The notes under the pieces: generated by a model
The model's database searches: none
Seen by the model: only the letters and a program-made list of their open reading frames with translations
What the model was told of the DNA's origin: nothing
Translations under genes and position numbers: made by a program
Source of the DNA: Kaistia hirudinis
GTDB lineage: Bacteria; Pseudomonadota; Alphaproteobacteria; Rhizobiales; Kaistiaceae
Assembly: GCF_014196455.1 (NCBI RefSeq)
Contig: NZ_JACIDS010000003.1
Location: 558,001 to 622,000 of the forward strand
Direction of reading: 5' to 3'
Length of the DNA: 64,000 nt
Shown: piece after piece, positions 1-64,000 of the stretch
How the letters are laid out: every line of letters begins with the position of its first letter
Position numbering within the stretch: position 1 is the first letter of the stretch

Positions 1-135
1 CCTGAGTGCCAATGGACATATACCGCCGGTTGCGTCGGGCGCGCCAGAAGCGCGCGAGCGCCAGGACCGGCTCTTCCTCTCCTTTTGTCACGATAGGTGC
101 TTTTGACAGCAGCCGCCATCCTTTTGTGCGGCGCA

Positions 136-172
136 TTGCTGCACTCTTGCTGCGCAAACGCTGCGACGCAGC
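136..172. promoter_or_regulatory. PhaR-like operator array upstream of phaA
   Basis: GCTGC occurs at 138, 149 and 160, exactly 11 bp apart (one helical turn), and the last copy forms CTGC-GAC-GCAG at 161-171. That matches the CTGC-N3/4-GCAG site reported for PhaR regulators of PHB genes in other alphaproteobacteria. The array lies about 105-140 bp upstream of phaA, ahead of the candidate promoter. The motif is seen directly; PhaR binding is inferred, and no phaR gene is visible in the window. Confidence 0.5.
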
Positions 173-215
173 ACAAGAGAGAGGCACGGGCGCTGCCGGG
201 CGCTGCCGCCTCTGG

Positions 216-244
216 TTGACAGCGGGGACGGCGCGGTCTTCTCT
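216..244 (+). promoter_or_regulatory. Candidate phaAB promoter (weak -10)
   Basis: A consensus TTGACA at 216-221 is followed after 17 bp by TTCTCT at 239-244, a poor -10. The phaA Shine-Dalgarno AAGGAT (265-270) lies 7 bp before the ATG at 277. The first 276 bases hold no convincing gene. A second TTGACA at 103-108 has no good partner. Confidence 0.3.
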
Positions 245-276
245 CGCTCGAGGGATCTCCAAACAAGGATTACGCC

Positions 277-1458
<1,182 letters not shown>

Positions 1459-1534
1459 GCCGGCCGCTGGCCAGACTTTGTCGTGAGGCGGCCGGATTGA
1501 ACCGGCCCCTCCTTTCCAGGGAGCAGGGAGAACT

Positions 1535-2263
1535 ATGGCACGCGTAGCCCTCGTCACCGGCGGTACCCGCGGCATCGGCGCCGCCATCGCCATCGGCCTC
1601 AAATCGGCCGGCCATACCGTGGCCGCGACCTATCACGGCAATGTGGAGAAGGCCGAGGCCTTCAAGGCCGAGACCGGGATCGAGACGTTCAAATGGGACG
1701 TCGCCGATCACGAGGCCTGCGTGAAGGGCATTGCCGAGGTCGAGGCGGCGCTGGGACCGGTCGACATCCTCGTCAACAATGCCGGCATCACCCGTGACGG
1801 CTGGTTCCACAAGATGGACCATGACGCCTGGATCAGCGTCATCAACACCAATCTCGGCTCGATGTTCGCTATGACCCGTCCGGTGATCGACGGCATGCGC
1901 GAGCGCGGCTTCGGCCGCATCGTCAACATCTCGTCGATCAACGGCCAGAAGGGCCAGCTTGGCCAGGTCAATTATTCCGCCGCCAAGGCCGGCGTGATCG
2001 GCTTCTCCAAGGCGCTCGCGCTGGAGAATGCCCGCAAGGGCGTCACCGTGAACTGCATCTGCCCCGGCTATATCGACACCGACATGGTCGCTGCCGTTCC
2101 GGAGAAGGTGCTCGAGGGCATCATCGCCCAGATCCCGGTCGGTCGGCTCGGCCAGGCCTCCGAGATCGCGGCGCTCGTCGCCTATCTCGCCTCCGATGCC
2201 AGCGCCTTCATGACCGGCGCCGTGCTCACCATCAATGGCGGCCAGTATATCGCCAATGGCTGA
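1535..2263 (+). CDS. phaB: Acetoacetyl-CoA reductase PhaB
   Basis: An NADPH-dependent short-chain dehydrogenase of 242 residues that reduces acetoacetyl-CoA to (R)-3-hydroxybutyryl-CoA, the monomer for PHB synthase. The N-terminal glycine motif TGGTRGIG (8-15), NNAG (81-84) and the catalytic Ser134, Tyr147 and Lys151 (YSAAK) are present. The C-terminal LTINGGQYIANG is typical of PhaB rather than FabG. An AGGGAG Shine-Dalgarno lies a few bases before the ATG. It sits just after phaA and ends before a strong hairpin shared with the convergent NYN gene. The main alternative would be a FabG-type reductase, made unlikely by the pairing with phaA. Confidence 0.92.
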   Translation: MARVALVTGGTRGIGAAIAIGLKSAGHTVAATYHGNVEKAEAFKAETGIETFKWDVADHEACVKGIAEVEAALGPVDILVNNAGITRDGWFHKMDHDAWISVINTNLGSMFAMTRPVIDGMRERGFGRIVNISSINGQKGQLGQVNYSAAKAGVIGFSKALALENARKGVTVNCICPGYIDTDMVAAVPEKVLEGIIAQIPVGRLGQASEIAALVAYLASDASAFMTGAVLTINGGQYIANG

Positions 2264-2271
2264 ATGAGGGC

Positions 2272-2302
2272 GAAGCCCTCCGGCTATTTGCCGGAGGGCT
2301 TC
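2272..2302. terminator. Hairpin between convergent phaB and NYN genes
   Basis: Two perfect 13-base arms (2272-2284 and 2290-2302) flank a TATTT loop, a very stable GC-rich stem. It overlaps the last codons of the minus-strand gene and begins 9 bases after the phaB stop. Neither strand has a following U-run, so it may be a poor intrinsic terminator that blocks exonucleases or slows converging polymerases. Confidence 0.55.
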
Positions 2303-4245
2303 CTGTTCTGGCTGTAGGCGGCGAGGATGCGCTGGATCTCGTCGCCAATATCGCCGTCATCCTCGACGGGCGCCTGCTGCTGCTTCGGCGCCGACCGCTT
2401 TGCGGGCGTCGACTCCGCGATGCTCTCCGCGGCAATCGCCGTGTCCGCCGCCTCGGCGACCTGCGGCTCCGTCCCATCCTCGACCACGAGCACATCGACC
2501 GCTTCGGCGATCGCGGCAAGGATCGAGCTCTCGATCGGATCCTTGTCCTTCTCGCCATCCGCAGCGGGCTTCGGCGCCTCGGCGGCTGCGGCCGGCGCCG
2601 GGCGTCGTGCCGGCGGCCGAACCGGACCGACCGAAGCGCTGCGTGCCGGTACGGGCGGGGCCGGTGGCGGCGGGGCAGGCGGCGTCGCCTCGGGCGTCGT
2701 TCCCGTGCGTACCGTCCGGGCCCGCGGCGGGCTGATCGGCGTCCGCGGACGCACCGGCTCCTCGACCTCGACCGCCGGCCGTGAGGCCGCGGGCCGCGGC
2801 GCCGGGGGCGCGGGCCGGATCACAGGCTGCGGTGCATCGATGGCCGGCGGGGCCGACGGGACGACAGGCTCGGGCTGCTGCTGAACCGTCGGCTGCGGCT
2901 GGGGCTGGGGCTGGGGCTGCGGCTGCGCTGCCGGGGGCGGCGCGGCGACGCGGCGCTCTGGTGCAGGGCGAACGGGCGCGGGCCCGGGCGCGATCGGCTG
3001 CGGCTCGGGCTGTGCCGCCGGCTCGGCCGGCCGAACGGTGATCGGGCGGATCGGCTGCGGCATCGGCGGCTCCGAAGCGCGCACGATGATCGGCCGCGGC
3101 TTTGCGGCCGGCTCGCTCGATGCCGGCATCGGCGGCGGCGACGGGATCGGCGTCATCCGTGCCGTGGAAGGCGGCGGCGCGGCAGGCTGGGGTGCAGCCG
3201 GCTGCGGCGCGGCCTTGACGCTCGGGGCGACGGCGATCGTCGGCTGCGGCGGGGGCAGGGCGGGGATGTCGGAGGGGCCGGAGCGCCCGCCGACCCAGAT
3301 CTTCACCTGCATCTCGACGGCGTCGTCGATTTCGAGGCCGGCATTGCGGGCGAGGTAGAGCACCTGCTCCTTGAACACCTCGGCGAGGCGCTCTGGCGTG
3401 TCGGTCACGGAGAAGACGTGGCCCTTCAGCGCGAGGCCCTTCACGACGAAGGCGACCTGCCGGCGCGAGGCGTTGCGGCCGGCGGCGATCAGCCGGGCGG
3501 CGACATTCTCGGCGGTCGCCTGGAAGTGGTAGCCGTTCTCCGCGATCTCGTGCGCAAGGGCCCGGAAGAGCTCGGCATAGACCTTGGGCGGGAACAGCGG
3601 AACATTGGTCGCCTGATGGATGCGGCGGGCAAGCGTCGCGAGATCGTCGCGCTCGCCGGCCGGCCGGCCGGCCGCATCGTCCTCGACCTCCTCGGCCTCA
3701 GGCGACTCGGAATCGGCGGTCGTCGCCAGGATGGCGGTCAGCGCGGCCTCGTCGATCGCGTTGTCCGCAACGGCGCGGTAGCTCGCCGGCGTGAGGAGCG
3801 TCGAATAGATCGTCGTCTGGCGATTGTAGGAGCGCAGGCGAAAGATCACCGGCGTCAGGTCGGAATCCGCCGACAGGAGGATGAATTCTTCAAAGCCGGT
3901 CTGGTGGCCGAGCGCATCGATCGTATCCAGAACCATATGGATTTCGGCCGAGTTGCGCTCGCGGCCCGGAAGGGGCGGGCAGTCGACGATCTGGAAACCC
4001 TGACCCTGGAAGGCTGCCCGCGCCTTGCCGATCAGCTTCGGGTCGGCATAGCAGCGGCGCATCAGGATGCGGCGGCGAACGGGGTTTTCACCGGACGGCG
4101 TTGCGAGGAGCCCGGACTCGATGGCCTCGATCCAGGTTCCCGGCCGGGAGGCGAAGCGACGAGCGATCCCCGGATCGCGTGCTCGCAGGCTGAGATAGAG
4201 GCTGTCGTAATCGACAAACAAGACAGTTTTGACTGCGGCCGTCAT
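2284..4245 (-). CDS. NYN-domain protein with long proline-rich tail
   Basis: A 653-residue protein. Residues about 5-175 form a NYN (PIN-like, LabA/DUF88) domain with the expected acidic residues: FVDYDSLY near the start, then SAEIHMVLD and LLSADSDL. NYN domains are typically metal-dependent RNases. Residues about 205-310 look like a compact helical, winged-helix or OST-HTH-like module. Residues about 340-570 are low-complexity and rich in Pro, Ala and Arg, including a run of PQ repeats, with a conserved acidic C-terminus after that. The start at 4245 is chosen because AGGGAGAG lies 5 bp upstream; a longer in-frame ATG at 4263 lacks a site. RNA processing or quality control is inferred; substrate unknown. 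Confidence 0.8.
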   Translation of the reverse strand: MTAAVKTVLFVDYDSLYLSLRARDPGIARRFASRPGTWIEAIESGLLATPSGENPVRRRILMRRCYADPKLIGKARAAFQGQGFQIVDCPPLPGRERNSAEIHMVLDTIDALGHQTGFEEFILLSADSDLTPVIFRLRSYNRQTTIYSTLLTPASYRAVADNAIDEAALTAILATTADSESPEAEEVEDDAAGRPAGERDDLATLARRIHQATNVPLFPPKVYAELFRALAHEIAENGYHFQATAENVAARLIAAGRNASRRQVAFVVKGLALKGHVFSVTDTPERLAEVFKEQVLYLARNAGLEIDDAVEMQVKIWVGGRSGPSDIPALPPPQPTIAVAPSVKAAPQPAAPQPAAPPPSTARMTPIPSPPPMPASSEPAAKPRPIIVRASEPPMPQPIRPITVRPAEPAAQPEPQPIAPGPAPVRPAPERRVAAPPPAAQPQPQPQPQPQPTVQQQPEPVVPSAPPAIDAPQPVIRPAPPAPRPAASRPAVEVEEPVRPRTPISPPRARTVRTGTTPEATPPAPPPPAPPVPARSASVGPVRPPARRPAPAAAAEAPKPAADGEKDKDPIESSILAAIAEAVDVLVVEDGTEPQVAEAADTAIAAESIAESTPAKRSAPKQQQAPVEDDGDIGDEIQRILAAYSQNRKPSGK

Positions 4246-4430
4246 GAACTCTCCCTGCGGCACACCAGATCGGCCAGGTCCATGACCGACCGCATGCCTC
4301 TGCGCCAGGCCGGGCGAGCGGCCGGGCGACAGACCTTGTAACGATTTCCCCGCCCGATGTCTCGCTCTCCGAACCCGCTCGGAGGCCCTTCGGCGGCGCG
4401 GGCGAAATCATCACCCATGACCGGCCGGCG

Positions 4431-6047
4431 TCAATGCCGGAAGTGACGCATGCCGGTGAAGACCATGGCGAGACCCGCAGAATCCGCGGCCGCGATCACA
4501 TCTTCGTCACGGATCGAGCCACCCGGCTGAATGATCGCGGTGGCGCCCGCCTCGGCTGCGGCCAGCAGGCCGTCGGCGAAGGGGAAGAACGCGTCCGACG
4601 CGACGACGGAGCCGATCGCGAGGCTCTCCGCGAGACCCGCCGCCCGCGCCGCCTCCGCTGCCTTCTTGGCGGCGATGGTCGAGGAATCGACACGGCTCAT
4701 CTGGCCGGCGCCGATGCCGACCGTCGTTCCGCCCTTCGCATAGACGATGGCATTCGATTTCACGTGCTTCGCCACGCGGAACGCGAAGAGCAAATCGGCC
4801 ATTTCGGCCTCGCTCGGCGCCCGCTTGGTCACCACCCGCACATCGCCGAGCGCGACGCGGCCGGCATCGCGGTCCTGCGCGAGAAACCCGCCGGCGACCG
4901 TCCGGATCGAGAGGCCGGGCGCGGCTGGATCGGGCAGGCCGCCCGCCAGCAGCAGGCGCAGGTTCTTCTTGGCCGCGACGATGGCGATCGCCTCATCGGT
5001 CGCGTCGGGCGCGATGATCACCTCGGTGAACACCTCGACGATCTCGCGCGCCGCCTCGGCGTCGAGCGTGCCGTTGAGCGCCACGATGCCGCCAAAGGCC
5101 GAGACGGGATCGCAGCGCAGCGCCAGCCGATAGGCTTCGAGCAGCGAGGCGCCGGTGGCGACGCCGCACGGGTTCGCATGCTTGATGATCGCCACGGCCG
5201 GCGTCACCGCCGGGTCGAACTCGGCGACGAGCTCATAGGCCGCGTCGGTGTCGTTGATGTTGTTGTAGGAGAGCTGCTTGCCCTGCACCTGCCGCGCCGT
5301 CACCACGCCGGGGCGCTTCTCGCCCGTGGCATAGAACGCTGCCGACTGGTGCGGATTCTCGCCGTAGCGCAGCGCCTCGCGCAGCGTGCCACCGAGGCTG
5401 CGCCATTTCGGCGTGGTGTCGCCGACCTGGCCGGCGAACCAGCCGGAGACCGCCGCATCATAGGCCGCCGTGCGGGCAAAGGCCTTGGCCGCCCAGCGCT
5501 TGCGCGCCGCGAGCGTGGTCGCGCCGCCATGCGCCTCGATCTCGGCGAGCAGCGCGTCATAGTCGTCGGGATCGACCAGGACGGAGACGAAACCATGGTT
5601 CTTCGCGGAGGCGCGTGTCATCGCCGGCCCGCCGATGTCGATATTCTCGACGATCGTCGCATAGTCGTCGGTCGCGGCGACCGTGGCTTCGAAGGGATAG
5701 AGATTGCAGACCACGAGATCGAAGGGCTCGATGCCGTGCTCTTCCATCTCCGCCGCATGTACCGGATCGTTGCGGATGCCGAGCAGGCCGCCATGGATCT
5801 TGGGATGCAGCGTCTTCACGCGCCCGCCGAGGATCTCGGGAAAGCCGATCAGGTCGGCCACATTGGTGACGGGCATGCCGGCCGCTGCAATCGCCTTGGC
5901 GGTCGACCCTGTCGCAAAAAGAAGTACCCCGCGCGCGTCGAGCGCCCGGGCGAGATCGATCATTCCGCGCGAGTCGGAAACCGAGAACAGGGCGCGGGTG
6001 AGCGGAACCAGGTCCGGAGCGGCGACCTTGGGCGGCGGCACGGCCAT
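4431..6047 (-). CDS. purH: Bifunctional AICAR formyltransferase / IMP cyclohydrolase PurH
   Basis: This 538-residue enzyme catalyses the last two steps of de novo purine synthesis. The N-terminal MGS-like cyclohydrolase domain contains [11 protein letters not shown] and [24 protein letters not shown]. The C-terminal AICAR transformylase domain carries the catalytic Lys-His in [10 protein letters not shown] and ends in the family-typical [10 protein letters not shown]. Length and motifs are complete. It lies 97 bp downstream of the heparinase-like gene on the same strand. The 167-bp gap to the NYN gene shows no clear signal. Confidence 0.96.
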
Positions 6048-6144
6048 CTCAAATCCTCTTGGGTGTCATGGGGCTGCCGCGCGATAACACGAATCCGCGC
6101 CCTGTGCAGCCGTGAACACGCCTTGGGCCGTATCAGACCTCGGG

Positions 6145-7905
6145 CTATGCCGGCTGATCATCCTCGGCATCGTCGTGATCGGACGAGCGGCGGCCGCCGG
6201 CCTCGGCGACCCGCCGGAACTGCCACTTGACCTCGGCCTGGCGGAGCGCCCGGCCATGGATCACGATCTGCTCGGCCCGCCGGCTGCCGCGAATGTCGGA
6301 AAGGCGGATGCTCTCCTCGATCGCGAGCTCCTGCGCGTCCGTCTCGAACTGCCAGGCGGAGCCGTCGGGCAGCACGAGCAGCACGCCGTGACCGCCCGCG
6401 AGACGGTTGGCCTGGACCGCGGGATGCAGATGGAAGCGGATCGCGAAGGAATCCCGGCCGCCCTTGGCGATGGCGCTGCCGCTCGGGCTTGTGAAGCTGT
6501 CGATGCCCGAAAGGCGGTCGCCGAAGCGCGAGAGCGACAGGCGACGCGTATGTAGGATGCCGTAGCGCGCGACATAGCCGTCATGCGAGGCCGTCACGAC
6601 GACGGCGCCGCGCTCCTCCTGGCGGGTCACCGGAACCCGCGTCGGTCCGGCGATGATCACTTCGCCCAGCCGTTCGGCGAGGTAGCCGCCGGTCAGGAAA
6701 CGGCAGGAGGAGGAATCGTTCAGCGTGGCGGTCGAATGGGCGGCGGTGGTGCGCGCGAGGCGGCGAAGCGCGGTCGCGCCCGGGCCGGGCACGCCGCAAT
6801 TCACGATCAGCGGCTGGCGGCCGACGCTCATCTCGAAGGCGAGGCAGCCGGCATGGGCCGTCGTCGAAAGGACCGGCAGCGGCGGCGGGCCGGTGTCGGC
6901 GATGACGACCGTCTCGCCGGCGTCGAGCCGCTGGTAGCCGGCATAGGGCGCATTGCGCACCGGCGCGCCGCGCGCATCGTCATAGGCCAGCACGGTTGCC
7001 AGCAGGCCGAGCTGCGTCTCGCCCATGCCGTTGAACTTGGCGAAGGAGCCGTCGCCGTGCCGGAAGAAGCGCAGCATCGGCATCATGCGGTCGATCGCGC
7101 CGAGAAGCGCCGGCGTCGGCTGCAATCCGCGCGCCGTGAACGCCTGACGGAGCGGCAGCAGATCGACGAGAACCTCGAGCACCGTGCCGGGGTTGCGATC
7201 AATATGGCCACCATCGGGCAGGATCTGGCGGTTCAGTTCCTGGTCGACGAAGCGCGAGGCCTGGCGGGCGAAACGCGTCTGGTCGGAGAGCGAGAGGCTG
7301 GCAGCGGCGAGCGCCATGGCAACGCGGAGGCGCGGCAGGCCGGGCCTCACATCGCGCGAAACGCGCCGCAGCAGTCGCACCTGCCGCGTCAGCATGCGCA
7401 TGAAGCGGCGGTAGAAGCCGTGATCGCAGCCGTCGAGAACGAGCGGCGTCTGCGCCAGCCACGACATCACGCGCCGCGCCGTCACCTCCGGATCGCGCGC
7501 GACCGGATCATGGCTGCGCTGGAAGCGGATCCACTCGTCGACGAGCGCCCGCGCATTGGAGCGGGAAACGGCGAGGTCGGACGCGCGCAGATGCCGCAGC
7601 CAGCCGAAGCCGTGCAGGCCCGCCGCCCAGGCTCGCGACGGCGCCTCGATCTCGAAGACGGAGAAGCCGGAAACGTCGACCACGTCGCCGGCGAAGACGA
7701 AGCGGCCGGCATAGATGTCGTGCGCAATGGTCGGATCGGCGGTGCGAAGATCGGTCGGCGCGATCAGCAGCCGCTCGGGGACCTGACCGAAATAGCGCCA
7801 GCGATAGAACGGGCCGGCATGAAAGTCGTAGCGCGCCCGGCGCCAGGCCGAAGCGGCCGCGTACCGGACAAGTCGTCCCTTTCCGGTTCCCGCGCCGAGC
7901 GCCAT
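6145..7905 (-). CDS. Heparinase II/III family protein
   Basis: The 586-residue product has the alpha/alpha-toroid N-terminal domain (about 100-330) followed by a beta-rich heparinase II/III-like domain with HSTATLNDSSS and YHARY-like blocks. Members of the family cleave acidic polysaccharides by elimination, but the real substrate of this chromosomal alphaproteobacterial group, found near rsmB and purH, is not established. No obvious signal peptide is seen, which is odd for a polysaccharide lyase. The start at 7905 has AAGGGG 8 bp upstream; a longer in-frame start at 7941 lacks support. A cell-envelope glycan role is inference. Confidence 0.8.
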   Translation of the reverse strand: MALGAGTGKGRLVRYAAASAWRRARYDFHAGPFYRWRYFGQVPERLLIAPTDLRTADPTIAHDIYAGRFVFAGDVVDVSGFSVFEIEAPSRAWAAGLHGFGWLRHLRASDLAVSRSNARALVDEWIRFQRSHDPVARDPEVTARRVMSWLAQTPLVLDGCDHGFYRRFMRMLTRQVRLLRRVSRDVRPGLPRLRVAMALAAASLSLSDQTRFARQASRFVDQELNRQILPDGGHIDRNPGTVLEVLVDLLPLRQAFTARGLQPTPALLGAIDRMMPMLRFFRHGDGSFAKFNGMGETQLGLLATVLAYDDARGAPVRNAPYAGYQRLDAGETVVIADTGPPPLPVLSTTAHAGCLAFEMSVGRQPLIVNCGVPGPGATALRRLARTTAAHSTATLNDSSSCRFLTGGYLAERLGEVIIAGPTRVPVTRQEERGAVVVTASHDGYVARYGILHTRRLSLSRFGDRLSGIDSFTSPSGSAIAKGGRDSFAIRFHLHPAVQANRLAGGHGVLLVLPDGSAWQFETDAQELAIEESIRLSDIRGSRRAEQIVIHGRALRQAEVKWQFRRVAEAGGRRSSDHDDAEDDQPA

Positions 7906-8018
7906 ACTCAATGCCCCTTTTTCAGCCGCCAGCGCCCGCACGACGAATCGCCCATACTATCGCGCTGCAATCTAGCGGCCACTGTCCTCGAATTGAACCG
8001 CCTCGCGGGAGATGCCTC

Positions 8019-9389
8019 TCAGGCGATCTTGCGAAGGCGGGCGGCGAAGAAGCCGTCGAGGCCCGAAAGGCGAGCATCCTCCATCGGAAGATCGCTGGGC
8101 AAGGTCCTCATGAAGCCGTCGCGGCAGATTTCCCCAATCCCGCCGACATCGCCCGGCGCAACGGGTTCGAGCGCCAGCGGCAGTTCGGCCAGCGCGCGAT
8201 GGATCTGCTCCTCGCCTTCCTCCCGCTCCAGCGAGCAGGTGCAGTAGACGAGCGTACCGCCCGGCTTCAGCATCGTGGTCGCATGCCGCATCAGCCGCGC
8301 CTGGATGGTCGCCAGCGCGCCGATATCGTCGGGATGCTTCAGCCATGCGACGTCGGGATGACGGCGGATGGTGCCGGTGGCGGAGCAGGGGGCATCGAGC
8401 AGGACGGCGTCAACGGGCTCGGCGGGAACGAACGTCCCGGCATCGGCGGCGATCACCTTAGCGTCGAGACGGAGGCGCGCGAGATTCTCACGCACCCGCC
8501 CGAGCCGCTGCTCCGAAATGTCGACCGCAGTGACACGGGCGCCGGCCGCGGCGAGCTGTGCCGTCTTGCCGCCCGGCGCGGCGCAAAGATCGATGGCCGT
8601 CTTGCCGCGAAGATCGCCGAAGAGGCGGGCGGGCAGGGCGGCCGCGGCGTCCTGGACCCACCAGGCCCCCTCGTCGAAGCCGGGCATGCTTTCGATCGGA
8701 CCGTGGCCCGCGAGGCGCACCGATCCCGTCGGAAGGACGAGCCCGCCCAGCCGTTCGGCCCAGAGCGGGGCATCGCCCTTGACGGTCAGGTCGAGCGGCG
8801 GCTCGACCAGATGGGCCGCCGCGATGGCGCGGGCCGTGTCGGCGCCATAGGCGTCCGTCCAGCGCGTCCACAGCCAGGGCGGCGTCGCGAGGCGTTCGGC
8901 GTCCTGTTCGGCGAGGATCGCCTCGCGGCTGCCGACCACTCGCCGCAGGACCGCATTGGCGAGACCCTTGAAATGGCGTGCGTCACGGTCGGCCGCAGCG
9001 AGGTTGACGGCGATCGAGACGGCGGCGTGGTCGGCGACATCCATGAACAGGATCTGCGCCGCTCCGGTCTCGAGGATCGCCGACAGGCGACCGCTCTTGC
9101 GCGGCAAAGCCTTGTCGAGGAAGCGGCCGAGCGCCTCGCGGATCTGGCCGCGCCGGCGCAGCGTCGTGCCGAGGATGGCGCGGGCGAGCGCGCGGTCGCG
9201 CGTCTCCAGCCGGCGGAACGGGCTGCCATCCGCCTCGATGGCGACGTCGATCGCGACGCCCTCGCCGAGGATCAGGTCATAGGCAAAGGACGCCGCATCG
9301 CGCGCGGCGTATCCGGGATCCACATTCGCGCGGGCGGGTTTCCCGGCTCCAGGCTTGCGGTTCGGGCGGCCTCCCGTCGGGGCGGTCAA
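8019..9389 (-). CDS. rsmB: 16S rRNA m5C967 methyltransferase RsmB (Sun)
   Basis: RsmB transfers a methyl group from S-adenosylmethionine to C967 of 16S rRNA. An N-terminal NusB-like RNA-binding domain (about 35-170) precedes a Rossmann methyltransferase domain with [17 protein letters not shown], the PC motif [16 protein letters not shown] and the TCS motif [15 protein letters not shown], which carry the two catalytic cysteines. The only good start is a TTG at 9389, overlapping the htpX stop codon by 4 bp (TTGA), so translation is probably coupled. Its length of 456 residues fits the family. Confidence 0.92.
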
Positions 9390-10363
9390 CCCCAGGGACC
9401 CCGGCCGGAGGAGGCGCCATTGCCGGAGCCTCCCCAGGGGCCGCGCGTGCCGCTCGTTGCCCGGCGCGTGCCGAAGCCGCCCGGTAGGTCGACGCGTCCC
9501 GAATAGGTCGGCGTGCCGCCCATCTGCCGGTCGAGCTCCATCAGCGCCGCGATGCGATTCTCCGTCGCCGGGTGAGTCGAGAAGAGATTGTCCATCCGCT
9601 GCCCTGAAAGGGGGTTGATGATGAAGAGGTGCGCCGTCGCCGGATTGGCCTCGGCAGCCTCGTTCGGAATATGGCCGGCGGCCCCGGCGATTTTGGCGAG
9701 GGCGGAGGCGAGCGCGCGCGGCTCGCCGCAGATCTCGGCGCCCGTGCGGTCGGCCGAATATTCGCGCGTCCGGCTGATCGCCATCTGCACCAGCATGGCC
9801 GCGATCGGCGCCAGCAGGGCGGCCGCGATCGCGCCGATGGCGCCGAAGGGGCTGCGCTCGTCGCGGTGCCCGCCGAAGAAGAAGACGAAATTCGCAAGCA
9901 TGGACACGGCACCGGCGATGGTCGCCGTTATCGTCATGGTCAGCGTGTCATGGTGCTTCACATGCGCCAGCTCATGCGCCATGACCCCGGCGACCTCGTC
10001 GGCGGAGAGCGTCCGCAGCAGCCCGGTCGACGCCGCGACGGCGGCGTTCTGAGGGTTGCGGCCGGTCGCAAACGCGTTCGGCTGCGGCGAATCGATGACG
10101 AAGACACGGGGCATGGGCAATCCGGCGCGCGCGGCGAGGCGCTTGACGATGCCGTAATATTCCGGCGCCGAGCGTTCGTCGACCTCGCGGGCGCCGTACA
10201 TCGACAGCACCATCTTGTCGGAATTCCAGTAGCTGAAGATGTTCATCGCCGCGGCGATCAGGAAGGCGATCATCATGCCTCCCATGCCGCCGACCAGATA
10301 GCCGACACCCATGAAGATGGCGGTGAGCGCCGCGAGCAGCAGTGCAGTCCGCATCACGTTCAT
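9386..10363 (-). CDS. htpX: Membrane zinc metalloprotease HtpX (M48B)
   Basis: HtpX is an inner-membrane protease that takes part in quality control of misfolded membrane proteins. The 325-residue product has two N-terminal hydrophobic segments, the zinc motif HELAH ([16 protein letters not shown]), two central hydrophobic segments and the downstream zinc ligand region [11 protein letters not shown]. The Gly/Arg-rich C-terminal extension ([12 protein letters not shown]) is typical of alphaproteobacterial versions. The ATG at 10363 gives the family start [10 protein letters not shown]; longer frames lack support. Its stop overlaps the rsmB start. Confidence 0.92.
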
Positions 10364-10580
10364 CGTTTCAGGCCCGCTGGCGCGGCCTCCTCTCGCTATG
10401 ATCTGCGAGCCATATGATGGGAGTGCCGCCGCCCTGCAACAAGTCTGTTCGCGGCGTCGGTCGCGCATCGGCCCCCATCGCGGCCGGCGACGCGAGCCGA
10501 TCGGTTCGTCGTTCGGGATTGCCGGCGGGCCGTGCCGATCTCTATATCGACGCAAGACCTGAATTTGAACGGGACGGACG

Positions 10581-10787
10581 ATGAGCGAACCGACCGAAGC
10601 CGCGGCGCCGGACGCCGAGAGGATCATCAGTCCGGCCGCAGCGCGCGCGCTGGCCGAAGCCGCGGCGCGGCGGAAGGCGATCGATGCGGCATCCAGCGGG
10701 CTTCCGCGCGAGATCCTCGGCCGCGCAGGGCCGGAGCCGATCCGCTATGGCGACTGGGAGAACAAGGGAATCGCTAGCGACTTCTGA
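10581..10787 (+). CDS. DUF1674 protein, SDHAF4-like
   Basis: A 68-residue protein whose C-terminus, [19 protein letters not shown], is the hallmark of DUF1674. This family is related to mitochondrial SDHAF4, which helps deliver FAD-loaded SdhA into succinate dehydrogenase. The N-terminal half is Ala/Glu-rich and probably disordered. It diverges from htpX (217-bp gap with no clear promoter) and converges on the SDR gene with a 29-bp gap. The family match is strong, but the assembly role in bacteria is by analogy. Confidence 0.82.
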
Positions 10788-10816
10788 CCGGCGATCCCGT
10801 TTGTTCCCGGCAGGCC

Positions 10817-11599
10817 TCAGGACATGATGAGGCCGCCATCCACATTGACCGTCTGGCCGGTGATATAGGCGGCGTCGTCGCTGGCGAGGAACGCCACGAG
10901 CCCGGCGACGTCCTCGCCCGTGCCGGCGCGGCCCATCGGGATGCCCTCGACCCATTCGGCCATCAGCTCGCCGGGCTTGTAGTCGCCGAGCAGCTTGCCC
11001 CAGGCGGTGTCGTTATAGGCCCACATGTCGGTCTCGATGATGCCGGGGCAGAAGGCATTGACGGTGATGCCCTCCTTCGCCAGTTCCTTGGCGAGGCTCT
11101 GCGTGATGCCGACGACTCCGAATTTCGAGGCGGCATAATGGGGCGTGAAGATGAAGCCCTGCCGCGCCTGGCCCGAGGCGGTGTTGATCAGCCGGCCGCC
11201 CTTTCCGTGCTTGCGGATGCGGGCGATCGCCTCCTGGCAACACAAGAAGACGCCCTTGGTGTTGACCGCCAGCACCTTGTCCCACTCGGCTTCCGTCATC
11301 GCCTCGATACGCGCAATGGTGATCACGCCGGCATTCTGGACCGAGATGTCGACGCCGCCGAAGGTCCGCTCGGCCTCGTCATAGAGCGCGGTGACGCTCG
11401 CCTTGTCGGTCACGTCGGAGACGACCGCATGCGCCTTGCCGCCCGCAGCGCGGATTTCGTCGGCGACCTCCGCGACCCGCGCCTCGTTGGCCGAGACCAC
11501 GACGGCCGCGCCTTCACGGGCGAAGCGCCGGGCGATCGCGGCGCCGATGCCGCGGCTTCCGCCGGTGATGACGACGGTCTTGCCTTCGAAACGGGTCAT
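10817..11599 (-). CDS. SDR family dehydrogenase of the sugar/polyol locus (SDR-1)
   Basis: A classical NAD(P)-dependent short-chain dehydrogenase of 260 residues with TGGSRGIG near residue 11, QNAG, the catalytic Tyr-Lys in YAASK and the C-terminal GGLIMS. The segment CPGIIETDMWAYNDTAWGKLLGDYKPG resembles acetoin/butanediol and sorbitol dehydrogenases, suggesting a polyol or ketose substrate. It lies 19 bp downstream of the SorC regulator on the same strand, so both are probably one transcript, divergent from the transketolase operon. Oxidation of a sugar alcohol to the ketose used by the FGGY kinase is plausible; the substrate cannot be read from sequence. Confidence 0.82.
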   Translation of the reverse strand: MTRFEGKTVVITGGSRGIGAAIARRFAREGAAVVVSANEARVAEVADEIRAAGGKAHAVVSDVTDKASVTALYDEAERTFGGVDISVQNAGVITIARIEAMTEAEWDKVLAVNTKGVFLCCQEAIARIRKHGKGGRLINTASGQARQGFIFTPHYAASKFGVVGITQSLAKELAKEGITVNAFCPGIIETDMWAYNDTAWGKLLGDYKPGELMAEWVEGIPMGRAGTGEDVAGLVAFLASDDAAYITGQTVNVDGGLIMS

Positions 11600-11618
11600 G
11601 GTTCCTCCACTCCAGATG

Positions 11619-12581
11619 TCAGGGAGCCGGCTGCGCGAGCAGCTTCTCCGCCGTGAACTTGTCGGTGATCAGCACGTCGACGAGCCGTCCGAGCAGCGCG
11701 GCGCGGATCGCCCGAACCTTGCGCTCGCCGCCCGCGACGCCGACGACGCGCGGCACGGCGCGGAGCTCGTCGATCGTCATGCCGATGACGCGCTCGTCGA
11801 GCGGGCCGCCAACGGCCTCGCCCTTCTCGTCGAAGAAGCGCAGGCAGACGTCGCCGACCGCGCCCCGGGCTTCGAGGTCGTGCAGCTCTTCGGAATCGAA
11901 AGTGTTGCCGGAATTGGCCAGCATGACGGAGGGTTGCAGCGCGCCGATGCCGATCAACGCCATGGTGACGCGGCGGAACTGGTTCATCGTGGCGCGGACA
12001 TAGCCGTCGCCGACCATGACGAGGCGGGCGGCGGCGGAGCCGGCGACACCCTGCGCCGGCAGGAGCATCGGCTCGGCGCTGGTCAGCGTCGCCAGTCGGG
12101 TCGTCAGCTGGGTCGCGTGGCTCTGCACGGCCGGATTGCCGATGCCGCCCAGGATCTGCACCACGCGTTCGGCGCGGGCGCGCTTCAGCGGATGGATCGC
12201 GTCCACCATGCGCAGCAGCGAGGCGCTCCAGGACGAGATCCCGATCACCTCGCCATCTGACACCGTCGTCTCGAAATAATGTCCGGCGGCGTCGCCGATG
12301 GCGCCCAGAATGGTCTCTTCCCGATCCTCGTAGCATTCGGCCACGATCGCCTCTGTCAGGGCGAAGCGTTCGCGGAGGCCCGCTTCCAGATCGGGGAAAG
12401 TGCCGCGCGGCGGCGTGATGGTGATCCGGACGATCCCTTCCTGCTCGGCGCGCTTGAGCAGCCGCGAGATGGTCGCTTGCGAGATGTGCAGCAGCGCCGA
12501 GATCTCAGCCTGCTTCATGCCATCCACATGATAGAGCTGTGCGACCCGCGTGATCAGCCTCAGCTCATAGATCCTGCTCAT
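11619..12581 (-). CDS. SorC-family transcriptional regulator
   Basis: The 320-residue protein has an N-terminal helix-turn-helix (about 23-43, QAEISALLHISQATISRLLKR) and a C-terminal SorC/DeoR sugar-binding domain ending in VLITDKFTAEKLL. Such regulators bind a phosphorylated sugar and usually repress neighbouring catabolic genes; EryD of erythritol loci is a relative. The start at 12581 has AGGGGA 9 bp upstream; a longer frame to 12659 has no site. It diverges from the transketolase/ABC operon across a 278-bp control region with a palindromic operator candidate. The effector is probably an intermediate of the pathway (inference). Confidence 0.88.
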   Translation of the reverse strand: MSRIYELRLITRVAQLYHVDGMKQAEISALLHISQATISRLLKRAEQEGIVRITITPPRGTFPDLEAGLRERFALTEAIVAECYEDREETILGAIGDAAGHYFETTVSDGEVIGISSWSASLLRMVDAIHPLKRARAERVVQILGGIGNPAVQSHATQLTTRLATLTSAEPMLLPAQGVAGSAAARLVMVGDGYVRATMNQFRRVTMALIGIGALQPSVMLANSGNTFDSEELHDLEARGAVGDVCLRFFDEKGEAVGGPLDERVIGMTIDELRAVPRVVGVAGGERKVRAIRAALLGRLVDVLITDKFTAEKLLAQPAP

Positions 12582-12661
12582 TGCGCGCCGTCCCCTGCGA
12601 CCGATCCGTGCGGCCATCTTCGATGGCCTTGAGCGGCCATTCTTTGCATTAAAATTCACAC

Positions 12662-12675
12662 CTGAAAATATCCAG
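12662..12675. promoter_or_regulatory. Second SorC operator candidate
   Basis: CTGAAAATATCCAG, read on the minus strand as CTGGATATTTTCAG, matches the centre of the main operator (CTGAATATTTATTCAG) except for one substitution and a 2-bp gap. It lies about 80 bp upstream of the sorC start, where autoregulation would act. The similarity is visible; function is inferred. Confidence 0.35.
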
Positions 12676-12770
12676 ACAGGTCGGCGCTATCGGCCATGTC
12701 GATCGATAAATGGTGCAACGCAACGCAAATTTTGGGTGCAGTGCATGCATCGACGACTCGCCAAACCAGC

Positions 12771-12799
12771 TTGACGACCATCCTATCGAGGCCTAATCT
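12771..12799 (+). promoter_or_regulatory. Promoter of the transketolase/ABC operon
   Basis: TTGACG (12771-12776), a 17-bp spacer and TAATCT (12794-12799) form the best sigma70-type promoter in the window, in a locally AT-rich stretch. Expected transcription start is near 12806, giving a leader of about 54 bases before the GTG at 12860. Four TGCA motifs between 12714 and 12749 lie just upstream and could be an activator site. Confidence 0.6.
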
Positions 12800-12813
12800 G
12801 CAAATCAATACAT

Positions 12814-12833
12814 ATCTGAATATTTATTCAGAT
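12814..12833. promoter_or_regulatory. SorC operator candidate (20-bp palindrome)
   Basis: ATCTGAATA-TT-TATTCAGAT has perfect 9-bp arms around a 2-bp centre. It begins about 8 bp after the predicted transcription start and ends 26 bp before the operon's first codon, a classical roadblock position for a repressor. The divergent SorC gene is the obvious candidate for the binding protein. Confidence 0.6.
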
Positions 12834-12859
12834 TGGACATTCGATTTTCGAGGTCGATC

Positions 12860-13726
12860 GTGTCGCTCGAGTTTTCTGCTGAAGTGCCGACGCCGGAAGG
12901 GCTGTCGAACCTCTCCCCATCCGATCGGGCCGCGCGCCTTTCGGACATTGCGCGCGCCGTGCGCCGCTCGGTCGTGCGCATGATCGACTCGGCCCGTGCC
13001 GGCCATATCGGCGGGGATCTGTCGGTCACCGACATCCTGACGACACTCTATTTCGGCGTGCTGAAGCTTGATCCGGCGGAACCGCTCGCGCCGGGCCGCG
13101 ACCGCTTCATCCTGTCCAAGGGACACTGCGCCGCCGCGCTCTATTCCGCGCTGGCGCTCCGCGGCTTCATCGATCCCGCGCTGCTCCCAACCTTCATGAA
13201 GCCGCTCTCCGTGCTCAATGGCCATCCCAATCGCCGCAAGGTCGCGGGCGTCGAGGCCAATACCGGCCCGCTCGGCCATGGCCTTCCGATTGCCGTCGGC
13301 AGCGCGATCGCCTCGTGCCTTTCGGGCCGTAACTGGCAGACCTTCGTCGTCACCGGCGACGGCGAGCTGCAGGAAGGCTCGAACTGGGAGGCGGCGATGA
13401 GCGCCGGCCATCGCGGGCTCGACAATCTCTGCGTCATCGTCGACCGCAACCGCCTGCAGCAGGGCGCGCGCACCGAGGACACCAACCGCCTCGATCCGTT
13501 GACCGACAAATGGGCGGCCTTCGGCTGGGAAGCCGTGGAGGTCGACGGCCATGATCACGCCGCGCTCTATGAGCTGTTCACGCGCCCCCGCAGCGGCAAG
13601 CCGCTCGCGATCGTCGCCAACACGCTGAAGGGCAAGGGCGTCTCCTTCATCGAGGACCGGGTCGAATGGCATCACAAGGTGCCGTCGGCCGAGCAGGTCG
13701 CTCTCGCGCTCGAGGAGCTGCGCTGA
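12860..13726 (+). CDS. Transketolase-like protein, N-terminal (TPP-binding) subunit
   Basis: A 288-residue stand-alone N-terminal half of transketolase. The thiamine-diphosphate motif begins GDGELQEGSNWEAAM and ends VIVDRN, and the family block RFILSKGHCAAALYSAL is present. The preferred start is GTG at 12860, with GAGG 6 bp upstream; an in-frame TTG at 12833 would put the start inside the operator. The stop overlaps the next gene's ATG by one base, so the two halves are made together and should form one active site. Split transketolases are used for unusual ketose phosphates (for example apulose 4-phosphate) as well as normal pentose phosphates. Here the kinase, SDRs and transporter point to a dedicated catabolic enzyme. 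Confidence 0.88.
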   Translation: MSLEFSAEVPTPEGLSNLSPSDRAARLSDIARAVRRSVVRMIDSARAGHIGGDLSVTDILTTLYFGVLKLDPAEPLAPGRDRFILSKGHCAAALYSALALRGFIDPALLPTFMKPLSVLNGHPNRRKVAGVEANTGPLGHGLPIAVGSAIASCLSGRNWQTFVVTGDGELQEGSNWEAAMSAGHRGLDNLCVIVDRNRLQQGARTEDTNRLDPLTDKWAAFGWEAVEVDGHDHAALYELFTRPRSGKPLAIVANTLKGKGVSFIEDRVEWHHKVPSAEQVALALEELR

Positions 13727-14679
13727 TGAACGCCCCCGTCGCCGCCCCGCCCGCCACCTTCGACTGCCGCCAGGCCTTCGCCGAGACGCTGATCGAACTC
13801 GCGAGGGCGGATGAGCGCATCGTCGCCGTCTGCAACGACAGCGTCGGCTCGTCCAATCTCGGTGGCTTCCAGAAGGCGTTCCCGGACCGCCTCGTCAATG
13901 TCGGCATCGCCGAGCAGAACATGGTCGGCGTCGCCGCCGGCCTTTCGAATGGCGGCTTCGTGCCGTTCGTGTGCTGCGCCTCGCCCTTCCTGACCGGCCG
14001 CGCGCTCGAACAGGTTAAAGCCGACATCGCCTATAATGGCTATCATGTCGTGCTCTGCGGCATGAGCCCGGGCATGGCCTATGGCGAGCTCGGTCCGACC
14101 CATCATTCGATCGAGGATCTTTCCTGGCTGCGCGCCATCACCGATCTCTCGATCGTGGTGCCGGCCGATCCGGCCCAGACCAGCGCGGCGGTGCGCTGGT
14201 CGGTCGAATATGGCAAGCCGTCCTTCCTCCGCGTCGGCCGCACCAAGGTGCCGTCGGTCAGCGAGGGCCAGGCGGAGCCGTTCGTCTTCGGGAAGGCCAA
14301 CCGCCTCAGGGAAGGCCGCGACCTCACGATCGTCGTGACCGGCATCCTGGTCTCCCGCGCGCTTGAGGCGGCCGAGGCGCTTGCCGCGCAGGGCATTTCG
14401 GCGCGCGTCGTCAACATCGCGACCATCGCCCCGCTCGACGAGGCGGAGATCATCGCCGCCGCCCGTGAGACCGGTGCGATCGTCACGGTCGAGGAGGCGG
14501 TCGTCAGCGGCGGCCTCGGCGCCGCGGTCGCCGAAGTGGTGGTGCGGCATCATCCGGTCGCCATGCGCCTTCTCGGCGTGCCCGGCTTCGCGCCGACCGG
14601 CGACACCGCCTTCCTGCTCGATCATTTCGGCCTCAATCGCGACGGCATCGTCCGCGCCGCGCTGGAGCTCAGGGGCTGA
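13726..14679 (+). CDS. Transketolase-like protein, C-terminal subunit
   Basis: The 317-residue partner carries the pyrimidine-binding domain, with the catalytic glutamate in VNVGIAEQNMVGVAAGLS and THHSIEDLSWLRAI, and the C-terminal transketolase domain (EEAVVSGGLGAAVAEVV). The ATG at 13726 shares its first base with the N-subunit stop codon (TGATG), the usual coupling for two-subunit transketolases. It transfers a two- or three-carbon ketol unit from a ketose phosphate to an aldose phosphate. A 1-deoxy-xylulose-5-phosphate-synthase-like role is unlikely given the context. Confidence 0.88.
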   Translation: MNAPVAAPPATFDCRQAFAETLIELARADERIVAVCNDSVGSSNLGGFQKAFPDRLVNVGIAEQNMVGVAAGLSNGGFVPFVCCASPFLTGRALEQVKADIAYNGYHVVLCGMSPGMAYGELGPTHHSIEDLSWLRAITDLSIVVPADPAQTSAAVRWSVEYGKPSFLRVGRTKVPSVSEGQAEPFVFGKANRLREGRDLTIVVTGILVSRALEAAEALAAQGISARVVNIATIAPLDEAEIIAAARETGAIVTVEEAVVSGGLGAAVAEVVVRHHPVAMRLLGVPGFAPTGDTAFLLDHFGLNRDGIVRAALELRG

Positions 14680-14681
14680 TC

Positions 14682-16154
14682 ATGCAGGCGCCGCTGCTCC
14701 TCGCCATCGACCAGGGCACGAGCTCGACCAAATGCCTCGCCGTTGACGGCGAGGGCAGGGTCGTGGCGCGCGGCCAGGCGCCGGTGAGCCAGCAGACGCC
14801 GCATCCCGGCTGGGTCGAGCAGGACGCCGAGGAGATCTGGGCGAGCGTCCGGGCCGCCGTGGCCGCGACGCTGACGGAAGAACTGGCCGCGCGGGTGGTC
14901 GCCGTCGGCCTCTCGACGCAGCGCGAGAGCTGCGTCATCTGGGATCGCAAGACGGGCGCGCCGCTGACACCGGTGCTCTCCTGGCAGGACCAGCGCACCG
15001 AACCGCTCTGCGAGGTGCTGCGCGCCGACGGTCACGACGCGCTGATCCGCGCGCGCAGCGGCCTGCCGCTCGATCCGATGTTCTCGGCCGTCAAGGCGAA
15101 GTGGCTGCTCGACCGGATCGATCCTGACCGGCGCCGCGCCGAGGCCGGCGAACTCGTCATCGGCACGATCGACAGCTTCCTCGTCTCGCGCTTCGGCGGC
15201 GAGCCGGTCGTCGAGGCCGGCAATGCCTCGCGCATGCAACTCGTCGATGTCGCGCGCGCCGCCTATGACGACGATCTCCTGCGCATCTTCGCCGTCCCGC
15301 GTGCCGCGCTGCCGCGGATCGTGCCGTCCACCGGCCCGTTCCCGGCGGTGAAGGGGCTGGCGCCGCTGCCTGATGGCGTGCCGCTCGCCGCGGTCATGGC
15401 CGACAGCCATTCGGCGCTCTTCGCCCATGGCGCCTTCGCGCCGGGTCCGGTCAAGGCGACGCAAGGCACGGGTTCGTCCGTCATGGGCCTGCTGGCCGGC
15501 ACGGGCGCCGAGGCGGCTGAGCGGCTGCATCCGGGCGTGTGCCTCACGATCGCCTGGTGGATCGACGCGCCGATGCTCGCCTTCGAGGGCAATATCCGGT
15601 CGGCCGGCTCCACGCTGATCTGGGCGGCCGAACTGCTCGGCATCGATCCGGCGGAGCTTGCCCGCCTCGCGGCGAGCGTCGATGACGCCGGCAACGTCCA
15701 TCTCGTGCCCGGCTTCAACGGCCTTGGCGCACCCTGGTGGGACGGCGCGGCCGTCGCGACGCTGTCCGGATTCACGCTCGGATCCGGCCGGGCTGCCGTC
15801 GCCCGCGCGGCGCTCGATTCGATCGCGCACCAGATCGCCGACGTGCTGGACGCGGTCCGGGCGAGCGGCGTTCCGGTCGATCGTCTGCATGTCGATGGCG
15901 GCCCGACCCGCAACGACCAGCTGATGCAGTTCGAGGCCGACATGACCGGCCTGACGGTCGCGCGCACCGATACGGCCGAGCTTTCCGCGCTCGGTGTGGC
16001 GCATCTGGCAGGCCTCGCGGCCGGGCTTTTCACGATCGACGGCCTCGCGCGGCTCGACCGCGGCGGGACGGAATTCGCGCCGGCGATCGATGCCGCGTCG
16101 CGCGCCGCCAAGCGGGCGGGCTGGGCGAGGGCGCTCGCGCGCTCGAGGAGCTGA
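14682..16154 (+). CDS. FGGY-family carbohydrate kinase
   Basis: A 490-residue ATP-dependent sugar kinase. The N-terminal domain begins LLAIDQGTSSTKCLAVD and includes GWVEQDAEEIW, glycerol-kinase-like. The C-terminal half has GTGSS, VPGFNGLGAPWWD and DGGPTRNDQLMQ. The gene starts 2 bp after the transketolase C-subunit stop. It should phosphorylate the ketose made by one of the SDRs, supplying the phosphorylated substrate of the split transketolase. Candidate substrates include apulose, erythrulose, xylulose or another ketose; glycerol is less likely beside a transketolase. Specificity cannot be fixed from sequence. Confidence 0.87.
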   Translation: MQAPLLLAIDQGTSSTKCLAVDGEGRVVARGQAPVSQQTPHPGWVEQDAEEIWASVRAAVAATLTEELAARVVAVGLSTQRESCVIWDRKTGAPLTPVLSWQDQRTEPLCEVLRADGHDALIRARSGLPLDPMFSAVKAKWLLDRIDPDRRRAEAGELVIGTIDSFLVSRFGGEPVVEAGNASRMQLVDVARAAYDDDLLRIFAVPRAALPRIVPSTGPFPAVKGLAPLPDGVPLAAVMADSHSALFAHGAFAPGPVKATQGTGSSVMGLLAGTGAEAAERLHPGVCLTIAWWIDAPMLAFEGNIRSAGSTLIWAAELLGIDPAELARLAASVDDAGNVHLVPGFNGLGAPWWDGAAVATLSGFTLGSGRAAVARAALDSIAHQIADVLDAVRASGVPVDRLHVDGGPTRNDQLMQFEADMTGLTVARTDTAELSALGVAHLAGLAAGLFTIDGLARLDRGGTEFAPAIDAASRAAKRAGWARALARSRS

Positions 16155-16224
16155 CCGGACGCCGCCAGGCGGACGGAAGGATACGACCGGGCGAGCGAGA
16201 CCCGGCGGGAGAGGAGGAGAGGCA

Positions 16225-17211
16225 ATGATGGCCGTGACGTCCGAGACTGCACGAGTGGAGACGAAGCGTCGGCGGTTCAGCCTCGGCGGCGGCGCGACCG
16301 GGCCGTTCATCGGCCTGATCGCGATGTGCATCTTCCTGTCCCTCGCGACCGACACCTTCTTCTCGGTGCGGAATTTCCTCAACGTGATGGACCAGGTCAC
16401 GGTGATCGGCGTCATGGCGATCGGCATGACCCTGGTGATCCTGATCGGCGGCATCGACCTGTCCGTCGGTTCGGTCCTGGCCCTCTCCGCGATGGTGATG
16501 GGCTTCCTCGGCAATACGATCGGTCTGCCCTTCGGCGTCGCGATCCTGGCTGCCCTGCTTGCGGCGGCGCTGTGCGGGACGGTCTCGGGGCTGATGATCA
16601 CGCAGCTCAACATGCCGCCCTTCATCGCCACGCTGGCGATGATGTCGATCGCGCGCGGCATCGCCTCCATCATCACGGATGGCGAGCAGATCGTCGGCTT
16701 CCCCGACTGGTTCTCCAACCTGGCGATTATCCGCTATGGCGGCTTCCTGAGCGCGACCGTCGCGACCATGATCGTGCTCGCCTTCGCGTTCTGGGTGTTC
16801 CTGCGCTTCCGCCCGGCCGGTCGCGCGCTCTATGCGATCGGCGGCAGCCCCGAGGTTGCCCGCCTCGCCGGTATCCGAGTCAAGGCCGTGACGGTCCGGG
16901 TCTACATGGTGTCCGGCCTGCTCGCCGGCCTCGCCGGCGTCATCCTGTCCGCGCGCCTCGACAGCGCCCAGCCGAGTTCCGGCCTCGGCTACGAACTCGA
17001 CACCATCGCCGCTGTCGTGATCGGCGGCGCCAGCCTCGCAGGCGGCGTCGGCGGCATTGCCGGCACGGCCGTCGGCGTCCTGATCATCGGCTTCCTGCGC
17101 AACGGCCTCAATCTCCTGCACGTCTCTCCCTTCGTGCAGCAGGTCGTCATCGGCGTGGTCATTGCGCTCGCCGTCGCCGCCGACACGCTGAGGAGCCGCC
17201 GTCGGCACTGA
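16225..17211 (+). CDS. Ribose-type sugar ABC transporter permease
   Basis: A 328-residue BPD_transp_2 permease (RbsC/XylH type) with about 8-10 hydrophobic segments and the family signatures GMTLVILIGGIDLSVGSVLA, RPAGRALYAIGGSPEVARLAGI and VVIGGASLAGGVGG. It would form a homodimeric inner-membrane channel. A GAGGAGG site 7 bp upstream selects the ATG at 16225. The order permease, binding protein, ATPase differs from the common binding protein, ATPase, permease order. A small carbohydrate or polyol is the likely cargo. Confidence 0.9.
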   Translation: MMAVTSETARVETKRRRFSLGGGATGPFIGLIAMCIFLSLATDTFFSVRNFLNVMDQVTVIGVMAIGMTLVILIGGIDLSVGSVLALSAMVMGFLGNTIGLPFGVAILAALLAAALCGTVSGLMITQLNMPPFIATLAMMSIARGIASIITDGEQIVGFPDWFSNLAIIRYGGFLSATVATMIVLAFAFWVFLRFRPAGRALYAIGGSPEVARLAGIRVKAVTVRVYMVSGLLAGLAGVILSARLDSAQPSSGLGYELDTIAAVVIGGASLAGGVGGIAGTAVGVLIIGFLRNGLNLLHVSPFVQQVVIGVVIALAVAADTLRSRRRH

Positions 17212-17276
17212 ACAAGGCCGGCGCGGCGATCGAGCCGCTGCCGGATGGAGGAATTCGGGCGGCCTGCCGTCCGAGA

Positions 17277-17299
17277 CGTTTCGCCCGAAAGGCGAGACG
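17277..17299 (+). other. Intercistronic hairpin before the binding-protein gene
   Basis: The arms CGTTTCGCC and GGCGAGACG (one G-U pair) enclose a CGAAA loop in the 160-bp gap between permease and binding protein. There is no U-run. It may protect the downstream high-abundance mRNA segment from decay, as seen in other binding-protein operons (inference). Confidence 0.4.
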
Positions 17300-17371
17300 G
17301 AGGCCCCGGAGGGGGTCGCACCGAACGCAGCCGGCCCAAAGTCCGGCGGCGCCCAACCCTGGAGGAGAAAC

Positions 17372-18310
17372 ATGTTCACTCGTCGTACCACGCTTCTGGC
17401 CGCCGCCGCGGCCTTCGCGCTCACCGCCACGATGGGCGTCGCCGACGCCAAGGAGGCCAAGAAGATCGGTCTCGCCGTCGCCAATCTGCAGGCCAATTTC
17501 TTCAATCAGATCAAGCAGTCGGTTGAAGCGTACGGCAAGGAGAAGGGCCTCGAGGTCATCACCGTCGACGCCAAGGGCGACGCGGCGACGCAGGTCAGCC
17601 AGATCCAGGATCTGCTGGCGCAGAACGTCGACGCGCTGATCTACATCCCAGCCGGCGCGACCGCCGCCGCCGTTCCGGTCAAGGCCGCCCGCGCTGCCGG
17701 CGTCCCGGTCGTAAACATCGACCGCAATGCGGAAGGTTCGCCCGGCGACACCTTCATCGCCACCGACAGCGTCACCTCGGCCAAGCAGGTATGCGACTAT
17801 CTGGCCAAGCAGGCTGGCGGTAAGGGCGAGATGGTCATCGTCCACGGCCAGAAGGGCACCACGCCCGAGGTCGATCGCTCCAAGGGCTGCGCCGAGGCGC
17901 TCAAGGGCTATCCGGACATCAAGGTCGTCGGCGAGCTGTGGTCGGAAGGCTGGCATCAGGACGAGGGCTTCAAGCTGACCTCGGACCTGCTGCAGTCGAA
18001 CCCGAATGTCAGCATCATCTTCGCCCAGGCCGACGCGCTCGCGCTCGGCGCCGCCCAGGCGGTGAAAGTAGCCAATTCCGGCCACCGGATCTTCATCGGC
18101 GGCTTCGACGGCGACACGGCCGCTCTGACGGCGCTGAAGGACGGCGTGTTCGACGTGACGGCGACCCAGCAGACCCAGAAGATGGGCCGGCTCGGCGTCG
18201 ATGCGGCGATCGCGCTCGTCGCGGGCGAGAAGCTCCCGGCCGAGCAGCTTCAGGACGCGACGCTGACGACGAAGGAAAACGTCGACCAGTTCATCGCCAA
18301 CCACCCCTGA
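17372..18310 (+). CDS. Sugar ABC transporter periplasmic substrate-binding protein
   Basis: A 312-residue Peripla_BP_4 protein with a clear signal peptide (RR, then a hydrophobic core, cleavage after ADA at residue 26). Family blocks include IGLAVANLQANFFNQIKQSV, DALIYIPAGA, VPVVNIDRNA and IGGFDGDTAALTALKDG. It resembles binding proteins for ribose, xylitol and erythritol. It would capture the substrate in the periplasm and define the specificity of the whole pathway. A GGAGGAG Shine-Dalgarno precedes the ATG, and hairpins lie on both sides of the gene, consistent with expression above its neighbours. Confidence 0.9.
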   Translation: MFTRRTTLLAAAAAFALTATMGVADAKEAKKIGLAVANLQANFFNQIKQSVEAYGKEKGLEVITVDAKGDAATQVSQIQDLLAQNVDALIYIPAGATAAAVPVKAARAAGVPVVNIDRNAEGSPGDTFIATDSVTSAKQVCDYLAKQAGGKGEMVIVHGQKGTTPEVDRSKGCAEALKGYPDIKVVGELWSEGWHQDEGFKLTSDLLQSNPNVSIIFAQADALALGAAQAVKVANSGHRIFIGGFDGDTAALTALKDGVFDVTATQQTQKMGRLGVDAAIALVAGEKLPAEQLQDATLTTKENVDQFIANHP

Positions 18311-18333
18311 CGCGTATCCGCGCCAAGCACGAT

Positions 18334-18361
18334 GAGGGACGGCGCCCAGGCGCCGTTCCTC
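18334..18361 (+). other. Strong hairpin after the binding-protein gene
   Basis: GAGGGACGGCGCC (18334-18346) pairs with GGCGCCGTTCCTC (18349-18361), 13 bp with a single G-U, starting 24 bases after the stop. No U-run follows, so it is better read as an mRNA-stabilising or attenuating element between the binding-protein and ATPase genes than as a full terminator. Confidence 0.5.
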
Positions 18362-18419
18362 AGGATCCGGCCGGCCTGTCACCTCGCCGGCGGCGGACAT
18401 TTCAATCGAGGCCAACGCG

Positions 18420-19928
18420 ATGACGGTTTCCTCCCCCTCTCCCGACCGCGATGTCGTGCTGCAGCTCCGGGGCATCGGCAAGACTTACGAGCCGGTGACC
18501 GTGCTGCGTAACCTCGATCTGGATGTGCGCCGCGGCGAGGTGCTGGCGCTGCTCGGCGAGAACGGCGCCGGCAAGTCGACGGCTTCGTCGATCATCGCCG
18601 GTCTCGTCCGCCCGACGGTCGGCACGATGACATGGCAGGGCGCGCCCTATGCGCCGGCGAGTCCCGCTGATGCCCTCTCCGCCGGCATCGGGCTGATCCA
18701 TCAGGAGATGCGGCTGCTGCCGGATCTCTCCATCGCCGAGAACGTCTTCGTCGGTCGCCTGCCGGTGGCGGGCGGCAGGGTGGACCGGGCGCAGATGGAG
18801 CGGCGCGCTGCCCAGCAGCTGCATCGGCTCGGCCTCGACGTCTCCCCGTCCATGCTGGTGCGCGAGCTGCGCGTCGCCGCCCAGCAGCAGGTGGAGATCG
18901 CCAAGGCGCTGACGCTGAAGGCGCGGCTCCTCATCTTCGACGAGCCGACCGCGGCGCTCGGCGGCGATGAGACCGACCGCCTCTTCGAACAGATCGCCAG
19001 CCTCAAGGCCGAGGGCGTCTCCTTCATCTATATCAGCCACCGCCTCGACGAGATCGCGCTGATCGCCGATCGCGTCGCCGTCCTCCGTGATGGCGAACTG
19101 GTCGCGACGCATGAGACGGCCCAGGTCCCGGTGAAGCGGCTGGTCGAGGACATGGTGGGCCGCCCGCTCGACCGCATGTTCCCGGCGATCCAGTCGATCG
19201 AGGGCGGCGCGACCCGCATCGAGGTCGAGGGCCTGACCGGTGTCGATGGTGCCTTCTCCGATGTCAGCTTCGCGGTCCGGGCCGGCGAGGTGTTCGGCAT
19301 CGCCGGCATCGTCGGCGCGGGCCGCACCGAGCTGGTTCGTGCGATTGCCGGGGCTGATCCGGTCGTCTCGGGCACGGTCAAGGTCGACGGAGTGCCTGTG
19401 CATCCCGGCGATCCCCGCGCGGCGCTCGACCAGGGCATCGTGCTGGTTCCGGAGGATCGCAAGGCGCAGGGCGTGCTGCTCGACCACACCATCGCCGACA
19501 ATATCGCGCTCGGAAACTATCCGCGCGTCGCGCCGTCCGGCTGGGTCCGGCCGGCGGCGGTGGAGCGTTTCGCCGAGGCGGCGATCAAGCGTTTCGGCAT
19601 CAAGGGGCGCGGCGGCCAGCTCGCGCGCCAGCTCTCCGGCGGCAATCAGCAGAAGGTCGTGATCGCGAAGTCGATCTCGCGCCAGCCGCGGGTCGTCATC
19701 CTGGACGAGCCGACGCGCGGCATCGACGTCGGCGCCCGCGCCGCGATCTACGATGTCATCGCCGAGCTGGCGCGAGAGGGCCTGGCGGTGATCGTCGTCA
19801 GCTCCGATCTCGACGAGGTGCTCGGCCTGTCGCATCGGATCATGGTGCTGAATCGGGGCCGGAACCGCGGCATTCTCGGACACGAGGCCGCCGGCCGGAT
19901 TGAAGTGATGGAACTGGCCACGACCTGA
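18420..19928 (+). CDS. Sugar ABC transporter ATP-binding protein (two NBDs)
   Basis: A 502-residue fused double ATPase of the RbsA/XylG type. NBD1 has Walker A GENGAGKST (46-54) and Walker B LLIFDEPTAALGG, but its signature is the variant ELRVAAQQQ. NBD2 has a degenerate Walker A (GIVGAGRTEL), an intact LSGGNQQK signature and VVILDEPTRGIDVGA. This asymmetry is normal for the family. It energises import through the upstream permease. It completes the transporter and lies 22 bp before SDR-2. Confidence 0.9.
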   Translation: MTVSSPSPDRDVVLQLRGIGKTYEPVTVLRNLDLDVRRGEVLALLGENGAGKSTASSIIAGLVRPTVGTMTWQGAPYAPASPADALSAGIGLIHQEMRLLPDLSIAENVFVGRLPVAGGRVDRAQMERRAAQQLHRLGLDVSPSMLVRELRVAAQQQVEIAKALTLKARLLIFDEPTAALGGDETDRLFEQIASLKAEGVSFIYISHRLDEIALIADRVAVLRDGELVATHETAQVPVKRLVEDMVGRPLDRMFPAIQSIEGGATRIEVEGLTGVDGAFSDVSFAVRAGEVFGIAGIVGAGRTELVRAIAGADPVVSGTVKVDGVPVHPGDPRAALDQGIVLVPEDRKAQGVLLDHTIADNIALGNYPRVAPSGWVRPAAVERFAEAAIKRFGIKGRGGQLARQLSGGNQQKVVIAKSISRQPRVVILDEPTRGIDVGARAAIYDVIAELAREGLAVIVVSSDLDEVLGLSHRIMVLNRGRNRGILGHEAAGRIEVMELATT

Positions 19929-19950
19929 GCGTGGCGCGAAGGAGACGGAC

Positions 19951-20715
19951 ATGAACCTGTTCAGCCTCGAGGGCGAGATCGCGCTGGTCACCGGCGGCGG
20001 CAGCGGCATCGGCCAGAGCATCGCGATCGGTCTCGCCAAGGCGGGCGCCGACGTCGCAATCTTCGACATGCCGACCAGCCCGGGCGTCGCCGACACCGTC
20101 GCGGCGATCGAAGCGACCGGGCGGCGTGCCTTTGTCACGGCAGGGACGGTCACCGAGGCGGCCGACATCGCCTCGGCGGTGGAGAGGATCGAGGCAGAGT
20201 TCGGCGCCCTGTCGATCGCCGTCAACTCAGCGGGCATCGCCAATGCCGCCCCGGCCGAGGATCTGCCGCTGGCGCAGTGGCAGCGCATGATCGACGTCAA
20301 TCTGACCGGCGTGTTCCTGTCCTGCCAGGCCGAGGGGCGGGCCATGCTGAAGCGCGGCCGGGGCGCGATCGTCAACATCGCGTCCATGTCGGGCTCGATC
20401 GTCAATCGCGGCCTGACCCAGGCGCACTACAACGCCTCCAAGGCGGGCGTCGTGCACCTCTCGAAGAGCCTCGCCATGGAGTGGGTCGAGAAGGGTATCC
20501 GCGTCAATGTGATCAGCCCCGGCTACACGCTGACGCCCATGAACCTCCGTCCCGAGGTCGCCGAGCAGCGCAAGATCTTCGAGCGCGAGACGCCGATGCA
20601 GCGCATGGCTGTGCCCGATGAGATGGTCGGCCCGGCGGTGTTCCTGCTCAGTCGTGCGGCGTCCTATGTCACCGGCGTCGACCTCCTGGTCGATGGCGGT
20701 TTCGAGTGCTGGTGA
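19951..20715 (+). CDS. SDR family dehydrogenase ending the operon (SDR-2)
   Basis: A 254-residue short-chain dehydrogenase with TGGGSGIG, NSAG, catalytic Tyr-Lys in YNASK and C-terminal VDGGFECW. The C-terminal pattern (SPGYTLTPMNLRPEV) resembles D-arabinitol and D-threitol/sorbitol-type polyol dehydrogenases. As the last gene of the transketolase/kinase/ABC operon it probably oxidises the imported polyol, or interconverts ketose and polyol, using NAD(P). Having two SDRs in one locus suggests two successive redox steps or two related substrates. Only 6 bp separate its stop from that of the convergent kdpE. Confidence 0.84.
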   Translation: MNLFSLEGEIALVTGGGSGIGQSIAIGLAKAGADVAIFDMPTSPGVADTVAAIEATGRRAFVTAGTVTEAADIASAVERIEAEFGALSIAVNSAGIANAAPAEDLPLAQWQRMIDVNLTGVFLSCQAEGRAMLKRGRGAIVNIASMSGSIVNRGLTQAHYNASKAGVVHLSKSLAMEWVEKGIRVNVISPGYTLTPMNLRPEVAEQRKIFERETPMQRMAVPDEMVGPAVFLLSRAASYVTGVDLLVDGGFECW

Positions 20716-20721
20716 CCGGCC

Positions 20722-21405
20722 TCATTCCCCGGCGCGGTAGCCGACGCCGGGTTCCGTGACGATCAGCTTCGGATTGACCGGGTCGGCCTCGAGCTTCGCA
20801 CGGAGCTGGCCGACATAGACGCGCAGATATTGCGTGTCGTGCTCATGGGCCGGCCCCCAGACCTCGCGCAGGATCTGGCGATGCGTCACGACGCGGCCGG
20901 CATGGCGGGCGAGGAAGGCGAGCAGGTCGAATTCCTTCGGCGTTAGCTTCACCTCCGCACCGTCGCGGACGACGCGATGGCGCGGCAGGTCGATCTCGAT
21001 CGGTCCGAGCCGCAGCACCGGCGTTTCGACCGTCGCGCGGGCATGGTGCCGGAGCGCCGCCCTCAGGCGCGCCATCAGCTCGCCCATGCTGAAGGGCTTG
21101 TTCACGAAATCGTCGGCGCCAAGATCCAGCGCCTCGATCTTCTCGGCATCGCGATCGCGCGCGGAGAGCACGACGATCGGCGTATCGGTCCAGCCGCGGA
21201 GGCGCCGGATCACCTCCTTGCCGTCCATGTCGGGCAGGCCGAGGTCCAGAATGACGATCTCGGGCCGGCGGCTCGCGGTCATCGCGATCGCCTCGGCTCC
21301 GTTCTCGGCCTTCAGCGCCTCATAGCCATTCGCGACCAGCGCAGGCGCCATGAAGCGATGGATCGCCGGCTCGTCATCGACCACGAGCACCCGCGGCAGC
21401 TGCAT
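20722..21405 (-). CDS. kdpE: KDP operon response regulator KdpE
   Basis: A 227-residue OmpR-family response regulator. The receiver domain has the paired acidics VVDDE, the phospho-acceptor Asp in VILDLGLPDMDG and the Lys in DDFVNKPF. A winged-helix C-terminal domain follows (VRDGAEVKLTPKEFDLLAFLARHAG). It activates kdpFABC in response to low external potassium or osmotic stress via KdpD. It follows kdpD with 3 bp between them and is the last gene of the kdp string. Confidence 0.95.
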   Translation of the reverse strand: MQLPRVLVVDDEPAIHRFMAPALVANGYEALKAENGAEAIAMTASRRPEIVILDLGLPDMDGKEVIRRLRGWTDTPIVVLSARDRDAEKIEALDLGADDFVNKPFSMGELMARLRAALRHHARATVETPVLRLGPIEIDLPRHRVVRDGAEVKLTPKEFDLLAFLARHAGRVVTHRQILREVWGPAHEHDTQYLRVYVGQLRAKLEADPVNPKLIVTEPGVGYRAGE

Positions 21406-21408
21406 CTC

Positions 21409-24114
21409 CTAGCCCTCCATCTGTCGTGCGCCGGTCATGTCGGGCGGCGGCGCGAGCGGCAGGCGGATCGTGATCCGCGTTCCCAATGTCGCGCCTGGTG
21501 CCGGGCTCGTCGCGGACACCGTGCCGCCATGCGCTTCGACGATTCCCTTGGTGATCGCAAGTCCGAGGCCGGAGCCGTCGCCGCCATCGCCATTGTCATG
21601 CGCGGCGCGCACGAATTTCTCGAACACATGCGGCAGCACCTCGGCGGCGATCCCCGGCCCATCATCGGTGACGGCAATCTCCAGCCGGTCGCCGGTGGCT
21701 TCGGCGGCGAGTTCGATTTTGGAGGTCGGCGCCGTGTGGCGCACGGCATTGCCGACGACATTGCCAAGCGCCTGGTCGATCAGCCCCGGATCGGCGAAGA
21801 GCAGCGGCAGCGCCGGTGCAACGCGGATCGAGAAGCCCTGCTGCGCGCCACGGCGCCTGGCGGCGGCGACGGCCCGGTTCAGCACCTCCGCGACATCGAT
21901 CCAGTCCCGCCGCAGCTCGAGCGCGCCTGCCTCCAGCCGCGTCATCGAAAGGAGGTTGCGCACCATCGCGTCGAGATGCTCGGCCTCGTCGCGGATATGG
22001 CCGAGAAGATCGCGCCGCGTCGCTTCCGGCATGCCGCCGCCATAGTCGAGCAGGCTGGTCGACGCGCCGAGGATCGAGGCGAGCGGCGTGCGGAAATCAT
22101 GGCTGATCGAGGCGAGCAGGATGTTGCGCACGCGCTCCGTCTCCGCGGCCGTCCGTGCACTCGCGACTTCCGTTGAAAGCCGTGCCCGGACGAGGGCTGC
22201 GGCGGTCTGCTCGGCGAGCGTCGCCAGCAGCGCCTCGCTCTCGGCGTCGAAGGGCGCACTGCCGGCCGCCCCACGCTCGACGCCGATGACGCCGAGCGGC
22301 TCGGCCTCGGCCGATCCTGCGAAAGGCACGAAGCGCCAAGCTGCGTCCGGCAGGGTCTCGGTTCCCGCGCCCGCCGCCTCGCGATGGTCGAGCGCCCAGC
22401 GCGCGGCGGTCATCGAGGCGGTGTCGAGTCGGTCCTCCGGCGGCCAGGCGGCGGCAATCGCGAGGTCGCCGCCCGGCCTGGTCAGGATCACCGCGGCCCG
22501 GCCGAGCGCCGCATGGATCTCGATCGCGGCGGCCTCGGCGACGGCGGTGCGGTCGGGGAGAGCCGAAAGCTTGCGCGTAAAGTCATAGAGCCGGCGTGTC
22601 GCGCGGATGCGCAGCGCCGCCGCGCGCGTCTGCTCGCGGGCGCGGCCGGCAATCGCCGAGATCAGGACCGCGACGGTGAGGAAGATCACCAGCGCCAGCA
22701 ATTCGTGCGGCCGCGCGACCGTGAGTGTTCCGACCGGGTCGATGAAGAAGAAGTTGTAGGCGAGGAAGGAGAGCGCCGAGCCGAAGATCGCCGGCCATAC
22801 GCCATAGCGGATCGCGGGCACCAGAACGGCCAGCAGGTAGAGCATGGAGACGTTCGGCAGCGCGACGAACTGGGTCAGGAGGCGTCCGATGACGCTCGCC
22901 AGCGCGACGCAGGCCGTCGCGGCGAGATAGCCCGCGGCGCCACCCGAGGCCGGCAGCTTCGGCCGCTCCATCCGCCGCGCGACGCTTTCCGCCGTGACGA
23001 CATGGATCGCGACGCCGTCGGCCTCGCGGACGAGCGCATCGGCGAGGCTACGGCGCAGGCGCAAGGGCCGACGTGGCTGCGCCTTGCCGATCACGATCTG
23101 CGTGACGTTCTCGAAGCGGGCAAAGCGCAGCAATTCCGCGGCGATGTCACCCGCCACCAGCGAGCGCGTCTGCGCCCCGAGGCTCTCGGCGAGCCGCATG
23201 CCGGCCTCGAGCCGCGCCCGCTCGGCCGCCGCGACCGTCCGGCCCGGCCGCTCGACCGTTACCGCGAACCAGCTCGCATCGAGCAGGTCGGCGAGGCGCT
23301 TCGCCTCCCGCACCACGCGTTCGGCGGCGACGTCGGGTCCGACACAGACCAGCAGCCGCTCTCCGACTGCCCAGGGTCCTTCGATCGCCGAGCCCTGCAT
23401 GCGCTCGAGCAGGTCGCTGTCGACCCGCGCCGCGACGCGGCGGAGCGCTAGTTCCCGGAGCGCCGTCAGATTGCTCGGCTTGAAGAAGCTCTGCACGGCG
23501 CGCGTCGCCGTATCCTCGACATAGACCTTGCCCTCGGCGAGCCGCCGCAGCAGCTCATCCGGCGGCAGATCGACGAGGATGATCTCGTCGGCCTTCTGCA
23601 GCGCCGTGTCGGGAACGGTTTCGCGGACGCGGACCCCGGTGATCCGCTGCACCACATCGTTGATGCTCTCGACATGCTGGATGTTGAGCGTCGTCCAGAC
23701 ATTGATGCCGGCGGCGAGCAGTTCCTGCACATCCTGCCAGCGCTTGGCGTGGCGGCTGCCTTCGATGTTGGAATGGGCATATTCGTCGACGAGAAGCAGC
23801 TGTGGTGCGCGCTTCAGCGCCGCGTCGACATCAAACTCGGCGACGAGCCGGCCGCGATAGGGAATGTTTCGCCGGGCCAGCACCTCGAAGCCGCCGACGA
23901 GCGCCTCGGTCTCGGCGCGGCCATGGGTCTCGACGAGGCCCACGACGACGTCGAGGCCGCCGGCCTTGGCGGCGCGGGCGGCCTGGAGCATGGCGAAGGT
24001 CTTGCCGACGCCGGGGGCGGCGCCGAGGAAGATGCGCAGTTTGCCGCGCATCTCCCGTTCGGCGGCTGCGAGCAGCGCGTCGGGCGACGCGCGGGGTGTC
24101 GCCTCATTGCTCAC
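21409..24114 (-). CDS. kdpD: Potassium sensor histidine kinase KdpD
   Basis: A complete 901-residue KdpD. The N-terminal KdpD domain has Walker A GAAPGVGKT (31-39) and a USP-like domain follows (about 250-370). Four closely spaced transmembrane helices lie at about 395-500, then a GAF-like region, the H-box SISHDFRTPLASILGA (His near 671) and the ATPase blocks (DNGDGGDGSGLGLAI). It senses potassium and ionic strength and phosphorylates KdpE. It follows kdpC by 12 bp, so sensor and structural genes are probably co-transcribed. Confidence 0.96.
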   Translation of the reverse strand: MSNEATPRASPDALLAAAEREMRGKLRIFLGAAPGVGKTFAMLQAARAAKAGGLDVVVGLVETHGRAETEALVGGFEVLARRNIPYRGRLVAEFDVDAALKRAPQLLLVDEYAHSNIEGSRHAKRWQDVQELLAAGINVWTTLNIQHVESINDVVQRITGVRVRETVPDTALQKADEIILVDLPPDELLRRLAEGKVYVEDTATRAVQSFFKPSNLTALRELALRRVAARVDSDLLERMQGSAIEGPWAVGERLLVCVGPDVAAERVVREAKRLADLLDASWFAVTVERPGRTVAAAERARLEAGMRLAESLGAQTRSLVAGDIAAELLRFARFENVTQIVIGKAQPRRPLRLRRSLADALVREADGVAIHVVTAESVARRMERPKLPASGGAAGYLAATACVALASVIGRLLTQFVALPNVSMLYLLAVLVPAIRYGVWPAIFGSALSFLAYNFFFIDPVGTLTVARPHELLALVIFLTVAVLISAIAGRAREQTRAAALRIRATRRLYDFTRKLSALPDRTAVAEAAAIEIHAALGRAAVILTRPGGDLAIAAAWPPEDRLDTASMTAARWALDHREAAGAGTETLPDAAWRFVPFAGSAEAEPLGVIGVERGAAGSAPFDAESEALLATLAEQTAAALVRARLSTEVASARTAAETERVRNILLASISHDFRTPLASILGASTSLLDYGGGMPEATRRDLLGHIRDEAEHLDAMVRNLLSMTRLEAGALELRRDWIDVAEVLNRAVAAARRRGAQQGFSIRVAPALPLLFADPGLIDQALGNVVGNAVRHTAPTSKIELAAEATGDRLEIAVTDDGPGIAAEVLPHVFEKFVRAAHDNGDGGDGSGLGLAITKGIVEAHGGTVSATSPAPGATLGTRITIRLPLAPPPDMTGARQMEG

Positions 24115-24126
24115 CGGCGCGCCTCG

Positions 24127-24729
24127 TCAGGATGCCGGAGGGACGGGCGCCGGCTTGCCGGCCTTCGCCGCGGCATCATCGAGCGCGATGTTGAGCTTGA
24201 GCACATTGACGCGGGGATCACCGAGGAAACCGAGTTCCGGTCCCTCTATGTGCGCCTGGACGAGCCCGCGGACAACTGTCGCGTCGAGGGCGCGCGCCTT
24301 GGCGACGCGCGGCACCTGCGCCAGCGCATAGGCCGGCGAGATATGCGGGTCGAGGCCGCTGCCCGATGTCGTGATGGCATCGGCGGGGATCGGACCGGCC
24401 ATGCCGGCGGCCTGCATCGCCGCGGCGTCGCTCTTCAGCCGGTCGGCGAGCTTGGCGCTGGTCGGGCCGAGATTGGTGCCCGACGAGGTGCTGGCGTCAT
24501 AGCCATTGCCGGAGGCCGAGGGTCGGGGGTGAAAATACCCCTCGCCGGCGACCGCCTGGCCGATCAGCGCGGACCCGACCGGGGTACCGTTCCGTTCGAT
24601 CAGGCTGCCCTTCGCCTGGAAGGGCAGCACGGCCTCGGCGACCTCGGTCATGGCGAGCGGATAGAGGAGGCCGGTCAGGAGGGTGAAGGCGACGAGCAGG
24701 GTCGCCGCGGGACGTAGTTCGGAGAGCAT
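24127..24729 (-). CDS. kdpC: K+-transporting ATPase subunit C
   Basis: A 200-residue KdpC with one N-terminal transmembrane helix ([17 protein letters not shown]) and a periplasmic domain with the family blocks [15 protein letters not shown] and [22 protein letters not shown]. It stabilises the KdpFABC complex and assists potassium binding. It sits between kdpB (12-bp gap) and kdpD (12-bp gap). Confidence 0.95.
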
Positions 24730-24741
24730 CGTGGATGTTCC

Positions 24742-26805
24742 TTAGGCGAGGCCGAGGGCGACGATCGCGAGATCGACGAGCTTGATGCCGACAAAGGGCA
24801 CCAGGATGCCGCCGAGGCCGTAGACGAGGAGATTGCGGGCGAGCACAGAGCCGGCTTCCTGGGCGCGGTATTGGACGCCGCGAAGCGCAAGCGGGATCAG
24901 CGCGATGATGATCAGCGCGTTGAAGATGACCGCTGAGAGGATCGCGCTCTGCGGCGAGTGGAGACCCATCACATTGAGCACGCCAAGTTCCGGGATGGCC
25001 GCGATGAACAGCGCCGGGATGATGGCGAAGTACTTCGCGACGTCGTTGGCGATCGAGAAGGTGGTCAGCGCGCCGCGCGTCATCAGCAGCTGCTTCCCGA
25101 TGCCCACGATCTCGATGAGCTTGGTGGGATCGCTGTCGAGGTCGACCATGTTGCCGGCCTCGCGGGCGGCCTGCGTGCCGCTCTGCATGGCAACGCCGAC
25201 ATCCGCCTGCGCGAGCGCGGGTGCGTCATTGGTGCCGTCGCCGCACATGGCGACAAGACGGCCCTGGCGCTGCTCGTTGCGGATATAGGACAGCTTGTCC
25301 TGCGGCGTTGCTTCGGCGATGAAATCGTCGACGCCGGCTTCCGACGCGATCGACGCCGCCGTGATGGGATTGTCGCCGGTGACCATCACCGTGCGGATGC
25401 CCATGCGGCGCAGCTCTGCGAACCGCTCCTTGATGTCCGGCTTCACCACGTCCTTCAAATGGATGACGCCGATGATCCGTCCGCCCTCGGCGAGGCCGAG
25501 CGGCGTTCCGCCCGAGCGCGCGATGCGCTCGACGGCAGCGTTGAAGGCCGGGATTTCCGGGGCCGGCCGGCCGCTGGCGCCGGCGACGAAGCGGCGAACC
25601 GCGTCGATGGCGCCCTTGCGGATCTGGCGATCGCCGACATCCGCGCCGGAGAGACGCGTCGCCGCCGAGAACGGAATGAAGTTCGTGCCCGCCTCCGCCT
25701 GTTCCGCGACGGCGATGCCATAGCGCTCGCGGGCGAGAGCGAGGATGGAGCGGCCCTCGGCGGTCTCGTCCGCGAGGCTTGCCTCGACCGCGAGCCGCGC
25801 GGCTTCCTCCTCGGAAACGCCGGGAACCGGGATGATCTCGGTCGCCATGCGATTGCCGAAGGTGATCGTGCCGGTCTTGTCGAGCAGCAGCGTGTCGACG
25901 TCGCCGGCCGCCTCGACGGCTCGTCCGGACATGGCGAGCACATTGTGGCGGATCAGACGGTCCATGCCGGCGATGCCGATGGCCGAAAGCAGGCCGCCGA
26001 TCGTCGTCGGGATCAGCGTGACGAGCAGCGCGACCAGGATCGGCACGGGCACGTCGGCGCTCGCATAGCGTCCGAGCCCGGCAAGCGCCACGACGGTGAT
26101 CAGGAAGATCAGCGTCATGCCGACGAGGAGGATCGAAAGTGCGATCTCGTTCGGTGTCTTCTGCCGCTCAGCACCCTCGACGAGTGCGATCATGCGGTCG
26201 AGGAACGACGAGCCGGGGCTGGCGGTGATGCGCACCACGATCCAGTCCGAGATGACGGTGGTGCCGCCGGTGACGGCGGAGCGGTCGCCGCCCGATTCGC
26301 GGATGACCGGTGCCGATTCGCCGGTGATCGCGGCCTCGTTGACCGAGGCGATGCCGGATGTGATCTCGCCATCGCCGGGGATGAGGTCGCCGGCCTCGAC
26401 ATAGACGAGGTCACCGATCTTGAGGTCGAGCGCGGAGACGCGATCGAAATGGGCATGGTCCGCCGGGTCGCGGAGGCGCTTCGCCACCGTATCCGTGCGC
26501 GCCTTGCGCAGCGTGTCGGCCTGGGCCCGGCCGCGGCCTTCCGCGATCGCCTCGGCGAAATTCGCGAACAGCACCGTGAACCAGAGCCAGGCAGCGATCT
26601 GCCCGTTGAAGCGGAGTGGCAGCCCGGCGATCAGGTCGCGGATGAAGATGACCGTGACCAGAAGGGCCACGATCTCGGTGACGAAGATCACCGGATTGCG
26701 CATGAGATGCGCGGGGTTGAGCTTGGCGAAGGCGTCGCGCGCGGCCCGCCCGATCAATTCGGGCGAGGCGATGCGGGACGAGGCCGTTTCGGTCTTGCTG
26801 GACAT
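24742..26805 (-). CDS. kdpB: K+-transporting P-type ATPase subunit B
   Basis: The 687-residue catalytic subunit. The phosphorylation motif DKTGTIT has its Asp near residue 311. TGES, the nucleotide-binding block KGAID, and the hinge [14 protein letters not shown] with [17 protein letters not shown] are intact. It hydrolyses ATP to drive uptake through KdpA. Length is normal and no defects are seen. Confidence 0.97.
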
Positions 26806-26829
26806 GGATGGATCTCCGAAGCGACGGGC

Positions 26830-28539
26830 TCAGAACGTCTTCCCGGCCAGCATCTGCACCTGCTCGGCGATCGGGCCGAGGGCGAGAGCGGGGAAGAACT
26901 GGAGGCCGCCGACGATGAGGATGACGCCGGTCAGGAGGCCGACGAAGAGCAGGCCATGGGTGGGGAAGGTGCCGGACGAGGCGGTGAGGCGTGTCTTGCC
27001 GGCGAGCGATCCCGCGATCGCCATCATCGGCACGATATAGGCGAACCGGCCGAGCATCATCGCGATGCCGAGCGTCGCATTCCACCACGGGCTGTTCGCC
27101 GAGAGGCCGCCAAAGGCGGAGCCATTGTTTCCGGCCGCCGACGAATAGGCGTAGAGGATCTCGGAGAGGCCGTGCGGACCGGCATTGCCGAGACCCGAGA
27201 GCGCCGCTGGCAGGACGGTGGCCACGGCCGAGAAGCCGAGGATCGCCGCGGGCAGGATCAGGATGGCGAGCATGGCCATCTTCACTTCCTTGGCCTCGAT
27301 CTTCTTGCCGAGGTATTCGGGCGTGCGTCCGACCATCAGGCCCGCGACGAACACCGCGATGATCGCCATCACCAGGAGGCCGTAGAGGCCGGAGCCGACG
27401 CCGCCGGGCAGGATCTCGCCGAGCTGGATCATGAACATCGGCACGAGGCCGCCGATCGGCGTGAACGAGCCATGCATGGCGTTGACGCCGCCATCGGAGA
27501 GGCCGGTGGTCACGGTCGCGAACAGCGCCGAGCCGGCGAGGCCGAAGCGGACCTCCTTGCCCTCCATATTGCCGCCGGCCGGATCGATGCCCGCCGCATG
27601 CAGCATCGGCGTGCCGGCAGCCTCGGCCCAATAGGTGATGCCGATGCCGACGATCAGGATGAGGCCGATCGACGCGAGCAGCGCGCGCGCCTGGCGACGA
27701 TCGGCGACGAGGCGGCCGAAGGCGAAGACGAGCGCCGCCGAGACGACGAGCATCTGCCAGATCTCGAGCGCGTTCGAAAGCGCGGTCGGGTTCTCGAAGG
27801 GGTGCGCCGCATTGGCATTGAAGAAGCCGCCGCCATTGGTGCCAAGCTGCTTGATCGCGATCTGGCTCGCGACCGGGCCGAGCGCGATCGTCTGCTTGGC
27901 GCCCTCGAGCGTCGTGACGGTCGCGCTGGCGTCCAGCGTCTGCGGCACGCCCATGGCGACCTGGATCAGCGCGGTGACCACCGCGAGCGGCAGCAGCACG
28001 TAGAGCACCGCACGCGTCATATCGACGAAGAAATTGCCGACGCCGCTTGCCCCGGACCGCGCAAAGGCACGGACCAGCGCGACGGCCAGCGCAATGCCGG
28101 TCGCGGCGGAGAGGAAGTTCTGGACCGTGAGCCCCGCCATCTGGCTCAGGAAGCTCATGGTCGTCTCGCCGCCATAGGACTGCCAGTTCGTGTTGGTGAC
28201 GAAGCTGACGGCCGTGTTGAAGGCGAGATCCGGCGAGAGCCCGGCGAAGCCGAGCGGGTTGAGCGGCAGAAGGCCCTGGAGGCGCAGCAGCGCGTAAAGC
28301 AGCGCGAAGCCGGCCGCATTGAAGACCAGCATCGCGACGGTGTAGCCGAGCGCGCTCTGCTCACGGGATGGATCGACGCCCGCGACGGCGTAGAGCCCGC
28401 GTTCGATCGGCCGGAAGAGGGGGGAGAGGAAGGTTCGCTCGCCTGCGAAGACGCGCGCCATATAGGCGCCGAGCGGTGCCGCGGCCAGCAGGACCACGGC
28501 GAGGATGACGGCTATCTGAAGCCAGCCGACGACGGTCAT
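26830..28539 (-). CDS. kdpA: K+-transporting ATPase channel subunit A
   Basis: The 569-residue potassium-translocating subunit, homologous to KtrB/TrkH channels, with about ten transmembrane helices. The selectivity-filter loops are visible: [45 protein letters not shown] and [12 protein letters not shown]. The ATG at 28539 gives the usual start [16 protein letters not shown]; its Shine-Dalgarno is weak, suggesting coupling to kdpF 33 bp upstream. Confidence 0.97.
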
Positions 28540-28572
28540 GGCATTTCTCTTGTTTCGGGAATGGAGCGGGCG

Positions 28573-28659
28573 TCAGAACTTCTCGGGTCGCAGCAGCGCG
28601 ATCACGAGATAGACGGTGAGCCCAAGTGCGATGGCGGCGCCGAGGACGAGGTCCAGCAT
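28573..28659 (-). CDS. kdpF: KdpF small membrane subunit
   Basis: A 28-codon gene: MLDLVLGAAIALGLTVYL, followed by VIALLRPEKF. One hydrophobic helix and the C-terminal LLRPEKF are the KdpF signature. KdpF stabilises the KdpABC complex in the membrane. AAGG lies 7 bp before the ATG, and the start comes only 3 bases after the stop of the preceding small ORF. It is easily missed because of its length. Confidence 0.9.
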   Translation of the reverse strand: MLDLVLGAAIALGLTVYLVIALLRPEKF

Positions 28660-28662
28660 GGC

Positions 28663-28746
28663 TCAGGCCTTCGCGACGACGCGCGCATAGGCGACGAGCA
28701 GCGCGAAGCCGCCGAGCCCCAGCACGAGATAGAGGATATCGGACAT
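28663..28746 (-). CDS. Small membrane ORF preceding kdpF
   Basis: A 27-codon ORF beginning MSDILYLVLGLGGFALL and ending AYARVVAKA. It encodes a single hydrophobic helix with a basic C-terminus. A strong AAAGGAGGG Shine-Dalgarno lies 8 bp upstream, better than that of any other kdp gene. It would be the first cistron of the operon, and its stop almost abuts the kdpF start, so translation is probably coupled. It is not KdpF itself, which follows intact. It may be a second accessory peptide of the pump or a translational leader. Function is unknown. Confidence 0.65.
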   Translation of the reverse strand: MSDILYLVLGLGGFALLVAYARVVAKA

Positions 28747-28825
28747 GATGCAGCCCTCCTTTCGGGGTCGGGCTAAGCATCTATGGACAGGCGGATAAGG
28801 GCTCCATCGGGAATGGAGGCGGCCT

Positions 28826-28848
28826 GCATAAGGATCGCGTAAAGACGC
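28826..28848 (-). promoter_or_regulatory. Candidate KdpE binding region
   Basis: Read on the minus strand the region contains CTTTAC and CCTTATGC separated by one helical turn, resembling the tandem half-sites of OmpR-family KdpE operators. It lies about 80-100 bp upstream of the first kdp ORF. A small inverted repeat (CTCCAT/ATGGAG, 28802-28818) follows. No strong sigma70 hexamers are obvious. Confidence 0.3.
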
Positions 28849-28854
28849 AATGAA

Positions 28855-28888
28855 AAAGGCCGCCGTCCCGGTCGGGGCGGCGGCCTTT
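28855..28888 (-). terminator. Rho-independent terminator of acs
   Basis: The 16-base arms (28855-28870 and 28873-28888) pair with one wobble, and on the minus strand the stem is followed directly by TTTTT. It starts 22 bases after the acs stop and separates acs from the kdp operon. Confidence 0.88.
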
Positions 28889-28909
28889 CGCGCGGCTTCT
28901 TGCGTTCGC

Positions 28910-30865
<1,956 letters not shown>

Positions 30866-30968
30866 GCCAACCTCCCATTGCCGCACCCGCGCACGCTAGC
30901 CGATGCGGCGGCCTCCGCAATTGAGATAAGTCATTCTCGCCTCATGTCGCAACCGTGCCGTCGGCTCA

Positions 30969-31673
30969 TCATCGTGACGCGCTGTCGCACGATGCGGCAG
31001 GCGACGTCCCGGCGTCGGCCCGCGAGGGCAGTATCTCGAGGATTGAGACCTGTTTGACGAGGCTGTCCTCGAGCGCCGTTTCCGCCGGCACCTCGTAGCG
31101 CGCAAGCTCTCTGAACCCCTCCGCCGGCCTGTAGGTCCGGCCGGGATCGCCGACGATCACACGGGCATGCCGGGCGAGGCTGGTCAGCCAGGGCAGGACT
31201 CGTTCCGAGAAGGCGCGATCGTAGAAGATGTCGCCGGCGAGGACGATGTCCGTGTCGGCGGGCGAACCGATCCGGTCGCCGCCGCCCGTCACTATTGTGA
31301 CGCCATTGGCGGATGCATTGAGGCCGATCGCCACGGCGGCGAAGGAATCGATGTCGACCGCCTCGACGGAGGCCGCGCCCGCGCGCGCCGCCGCGATCGC
31401 GACAAGGCCCGAGCCGCTGGCGAAATCGACCACCCTTTTGCCGGCGACGATCTCGGGATGGTCGAGCACATAGCGCGCGAGGCCGCGCCCGCCGGCCCAG
31501 GCAAAGGCCCAGAACGGCGGCGGCAGGCCGATCGTCGCCAGCTCCGTCTCGGTCTTCTCCCAGAGGCTCGTGGCTTCGTCTGCCTGGTGGATACTGATTT
31601 CCGGAACGAAGGGCACTGGCGCCAGCCGGGTTTCGGCCCGGATGAAGCGCTGCCTGTCCACGCCGCTCAGCAT
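30969..31673 (-). CDS. Class I SAM-dependent methyltransferase, ETF-beta lysine methyltransferase-like
   Basis: A 234-residue Rossmann methyltransferase. Motif I is VVDFASGSGLVAIAAARAGA and the next acidic position is AVDIDSFAA. The post-motif LAGDIFYD matches the D-x-F-Y-D pattern of METTL20-type protein lysine methyltransferases, whose Agrobacterium homologue modifies the beta subunit of electron-transfer flavoprotein. The start at 31673 leaves 8 bp to the EVE gene; an alternative at 31721 would overlap it. A ribosomal L11 methyltransferase-like annotation is the usual alternative. The family is clear, the substrate inferred. Confidence 0.75.
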   Translation of the reverse strand: MLSGVDRQRFIRAETRLAPVPFVPEISIHQADEATSLWEKTETELATIGLPPPFWAFAWAGGRGLARYVLDHPEIVAGKRVVDFASGSGLVAIAAARAGAASVEAVDIDSFAAVAIGLNASANGVTIVTGGGDRIGSPADTDIVLAGDIFYDRAFSERVLPWLTSLARHARVIVGDPGRTYRPAEGFRELARYEVPAETALEDSLVKQVSILEILPSRADAGTSPAASCDSASR

Positions 31674-31681
31674 GCGGCCGT

Positions 31682-32101
31682 TCAGGGCTCGGTCCCCGCC
31701 ATCTCGCAAACGATCGCCCATTCCGCATCGCTCACCGGCTGGACGGAGAGGCGCGAATTGGAAACGAGCGCCATGGTCTTCAGCCGGGGCTCAGCCTTGG
31801 CCGCAACGAGGGTCACCGGCTTCACGACCGGTCGCACGGCGCGAATGTCGACGCATTCCCACGTGCCACTGTCGTCGGTCGAATCGGGATGGGCGGTCCG
31901 CACCACCTCGACGATGCCGACGATCTCCTTGCCCTCGTTCGAATGGTAGAAGAAGCCGCGATCGCCGACCTGCATGGTGCGCATGTGGTTGCGCGCCTGA
32001 TAGTTGCGCACGCCGTCCCATTCCTGGCCCGCCGGACCCTTCGATTCCAGATCGGCGAAGGAGAAGACGTCGGGCTCGGACTTGAAGAGCCAGTGGGCCA
32101 T
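31682..32101 (-). CDS. EVE domain-containing protein
   Basis: A 139-residue single-domain EVE (PUA-like) protein: MAHWLFKSEPDVFSFADL, WDGVRNYQARNHMRTMQVGD, GFFYHSNEGKEIVGIVEVV. The domain has an aromatic pocket associated with binding modified bases in DNA or RNA; when stand-alone its role is poorly known. It lies between the methyltransferase and YciI genes in a conserved string with gpsA and tsaD. No restriction genes are nearby, so a housekeeping role is more likely than defence. Confidence 0.88.
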   Translation of the reverse strand: MAHWLFKSEPDVFSFADLESKGPAGQEWDGVRNYQARNHMRTMQVGDRGFFYHSNEGKEIVGIVEVVRTAHPDSTDDSGTWECVDIRAVRPVVKPVTLVAAKAEPRLKTMALVSNSRLSVQPVSDAEWAIVCEMAGTEP

Positions 32102-32124
32102 GAATCGGATCCTCTCGGTCGTGA

Positions 32125-32406
32125 TCAGTCGGGCTTACCGACGACCCAGCGCCAGGGCTTGATCTGGCTCGACTTGAACAGCCCAGCCTTCGCATAGGGA
32201 TCCTGCGCGAGAATGGCGGCGGCTTCGGCCTCGCTCTCCGCCTCGACGATCAGCAGCGAGCCGACCGGCTTTTCGCCGCTCGCGTCGAGCAGCGGTCCGG
32301 CGATCCGGACGGGGGCGGTCTTCATCCATTCGAGATGGACGGGCCGGGTCTCGAGACGGGTCGGCAGACCGTCGTCGCGGTCTTCGAGAATGGCGACGAA
32401 ATGCAT
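32125..32406 (-). CDS. YciI family protein
   Basis: A 93-residue ferredoxin-like fold protein beginning MHFVAILEDRDDGLPTRLE, with HLEWMK and the C-terminal DPYAKAGLFKSSQIKPWRW typical of YciI. The family has a conserved His-Asp pair suggestive of catalysis, but activities are largely unknown. The ATG at 32406 has GGAGGA 5 bp upstream; a longer frame to 32478 is not supported. It is 23 bp from the EVE gene and 79 bp from gpsA. Confidence 0.85.
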   Translation of the reverse strand: MHFVAILEDRDDGLPTRLETRPVHLEWMKTAPVRIAGPLLDASGEKPVGSLLIVEAESEAEAAAILAQDPYAKAGLFKSSQIKPWRWVVGKPD

Positions 32407-32485
32407 GGGCTTCCTCCAGGAATGGGCCGGCGGCACGTTATGCGGCAGGCGCGCGGCGGTAAAGGCCGCTCTCGGCAACGGGGCG

Positions 32486-33454
32486 CTAATCGGTCTCGTG
32501 TTTCAGCGGCCGGCTCATCAGGGCCAGGATCGCCTCGTCGATATCAATCTCGCCCTCGACGATCGCGGCGACGGCTTCTGTGATCGGCATCTGGATGCTG
32601 TGGGTTCGCGCCATCTCGCGCGCGACGGGGGCCGTGGCCGCGCCCTCGACCAGGCCGAGAGCCGGTGCCTCGCCGCGGCCGAGCGCAATGCCATAGGCGA
32701 AATTGCGCGACTGCACCGAGGAGCAGGTGAGCACCAGATCGCCGAGCCCGGAAAGCCCCATTAGCGTCTCCGGCCGGGCGCCCATGGCCGCACCGATCCG
32801 GCGCAGCTCCGCGAAACCACGGGCGATGAGCGCCGCCGACGCGCTCGCGCCGAGCTGCCGTCCCGTGACGATGCCGGCGGCGATCGCGAGCACGTTCTTG
32901 AAGGCGCCGCCGATCTCGACGCCGATCATGTCGGTCTCGGCATAAGGCCGGAAGCTCGGCGAGCCGAGCGCCTGGCAAAGCGCCATGGCCAGCTTCGGCT
33001 CGGACGCGGCGATCGTCACCGCCGTCGGCAATCCATGGGCGACATCGACCGCGAAGCTCGGTCCCGAAAGCACCGCCGGATCGGCGGGCGGCAGGGCCTG
33101 TTCGAGCACTTCCGTCGGACGAAACATGGTCGATCGTTCGAGACCCTTCGCGCAGATCACGACGGGCGTTCCGTCCGCAATGGCGGAAAGCCGCATCGCG
33201 ACGGCGCGCACGGTCTGTGTCGGCGTCGCGAGCAGGATCGCGTCCGCCTTGGCCACATGGGCGATAGTGCCGGTGATCTCGATCGCGGGCGGGATGGCGA
33301 CGCCGGGCAGATGCGCATCATTGCGCCGGGTCGCGGCCAGCGCCTCGACGTCGCGCCCCCAGAGGATGACCTCGCGTCCGGCCCGCTCGGCAGCGAGCGC
33401 CAGCGCGGTTCCCCAGGCACCCGCACCGACGACGGCGATTCGTTCGAGGCTCAT
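32486..33454 (-). CDS. gpsA: Glycerol-3-phosphate dehydrogenase [NAD(P)+] GpsA
   Basis: A 322-residue soluble enzyme that reduces dihydroxyacetone phosphate to sn-glycerol 3-phosphate for phospholipid synthesis. The dinucleotide motif VVGAGAWGTALA, LLATPTQTVR, the catalytic lysine region EIGGAFKNVLAIAAG and LSGLGDLVLTCSS are present. The ATG at 33454 overlaps the NUDIX stop by 4 bp and has GAGGAGA upstream. Confidence 0.95.
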   Translation of the reverse strand: MSLERIAVVGAGAWGTALALAAERAGREVILWGRDVEALAATRRNDAHLPGVAIPPAIEITGTIAHVAKADAILLATPTQTVRAVAMRLSAIADGTPVVICAKGLERSTMFRPTEVLEQALPPADPAVLSGPSFAVDVAHGLPTAVTIAASEPKLAMALCQALGSPSFRPYAETDMIGVEIGGAFKNVLAIAAGIVTGRQLGASASAALIARGFAELRRIGAAMGARPETLMGLSGLGDLVLTCSSVQSRNFAYGIALGRGEAPALGLVEGAATAPVAREMARTHSIQMPITEAVAAIVEGEIDIDEAILALMSRPLKHETD

Positions 33455-33942
33455 CGGGACATCTCCTCGAGGCTGAGCCGCGCGATCACCTGCGGCAGGA
33501 AGCTGTCGAGCGCGCCGAACAGCTTCGGCTGTGGCAACAGAGGCTTGAACGAAAACGCCATCCGGATCGGCGGTCCGCCGCCGTCGGGTGTCGCCTCGGT
33601 CCATTCCCACGAGGTTGCCGGCGCTTGATCGAGCGCCGTATGGAAATAGGTGCGCAGGTGCTCGAAACGCGTGGCGCCCGTCTCGAAGCTCTCGGATTCG
33701 AAGCTGTAGAGCGCCTCGCCGAGCCGACCGAAGACCTGTGGCGCGGCAAGGCCGGTTTCCTCGGTGAACTCGCGCCGGGCGGCCATTTCGATATCCTCCC
33801 CCGTCTCGACGGTCCCGCCCGGAACCTGAAGCCCTAGCTCCGGAAAGTCGGGTTCGCTGAACACGAGAAGGTGCTGGTTCCAGGTCGCGTAGACCACAAC
33901 CTTGCGCCGAAACCGGACGTGCATTCGGCGATCGGAGCTCAT
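33451..33942 (-). CDS. NUDIX hydrolase
   Basis: A 163-residue protein with a complete Nudix box: [16 protein letters not shown] followed by EFTEETGL. These enzymes hydrolyse nucleoside diphosphates linked to another moiety; the target here is not predictable. AAGGGAG lies 7 bp before the ATG at 33942. It overlaps tsaD upstream and gpsA downstream by 4 bp each, a tightly coupled tsaD-NUDIX-gpsA unit. Confidence 0.88.
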
Positions 33943-35033
33943 GCCTTGGCTCCCTTTGCGCCCGAGCCGATCCGTGGCGCGGCGAGCTGGTCGAGTGGCC
34001 AGCGCGGCCGGGCGAGGGCGTCGAGCCCGTCGGTCAGGCCGAGCGCGAGCCGTTCGGCGCCCGCCCAGGCGATCATGGCGCCATTGTCGGTGCAAAGCTC
34101 CATCGGCGGCGCGAGAAAACGGAAGCCGCGGGCGGTGAGTTCGGCATCGAGGCGCCGGCGCAGCGCGCGGTTCGCGGCGACGCCGCCGGCGACGACGAGG
34201 GTCGGCGTCACGATGCCGGGATAGGCGGCGCGGAAGCGCGCCAGCGCATGGCCGACCCGGTCGCCGACGACATCGGTGACGGCCGCTTCGAAGGCCGCGC
34301 AGAGATCGGCGACATCCTGTTCGGACAGCGGCGCGGCAGCCTCGGCGGCGTGGCGGACGGCTGTCTTGAGGCCGGAGAAGGAGAAATCGCAGCCCGGCCG
34401 GCCGGTCATCGGCCGCGGCAGGTCGAAGCGGTCCGGATCGCCGACAGCGGCGGCGCGCTCGACGGCGGGACCGCCGGGATAGGGCAGTCCGAGCAGCTTG
34501 GCGGTCTTGTCGAAGGCTTCGCCGAGCGCGTCGTCGATCGTCGTGCCCCAGCGCTCATAGTCGCCGACGCCGCGCACCAGCAGGATCTGCGTATGGCCGC
34601 CCGAGACGAGCAGGAGCAGATAGGGGAAGGCGAGGCCATCCGTCAGCCGCGCCGTCAGCGCATGGCCTTCGAGATGATTGACCGCGACGAGCGGCTTGTC
34701 GGCGGCAAGCGCGATGGCCTTGGCGGTGGTCAGCCCGACGATCAGCCCGCCGATCAGGCCGGGGCCCGCGGTGGCCGCAACCGCCGAAAGACCGTCATAG
34801 GACACGCCGGCATCCGCCATCGCGCGCGCCACGATATGGTCGAGCGCTTCGATATGGGCACGCGCCGCGATTTCCGGCACGACGCCGCCGAAAGCCGCGT
34901 GATCGGCGATCTGCGAGCGGACGACATTGGAGCGGATTTCGCCGCGACCCTCGCCGTCCCAGGCGACGACCGAAGCGGCCGTTTCGTCGCAGCTCGTCTC
35001 GATGCCGAGCACCAGGACCGGGGAGGAGTGCAT
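33939..35033 (-). CDS. tsaD: tRNA t6A threonylcarbamoyltransferase TsaD
   Basis: A 364-residue TsaD/Kae1/Gcp protein that, with TsaB and TsaE, installs N6-threonylcarbamoyladenosine at A37 of ANN-decoding tRNAs. It has [14 protein letters not shown], the metal-binding [11 protein letters not shown], the [12 protein letters not shown] block and [14 protein letters not shown]. It diverges from hemC across a 106-bp gap. Confidence 0.96.
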
Positions 35034-35066
35034 CGCAGGCCTTTCGGCACCTCGAGAAATATCGGA

Positions 35067-35094
35067 TTGCGATCAGGCGCACGGACACTAGACT
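35067..35094 (+). promoter_or_regulatory. Candidate hemC promoter
   Basis: TTGCGA (35067-35072), a 16-bp spacer and TAGACT (35089-35094) lie in the tsaD-hemC divergent gap. The predicted start near 35101 gives a leader of about 40 bases before the TTG at 35140. Confidence 0.35.
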
Positions 35095-35139
35095 GCGCGC
35101 CTTGTTCGCCGAGAGGCTCTAACACCCGGACCCGACGCC

Positions 35140-36078
35140 TTGCAATCCGACCTTCTCCCGCCCGTTATCCGGATCGGCACGCGCGGCAGCCCGCTCGCGC
35201 TGGCGCAGGCGCATGCAGTCCGCGCGCACCTTTCGGCGCTGCCGGACATGGCGGCGACCGAGATCGAGGTGGCGGTGATCCGCACCTCGGGCGACCGCAT
35301 CCAGGATCGTCCGCTGTCGGAAGTCGGCGGCAAGGGCCTCTTCACCAAGGAGATCGAGGCGGCGCTGCTCTCCGGCGAGATCGATCTCGCGGTGCATTCC
35401 TCGAAGGACATGCCGACCGTGCTTCCCGAAGGGCTGGAGCTTTCCGCCTTCCTGAAGCGCGAGGACGTGCGCGACGCCTTCCTCTCGCCGGTCGCGACGA
35501 CGCTCCGCGAACTGCCGCAAGGCGCGGTGCTCGGCACCTCGTCGCTGCGCCGGCGCGCCATGGCGCTGCGCGTTCGGCCGGACCTGCAAGTCATTGATTT
35601 CAGAGGCAATGTCGAGACGCGGCTGAAGAAGCTCGCGGAAGGCGTCGCGCAGGCGACGCTGCTCGCCAAGGCCGGTCTCAACCGCCTCGGTCTCGAAGCC
35701 CATGCGACCAGCCTCCTCGACACCTACGATTTCCTGCCGGCCGTCGGGCAGGGCGCCGTCGCGATCGAGACGCGGATCGACGATTTCCGCATCCGCGAAC
35801 GCGTGGCGCGGATCGGCGACGAGGCGACGGGTATCGCGCTCATCGCCGAGCGGGCCTTCCTGGCCGTGCTCGACGGGTCGTGCCGGACGCCGATCGGCGG
35901 GCTCGCGGAGATCGAGGGCGAGCATATCCTCTTCCGCGGCATGGTTCTTTCGCCCGATGGTCGGCGCAGCGAGGCGGTCCGGCTCGAGGGCGGCATCGCC
36001 GATGCGCGGGCGATCGGCATGGCTGCGGCCGAAGAACTGGTCGGCCGGGGCGGGCGCACCTTTTTCGGCGGCGACTGA
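35140..36078 (+). CDS. hemC: Hydroxymethylbilane synthase HemC
   Basis: A 312-residue porphobilinogen deaminase that polymerises four porphobilinogens into hydroxymethylbilane. The N-terminal IRIGTRGSPLALAQA, GKGLFTKEIEAALLSGEIDLAVHSSKDMP and cofactor-binding Cys248 in DGSCRTPIGG are present. The only usable initiation codon before the conserved domain is TTG at 35140; an upstream in-frame stop rules out a longer form. hemD follows 2 bp downstream. Confidence 0.95.
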   Translation: MQSDLLPPVIRIGTRGSPLALAQAHAVRAHLSALPDMAATEIEVAVIRTSGDRIQDRPLSEVGGKGLFTKEIEAALLSGEIDLAVHSSKDMPTVLPEGLELSAFLKREDVRDAFLSPVATTLRELPQGAVLGTSSLRRRAMALRVRPDLQVIDFRGNVETRLKKLAEGVAQATLLAKAGLNRLGLEAHATSLLDTYDFLPAVGQGAVAIETRIDDFRIRERVARIGDEATGIALIAERAFLAVLDGSCRTPIGGLAEIEGEHILFRGMVLSPDGRRSEAVRLEGGIADARAIGMAAAEELVGRGGRTFFGGD

Positions 36079-36080
36079 CC

Positions 36081-36812
36081 ATGCGCCTTGTGGTGACGCG
36101 GCCTTCGGGAGATGCCGAGGCGACCGCCGCCCGGCTGGCAGCCTTGGGGCATGAGGCGCTGGTCGCGCCGATGCTGGAACGTGTGCTGCTGCCGATGCCG
36201 ACCCTCGGGGAGATGCCCGCCGCGATCGCGCTGACCAGCGCCAATGCGCTCGCCGGCCTCGAGGCGTCGCCCGAAAGCCGCCATTGGCGAAATCTACCCG
36301 TCTTCAGCGTCGGCGGCCGTACGGCGGCGGCGGCGCGCGTCGCCGGCTATGCCGACGTCCGCTCGGCGGAGGGTGATTCGGCCGACCTCGTCCGATTGAT
36401 CGCGAGCGATCTTTCCCCCGGCGCGGGGACCATCCTCTACCCGGCCGCGACGGAGCGGGCCGGCCATGTCGATGCGGCCCTCGCCGCCGCCGGCTACCGC
36501 GTGCATCTCGCCGAAGTCTATTCCATGGAGCCGGCGGCGCGCCTGCCGGAGGAGGTCGCAGCCGCGCTCCGCCAGGGAAGGCTCGACGGCGTGCTGCTCT
36601 ATTCGCATCGGACAGCGGCGACGCTGGTCCGGCTGGCCGATGCGGCCGGTCTCGGGCCGGCGTTGGCGGCGGTGCGCGCCTTTGGGATCTCGGAGGCGGT
36701 CGTCGCCGGGCTGCCTTTCGATCGGGTGACCCTTTCGGCGGCGCCGAACGAGGATGCGCTCCTCGCCGCGCTCGAAAGCGGGGACGGAACATCGGCCGCA
36801 GGCAAGCGTTGA
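36081..36812 (+). CDS. hemD: Uroporphyrinogen-III synthase HemD
   Basis: A 243-residue HemD that cyclises hydroxymethylbilane with D-ring inversion. The family is weakly conserved, but MRLVVTRPSGDAEATAARLAALGHEALVAPML, VGGRTAAAARVAGY, LYPAATERAGHV and DGVLLYSHRTAATLVRLA are characteristic, and the position between hemC and the mitofilin gene confirms it. Confidence 0.93.
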   Translation: MRLVVTRPSGDAEATAARLAALGHEALVAPMLERVLLPMPTLGEMPAAIALTSANALAGLEASPESRHWRNLPVFSVGGRTAAAARVAGYADVRSAEGDSADLVRLIASDLSPGAGTILYPAATERAGHVDAALAAAGYRVHLAEVYSMEPAARLPEEVAAALRQGRLDGVLLYSHRTAATLVRLADAAGLGPALAAVRAFGISEAVVAGLPFDRVTLSAAPNEDALLAALESGDGTSAAGKR

Positions 36813-36858
36813 CGCTTTCCTCTATACTGTGCGCCGGGGCAACGCGAGACGAGGCCAG

Positions 36859-38070
36859 ATGCAAGACGCGGACAAATCGAAGCCCGAGGCCGACCGGACG
36901 GGAGAAGCGCGCCGCAAGCGGCCGCCCGTGACGATCGATCTCGAAGCGGAAGCCGTGAACGAGGTCGCGGGCGAGCGCACCGAATCGCCTGCCGAGCCGG
37001 AGGTCGCCGTGGCACCTGAGCCTGAGCCTCACCGGGAGGCGGAGCCGGCCCGTCCGGCCGAGCCGGAAGCCAATCCCGATCCGGAGGTCGCGGTCGATAC
37101 GGCGGCGATCGAGCGGCGGCGCGCCGGGGCGTCGCGCTATGTGCCGGTTCTCGCGGCGGCCGTGCTCGGCGGTGTCGTCGGCGGCGTGCTGGTCGCGTTC
37201 CTGAACGCGCCGCAGACCGATACCGTCAATATCGCCAGCATCGACAGCCGCTTCGCGACGCTCGCCGCCCGCCTCGACAAGCTGGAGACGGCGGACAACA
37301 CCGCCTCTGCCGGCTCCGTCGATCCGCAGCGTTTCGCGGCGCTGGAGCAGCAGGTCGAGGCGCTCCGCGCCGCGCCGTCTGCCGCCCCTGCCGCGGCCGA
37401 GGCCCCGGCGCCCGTCGATCTCGGGCCGCTGGACGCGCGGATCGCCGCGCTCGAATCCCGTCCGGCCGCTGTTGCGGCGCCGGCGGTCGATCTTTCGCCC
37501 GTCGAAGCGCGCGTCACCGAACTCGCCGCCCGGCTCGACCAGCTCGTGGCGCATCCGCCCGTCGATCCCAAGACCGAGGCCGCGGCGCTGACCATCGCGC
37601 TCACCTCGCTGCGCCAGGCCGCATCCAGCGGCAGAGCCTTCGCCGGTGAGCTCTCCGCCTATGCGGCGCTCGGCGGCAAGGCGGAAGCGCTCGCGCCGCT
37701 GGCCGCTGCGGGTGCGCCGTCGCTCGCCAGCCTCGAAGCCGCCTTTCCCGCCATTGCCGACCGTATCCGCGCTGATGCGGCCAAGGTCGATCCCGATGCC
37801 AGCGTCTGGCAGCGCCTCGCCGCCTCGGCCGGGTCCCTCGTCAGCGTGAAGCCGGCCGGCCCGATCGAGGGCAGCTCGACGATCGCGGTCGTCTCGCGCA
37901 TGGAGGCCGCGGTCGCCCGCGGCGATCTTCCGGCGGCGCTGCGCGAATCCGATGCGCTGGACCAGGCGGCGAAGGTGCCGCTCGCCGATTGGGCCGAAGG
38001 GGCACGGCGCCGCGTCGCCATCGACGCGGCCATTGCCGATCTGCCGCCCGCCGGCGCCTCGAACGGGTAG
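36859..38070 (+). CDS. Mitofilin/Mic60-like inner-membrane protein (COG4223)
   Basis: A 403-residue protein with an acidic, Pro/Glu-rich N-terminal region (1-90), one transmembrane helix (about 94-117), a predicted coiled coil (about 125-200, Ala-rich heptads) and a C-terminal mitofilin-type domain. This is the alphaproteobacterial Mic60 architecture; Mic60 shapes intracytoplasmic membranes and mitochondrial cristae and contacts the outer membrane. Its place between hemD and hemY is the known conserved location. GAGG lies just before the ATG at 36859. Sequence divergence is high, so the call rests on architecture and synteny. Confidence 0.82.
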   Translation: MQDADKSKPEADRTGEARRKRPPVTIDLEAEAVNEVAGERTESPAEPEVAVAPEPEPHREAEPARPAEPEANPDPEVAVDTAAIERRRAGASRYVPVLAAAVLGGVVGGVLVAFLNAPQTDTVNIASIDSRFATLAARLDKLETADNTASAGSVDPQRFAALEQQVEALRAAPSAAPAAAEAPAPVDLGPLDARIAALESRPAAVAAPAVDLSPVEARVTELAARLDQLVAHPPVDPKTEAAALTIALTSLRQAASSGRAFAGELSAYAALGGKAEALAPLAAAGAPSLASLEAAFPAIADRIRADAAKVDPDASVWQRLAASAGSLVSVKPAGPIEGSSTIAVVSRMEAAVARGDLPAALRESDALDQAAKVPLADWAEGARRRVAIDAAIADLPPAGASNG

Positions 38071-38075
38071 GCCGC

Positions 38076-39599
38076 ATGATCCGCATCCTCGTCTATCTCG
38101 CGCTTCTCTTCGCCGTCGCCGCCGGCTTCGCCTGGCTCGCCGACCGGCCGGGCGAAATCGCGCTCGTCTGGCAGGGCTATGAGATCCGCAGCAGCCTGAT
38201 GGTGGCGGCGATCGCCTTCGCGGCGCTGTTCGTGGCGCTCGCCATCCTGTTCTGGATCGTGACGACCCTCGTCCGTGCCCCGCGCCTGTTCGGCGACTGG
38301 CTCGGCGGCCGCCGTCGCGACCGCGGCTTCCGCGCCTTGTCGCGCGGCATGGTCGCGGTGGGCGCCGGCGACGTGAAGCTCGCCCGGCGCTATGCGCTCG
38401 AATCGCGCAAGATCCTCGGCGCCGAGCCGATGACGCTGCTGCTGGCCGCGCAATCCGCGCAGCTCTCGGGCGACGCCCCGGCGGCGCGGACGGCGTTCGA
38501 GGCCATGCTGGAGGACCCGGAGACACGGCTCCTCGGCCTCCGCGGTTTGTTCGTCGAGGCGGAGCGGGCCGGCGAGCACGAGGCCGCCCGCCATTTCGCG
38601 TCCGAGGCGCATCAGAGCGCGCCGGCCCTCGCCTGGGCTGGACAGGCGCTGTTCGCCTATCAGGCCGCGGCGTCCGACTGGCGCGGCGCGCTGGAAACGC
38701 TCGGCTCCAACACTCATGCCAAGCTGGTCGATCGCGGCGAGTCGCATCGTCTGCGCGCCGTGCTGCTGACCGCGCGCGGCCTTGGCGATGAGGCCTCCAA
38801 TCCCGAAGAGGCGCGGGCCGCCGCGCTCGAAGCGGTCAAGCTGGCGCCGGGTCTCGTCCCGGCGGCGACGCTCGCGGCCCGCCTCTCGGCGCGCAACAGC
38901 GACTATCGCCGCGCGTCCAAGATTCTCGAGGCGGCCTGGAAGGTCGAGCCGCATCCCGAGATCGCGGAGGCCTATCTGAACGTCCGCCCCGGCGATGCCG
39001 CCGGCGACCGGCTGAAGCGGGCGGAGAAGCTCGTCACGCTCCGGCCGATGAGCGCCGAGAGCCATTATGCCCTCGCCCGCGCCGCGTTCGATGCACGCGA
39101 TTTCGCCGCCGCGCGGCGCGCGCTCGGGTCGGTCGCGGAAAGCGAGCGCACGGAGCGCTATTGCCTGCTCATGGCCGAGATCGAGGAGGCCGAGGGCGAT
39201 CGCGGGCGGGTGCGCGAATGGCTCGGCCGTGCGCTGCGGGCCCCGCGCGATCCCAGTTGGATGGCCGATGGCTATGTCTTCACGGCCTGGGCTCCGGTCT
39301 CGCCGGTTTCCGGACGCATCGACGCGTTCGAATGGCGCGTGCCGACGCTCAGCCTCGGCGGCGAGGAGCGGCCTTTGATCGATCTGATGCCGGCGCCGGA
39401 GACGAGCCCGGCCGAGATGCCGGTCCTCGAAGCCGCGCCGGTCCAGCGCGCCGCGCCGCCATCGCCTCCCGTCGAGCCGGCTGCCGTTCAGCCGAGCCGC
39501 CCCGTCCAGGCAGGGCGCGATCTCCCCAAGGCACCGATCCCCGATGATCCCGGCGTCGAGGACCCCGACAAGCGGATCGACCCGATCCACCTGCAATAG
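38076..39599 (+). CDS. hemY: HemY N-terminal domain-containing membrane protein
   Basis: A 507-residue inner-membrane protein with two N-terminal transmembrane segments (about 3-20 and 40-65) flanking the conserved ADRPGEIALVWQGYEIRSS, followed by a long TPR-like helical domain (about 100-430) and a Pro-rich tail. HemY of this type (not protoporphyrinogen oxidase) is linked to heme-synthesis operons; a scaffold or regulatory role is likely, but the activity is unproven. It starts 5 bp after the mitofilin gene and ends the operon. Confidence 0.88.
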   Translation: MIRILVYLALLFAVAAGFAWLADRPGEIALVWQGYEIRSSLMVAAIAFAALFVALAILFWIVTTLVRAPRLFGDWLGGRRRDRGFRALSRGMVAVGAGDVKLARRYALESRKILGAEPMTLLLAAQSAQLSGDAPAARTAFEAMLEDPETRLLGLRGLFVEAERAGEHEAARHFASEAHQSAPALAWAGQALFAYQAAASDWRGALETLGSNTHAKLVDRGESHRLRAVLLTARGLGDEASNPEEARAAALEAVKLAPGLVPAATLAARLSARNSDYRRASKILEAAWKVEPHPEIAEAYLNVRPGDAAGDRLKRAEKLVTLRPMSAESHYALARAAFDARDFAAARRALGSVAESERTERYCLLMAEIEEAEGDRGRVREWLGRALRAPRDPSWMADGYVFTAWAPVSPVSGRIDAFEWRVPTLSLGGEERPLIDLMPAPETSPAEMPVLEAAPVQRAAPPSPPVEPAAVQPSRPVQAGRDLPKAPIPDDPGVEDPDKRIDPIHLQ

Positions 39600-39693
39600 C
39601 GGAGGGCGGGCTGACGGCGTTTGCGGGACAGATTGCCGTGCAATGCCCTTGGCCGGGACGTCGTCCGGCCCGCCCGTCGTCCCACACTCCGGC

Positions 39694-39787
39694 GTCATCC
39701 CGGGCTTGACCCGGGATCCATACAGCCGAGGTACCGGACGCTGATGCGCGTCAGGCTGAATGGATGCCGGCTTCCGCCGGCATGACG
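39694..39787. repeat. Paired REP-like palindromic element
   Basis: GTCATCCCGGG...CCCGGGATCCA (39694-39720) and TGGATGCCGGC...GCCGGCATGACG (39761-39787) are inverted relative to each other and each is itself a hairpin. The sequence type (CGTCAT-CCGG...CCGG-ATCCA) is a common dispersed intergenic palindrome in alphaproteobacteria. It sits in the 281-bp gap between convergent hemY and the phytase-like gene, where no coding potential or other signal is seen. Confidence 0.7.
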
Positions 39788-39880
39788 GAGCTTTTTGGCG
39801 CAGGCCGGTGCGCTCTTCCACACGGCGATCGAAGCCGAATGACCGGGGGGCAGCCGCAGCCGACCCGAGGGCGATCAAAA

Positions 39881-40939
39881 CTACTCGTTCGCCGCAGCCT
39901 GCTGCGGGCCGAGCCAGATGAATTCCAGCAGGATCGTGCGCTGGATGAAGGAGCGGTTGTCGTCCGAGACCAGCGTCAGGCGTGTGCGGCCGTCCGGGTC
40001 GGTGGTGACCGAGAGCCCTTCCATATTGTCGATCTGGTTCGACATGTCGGCGAACAGCATCACGGGGCCGTCGACCGTGGCGCCGGGGCGGATGCGGGCC
40101 GCGTCGATGCGGCGGAGCCGCATCTGGACGCCGAGCGGCATGATCACGCGGCGCTCAAGGATGACGAGGTCGCCATTGGGCAGGAAATCGGCGTCGGTCA
40201 CGGCGAAGCCGTCGCGGCGCTTGACGGCGAACTCGCCCGCGAGCGGGCCGTTCACGACGAAGGCGCGATGATCGCCGGCCCGGTTCAGCGTTTCCTCGGC
40301 GATCAGGATCGGCGCGCCCTGGAGAGGCGAATCCTGCGGCGCGAGCGCCAGCGCCTCGAAGCCGCGATTGCGCCGGATCCCCTTGGCGCTCTTCGGCAGG
40401 CGGATCGGCTGCGGCCGCGACAGAGCGAGGTCCGGCTCCTGGCGATAGGCCTTCAGATCATTGGTCTGCTCGAACGAGACATAGGCGACCGGTGCACCAT
40501 TGAGATGGCCGAGCCGGAGGCCTTCCGCATCGGCATTGCGCTTGGCGCCGAGCGGGCGTCCCTCGGCGTTCAGGATCGGCGCCCATTGCGGCTCCGAAAT
40601 GCCGGTCAGCCAGCCATTCGTCCGCTCGACGGTGCCGCGGAACCAGTAGCCGAGATCCGATACCGCGACGAAACGCTTGCCGTCCGCCTCGAAGTCGAGG
40701 CCGGAGAGGCCGCCGAAGCTCGGGGCCGGCGAGGAAAGCACCAGCCCGCCGCGAAATTCGAGCTCGCCGAACCGGGTCGCGTCGCTGGTGAGGCCGAAGC
40801 GGTTGATCGGCGTCGCCGTCAGTTCGATATCGGCAAAGCCCGCCGCCTCGGCGGAGCCGGCCAGCGGGTGCAGGAGGTGCAGCGCGATCGCCGCCGCGAG
40901 GAAGAGGGGACGCAGGGCGGCGAAGACGAGTGCCGTCAT
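39881..40939 (-). CDS. Esterase-like activity of phytase family protein
   Basis: A 352-residue secreted protein: signal peptide (about 1-33, ending SAEAA), then a beta-propeller-type phytase-like domain (PF13449-type) with [56 protein letters not shown] and [11 protein letters not shown]. The domain is found in predicted phosphatases/esterases; the substrate is unknown. The ATG overlaps the cobT stop by 4 bp, so it is translationally coupled to cobT, a pairing without an obvious functional reason. Confidence 0.82.
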
Positions 40940-42828
40940 CGGCCGCCGGCCCGCCGCCGGGGCGCCGGGGCGGCCGCGTGCTCGTCGAACAGTTCGGCGA
41001 GCTTTTCCGTCATCGCGCCGGCCAGTTCCTCGGCATCGACGATGGTCACGGCGCGCTTGTAATAGCGCGTCACGTCATGGCCGATGCCGATGGCGATCAA
41101 CTCGACCGGCGAACGGTTCTCGATCTCGTCGATCACGAAGCGCAGATGCCGCTCGAGATAATTGCCGGTGTTCACCGATAGCGTCGAATCGTCGACCGGC
41201 GCGCCGTCCGAGATCATCATCAGGATCTTGCGCTGCTCGGTGCGGGCGAGCAGGCGCTTATGCGCCCAGTCGAGCGCCTCGCCGTCGATGTTCTCCTTGA
41301 GGAGACCCTCGCGCATCATCAGCCCGAGATTGCGGCGTGCGCGCCGCCAGGGCGCATCGGCGGCCTTGTAGATGATGTGCCGGAGATCGTTGAGACGGCC
41401 GGGCGCCGCCGGCTTGCCGGCCTGCAGCCACGCCTCGCGCGATTGCCCGCCCTTCCAGGCACGCGTCGTGAAGCCGAGCAGCTCGACCTTGACGCCGCAG
41501 CGCTCCAGCGTGCGCGCGAGGATATCGGCGCAGGTCGCCGCCACGGTAATCGGGCGGCCGCGCATCGAACCGGAATTGTCGAGCAGCAGCGTCACGACCG
41601 TGTCGCGGAAATTCGTGTCCTTCTCGATCTTGAACGAGAGCGGCTGCATCGGATCGGTCACGACGCGGTGGAGCCGCGCCGGATCGAGCATGCCCTCCTC
41701 GCGGTCGAAATCCCATGAGCGGCTCTGCTGCGCCATCAGCCGGCGCTGCAGGCGGTTGGCGAGACGGCCGACCGCGCCCTGCAGATTGGAAAGCTGCTTG
41801 TCGAGGAAACCGCGCAGCCGGTCGAGCTCGGCGGCATCGCAGAGGTCCTCGGCCTTGATCACCTCGTCGAAACGGGTGGTGAAGGCCTTGTAGTCGCTGG
41901 TCGGCACGCTCGGGGCGGTCGGCATGTCGGGATGGCGCGCCTCGCCGGCGTCGCGTGCATCCTCGCTGTCCTCGCCCTCGGATTCGTCCTCGGCGCCGGC
42001 TTCGGTCGTCTCGGTGTCGCCGCTCTCGGTCTCGTCGCCGGTCGCCTCGGATTCCTCCGAGGATTCGCTCTCGGACTGGTCGGCCTGCTCGGAGCTCTCG
42101 TTCTGCTCGGAGCCGGAATCCTCGCTCGCCTCGCCGTCCTCGTCGTTCGGATCCTCCTCGCCCTCGCCGAGTTCGTCGGCCATGTCGAGGGAGGCGAGCA
42201 GCGAGCGCACGGCGGAGGCGAATTTGCGCTGGTCGGCGAGCGTGTCGGCGAGGCGGTCGAAATTGTCGCCCGCCTTCTCCTGGACCCAATCACGCCACAG
42301 ATCGACGATGCGCTGGCTCGATTCCGGCGGCTTCAGCCCGGTCAGCTTCTCGCGCACCATGAGCGCCACGGCATCCTCGAGCGGCGCCTCGGCGCGGTCG
42401 GTGATCTCGTGGAAATTGCCGCGGTGATAGCGGTCCTCGAGCATGGCGGCGAGGTTGCTCGCCATGCCGTCCATGCGCCGTGCGCCGATCGCCTCGACCC
42501 GCGCCTGCTCGACCGCGTCGAACACGGCGCGAGCGTTCTTGCCCTCGGGCGCCACGGCCCGGTGGACCGTTGCGTCATGGCAGGCAAGGCGCAGCGCCAT
42601 GGAATCGCCGAGGCCGCGGGTCACCGCGATCTCGTTGGCCGTGGGCTTGCGACCCGGCTCCGGCAGGCGCACGCGCAGGCCCGCGAGCCCCGGCCGGTCG
42701 TTGGAGAAGGTGACCTCGAGATCGGCCTTGCCGGAAATCGCGCGCACGCAGCCGACGACCGCCCGCTTGAACGGTTCGGAGGCCGGCTCGCCCGGCCGTG
42801 CCTTCGGATCGGTGTTGCTGCCGCTCAT
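40936..42828 (-). CDS. cobT: Aerobic cobaltochelatase subunit CobT
   Basis: A 630-residue CobT. The N-terminal domain is followed by a very acidic Asp/Glu/Ser linker (about 215-300) and a C-terminal von Willebrand A domain with the MIDAS motif Asp417-x-Ser419-x-Ser421 ([11 protein letters not shown]). CobT pairs with the AAA+ protein CobS and the large CobN to insert cobalt into hydrogenobyrinic acid diamide in aerobic cobalamin synthesis. It lies 39 bp after cobS. CobN is not in the window. Confidence 0.95.
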
Positions 42829-42867
42829 GATGACTGCTCGGCTGATGCTCGACGTGACGGGGCCGGA

Positions 42868-43854
42868 TTAGGAGAGGACGACGTTCGCCGCCGATTCCGC
42901 CAGTTCCTCGCCGAAGGCGCGCTGGTAGAACTCGGCGACCAGCGGCCGCTCCAGCTCGTCGCACTTGTTCAGGAAGGTGACGCGGAAGGCGAAGGCGATG
43001 TCGCCGAAGATCTCGGCGTTCTCGGCCCAGGTGATGACCGTGCGCGGGCTCATGACGGTCGAAAGATCGCCGTTCATGAAGGCCGAGCGGGTCATGTCGG
43101 CGAGGCGGACCATGCGGCCGACCAGCGCCTTGCCCTTGGGATCGGAGAAGTGCTTCGCCTTGGAGACGACGATGTTCACCTCATTGTCGTGCGGCAGGTA
43201 GTTCAGCGTCGTCACGATGGACCAGCGGTCCATCTGCGCCTGGTTGATCTGCTGCGTGCCGTGATAGAGGCCGGACGTGTCGCCGAGGCCGACCGTGTTG
43301 GCGGTGGCGAACAGGCGGAAGGCCGGATGCGGGCGGATGACGCGGTTCTGGTCGAGCAGCGTCAGGCGGCCGGAGCTTTCGAGAACGCGCTGGATGACGA
43401 ACATCACGTCCGGCCGGCCGGCGTCATATTCGTCGAAGACGAGCGCGACATTGTGCTGATAGGCCCAGGGCAGGATGCCGTCGCGGAACTCGGTGATCTG
43501 CAGGCCGTCCTTGATGACGATCGCATCCTTGCCGATCAGGTCGATACGCGAGATGTGGCTGTCGAGATTGACGCGCACGCACGGCCAGTTGAGGCGCGCG
43601 GCGACCTGCTCGATATGCGACGACTTGCCGGTGCCGTGATAGCCCGTGACCATGACGCGGCGGTTGCGCGAGAAGCCGGCGAGGATGGCGAGCGTGGTCG
43701 TCCGGTCGAAGAGATAGTCGGGATCGATGTCCGGGACATGCTCGTTCGGCGCCGAAAAGGCAGGGACCGTCAGGTTGGAATCAATGCCGAACACCTCCCG
43801 CACCGCAATCTGCGTATCGGGGAGGGAGGCCTGATCGATCGTCGTTTCAGTCAT
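42868..43854 (-). CDS. cobS: Aerobic cobaltochelatase AAA+ subunit CobS
   Basis: A 328-residue AAA+ ATPase with Walker [12 protein letters not shown], Walker [14 protein letters not shown] and the CobS-type C-terminus. Its N-terminal [14 protein letters not shown] is typical. The start at 43854 is preferred because GGAG lies 5 bp upstream and it restores the family length; a frame extending to 44031 would overlap the J-domain gene. It powers cobalt insertion with CobT and CobN. Confidence 0.95.
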
Positions 43855-43948
43855 ATTGGCTCCGTCGCGTCCCGGGGGAACGCCTGCGGTCGGTTCCTGG
43901 AGGGGAAGGGCCCGCATCGCTTCTCCGGCGAAGGGGTCCGAGGTCCTT

Positions 43949-44572
43949 CTAGCAGAAGCCGGCCGCTTTGAGGAAGTTGTAAGCCTGGATGATCTCGCGA
44001 AGTCGGTCCTCCGACGAGCGATCACCGCCATTGGCGTCCGGATGGTAGAGCTTCACCAGCGACTTGTAGCGCGCCTTGATCTCGGTCTGGGATTCCGAAC
44101 CTTCGAGCTCCAGCGTGTCGAAGGACTTCTTTTCCAGCGTTTTCAGGTGCCGTTTCGGCTCCGGCGCCGCCGCCTCATGCGCCGTGCGATTGCCGCGGAA
44201 CATGCCGAACGGATCCTCGGAATCGGCGCGCCAGTCGCGTGCGGCATGGGCGCGCACATTGTCGCGCTGCTCGCCGGCCGCGTTCACGCCCATCGCCCAG
44301 GTCGGGCGGTGTCCGGTGATCGAGTCCTTCTGGTAGGCGGCGATCTGCTCGTCGCCCATGCCGGCGAAATAATTGTACGACTTGTTGTAGAGCCGCACAT
44401 GGTCGATGCAGAAATGATGGTACTGGCCCTCGCGGCCACGACCCATCGGCGCCTTGTGCGTCCCCGCGAGGTCGCACCCGGCCCAGCCGCAGCGAAAGGG
44501 CGAATCCTTCGGCATCGCATCGACGCTCGGCTTGATGCGGATGCGATCGAAGAGTTTTGAATCGAGCTTCAT
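43949..44572 (-). CDS. J-domain (DnaJ-like) protein next to cobST
   Basis: A 207-residue protein with a C-terminal J domain (about 150-205) carrying the HPD motif at 177-179 ([11 protein letters not shown]). The N-terminal half has Cys28, Cys33, Cys55, His58 and nearby His residues, a possible zinc site unlike standard DnaJ. J domains stimulate Hsp70 ATPase; the client is unknown. Position upstream of cobS suggests a link to the chelatase, though this order may only reflect Rhizobiales synteny. It diverges from bolA with a 68-bp gap. Confidence 0.88.
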
Positions 44573-44640
44573 CGAACGATTATGCTAGGGCGCCCGCGCC
44601 CGGACAAGGCGAAGGCTCGGGAAAGGTGAAAGGAAGAGCG

Positions 44641-44904
44641 ATGGATACGAGGGAGCGGATCGCAAAGGTTCTCGGCGAGGCGCTCGCGCCCCAGAGCCTA
44701 GATGTGATCGACGAATCGCATCTTCACAAGGGGCATGCGGGCGCGCGGCCCGGCGGCGAGACACATTACCGCGTCCGCATCACGAGCGAGGCCTTCCGCG
44801 GCAAGAGCCGCATCGAGATGCATCGCACGATCAACACGCTGCTCGCGGGCGAACTTGCGGCCGGCGTCCATGCGCTGGCGATCGAGGCGAAAGTGCCGGC
44901 CTGA
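44641..44904 (+). CDS. bolA: BolA family protein
   Basis: An 87-residue BolA/IbaG-type protein: helix-beta fold with SHLHKGHAGARPGGETHYRVRI and the C-terminal FRGKSRIEMHRTINTLLAGEL. BolA proteins partner monothiol glutaredoxins in iron-sulfur and iron regulation. AAGGAAG precedes the ATG at 44641. It converges on the membrane cyclic-nucleotide-like gene with a 9-bp gap. Confidence 0.92.
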   Translation: MDTRERIAKVLGEALAPQSLDVIDESHLHKGHAGARPGGETHYRVRITSEAFRGKSRIEMHRTINTLLAGELAAGVHALAIEAKVPA

Positions 44905-44913
44905 CGTCGCTTC

Positions 44914-45615
44914 TCAGCTGGTGCGGCCGGTTTCGATGGCGCGGCGGCGATTGGCGGCGGTGAGCTTGCGGGCGAGCGCGATGCCGACGCCGCGATAGAT
45001 CGCGGCGGCGATCTTCGGGTCTTCCTCGCCCGCGGCCTTGAGCTTCGCGCTGTCGAGCGCGATCACGGAGAGCGGCGTCGCGGCGCGCACGGTCGCCGTC
45101 GCCGCGATCCCGGTGAGGAACGCGACCTCGCCGACGAATTCGCCGGCCCGGATCTGCCCCACGCGGCGCCCGCCGACCTCGGCCACCGCATGGCCGGACG
45201 CGATCAGATAGATCGCCTCGATCGGCTCGCCCTCGCTGGTCAGCACGGCCCCCGGCGGCATGTCGAACGCCTCGCCGAACTCGATCAGTTCGGCCAGATG
45301 CTCGTCGTCGAGATCCGCGATGCCCTTCTTCAAGAGATCGCCGCCGCTCGCCGCGTGAACCAGCCGGCGCGCCTGCTCCAGCATATAGAGGCGGTAGAGA
45401 TTGATGAGGATAAACAGGGCGTTATAGGCGATGCCGGTATAGAGCGGCGTCTCGGGCAGCGCGAAATAGACGATCTGGAACGCGAAGGCGAGGACGAGGA
45501 AGACGCGCAGCCAGAAGATGGAGGTCAGGAAGAACGAAACGGCCATCAGCAGGAAGCCGATATGGCCGGGAATGTCGATCTTGTTGCCGAAGAACAGGCT
45601 GAGCACGTCGAGCAC
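44914..45615 (-). CDS. Three-helix membrane protein with degenerate cNMP domain (Popeye-like)
   Basis: A 233-residue protein with three close transmembrane helices (about 17-32, 34-52, 58-74) followed by a cyclic-nucleotide-binding fold (about 95-215). This order matches Popeye-domain (POPDC) proteins. In the phosphate-binding cassette GEFVGEVAFLTGIAATATV the glutamate is kept (163), but the arginine that grips the cyclic phosphate in CRP/PKA is replaced by Ala172. It may bind a different ligand, bind weakly, or work as a scaffold. No DNA-binding domain is present. Confidence 0.75.
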   Translation of the reverse strand: MLDVLSLFFGNKIDIPGHIGFLLMAVSFFLTSIFWLRVFLVLAFAFQIVYFALPETPLYTGIAYNALFILINLYRLYMLEQARRLVHAASGGDLLKKGIADLDDEHLAELIEFGEAFDMPPGAVLTSEGEPIEAIYLIASGHAVAEVGGRRVGQIRAGEFVGEVAFLTGIAATATVRAATPLSVIALDSAKLKAAGEEDPKIAAAIYRGVGIALARKLTAANRRRAIETGRTS

Positions 45616-45829
45616 GGTCGTTCCCCCTTCCGAGCGGCTGCGGCCACTCTAGTGCAGACGAAGGACCAGACAAGCGCCGATGCGGCGAGGCGCGCGCCAT
45701 CGCTTCACGAGAGGACGAAAAGAAGCCGGGGGACGCTGGAGGACGCATTCCGACCGGGCCTCTCACCCTTCAGGGGCGCAGTCCGAAATCCTCGGTGGAT
45801 TGGTGCGCCGCGCTCTCCGCAACAACTGC

Positions 45830-45857
45830 CGTCATTCCGACTTTCGCCGGGATGACG
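45830..45857. repeat. REP-like palindrome, copy 1
   Basis: A 28-bp hairpin (CGTCATTCCG ... CGGGATGACG) in the 352-bp gap between the Popeye-like gene and ileS. It shares 24 of 28 positions with the copy at 45904. The rest of the gap (45616-45829, 45932-45967) shows no gene. These elements lie downstream of ileS and may end or stabilise its transcript. Confidence 0.65.
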
Positions 45858-45903
45858 GCAAGCATGGGGTGATGGCAGGACTGCGCCAGCCCGCCCCGGC
45901 AAT

Positions 45904-45931
45904 CGTCATCCCGGCTTTCGCCGGAATAACG
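45904..45931. repeat. REP-like palindrome, copy 2
   Basis: A direct repeat of the 45830 element, in the same orientation 74 bp downstream, with four substitutions (CGTCATCCCG ... CGGAATAACG). It ends 37 bp past the ileS stop on the minus strand. Confidence 0.65.
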
Positions 45932-45967
45932 CCAGGGGACGGAGGGGGGATCGCCCCCGCGCCGCGC

Positions 45968-49123
<3,156 letters not shown>

Positions 49124-49273
49124 GAGGACGGATCTTCGGTTCTGGCGGAAATCGGCGTTTCAGATAGCGCCTTTGACGGGCAGGCGCCACCCCCGGGCGG
49201 GAAGGGCAGCATATGGGGAGCGCGCGGGCGGAGCGGAAGGGCTCAGGACCTCGCGACAGGCGCGCCTTCCTCC

Positions 49274-49310
49274 CCCTCTCCCGCTTGCGGGAGAGGGTCG
49301 GGGTGAGGGG
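49274..49310. repeat. Dispersed hairpin repeat upstream of ileS
   Basis: CCCTCTCCCGC-TT-GCGGGAGAGGG is a perfect 11-bp hairpin followed by TCGGGGTGAGGGG. This sequence type is a widespread intergenic repeat in GC-rich proteobacteria. It lies in the 227-bp gap between purK (end 49351) and ileS (start 49123), so it may also act at the purK 3' end. Confidence 0.6.
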
Positions 49311-49350
49311 TCTCAACCCGCCTATGGAGGGGGGAGAAGGCGAACGCTGC

Positions 49351-50431
49351 CTACCGCTTCGGATAGATCCGGTTCACATGGCCCATCTTGCGGCCGGCGC
49401 GGGTTTCGCTCTTGCCGTAGAGATGCAGCCGGGCGCCGGGTTCGGCGGCGAGCGGCAGCCATTCGTCGGCCTCGAAGCCGATCAGATTGATCATGACTGC
49501 GTCGCTGTGGCGTTCGGTCGAGCCGATCGGCCAGCCGGCGATGGCGCGGATATGGTTCTCGAATTGCGAGACGAGGCAGCCATCCTGCGTCCAGTGGCCG
49601 GAATTATGGACCCGCGGCGCGATCTCGTTGACGAGCAGTCGCTCCTCGCCGCCGCTCTCGGTCACGAACATCTCGACGGCGAGCAGGCCGACATAATCGA
49701 GCGCCTCGGCGATGCGGATCGCGATGGCGCGCGCCTCGTCGGCCGTTTCCGGACGGATTGCGGCGGGGACGGTCGATGTCGCGAGAATGTGGTTGCGATG
49801 CGCGTTCTCGGCGATGTCGTAGACCGCGACCTCGCCGCGGCGGCCGCGCACGACCAGCGCCGAGACCTCGCGCGTGAAATCGACGAAGCCTTCGAGCACG
49901 GCGGGCTTGCCGGCGATCGCGGCAAAGGCGGCGGCCGCGTCGTCGCCCTCGCGGATCGCCACCTGGCCCTTGCCGTCATAGCCGAAGCGGCGCGTCTTCA
50001 GGATCGAGGGGCGGCCGAGCCGGGCAAGCGCGACATCGAGGTCGCCCTGGCGGTCGATCGCCGCGAAGGGTGCGACGGGAATGCCGAGCTCCTGCATCAG
50101 CCGCTTTTCCGACAGGCGGTCCTGCGAGGCGGCGAGCGCGCGGGCATTGGGCAGCACGCGGGCCTGCTCGTCGAGGAAGGCGGCGGTTTCGGCCGGCACG
50201 TTCTCGAATTCATAGGTAATGACGTCGACCGAGCCGGCGAAGGCGGCGAGCGCCCGCTGGTTGTCATAGGAGGCGACGGTGCGGGCGGCGACGACGTCGA
50301 AGGCCGGGCTCTCGCCCTCCGGGCAATAGATATGGCAGCGGAAGCCGAGTTCGGCCGCGGCGAGTGCCAGCATGCGGCCGAGCTGACCGCCGCCGAGGAT
50401 GCCGATCGTGGCGCCGGGCTTCAGGACGGAA

Positions 50432-50439
<8 letters not shown>
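49351..50439 (-). CDS. purK: N5-carboxyaminoimidazole ribonucleotide synthase PurK
   Basis: A 362-residue ATP-grasp enzyme that carboxylates AIR with bicarbonate and ATP to N5-CAIR. The N-terminal [25 protein letters not shown]-grasp residues ([25 protein letters not shown]) and metal ligands in EMFVTE and [13 protein letters not shown] are intact. Its start at 50439 lies 8 bases inside the end of purE, giving coupled purE-purK translation. Confidence 0.96.
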
Positions 50440-50926
<487 letters not shown>

Positions 50927-51031
50927 GCGCGTTGTACTCCAGGGTTGGGCCGGGCGGGAAAGCGCGCGGATTATAGGGACAAGGCGCCGGGGAGCAAGCC
51001 GGCGCGGAAAGACCGGCTTGGTGACGGAGCG

Positions 51032-51046
51032 TTAACCATTGCTGAA
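51032..51046. promoter_or_regulatory. CtrA-like half-consensus box
   Basis: TTAA-CCATTGC-TGAA differs from the CtrA consensus TTAA-N7-TTAA at one position and has the frequent TTAACCAT half. It lies 24 bp before the start of the degenerate GGDEF gene. Short motif, low confidence. Confidence 0.25.
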
Positions 51047-51069
51047 CCGCTTTCGGCGATGATTCACGA

Positions 51070-51756
51070 ATGCCGACCCCCAAGCCCAATCCGTTTCATT
51101 CCGCCGATGATCATGGGGCCCCGTCCTATCGTGGCCGCAACCTCTTCGACGCGGATGCGATGGCGCCGGGCCATGGCGCGGGCGACTCGGCGGCGCTGCT
51201 TGCACGCCTCGCCCAGGAGGTTGCGGCGCTCCGGGCCGCGCTCGACACGAGCCGCCAGCAGATTGCCCGCCTAGAGCTCGAGGCGGCGGAGGATCCGGTC
51301 TCGGGCCTTCTCAACGAGCGCGCACTGAAGCGCGAGATCGACAAGGCGATCGCCTTCCATGCCCGCTATCGCGCGGATGCGGCGCTGGCGCTGATTTCCG
51401 CCGACGGCATGGGCACGGTCACGGAGCGGCACGGCCAGCGCGTCGGCTGCCGCATCCTGCGCACGCTCGGCGATCGTCTGCGCGGCGCCATCCGCTCCTG
51501 CGACGTGGCCGCCCGGATCGAGCCGCACCGTTTCGCGGTGGTGATGTGGAATGCGGCGCCGGCCGATTGCGAGCGGCGGCTCGAACTCGTGCGCGCGGCG
51601 CTGGGCGGCATGGACCGGATGCTGGAAGGCCGCGTCTGCGCCATCCGCATCCGCGCGGTCGCAACCGCGATCGGCCCGGATGACGATTCGGCGAGCCTTC
51701 TGGCGCGGGCGGAGGGATTGCTCGACGAGACGGCGTCCCGCGCCGTCAGGCGATGA
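51070..51756 (+). CDS. Degenerate GGDEF-domain protein
   Basis: A 228-residue protein: disordered N-terminus, a coiled coil (about 40-72) and a GGDEF-fold domain (73-225) recognisable from DPVSGLLNERALKREI, HGQRVGCRILRTLGDRLRGAIR and the final ASLLARAEGLLDETAS. In the active-site loop RxGGDEF reads Arg149-Ile-Glu-Pro-His-Arg-Phe155, so the metal- and GTP-binding residues are gone and diguanylate cyclase activity is not expected. There is no EAL domain or membrane segment. It could bind a nucleotide or act by protein contact. Its stop overlaps the end of the convergent DUF465 gene by 11 bp. Confidence 0.82.
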   Translation: MPTPKPNPFHSADDHGAPSYRGRNLFDADAMAPGHGAGDSAALLARLAQEVAALRAALDTSRQQIARLELEAAEDPVSGLLNERALKREIDKAIAFHARYRADAALALISADGMGTVTERHGQRVGCRILRTLGDRLRGAIRSCDVAARIEPHRFAVVMWNAAPADCERRLELVRAALGGMDRMLEGRVCAIRIRAVATAIGPDDDSASLLARAEGLLDETASRAVRR

Positions 51757-51952
51757 TGTCCGGCAGGAGCTGATCCTCCAGCACCACGATCCGGTCTTTC
51801 AGCGCGAGCTTCTTCTTCTTGAGGCGCTGGATGCGCAGCGGATCGACCCGCCCGGTTTCCGACATGACCGCGATCGCCGCGTCGAGGTCGGCATGCTCCT
51901 GCTTCAACCGCGCGAGCTCGAAGCGGATTTCCTGTTCGTCTTCCTCGGTCAT
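51746..51952 (-). CDS. DUF465 (YdcH-like) small coiled-coil protein A
   Basis: A 68-residue, highly charged helical protein: MTEEDEQEIRFELARLKQEH, then AVMSETGRVDPLRIQRLKKKKLALKDRI, the DUF465 core. The family has no assigned function. The start at 51952 gives family length; a longer frame to 52012 is not needed. It overlaps the convergent GGDEF stop. Confidence 0.82.
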   Translation of the reverse strand: MTEEDEQEIRFELARLKQEHADLDAAIAVMSETGRVDPLRIQRLKKKKLALKDRIVVLEDQLLPDIIA

Positions 51953-52213
51953 GCGCCCCAATCTCGCTCCCCTTTCCCGTCGGGGGCCGACAAATCGGTG
52001 AGCAGAATACATGGTCGACCGCTGCGGCGCGAGCGGCGTTTCCGCCGCATGAGGCTCTTGCGCCCGTCGATCCCCGTTCCCAGATCACCTCAAGGAGATG
52101 TGAGCCGGCAACGCCGATTTTGATCGCCGGATCCACTCCCTCCGTTCGACAGGCGGCATGCTTTGTGTCAGCATGAACTCGCCATCATCGGTAGACGAAG
52201 AAAGGCAATGCTC

Positions 52214-52396
52214 ATGTCCATCGAATCGCATCTGGAAGCGTTGGAGCGTCGGCACCAGGCTTTGGCCCATGAACTCGACAAAGCGGTGAAGAGCCATCCG
52301 AGTATGGATGCTCTTGAACTCGCAAGTCTCAAGCGCCGGAAACTTCAACTCAAGGATGAGATCGCGCGGCTGAAGGCCGATGCGACGATGCACTAG
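52214..52396 (+). CDS. DUF465 (YdcH-like) small coiled-coil protein B
   Basis: A 60-residue paralogue of the neighbouring DUF465 protein, with MSIESHLEALERRHQALAHEL and SLKRRKLQLKDEIARLK. AAAGG 8 bp upstream supports the ATG at 52214 rather than 52208. It is divergently oriented to protein A and followed by a textbook terminator. Function unknown. Confidence 0.85.
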   Translation: MSIESHLEALERRHQALAHELDKAVKSHPSMDALELASLKRRKLQLKDEIARLKADATMH

Positions 52397-52420
52397 GCGA
52401 GAAATTTCAATCAAATCTTC

Positions 52421-52453
52421 GAAACGCCGCGCCTCGACGCGGCGTTTCTTTTT
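52421..52453 (+). terminator. Rho-independent terminator of DUF465 gene B
   Basis: GAAACGCCGCG (52421-52431) and CGCGGCGTTTC (52438-52448) form a perfect 11-bp stem with a 6-base loop, followed by TTTTT. It lies 25 bases after the stop codon and may work in both directions for convergent opgC. Confidence 0.92.
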
Positions 52454-52459
52454 GGGGCT

Positions 52460-53617
52460 TTACTCGGCCGGAGCCACGGAAACGCCGGCGCGCTGCGGCT
52501 GGAACGAGCGCCCCGTGCGCGGCTTCATCCAGTCGAGCAGGAAGGCGAGGCCGAACAGCCCGACGAGGCCCGCGCCGATCAGCATGGTGTCGAGAACGAG
52601 GCTCGAGGCCGACAGGGTCGGGTCGTTCGGCAGCAGGAAGACGTTCTCGCGGATGATGTGGCCGGTGACCGAGAGCACGACCGAAAGCCAGAAGACGGGC
52701 AGCGTGTTGCGCCCGAGGCGGACGATCCAGTTATCGGCGTCGAGCCATTGCTGCAGGAAGCGCGGCACCGGGCTGAAGACGATCACATAGACCAGCGCCA
52801 GAAGGTGGGCGAGGCGGAAGACGCCAACCCAGCTCTTGTCGAAGCCGGTCAGCCAGACCCATTGCGGCAGCGGCGGGAAGCGATCCCAGAAGGCGCCGAC
52901 GACCAGCACGGCGCTCAGGACGAGATAGCCGACCGCGAGCGCATAGAGCGCGCTGGACGGCTTGACCACGTCACCGCGCCTTAGCTTCACGCCCATGACG
53001 AAGCCGATGGTGAAGATCAGCTGCCAGGTGAAAGGGTTGAAGAACCAGCCGCCCGGCGCGGGGTAGGCCGGCAGCGAAAGGCGGAAGATATTGGCGGCCA
53101 GCCACAGCGCGAAGCTGGCGCCGAGCGCCAGCGAGAGGCGGATGCGGGCGAGCACCATGATGGCGGGCAGCATCAGCAGCATGCAGACATACATCGGCAG
53201 GATGTTGAAATTGCCGGTCTGGTAGGTGAGGGCGCCGATGCCCGCCATCGCCTTCAGCGGCTCGTCCATGATCCAGTGCCGCTCGTCCGGCACCATCAGT
53301 TCCGGCTTTTCGAGGAGCACCGCGGCGGCGGCATAGAGCGCGAAGCCGATGGCGACCGAGGAGAGCTGGGCGACATAGAGCGTGCCGACCCGCTTCAGGA
53401 TCAGGCCGACCGAAAGCGGCGCCTGTCCGGAGAGGAAGCGGGGGAAAAAGGCGAGTGCCGCGGACATGCCCGCCAGCAGCACGAAAACCTCCGCCGCATC
53501 CGAAAGACCGAAATTCCTGTGCGTGAAATTCGCATAGAAATTCCCGGGAATGTGATTGACGAAGATGGAAAGCAGCGCGAGCCCACGGAAAAAATCGATC
53601 CGGTAGTCGCGCGGCAT
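52460..53617 (-). CDS. opgC: OpgC-family membrane protein
   Basis: A 385-residue integral membrane protein with about ten hydrophobic segments and the N-terminal signature RDYRIDFFRGLALLSIFVNHIPGN of OpgC, which adds succinyl groups to periplasmic glucans (acyltransferase-3-like fold). The ATG at 53617 matches the family start; an in-frame TTG at 53641 would add 8 residues, and neither has a clear Shine-Dalgarno. No glucan synthase genes (opgG/opgH or ndvB) are adjacent, so the substrate is inferred. Confidence 0.85.
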   Translation of the reverse strand: MPRDYRIDFFRGLALLSIFVNHIPGNFYANFTHRNFGLSDAAEVFVLLAGMSAALAFFPRFLSGQAPLSVGLILKRVGTLYVAQLSSVAIGFALYAAAAVLLEKPELMVPDERHWIMDEPLKAMAGIGALTYQTGNFNILPMYVCMLLMLPAIMVLARIRLSLALGASFALWLAANIFRLSLPAYPAPGGWFFNPFTWQLIFTIGFVMGVKLRRGDVVKPSSALYALAVGYLVLSAVLVVGAFWDRFPPLPQWVWLTGFDKSWVGVFRLAHLLALVYVIVFSPVPRFLQQWLDADNWIVRLGRNTLPVFWLSVVLSVTGHIIRENVFLLPNDPTLSASSLVLDTMLIGAGLVGLFGLAFLLDWMKPRTGRSFQPQRAGVSVAPAE

Positions 53618-53806
53618 GGTGTTCGAAAATGGCTGCAACAATTCAATCGATCCTGCGTGCAGGTTCCAATCTCACCTCTGCCGGCTAACAAGCAATAAAG
53701 GCCAGCTTGGGGCCGCGCGGCAATACGACAACCCGTCAATGCGCGCCGCGTTCCCGTGCCTCACGTGTCCGTGACGGGCGCAGGAGGTTGCGGGAAAGCC
53801 GGGTGC

Positions 53807-53835
53807 TTGCATATGATAAGGATGCTTATTATATT
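53807..53835 (+). promoter_or_regulatory. marR-emrAB promoter
   Basis: TTGCAT (53807-53812), a 17-bp spacer and TATATT (53830-53835). The expected transcription start (53841-53843) coincides with the ATG of the MarR gene at 53842, and there is no Shine-Dalgarno, so a leaderless mRNA is predicted. Confidence 0.55.
53811..53834. promoter_or_regulatory. MarR operator candidate (24-bp inverted repeat)
   Basis: ATATGATAAG and CTTATTATAT are 10-base arms (9 of 10 complementary) around GATG. The repeat covers the spacer and parts of both promoter hexamers, so a MarR dimer bound here would block RNA polymerase. Autorepression of marR-emrA-emrB is inferred from position. Confidence 0.6.
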
Positions 53836-53841
53836 GCCGCC

Positions 53842-54345
53842 ATGGATAAGCCGCCCCGCGAAAAGCACCTGGGTTTCCTAATAAACGACGTTGCGCGCCT
53901 GCTCCGTCGCGCCTTCGATCAGCGCGCACAGGGGGCCGGCCTGACGCGCGCCCAGTGGCAGGTTCTGGCCCATCTCTTCCACAATGAGGGCTCGAACCAG
54001 GCCGCGGTCGCCGAGGCGCTGGAGATCGAGCCGATCACGCTGTCGCGCCACATCGACAAGCTCGAGAAGCTCGGCTTCGTGGTGCGCCTCCCCGATCCGA
54101 ACGATCGCCGTGCCCGCCGCTTGCATCTGACGCCGGCGGTTCAGCCGCTGCTCGATGAGATGCGGCTTATCGGCAAGAGCGTACTCGCGGCCGCCCTCGA
54201 GGGCGTGGATGCGGAGGAGACGGAGCGCATGATCACTTCGCTCTCGCGCATGCGCGCCAACATGGCCGGACGCGGCATCGAAACACCCGATCATTCCGGC
54301 GACGCGCCCATGCCGTCGTCCCAACGCCAGAAGGTGCCGTCATGA
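53842..54345 (+). CDS. MarR-family transcriptional regulator
   Basis: A 167-residue winged-helix regulator with LTRAQWQVLAHLFHNEGSNQAAVAEALEIE-type recognition region, LSRHIDKLEKLGFVVR and the wing PDPNDRRARRLHLT. It probably represses emrA-emrB and is released by a small hydrophobic compound. It overlaps emrA by 4 bp. Start 53842 is chosen by family length and because the promoter leaves no room for a longer form. Confidence 0.9.
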   Translation: MDKPPREKHLGFLINDVARLLRRAFDQRAQGAGLTRAQWQVLAHLFHNEGSNQAAVAEALEIEPITLSRHIDKLEKLGFVVRLPDPNDRRARRLHLTPAVQPLLDEMRLIGKSVLAAALEGVDAEETERMITSLSRMRANMAGRGIETPDHSGDAPMPSSQRQKVPS

Positions 54346-55595
54346 GCGCCCAAACCGACCAGAATGCCTCGGAAGCAAAAGCTGCCGGCACCGCGCAGGC
54401 AAACCCGGCCAGTCCCGTCAAGGACGCGGCCAAGGCGCCGCAGCTGACCGTCGTCGGCGAGGCGCCGCCCGCCAAGCGCAAGCGCGGCCTCAGGGTCGGC
54501 CTGATGCTGGCGCTGCCGCTCGTGCTCGCCATCGGTGGCGGCTATCTGTGGCTGACCGGCGGCCGCTTCGCCGCGACCGACAACGCCTATCTCGAGCAGA
54601 ACCGCGTGACGATCACCGCCGACCAGTCGGGCCGGCTCGTCGAGGTCGCGGTGGCCGAGAACGACCGCGTCAAGAAGGGCGATCTGCTCTTCCGAATCGA
54701 TCCCGAGCCCTACAAGATCGCGCTCGACCAGGCCAATGCGGCCGTGGCGGTCGCGCGCCTCGAGGTGGAGCAGCTCCGCTCCGCCTATCAGCAGGCGCTT
54801 GCGGCGCAGCAGTCGGCGACGGATACGCTCGACTATCAGCAGAAGGTCTTCGCGCGCCAGCAGGACCTGTTGAAGCGCGGCGTCTCGTCCAATGCCGATT
54901 TCGACACGGCGCAGAATGCGCTGCGCAATGCCGAGCAGTCCCTGGCACAGGCGAAGGAAAAGGTTGCCGGCGCGCTGACCGCGATCGGCGGCGATCCCAA
55001 CATCGAGACGGACAAGCATCCCGCGGTGATGCAGGCGCTGGCCGCCGCCGCAAGCGCTGCGCTCGCCCTGAAGCAGACGGCGGTGTTTGCCCCGGCGGAC
55101 GGCATCGTCTCGCAGACGGATCGCCTGCGCGTCGGCCAGTACGTCACCAATCCCGCCATGGCGCCGACGGCGCTGATGAGCCTCGTCGAGACGGCGACGA
55201 CCTATGTCGAGGCGAATTTCAAGGAGACCGACCTCACCCATATGAGGGTCGGCCAGGATGCGACGGTCACGCTCGACGCCTATCCGGATCACACCTTCCG
55301 CGCGACGGTCGATTCGATCGATGCCGGCACCGGTTCGGCCTTCTCGCTGTTGCCGGCGCAGAACGCCACCGGCAACTGGGTCAAGGTGGTCCAGCGCGTG
55401 CCGGTGCGTTTGAAGCTGGTCGATGCGGTCGACAAGGACGTGCTCCAGGCCGGCCTCAGCGCCTCGGTGGAGGTCGATACGGGCTACAAGCGCTCGCTGC
55501 CGGGCTTCGGCACGGCGCAGGCGGCCGACTCGCTGAGCATCCGCACGGCCGAGGACGAGAAGACAGGCGCGGCGGCCAATATCGCCACGCAATAG
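54342..55595 (+). CDS. emrA: HlyD/EmrA-type membrane fusion protein
   Basis: A 417-residue periplasmic adaptor: cytoplasmic N-terminus, one transmembrane helix (about 51-70), then biotinyl-lipoyl and coiled-coil hairpin domains (YLEQNRVTITADQSGRLVEVAV, NDRVKKGDLLFRID, long helices at about 125-215) and a beta-barrel (ETATTYVEANFKETDLTHMRVGQ). It links the MFS pump EmrB to an outer-membrane TolC-like channel for multidrug efflux. TolC is not in the window. Confidence 0.9.
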   Translation: MSAQTDQNASEAKAAGTAQANPASPVKDAAKAPQLTVVGEAPPAKRKRGLRVGLMLALPLVLAIGGGYLWLTGGRFAATDNAYLEQNRVTITADQSGRLVEVAVAENDRVKKGDLLFRIDPEPYKIALDQANAAVAVARLEVEQLRSAYQQALAAQQSATDTLDYQQKVFARQQDLLKRGVSSNADFDTAQNALRNAEQSLAQAKEKVAGALTAIGGDPNIETDKHPAVMQALAAAASAALALKQTAVFAPADGIVSQTDRLRVGQYVTNPAMAPTALMSLVETATTYVEANFKETDLTHMRVGQDATVTLDAYPDHTFRATVDSIDAGTGSAFSLLPAQNATGNWVKVVQRVPVRLKLVDAVDKDVLQAGLSASVEVDTGYKRSLPGFGTAQAADSLSIRTAEDEKTGAAANIATQ

Positions 55596-55618
55596 AGGCC
55601 ATGCAATCGGCGATGCCC

Positions 55619-55676
55619 GGCATGCCGCGCAGCGCGACGGCCCGCGAATTCCCATGGGATCCGCGGCATGCCGCGC
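55619..55676. repeat. Palindromic repeat between emrA and emrB
   Basis: GGCATGCCGCGC occurs twice (55619-55630, 55665-55676) around a 25-bp near-palindrome centred on CCCATGGG (55642-55666). The 118-bp gap is unusual within an emrAB operon and is filled by this REP-like element, which may modulate emrB expression. Confidence 0.55.
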
Positions 55677-55713
55677 GCGGTGACGCGGAGCCCGGGATCC
55701 AGGGTCCAGTCAG

Positions 55714-57231
55714 ATGAACGCTCCTGCCGCCTTCAAGCCGGTCCCCTTCCGCGGGCTGATCACCGTCTCGATCATGCTCGCGACGATCATGCAGGTGCTC
55801 GACACCACGATCGCCAATGTCGCGCTGCCGTCCATGCAGGGCTCGCTGGGCGCGGCGCAGGACACGATCACCTGGGTGCTCACCTCCTACATCGTCGCCG
55901 CGGCGATCGCGACGCCGATCACGGGATGGGTGGCCGATCGCATCGGCATCAAGCGGCTGTTCCTCATCTCCGTCGCCGGCTTCACGCTCGCCTCGATGCT
56001 CTGCGGCCTTTCGCAGAGCCTGATGCAGATGGTCGGCTTCCGCATCCTGCAGGGCATCTTCGGCGCCGCGCTGGTGCCGCTGTCGCAATCGGTGCTGCTC
56101 TCCATCAACCCGAAAGAGAAGCACGGCCAGGCCATGGCGATGTGGGGCGCCGGCATCATGGTCGGCCCGATCATCGGACCGACACTCGGCGGCTGGCTGA
56201 CCGATAGCTTCAACTGGCGCTGGGTGTTCTTCATCAATCTGCCGGTAGGCATCCTCGCCTTTGCCGGTATCTTCGCCTTCATGCGCGAAGGGCCTATCCG
56301 CGATCGCCGGTTCGATTTCTTCGGCTTCGCTTTTCTCTCGCTCGGCATCGGCGCCTTGCAGATGTTGCTCGACCGCGGCGAGCAGCTCGACTGGTTCTCC
56401 TCGCCCGAGGTCCTGATCGAGGCCGCGCTGACCGCGATCGGCTTCTGGGTCTTCACGATCCACATGGCGACATCGAAGCTCACCTTCATCGATCCGCACA
56501 TCTTCAAGGATCGCAACTTCGTCACGGGACTCGTCTTCATCTTCATCATCGGCATCATCCTGCTCGCCACCATGGCGCTGCTGCCGCCGATGCTGCAGAA
56601 CCTCTATGGCTATCCGGTCATCACCACCGGCATCATCCTGGCGCCGCGCGGCGTCGGGACCATGGCCGCGATGCTGCTGGTCGGGCGGCTGATGGGGAAG
56701 GTCGATCCGCGGCTGCTGATTCTGGTCGGTCTGTCGGCCACGAGCTGGTCGCTCTACGACATGACGACCTGGGCGCCGCAGATGGGCTCGGTCCCGTTCA
56801 TGATCACCGGCGTCGTGCAGGGTTTCGGGCTCGGCTTCGTCTTCGTGCCGCTCTCCACCATCGCCTTCGCGACGCTGCCGCCGCACTGGCGCACCGACGC
56901 GGCGAGCCTCTTCTCGCTCGTGCGCAATCTCGGCTCCTCGATCGGCGTCTCGCTGGTCGCGACGTTGCTGGCGCAGAACACGCAGGTGAACCACCAGGTG
57001 CTGGCGGGCCATGTCACGCCGTTCAATCCGGCGATCCCGGCCGACGCGGCGATGGGCAATCTGGAGACGCTTGCCCAGATCAACAACGTCATCACCCGCG
57101 AGGCGGCGTTCATTGCCTATATCGACGACTTCAAGCTCATGATGTTCGTCACGCTGACGACCATCCCGCTGCTGCTCCTGCTGCGCTACCGCCCGCAAAA
57201 GGGCCCGGCCCAGCACGTCGCACTCGATTGA
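55714..57231 (+). CDS. emrB: DHA2-family MFS multidrug efflux pump EmrB
   Basis: A 505-residue, 14-helix major facilitator (DHA2). Motifs include LDTTIANVALPSMQGSL in helix 1, WVADRIGIKRLF (motif A) and GAGIMVGPIIGPTLGGWLTD (motif C, antiporter). It exports hydrophobic compounds by proton antiport together with EmrA. Its Shine-Dalgarno is weak. It converges on the chromate transporter with a 76-bp gap without a clear terminator. Confidence 0.92.
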   Translation: MNAPAAFKPVPFRGLITVSIMLATIMQVLDTTIANVALPSMQGSLGAAQDTITWVLTSYIVAAAIATPITGWVADRIGIKRLFLISVAGFTLASMLCGLSQSLMQMVGFRILQGIFGAALVPLSQSVLLSINPKEKHGQAMAMWGAGIMVGPIIGPTLGGWLTDSFNWRWVFFINLPVGILAFAGIFAFMREGPIRDRRFDFFGFAFLSLGIGALQMLLDRGEQLDWFSSPEVLIEAALTAIGFWVFTIHMATSKLTFIDPHIFKDRNFVTGLVFIFIIGIILLATMALLPPMLQNLYGYPVITTGIILAPRGVGTMAAMLLVGRLMGKVDPRLLILVGLSATSWSLYDMTTWAPQMGSVPFMITGVVQGFGLGFVFVPLSTIAFATLPPHWRTDAASLFSLVRNLGSSIGVSLVATLLAQNTQVNHQVLAGHVTPFNPAIPADAAMGNLETLAQINNVITREAAFIAYIDDFKLMMFVTLTTIPLLLLLRYRPQKGPAQHVALD

Positions 57232-57307
57232 GCTCCCTTCGGCGCCACCAGCTCGCCCCGTGACGCAGTCCCTACCCGCGTCCTTCGGCGGCCGGTGGCG
57301 CCGATCC

Positions 57308-58546
57308 CTATCGCAGCAGATAGCCGGCGAGCGCCGCCAGCGGCACGACGATGAAGACCGGGACCCGGCCCGCGGTGATCAGCGCGTAGCAGAACACCGC
57401 GGCAGCGAGATCGCGCCCATTATGGACCGCCGTCACGAAGACGGGGTCATAGAGCGCCGCGCCGAGCAGGCCGACCACGGCGGCATTGACGCCCGCGAGC
57501 GCCTTGCGGCAGGCGGCGTTGGAGCGCAGGCGCAGCCAGAACGGCAGCACGCCCGTCACCAGCAGGAAGGCCGGCAGGAAGATCGCGAGCGTCGCGAGCA
57601 GCGCGCCGGAGATCGGGCCCGGCACCGCCGCGACGGCGCCGAGGAAGGCGGCAAGGGTGAACAGCGGCCCCGGCATCGCCTGAACCGCGCCATAGCCCGC
57701 CACGAAGGCTGCATCCGGAACGAGCCCCTTGTCGACCACGGCGCTCTGCAGCATGGGCAGCACGACATGGCCGCCGCCGAAGACCAGCGCGCCAGCGCGG
57801 TAGAATGCATCGGCGAGGACGAGTGCGGGCGTCGGTGCCAGATGCGCAGCGAGCGGCAGGCCGGCGAGCAGCAGGAAGAAGAGTGCCATGAGCACGGCGC
57901 CGGTCCTCCGCGTCACCGGCACGGCCGCGCCCTGGCGGACATGCGGCGGCGTTGCCGGATCGAGGCGCCAGCCGGCCAGGCCGCCGAGAACGAGGATCAG
58001 GATCTGGACGGCGCCGAGCGGAACGGCCAGCGCAAGGGCGGCGGCGGCGAGCGCGATTCCCGCATGCAGCCGGCCGCTCGCCAGCGACACGGCCATGCCG
58101 CGCACCGCCTCGGCGACGACGGCGAGCGCGACGATGGCGAGCGCGCCGATGACGCCGCGGTCGATCCCGGCGGATCCCGATGCCGCGACGGCGAGGCCGA
58201 TCAGCGTCATGGCGAGCGCGGAGGGCGCTGTGAAGCCGATGAAGGCGGCGAGCGCGCCGGCAAAGCCGCCGCGCGAGAGGCCGATCGCCATGCCGAGCTG
58301 GCTCGAGGCGGGGCCGGGGAGGAACTGGCAGAGCGCGACGAGATCGGCGAAGGCCGGCTCGTCGAGCCATTTCAGCCGGGCGACGAAGCGCTCGCGGAAA
58401 TAGCCGATATGGGCGACCGGGCCGCCGAAGGCGGTGAGGCCGAGGCGCAGGAACTCAAGGAAGATGCGCCCCGGCGTGACGGCGCCGGCGGGGACGGCAG
58501 CGCCGGGCGAACCCGGTGCGGCCGCCGGCCGCCGCGCGCGGCTCAT
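57308..58546 (-). CDS. chrA: Chromate transporter ChrA (long-chain)
   Basis: A 412-residue CHR-superfamily protein with two homologous halves, each starting with the CHR signature: LRLGLTAFGGPVAHIGYFRERFV near the N-terminus and FYRAGALVFGGGHVVLPML in the second half, plus PGPASSQLGMAIG and MPGPLFTLAAFLGA. About ten transmembrane helices. Family members export chromate, though many chromosomal copies are untested. Start 58546 overlaps the stop of the upstream hydrolase by 4 bp. Confidence 0.9.
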   Translation of the reverse strand: MSRARRPAAAPGSPGAAVPAGAVTPGRIFLEFLRLGLTAFGGPVAHIGYFRERFVARLKWLDEPAFADLVALCQFLPGPASSQLGMAIGLSRGGFAGALAAFIGFTAPSALAMTLIGLAVAASGSAGIDRGVIGALAIVALAVVAEAVRGMAVSLASGRLHAGIALAAAALALAVPLGAVQILILVLGGLAGWRLDPATPPHVRQGAAVPVTRRTGAVLMALFFLLLAGLPLAAHLAPTPALVLADAFYRAGALVFGGGHVVLPMLQSAVVDKGLVPDAAFVAGYGAVQAMPGPLFTLAAFLGAVAAVPGPISGALLATLAIFLPAFLLVTGVLPFWLRLRSNAACRKALAGVNAAVVGLLGAALYDPVFVTAVHNGRDLAAAVFCYALITAGRVPVFIVVPLAALAGYLLR

Positions 58547-59484
58547 TTTCCTTCGATGAAGGCGAGGCTCGCCGCCGCCATCAGGTCGACGGTCTGCGGG
58601 CCGGTGAAGGCGTCGAAAGCGTGGTCGGTCGGCAGCACCATCAGCCCCTCCGGGCCGTCGTGATAGGCGAGGAAGGATTCGCCCGCGAAGGGCTGCGGCG
58701 TCACGACGGTATCCTTGGTGCCGACGATGACCAGCAGCGGGCCGCTGTAATGCGAGATCGCAGCGACCGGATCGACCGTCACCAGCGACTGGAAGAAGCG
58801 GGCCTTGAGCTTGGTCGTGGCGCCCCAGGGCAGCTTGATCTCGATGACCGCGTCGGGATCGGCCGAGGCAATCGCCTTCTCGACGGCTTCGCTGCCGAGG
58901 AAATGGCTGAAATTGTAGAGCGCGTTGCTGGCCGGCGCCCACAGCGTCGCCGTGACGACCGGGCGTTCGGCCGCGACATGGGCGGCAACGAGGCCGCCGA
59001 GGCTCCAGCCCAGCACGTGGATCTTGGCCGGGTCGATATTCGTCTGGGTCTTCAGCCAGTCGAAGGCGGCGAGCGCATCGACGATCTCGCCCTGCGGGGT
59101 CATGTCCTCCCACTTGCCCGAGCTCTCGCCCGAGCCGGTGAAATCGATGCGGAGGCTCGCCAGGCCACGCGCGGCGAGGATATGCGCCGTGCGCGAGAAC
59201 ACGCCTTCCTTGGTGCCTTCGATCGGCAGTTCGTCACGCGATCCCGTGAAGCCGTGCAGCAGCAGCACGACGGGCGGCTTCTCGGCGCCCTTGGGCAGGG
59301 TGAGCGTGCCGACGATCGTCGCGTCGCCGCGCTTGATCTCGACGCGGCTCTCGACATAGTCGGCCGCAGGGCGCGCCAGAACCTCCGCCGCCGACGTCTT
59401 GAGCTTGTCCGTCACGTCCTCGGCCCGGGCAAAGCCCGCGACAGCGGCCAACAGCGCCGCCGAAAGAGCCAAACGCTTCAACAT
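58543..59484 (-). CDS. Periplasmic alpha/beta hydrolase
   Basis: A 313-residue alpha/beta hydrolase with a signal peptide (1-22, ending GFARA). The oxyanion region LLLHGFTGSRDE, nucleophile elbow GWSLGG, acid GTKDTVV and His in DHAFDAF are present, resembling dienelactone/acyl-peptide hydrolase-like esterases. Start 59484 has a GAGGG site about 10 bp upstream. Translational coupling to chrA is seen, with no obvious metabolic link. Confidence 0.85.
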   Translation of the reverse strand: MLKRLALSAALLAAVAGFARAEDVTDKLKTSAAEVLARPAADYVESRVEIKRGDATIVGTLTLPKGAEKPPVVLLLHGFTGSRDELPIEGTKEGVFSRTAHILAARGLASLRIDFTGSGESSGKWEDMTPQGEIVDALAAFDWLKTQTNIDPAKIHVLGWSLGGLVAAHVAAERPVVTATLWAPASNALYNFSHFLGSEAVEKAIASADPDAVIEIKLPWGATTKLKARFFQSLVTVDPVAAISHYSGPLLVIVGTKDTVVTPQPFAGESFLAYHDGPEGLMVLPTDHAFDAFTGPQTVDLMAAASLAFIEGK

Positions 59485-59552
59485 CCCGCATATCCCTCTG
59501 GTTCGACAATCGGCCCGCCGCTTCGCGGCCGGGCCAGGACACAGATCAAGAA

Positions 59553-59575
59553 AAAGGCCGGCGAAGCCGGCCTTT
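59553..59575 (-). terminator. Rho-independent terminator of the RND operon
   Basis: AAAGGCCGGC-GAA-GCCGGCCTTT is a perfect 10-bp stem; on the minus strand it is followed by TTC after a five-T run including the stem end. It begins 28 bases after the RND pump stop and insulates the hydrolase-chrA unit. Confidence 0.88.
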
Positions 59576-59603
59576 CTCATCGTCCTGCGATTGCTGCGCC
59601 GCG

Positions 59604-62600
59604 TCAATGCGCTGCGGCGGGCTCGGCGGTCGGCGCGGGGCCGGCCGGGGGCGGCGCATGCGGCGTGGCCGGCGCGCTGCCGTCCGTATGCTGCTTATGC
59701 TCGCTCGACAGCAGCGTGTAGAACATCGGCACCACGAAGAGCGTGAAGATCGTACCGATCGACATGCCCGAGGCGATGACGATACCCATCGCGAAGCGTG
59801 CCTTGGCGCCGGCGCCCACCGAGGTGATCAGCGGCACGACGCCGAACACCATGGCCGCCGTCGTCATCAGGATCGGACGCAGGCGCACCCGGGCGGCCTC
59901 GATGATCGCCTCGCGCTTGCCGAGACCGCGCAGCTCGCGCTGCTGGTTGGCGAACTCCACCATCAGGATGCCGTGCTTGGTGATCAGGCCGACCAGCGTG
60001 ATCAGACCCACCTGGCTGTAGATGTTGATCGTTCCGCCCGATAGCGCCGGCACGAAATTGCCGAGCCGCGAGCAGACGTTCAGCACCGCCACCGCGCCGA
60101 AGATCGACAGCGGCACCGACATCATGATGATGAGCGGGTCGCGGAAGCTCTCGAACTGGGCGGCGAGCACCAGATAGATCACGACGATGGCGAGGCCGAA
60201 CACGATGAGCAGCGTGTTGCCGGTCTCGATTTCCGTGCGCGACTGGCCGGCATATTCGAGGAAGAAGCCCTGCGGCATGACTTCCTTGGCGATCTGCTGC
60301 AGTTCAGCGAGGCCCTGGCCCGACGTGACACCGGGCACCGGCAGCGCGGAGAGCGTCGCCGAGTTGAGCTGGTTGAACTGCTCGATCGCCGGCGCAGAGC
60401 CGACCGTATCGATCGACACCACCGAGGACAGCGGCACCATGTCGCCGGATTGCGCCCGCACGAAGAAGGTGCCGAGGCTCTCCGGATTCATGCGGTACTT
60501 CTGCGGCACCTGCGTGATGATGTCGTAGGCGCGCGACTCCCGGTCGAACTTCGAGATGCCGTTCTCGCCCACGAGCAGCGTCAGCGTGTTGCCGATATCC
60601 GCGACGGAAACACCGAGCGCGGCGGCACGGGCACGATCGATCGTGACGTTGACCTTCGGCGTGTCGAAGGACAGCGAGTTCTGCACGATGATGAACTTGC
60701 CCGAGCCCATGGCACGGCCGAGGATCGTCTCAGCGACCTGATAGACGCGGTCGGCAGCGGCGGTCGACTGGATCACGATCTGGATCGGCAGGCCGCCGCC
60801 GGTGCCCGGCAGCGAGGGGACGCCAAACACGAAGGACTGAACGCCGGCCACCTGGTTGAGCAGCCCCTGCACCTCCTGCTGGATCTCGGCCTGGGTCCGC
60901 GTACGCTGGCTCCAGGGCTTGAGCACGAGGCCGGAGAAGGCCGAGTTGGCGGAGCCCGATCCGGAGATCGAGAACAGCGCGTCACGCTCGGGGATATCCT
61001 TCGTCTTCTGCGCGATCTGGTCCACGTAATGCTGCGTGTAGTCGACCGTCGCATATTGCGGCGCATTGACGACCGCAAACATCGCGCCCTGATCTTCCTC
61101 GGGCGCCAGCTCCGACTTGGTGCTGGTGAAGAGGTAGACGAGCGTGCCGAGGATCACGGCCACCATCAGCAAGGTGATCGGGCGCACCTTCAGCGAGCCG
61201 TCGAGACGGCGCGCATACCAGTTGCCGAACCGCTCGAAGATGCGATCGACGAAGTGCTGCAGCTTGCCGCCGCCCGGCTTCAGGATGCGCGCCGCCATCA
61301 TCGGGGAGACGGTGACGGCGACGAAGCCGGACAGGATCACGGCGCCGGCCAGCGTCAGCGAGAACTCCCGGAAGAGCGCTCCGGTGACGCCCTGCGTGAA
61401 GGCGATTGGCGCATAGACCGCGGCGAGCGTGATCGTCATCGAGACCACGGCGCCGAAGATCTCGCGCATGCCAACGATCGCCGCCTCCATCGGGGCGAGA
61501 CCTTCCTCGATATGGCGATGGATATTCTCCACCACGACGATGGCGTCGTCGACGACGAGGCCGATCGCCAGCACCATCGCGAGGAGCGTCAGTGTGTTCA
61601 GCGAGTAGCCGAGCGCCCAGAGGATGAAGCAGACGCCGATCAGCGACAGCGGGATCGTCACGATCGGGATGATGACCGACCGGAACGAGCCGAGGAACAG
61701 CAGGATCACCACGACGACGATTGCCGCGGCCTCGAGGATCGTGTGCAGCACCTCCTCGATCGAGGCACTGATCGCCTCAGTCGAGTCGTAGACGAGCACG
61801 ATATCCATGCCGGCCGGGAGCGACGACTGGATGAGCGGAAGCTCAGCCCTGACGCCCGCCGAGACGTCGAGCGGGTTGGCCGACGGCGTCTGGTAGATGC
61901 CGAGGAACACGCCCTCCTCGCCGTTGAAGCGCACCCGCGTGTCGTTGGACGCTGCGGCGAGCTCGATCCGGGCAATGTCGTGCAGGCGGACGACTTCGTC
62001 GCCATTGGCACGGACGGGCAGCTCGCCGAACGTGTCCGGATCCTGCAGCGTCGTCTTCGCCTCGATCGAATAGGCGTAGTACTCGTTCTTGGTCTTGCCG
62101 GGCGCCGAGAGGAAGTTGGAGCCCTGGATGGCCGCCAGCACCTCGGTCGCGGTGACCTTGCGGGCCGCCATGGCGGTCGGGTCGAGCCAGACGCGCATGG
62201 CGAATTCCTGAGCGCCCAGCACCTCGGCATTGGCAACGCCGTTGACGGTGGCGAAACGCGGCTGGATCACGCGGATCAGGTAGTCCGTGAGCTGCTGCGT
62301 GTTCATCGTCTTCGAGCGCGCCGCCAGATACATGAGCGCGAAGGTGAAGCCCGTGCCCTTCTGGATGACGGGGTCCTTGGCCTCGGTCGGAAGGTCGCCG
62401 CGGACCTGCTGCACCTTGGCAATGACCTCGGTCAGCGCCTTGTCGGGATCGGTGTTGAGGCGCATGTAGACCGAGACGGTCGACAGGCCGAGTGCCGACT
62501 TCGACGTCACATAGTCGACGCCTTCGGCTGACGAGACCGACTTGGTGATGGTCGAGGTGATGAACCCCTGGATGACGTCCGCGCTCGCGCCCGGATACGC

Positions 62601-62747
62601 CGTGGTGATCGTGATCACCGTCTCGTCGACCTTCGGATACTGCCGGATCGACATGTTGAGGATGCCCTGCGCGCCGAGCAGCAGGATCAGGAGGCTGACG
62701 ACGGTCGTGAGGACCGGTCGGCGAATGAAGATTTCCGAGAAATTCAT
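59604..62747 (-). CDS. RND multidrug efflux permease (HAE-1 type)
   Basis: A complete 1047-residue AcrB/MexB-like trimeric pump. N-terminal FIRRPVLTTVVSLLILLLGAQG, the proton-relay Asp pair in GLVVDDAIVVVENIHRH (TM4), two large periplasmic loops and the second TM block with GLITKHGILMVEFANQQRE are intact. It exports amphiphilic compounds by proton antiport with its adaptor and an outer-membrane channel. Its ATG overlaps the adaptor stop by 4 bp. Substrates are not predictable. Confidence 0.95.
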   Translation of the reverse strand: MNFSEIFIRRPVLTTVVSLLILLLGAQGILNMSIRQYPKVDETVITITTAYPGASADVIQGFITSTITKSVSSAEGVDYVTSKSALGLSTVSVYMRLNTDPDKALTEVIAKVQQVRGDLPTEAKDPVIQKGTGFTFALMYLAARSKTMNTQQLTDYLIRVIQPRFATVNGVANAEVLGAQEFAMRVWLDPTAMAARKVTATEVLAAIQGSNFLSAPGKTKNEYYAYSIEAKTTLQDPDTFGELPVRANGDEVVRLHDIARIELAAASNDTRVRFNGEEGVFLGIYQTPSANPLDVSAGVRAELPLIQSSLPAGMDIVLVYDSTEAISASIEEVLHTILEAAAIVVVVILLFLGSFRSVIIPIVTIPLSLIGVCFILWALGYSLNTLTLLAMVLAIGLVVDDAIVVVENIHRHIEEGLAPMEAAIVGMREIFGAVVSMTITLAAVYAPIAFTQGVTGALFREFSLTLAGAVILSGFVAVTVSPMMAARILKPGGGKLQHFVDRIFERFGNWYARRLDGSLKVRPITLLMVAVILGTLVYLFTSTKSELAPEEDQGAMFAVVNAPQYATVDYTQHYVDQIAQKTKDIPERDALFSISGSGSANSAFSGLVLKPWSQRTRTQAEIQQEVQGLLNQVAGVQSFVFGVPSLPGTGGGLPIQIVIQSTAAADRVYQVAETILGRAMGSGKFIIVQNSLSFDTPKVNVTIDRARAAALGVSVADIGNTLTLLVGENGISKFDRESRAYDIITQVPQKYRMNPESLGTFFVRAQSGDMVPLSSVVSIDTVGSAPAIEQFNQLNSATLSALPVPGVTSGQGLAELQQIAKEVMPQGFFLEYAGQSRTEIETGNTLLIVFGLAIVVIYLVLAAQFESFRDPLIIMMSVPLSIFGAVAVLNVCSRLGNFVPALSGGTINIYSQVGLITLVGLITKHGILMVEFANQQRELRGLGKREAIIEAARVRLRPILMTTAAMVFGVVPLITSVGAGAKARFAMGIVIASGMSIGTIFTLFVVPMFYTLLSSEHKQHTDGSAPATPHAPPPAGPAPTAEPAAAH

Positions 62748-63940
62748 GGCGTGACGGAGCCCGCCTTCTCAACCGCGCCCATCGGCGGGGTGCCCGAGGG
62801 ATCGATCGCCACGGGGCTGCCGGGCGAAAGCTTGTTCTGGCCGGAGGTGACGATCATGTCGCCCGCCTTGACGCCGTCGAGCAGCTCGATCCAGCCATCC
62901 GAGCGCCGGCCGGTCTTCACGAAGACCTGCTTGGCGACGAGGTCCGGAGCGGCGCCGGCTGCGGGAGCCGGGGCGGCGGCACCTTCGGCCGGCTTCTCGC
63001 CCTCCTTGGCGGCGGGTGGCGGCGGTGCCTTGTCGACGACATAGACATAGGTGCCATAGAGGCTGATCGTCACCGCCGTCTGCGGAACGGCGAGGATGTT
63101 CGGCTCGGCCGGCAGCTGCACGCGGACATGGATGAACTGACCCGGACGCAGCGTGCCGTCGGCATTGGCGACGCGCGCCTGCACGGTCACGAGGCGCGAG
63201 GCGGGGTCGATCTTGGGATCGATGCCGGTGATCTCGCCGGTGAAGTTCAGATTGTTCTCGTCGAGGCCGAACTTGGCCGGCTGGCCGATCTTGAGCGAGG
63301 CGAGGCGCTGCTCGGGCACGGTGAAGTTGACCTTCATCGTATCGAGATCCTGCAGCGTCGCGACGATCGTGCCAGGCTGGACGTACTGGCCGACATCGAT
63401 CTTCGGAATACCGATCGTGCCGGCGAAGGGCGCCTTGATCGCCTTCTGGTCGACGGTCGCCTCGATCTGCTGCAACTGGCCCTTGGCCTTGTCGAGATTG
63501 TTCTGGGCGTCCTGCAGCGACGCGATCGTGCCGACCTTGCGGTCGAGCAGCTGCTGCGCGCGGTCGAGCGCATCCTGGCCGACGGACACGGATGTCTTGG
63601 CGGAGAGCAGGCCGGCGCGGTCGACGGCGTCGTCGATTTGCACCAGGAGCTGGCCTTCCTTCACGCGGTCATTGGCCTTGAACAGGATCTGCTTGACGAT
63701 GCCGCCCGCCTGGACCGCAATGTCGACGCCCTGGAAAGCGGCGACCGTGCCGACGGCTTCGATGCCGGGCTCCCAGGTCGTCGGCTTCAGTTCCTCTGCC
63801 GAGATCGTGACGACCGGCTGCTTCATATTGGCGAAGAACTGCGCCGTCGCCTTGTCGAAGAAGACGTTCATGAAGATCAGCAGGCCGCAGAGGGCAGCCA
63901 CGAGGACGAGAAAGATCGTGGCGATTATGGTCCGCTTCAT
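62744..63940 (-). CDS. RND efflux periplasmic adaptor
   Basis: A 398-residue membrane fusion protein anchored by an N-terminal helix (about 5-26), not a lipobox. The hairpin region (VSVGQDALDRAQQLLDRKVG, DAQNNLDKAKGQLQQIEA), lipoyl-like APFAGTIGIPKIDVGQYVQPG and the barrel (NFTVPEQRLASLKIGQ) are clear. A Pro/Ala/Glu-rich insertion (about 305-340) interrupts the C-terminal membrane-proximal domain. The operon promoter and any regulator lie beyond the right edge; the 60 bases after the start show no gene. Confidence 0.92.
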   Translation of the reverse strand: MKRTIIATIFLVLVAALCGLLIFMNVFFDKATAQFFANMKQPVVTISAEELKPTTWEPGIEAVGTVAAFQGVDIAVQAGGIVKQILFKANDRVKEGQLLVQIDDAVDRAGLLSAKTSVSVGQDALDRAQQLLDRKVGTIASLQDAQNNLDKAKGQLQQIEATVDQKAIKAPFAGTIGIPKIDVGQYVQPGTIVATLQDLDTMKVNFTVPEQRLASLKIGQPAKFGLDENNLNFTGEITGIDPKIDPASRLVTVQARVANADGTLRPGQFIHVRVQLPAEPNILAVPQTAVTISLYGTYVYVVDKAPPPPAAKEGEKPAEGAAAPAPAAGAAPDLVAKQVFVKTGRRSDGWIELLDGVKAGDMIVTSGQNKLSPGSPVAIDPSGTPPMGAVEKAGSVTP

Positions 63941-64000
63941 GGGGGCAGTTCCGTTCTGGCACTCCGACCGCCGGAGGGCGCTTTCGCTGGCTCGGACGCA

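What the first reader, a model, noticed from the sequence alone, without database searches (positions are those of the whole stretch)
10817..20715. Uncharacterised carbohydrate pathway: split transketolase + FGGY kinase + two SDRs + ABC importer + SorC
The locus contains everything needed to import a carbohydrate, oxidise it, phosphorylate the ketose and cleave it with a dedicated two-subunit transketolase, under its own SorC regulator. Known precedents are the non-oxidative D-apiose route (apulose kinase plus split apulose-4-phosphate transketolase) and tetritol/pentitol routes. However, no apiose isomerase, aldolase or epimerase is present, and there are two SDRs. A new polyol -> ketose -> ketose phosphate -> transketolase scheme is a reasonable hypothesis.
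Basis: partly seen in the sequence, partly recalled or inferred. Interest (0 to 1): 0.75.

Follow-up and report, generated by a model that had tools for sequence, protein, structure and literature searches.

The report
Apiose-utilisation operon without an isomerase
This bacterium carries a self-contained gene cassette that very probably imports and burns the plant cell-wall sugar apiose, using a pair of opposed dehydrogenases where better-known versions use a single isomerase.

Summary
All nine genes are present at the stated coordinates. The locus is best read as a D-apiose cassette, not a wholly new polyol pathway. Its kinase (glycerol-kinase-like, not xylulokinase-like) and split transketolase form a core found in 78 of 88 kinase-selected loci; 77 of 77 kinases compared in them share an altered active-site motif. 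Three entry modules plug into this core: a TIM-barrel isomerase, a fucose-isomerase-like protein, or the SDR pair seen here. No locus of the 78 has both SDR pair and TIM barrel. Each window SDR is 62% identical to one of two SDRs in an E. coli cluster of a type that lacks the isomerase and whose tested carriers grow on D-apiose (PMC13001218). Neither isomerase type is in the window's genome. Cofactor-site residues point in opposite directions (SDR1 mostly NADP-like, SDR2 NAD-like), suggesting apiose -> apiitol -> apulose. A palindromic operator, TGAATA-N2-TATTCA, recurs across phyla and occurs exactly once in this genome. A sister genome shows the empty site. Substrate and SDR chemistry are untested.

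The parts
10788..20723 (.). Whole inserted cassette (about 9.9 kb)
   Evidence: blastn against sister genome G004: alignment stops at window 10787 and resumes at 20724, with 38 bases between in G004
10817..11599 (-). SDR1, proposed NADPH-linked apiose reductase
   Evidence: Pfam PF13561/PF00106; 62% identical to E. coli SDRb, 68% Deinococcus, 69% Shinella; NADP-like cofactor site
11619..12659 (-). SorC-family regulator (start probably ATG 12581)
   Evidence: Pfam PF04198 Sugar-bind, 205 bits
12814..12833 (.). Palindrome ATCTGAATATTTATTCAGAT, candidate SorC operator (core 12817-12830)
   Evidence: Sequence; core within 2 mismatches upstream of transketolase N in 59 of 76 loci, 0.4 expected; exact core once in the own genome
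12833..13726 (+). Transketolase N half (AptA-like; likelier start GTG 12860)
   Evidence: Pfam PF00456; 48% identical to the E. coli cluster's
13726..14679 (+). Transketolase C half (AptB-like)
   Evidence: Pfam PF02779, PF02780; 39% identical to the E. coli cluster's; tree
14682..16154 (+). FGGY kinase of glycerol-kinase type, proposed apulose kinase
   Evidence: Pfam PF00370, PF02782; closest to glycerol kinase; M133, D241-S242-H243 motif
16225..17211 (+). ABC importer permease, ribose type
   Evidence: Pfam PF02653; best NCBIfam model is ribose permease, below cut-off
17372..18310 (+). Sugar-binding protein of the importer
   Evidence: Pfam PF13407 Peripla_BP_4; same lineage in 44 of 45 SDR-pair loci
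18420..19928 (+). ABC importer ATPase (two ATP-binding domains)
   Evidence: Pfam PF00005, two stretches
19951..20715 (+). SDR2, proposed NAD-linked apiitol 2-dehydrogenase
   Evidence: Over the cut-off of NCBIfam NF004774, an SDR family without named function; 62% identical to E. coli SDRa, 71% Deinococcus, 69% Shinella; D39 in 47 of 47

Best explanation
The locus is a SorC-controlled D-apiose operon of the transketolase type in which the apiose isomerase is replaced by two SDRs. A ribose-type ABC importer brings in apiose. SDR1 reduces it with NADPH to apiitol, and SDR2 oxidises apiitol at C2 with NAD+ to the ketose apulose. The glycerol-kinase-like FGGY enzyme phosphorylates the branched, glycerol-like end of apulose. 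The split transketolase moves the two-carbon unit to glyceraldehyde 3-phosphate, giving xylulose 5-phosphate and leaving dihydroxyacetone phosphate. Shown by calls: gene content, orthology, exchange of entry modules, cofactor-site residues, operator motif, empty site in a sister genome. Inferred: substrate, reaction order, cofactor use, regulator-operator contact and effector.
For: Both SDRs are 62% identical to the two SDRs of an E. coli cluster of the kind described in PMC13001218, which lacks apsI and whose tested carriers grow on D-apiose. SDR pair in 45 of 78 loci with the core, TIM-barrel isomerase in 20, fucose-isomerase-like alone in 4; pair and TIM barrel together in 0 of 78. Modules interleave on the transketolase tree, at least 9 changes; independent pairs 6, median p 0.031 with the 'none' loci left out. 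E. coli (SDR pair) and Klebsiella (fucose-isomerase-like) otherwise share kinase 70%, transketolase 79% and 77%, SorC 75%. In the window's own family G018 has the core at 59-62% with the isomerase-like module. Kinase motif common to 77 of 77 core-linked kinases of all module types. Cofactor residues. Operator. In Caballeronia a GolD/DthD-family dehydrogenase takes the SDR2 place. Both isomerase types absent from the genome, with working positive controls.
Against: No enzyme of the window was assayed, and the E. coli growth result does not prove the SDRs' role. The window's binding protein is only 25% identical to E. coli's and its lineage follows the SDR pair (44 of 45), so import substrates might differ. 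Three loci (L021, L032, L083) have both SDR pair and fucose-isomerase-like protein. Two loci have SDR2 without SDR1, and 7 show no entry module. The independent-pair test weakens to median p 0.0625 with the 'none' loci kept and 0.125 for the TIM barrel alone. The enterobacterial transketolases lie on a long branch, 2.35 changes per column, from the rest. SDR1 has an NAD-like Asp in 5 of 46, including L023, the window's nearest relative on the transketolase tree. No PF13204 apiosidase in the genome.
Confidence: 0.62

Rival explanations
1. Same core (apulose kinase and transketolase), but the imported substrate is a different compound that reaches apulose by dehydrogenation, such as free apiitol or another branched polyol. 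One SDR makes apulose; the other serves a second substrate or a stereo-inversion.
For: The binding-protein lineage of the window follows the SDR pair (44 of 45) and is in none of the 20 TIM-barrel and 4 fucose-isomerase-like-only loci. L032 and L083 carry both binding-protein lineages and both modules, as if two inputs met one core. SDR2's solved relatives include galactitol and polyol dehydrogenases.
Against: One oxidation of apiitol is enough, so the second SDR is left over, yet the two are kept together in 45 of 47 core loci that have SDR2. E. coli and Caballeronia combine SDR1 with the other binding-protein lineage, and E. coli strains with such a cluster grow on apiose itself.
Confidence: 0.18
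2. The core handles another ketose (for example a linear or differently branched one), and the likeness to apiose clusters reflects common descent, not common substrate.
For: Kinase and transketolase are only 39-48% identical to the E. coli cluster's, and the enterobacterial transketolases are far off on the tree.
Against: Shared kinase motif in 77 of 77, exchange of modules on one core, common operator motif, two SDRs conserved at 62% with the E. coli pair.
Confidence: 0.13
3. Apiose is used through the two SDRs, but in the other order: C2 is oxidised first to a dicarbonyl, and C1 is then reduced to give apulose.
For: Same net chemistry and the same two SDRs; nothing in the sequences fixes the order.
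Against: A reactive intermediate; the known analogue, xylose reductase with xylitol dehydrogenase, goes through the polyol (recalled); a gene annotated GolD/DthD-family dehydrogenase can hold the SDR2 place.
Confidence: 0.04

Closest known systems
E. coli / E. fergusonii D-apiose cluster without apsI (PMC13001218, J Bacteriol 2026; passages seen)
   Same: Kinase, split transketolase, SorC, ribose-type ABC importer and two SDRs; each SDR 62% identical to the window's counterpart; no isomerase. The authors already hypothesise that the two oxidoreductases replace apsI.
   Different: Binding protein only 25% identical; extra DUF2291 gene; different gene order; kinase 39%, transketolase halves 48% and 39% identical.
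D-apiose transketolase pathway with apiose isomerase (Carter et al. 2018; not held; known here by citation and recall)
   Same: Kinase plus split transketolase converting apulose to central intermediates (recalled).
   Different: Uses one isomerase; neither isomerase type is in the window or its genome.
Deinococcus gobiensis plasmid P1 cluster (L014)
   Same: The same nine genes; kinase 58%, SDRs 68% and 71%, transketolase halves 67% and 68% identical.
   Different: SorC and both SDRs lie downstream in one direction; itself uncharacterised.
Xylose reductase / xylitol dehydrogenase route of fungi (recalled)
   Same: Proposed logic: reduction with NADPH, then oxidation with NAD+, in place of an isomerase.
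   Different: Different sugar and operon context; enzyme families not compared here.

Membership tests
D-apiose transketolase pathway, isomerase (apsI) type | Split transketolase and FGGY kinase of the apiose-cluster kind | tested here: met
   Homologues in E. coli and Klebsiella clusters; kinase motif 77 of 77
D-apiose transketolase pathway, isomerase (apsI) type | An apiose isomerase in the cluster or genome | tested here: not met
   TIM barrel: best match in own genome 32% over part of the protein, while two genomes that hold it ring at 51% and 58%. Fucose-isomerase-like: none, while G018 rings at 48%. A third, unrelated isomerase cannot be excluded.
Isomerase-free D-apiose cluster (E. coli type) | Two oxidoreductases orthologous to those of E. 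coli, with kinase and split transketolase, no apsI | tested here: met
   62% identity each, against 45% and 48% for the most similar other SDRs in the own genome. Orthology rests on identity and context; no SDR tree was built.
Isomerase-free D-apiose cluster (E. coli type) | Growth on D-apiose | not testable with these tools
   Published for E. coli and E. fergusonii strains only
Xylulose/xylitol pathway | Xylulokinase-type FGGY kinase | tested here: not met
   XylB model 165.7 bits against a cut-off of 380.25; glycerol kinase model scores higher
Glycerol kinase (GlpK) | Score over the GlpK cut-off and the GlpK-type Y and D-Q-Q residues | tested here: not met
   415.7 bits against 590.35; M133 and D-S-H in the window
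SorC-family regulators | Sugar-bind domain PF04198 with an N-terminal helix-turn-helix | tested here: met
   PF04198 at 205 bits; HTH matches at residues 35-78
Erythritol/threitol pathways | Dedicated tetrulose kinases and tetrose-phosphate isomerases | not tested
   No reference set was compared; none of the nine proteins matches an isomerase or epimerase family in Pfam

The most novel reading that the evidence does not exclude
The SDR pair is a mobile redox-isomerase module: an NADPH-linked apiose reductase and an NAD-linked apiitol dehydrogenase that together replace an isomerase. It has been exchanged repeatedly, in at least three phyla, with two other entry enzymes on one conserved kinase-transketolase core under a common operator, and it moves reducing power from NADPH to NADH as it works: a bacterial counterpart of fungal xylose reductase and xylitol dehydrogenase for a branched sugar.
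Probability: 0.52. Interest if true: 0.62.

Novelty: new variant of a known kind. Interest (0 to 1): 0.5.

Why it matters
It turns an 'unknown polyol pathway' into a concrete, testable assignment and offers a mechanism for the point the 2026 E. coli study left open: how isomerase-free strains use D-apiose. The shared operator and kinase motif give a practical way to find apiose operons whatever their entry enzyme. If the paired-dehydrogenase chemistry holds, it is a clear natural case in bacteria where an isomerase and two opposed dehydrogenases are interchangeable, with consequences for predicting NADPH/NADH balance.

Tried and rejected
Xylulokinase/xylitol reading: rejected on kinase family. 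Glycerol metabolism: rejected on active-site residues and transketolase linkage. Release of apiose by the organism's own apiosidase: no PF13204 match in the genome, while the control rings in 2 of 14 genomes. Sigma-70-type promoter scan: 0 found; 2 terminator-like sites against 3.3 expected. Palindrome search by length gave much GC-rich noise besides the TGAATA family. A Pfam look at 10 ORFs beside L047, L059, L062 and L080 found no evident replacement for the missing module. Paper searches: 'split transketolase' 0 papers, 'apulose' 0, 'apiitol' 3, on other topics by title and abstract; of the other apiose searches only PMC13001218 looked directly relevant in the listings. Whether Carter et al. 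2018 already noted SDR pairs could not be checked (not held).

Row handling. Ten failed the transketolase C threshold and were left out of the 78: L042, L044, L052, L073, L075, L081, L090, L093, L096, L098. L075 (Leclercia) failed on coverage only and looks like the fucose-isomerase-like type. L063, kinase cut to 146 aa by my reading-frame step, was dropped (77 of 78). In one search, 76 loci had a usable upstream stretch. In one search the rows own_L001 to own_L010 hold wrong reading frames and are not used. In one search only the 60 listed rows of each search were compared, out of 1130, 247 and 1076 records. Several loci are near-copies (L015/L016/L057; L062/L063). Some loci end at contig ends, so 'none' may mean cut off. 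Module labels rest on tblastn thresholds I chose.
Full report
What is there. The FGGY kinase is nearer to glycerol kinase than to xylulokinase. SDR2 passes the cut-off of NCBIfam NF004774, an SDR family without a named function.

The same operon elsewhere. tblastn of the kinase against plasmid records led to Deinococcus gobiensis plasmid P1, which has all nine genes, and to related clusters in Shinella, Klebsiella, Streptomyces and Croceibacterium. The Streptomyces and Croceibacterium clusters lie among pectinesterase, GH28 and GH95 genes, which fits a pectin sugar. The Streptomyces cluster carries a xylose-isomerase-like TIM barrel whose closest PDB entry is 3ktc, labelled xylose isomerase, 426.7 bits (its Pectobacterium origin is recalled, and that this family is ApsI is inferred). 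The Klebsiella cluster carries instead a protein with a fucose-isomerase C-terminal domain.

Link to apiose. A 2026 paper (PMC13001218; passages seen) describes a D-apiose cluster in E. coli beside the enterobactin genes. It lacks the isomerase gene apsI and has two putative oxidoreductases that the authors hypothesise replace it. All strains with the cluster that they tested grew on D-apiose; K-12 did not. I fetched an E. coli cluster at that position (this strain was not among those tested). Its two oxidoreductases are SDRs, each 62% identical to one of the window's two, while its kinase is 39%, its transketolase halves 48% and 39%, and its binding protein 25% identical. In the window's own genome the most similar other SDRs reach only 45% and 48% (73 and 64 matches at E 1e-20, the queries themselves included). 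The SDR pair is thus the best-conserved part of the cassette between the two organisms. Orthology is inferred from identity and context; no SDR tree was built.

Interchangeable entry modules. Among 88 loci chosen by kinase similarity, 78 also encode the transketolase C half. Of these 78: SDR pair alone 42; SDR pair plus fucose-isomerase-like protein 3; TIM barrel alone 20; fucose-isomerase-like alone 4; SDR2 alone 2; none recognised 7. The SDR pair and the TIM barrel occur together in 0 of 78. Gene order varies between loci, yet the pair is kept. On a maximum-likelihood tree of the transketolase C half the modules interleave, with at least 9 changes among three states ('none' left out, SDR2-only and mixed loci counted as SDR). 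E. coli (SDR) groups with Klebsiella and Silvania (fucose-isomerase-like) at 100/100, and three actinobacterial SDR loci (L033, L039, L049) sit beside TIM-barrel loci on starred branches (L049 is a long branch, and the enterobacterial group itself is 2.35 changes per column from the rest, with a long-branch warning). A quick kinase tree needs 8 changes. Among phylogenetically independent pairs that differ in SDR presence, isomerase presence goes the other way in 5.8 of 6 on average (median p 0.031, range 0.031-0.125, 'none' loci left out); with them kept it is 4.6 of 7 (median p 0.0625), and for the TIM barrel alone 3.7 of 7 (0.125). In the window's own family, G018 has a kinase 61% and transketolase halves 62% and 59% identical, with the fucose-isomerase-like module and no SDR1 or SDR2 match at E 1e-20 in the 18.5 kb examined. 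The simplest reading is that the modules deliver the same ketose to one core.

Absence of an isomerase. The fucose-isomerase-like protein has no match in the own genome at E 0.001, while the same search rings in G018 at 48%. The TIM barrel has one match, 32% over residues 99-335, while genomes holding loci L045 and L036 ring at 58% and 51%. A third, unrelated isomerase is not excluded.

A check that did not start from the kinase. Plasmids were searched with SDR1, the transketolase C half and SDR2 separately, and the 60 listed rows of each compared. The 48 records in both SDR lists all have the two within 12 kb; the 41 records in both the SDR1 and transketolase lists all have these within 12 kb; so do the 38 in both the SDR2 and transketolase lists. 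Many are related rhizobia. Of four SDR1 records without a listed partner I opened two, and both have the core. In one, Caballeronia, a gene annotated GolD/DthD family dehydrogenase, 37% identical to SDR2, stands in the SDR2 place, while SDR1 is 74% identical to the window's and the binding protein 65% to E. coli's. Since DthD is a threitol dehydrogenase (recalled), this suggests that SDR2 is the polyol-to-ketose step.

How it should work. In SDR2 the acidic residue at the end of the second beta strand (D39) is invariant in 47 of 47, the usual sign of NAD. In SDR1 that position is A or S in 41 of 46 and D in 5 (L023, L033, L039, L042, L049), and a basic residue sits in the glycine motif in 45 of 46, the usual sign of NADP (the rules are recalled). 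One exception, L023, is the window's nearest relative on the transketolase tree, so the cofactor of SDR1 may change easily. An NADPH reductase with an NAD+ dehydrogenase is what one expects if apiose is reduced to apiitol and apiitol oxidised to apulose. SDR1's nearest solved relatives are diacetyl/acetoin reductases and FabG-type enzymes; SDR2's include galactitol and polyol dehydrogenases. Apulose has a branched end that is chemically a 2-substituted glycerol, which would explain a kinase derived from glycerol kinase. In line with this, 77 of 77 core-linked kinases, whatever their module, have M or L in place of the glycerol-kinase tyrosine and D-S-H in place of D-Q-Q. Of the 10 kinases in loci below the transketolase threshold, 7 have D-S-H too (two of them with the tyrosine) and 3 have D-Q-Q with the tyrosine. 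The transketolase would then give xylulose 5-phosphate and dihydroxyacetone phosphate (recalled chemistry, consistent with the structure of apulose 4-phosphate).

Regulation. The palindrome ATCTGAATATTTATTCAGAT lies at 12814-12833 between the divergent SorC and transketolase genes. Its core TGAATA-N2-TATTCA is found within two mismatches in the 400 bases upstream of the transketolase N match in 59 of 76 loci (0.4 expected from dinucleotide shuffles) and exactly in 18 of 76 (0.0 expected). The motif was chosen after seeing some of these loci, but the excess is far beyond that bias. By module: SDR pair 40 of 42, pair plus fucose-isomerase-like 3 of 3, SDR2 only 2 of 2, fucose-isomerase-like 2 of 3, none 5 of 8, TIM barrel 7 of 18. 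In the window's genome the exact core occurs at one place; one mismatch adds one other place, and the reversed control gives none. That SorC binds it is inferred.

Origin. Of 14 genomes of the genus, the window's included, one other (G005) has a kinase match at E below 1e-100, at only 42%. In G004 the flanking genes htpX and kdpE are neighbours, and the alignment to the window stops at 10787 and resumes at 20724: a clean gain or loss of about 9.9 kb. In the other relatives the best kdpE match is 47-62% and not beside htpX. G+C is 0.684 in the insert against 0.693 on both sides, so composition gives no sign of recent foreign origin.

What speaks against. No enzyme of the window has been assayed. 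The E. coli growth result does not prove the role of the SDRs. The window's binding-protein lineage follows the SDR pair (44 of 45) and differs from E. coli's, and three loci hold both the pair and a fucose-isomerase-like protein, so a different or additional imported substrate such as apiitol stays possible. The genome has no PF13204 apiosidase.

Verdict. Observation confirmed; interpretation partly supported. It works like the D-apiose transketolase pathway but is not filed under its isomerase type, because the isomerase was looked for and not found. It belongs with the isomerase-free E. coli type, whose mechanism is unproven. Added here: the SDR pair is conserved from Deinococcus to rhizobia to E. 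coli, stands in for two other entry enzymes on one core, carries mostly opposite cofactor signatures, and shares one operator motif. A new variant of a known kind, of moderate interest.

Noticed in passing
L021, L032, L083: These loci hold both the SDR pair and a fucose-isomerase-like protein; L032 and L083 also carry both binding-protein lineages, as if two inputs met one core.
   Followed up: partly
L103:1355-2152 (Caballeronia sp. M1242): A gene annotated GolD/DthD family dehydrogenase stands where SDR2 would be, beside a well-conserved SDR1 and the core.
   Followed up: partly
L027: A record titled Mycobacterium sp. KBS0706 has a cassette that groups tightly with Inquilinus limosus on the transketolase tree; the record may be misnamed or contaminated.
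   Followed up: no
L023, L033, L039, L042, L049: SDR1 has an NAD-like Asp at the cofactor site in these 5 of 46 sequences, so the pair may be NAD-only there.
   Followed up: no
G000:C2:399338-399351: The only other place in the genome within one mismatch of the operator core; its neighbours were not looked at.
   Followed up: no
L047, L059: Core and SDR2 are present without an SDR1 orthologue in the fetched stretch; five neighbouring ORFs gave no evident replacement by Pfam.
   Followed up: partly
L016, L017: The core sits inside pectin-degradation clusters (GH28, GH95, pectinesterase) in Streptomyces and Croceibacterium; the latter shows no recognised entry module.
   Followed up: no
window 12833-12860: The transketolase N start as called (TTG) overlaps the operator palindrome; GTG 12860 behind GAGG looks likelier.
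   Followed up: partly
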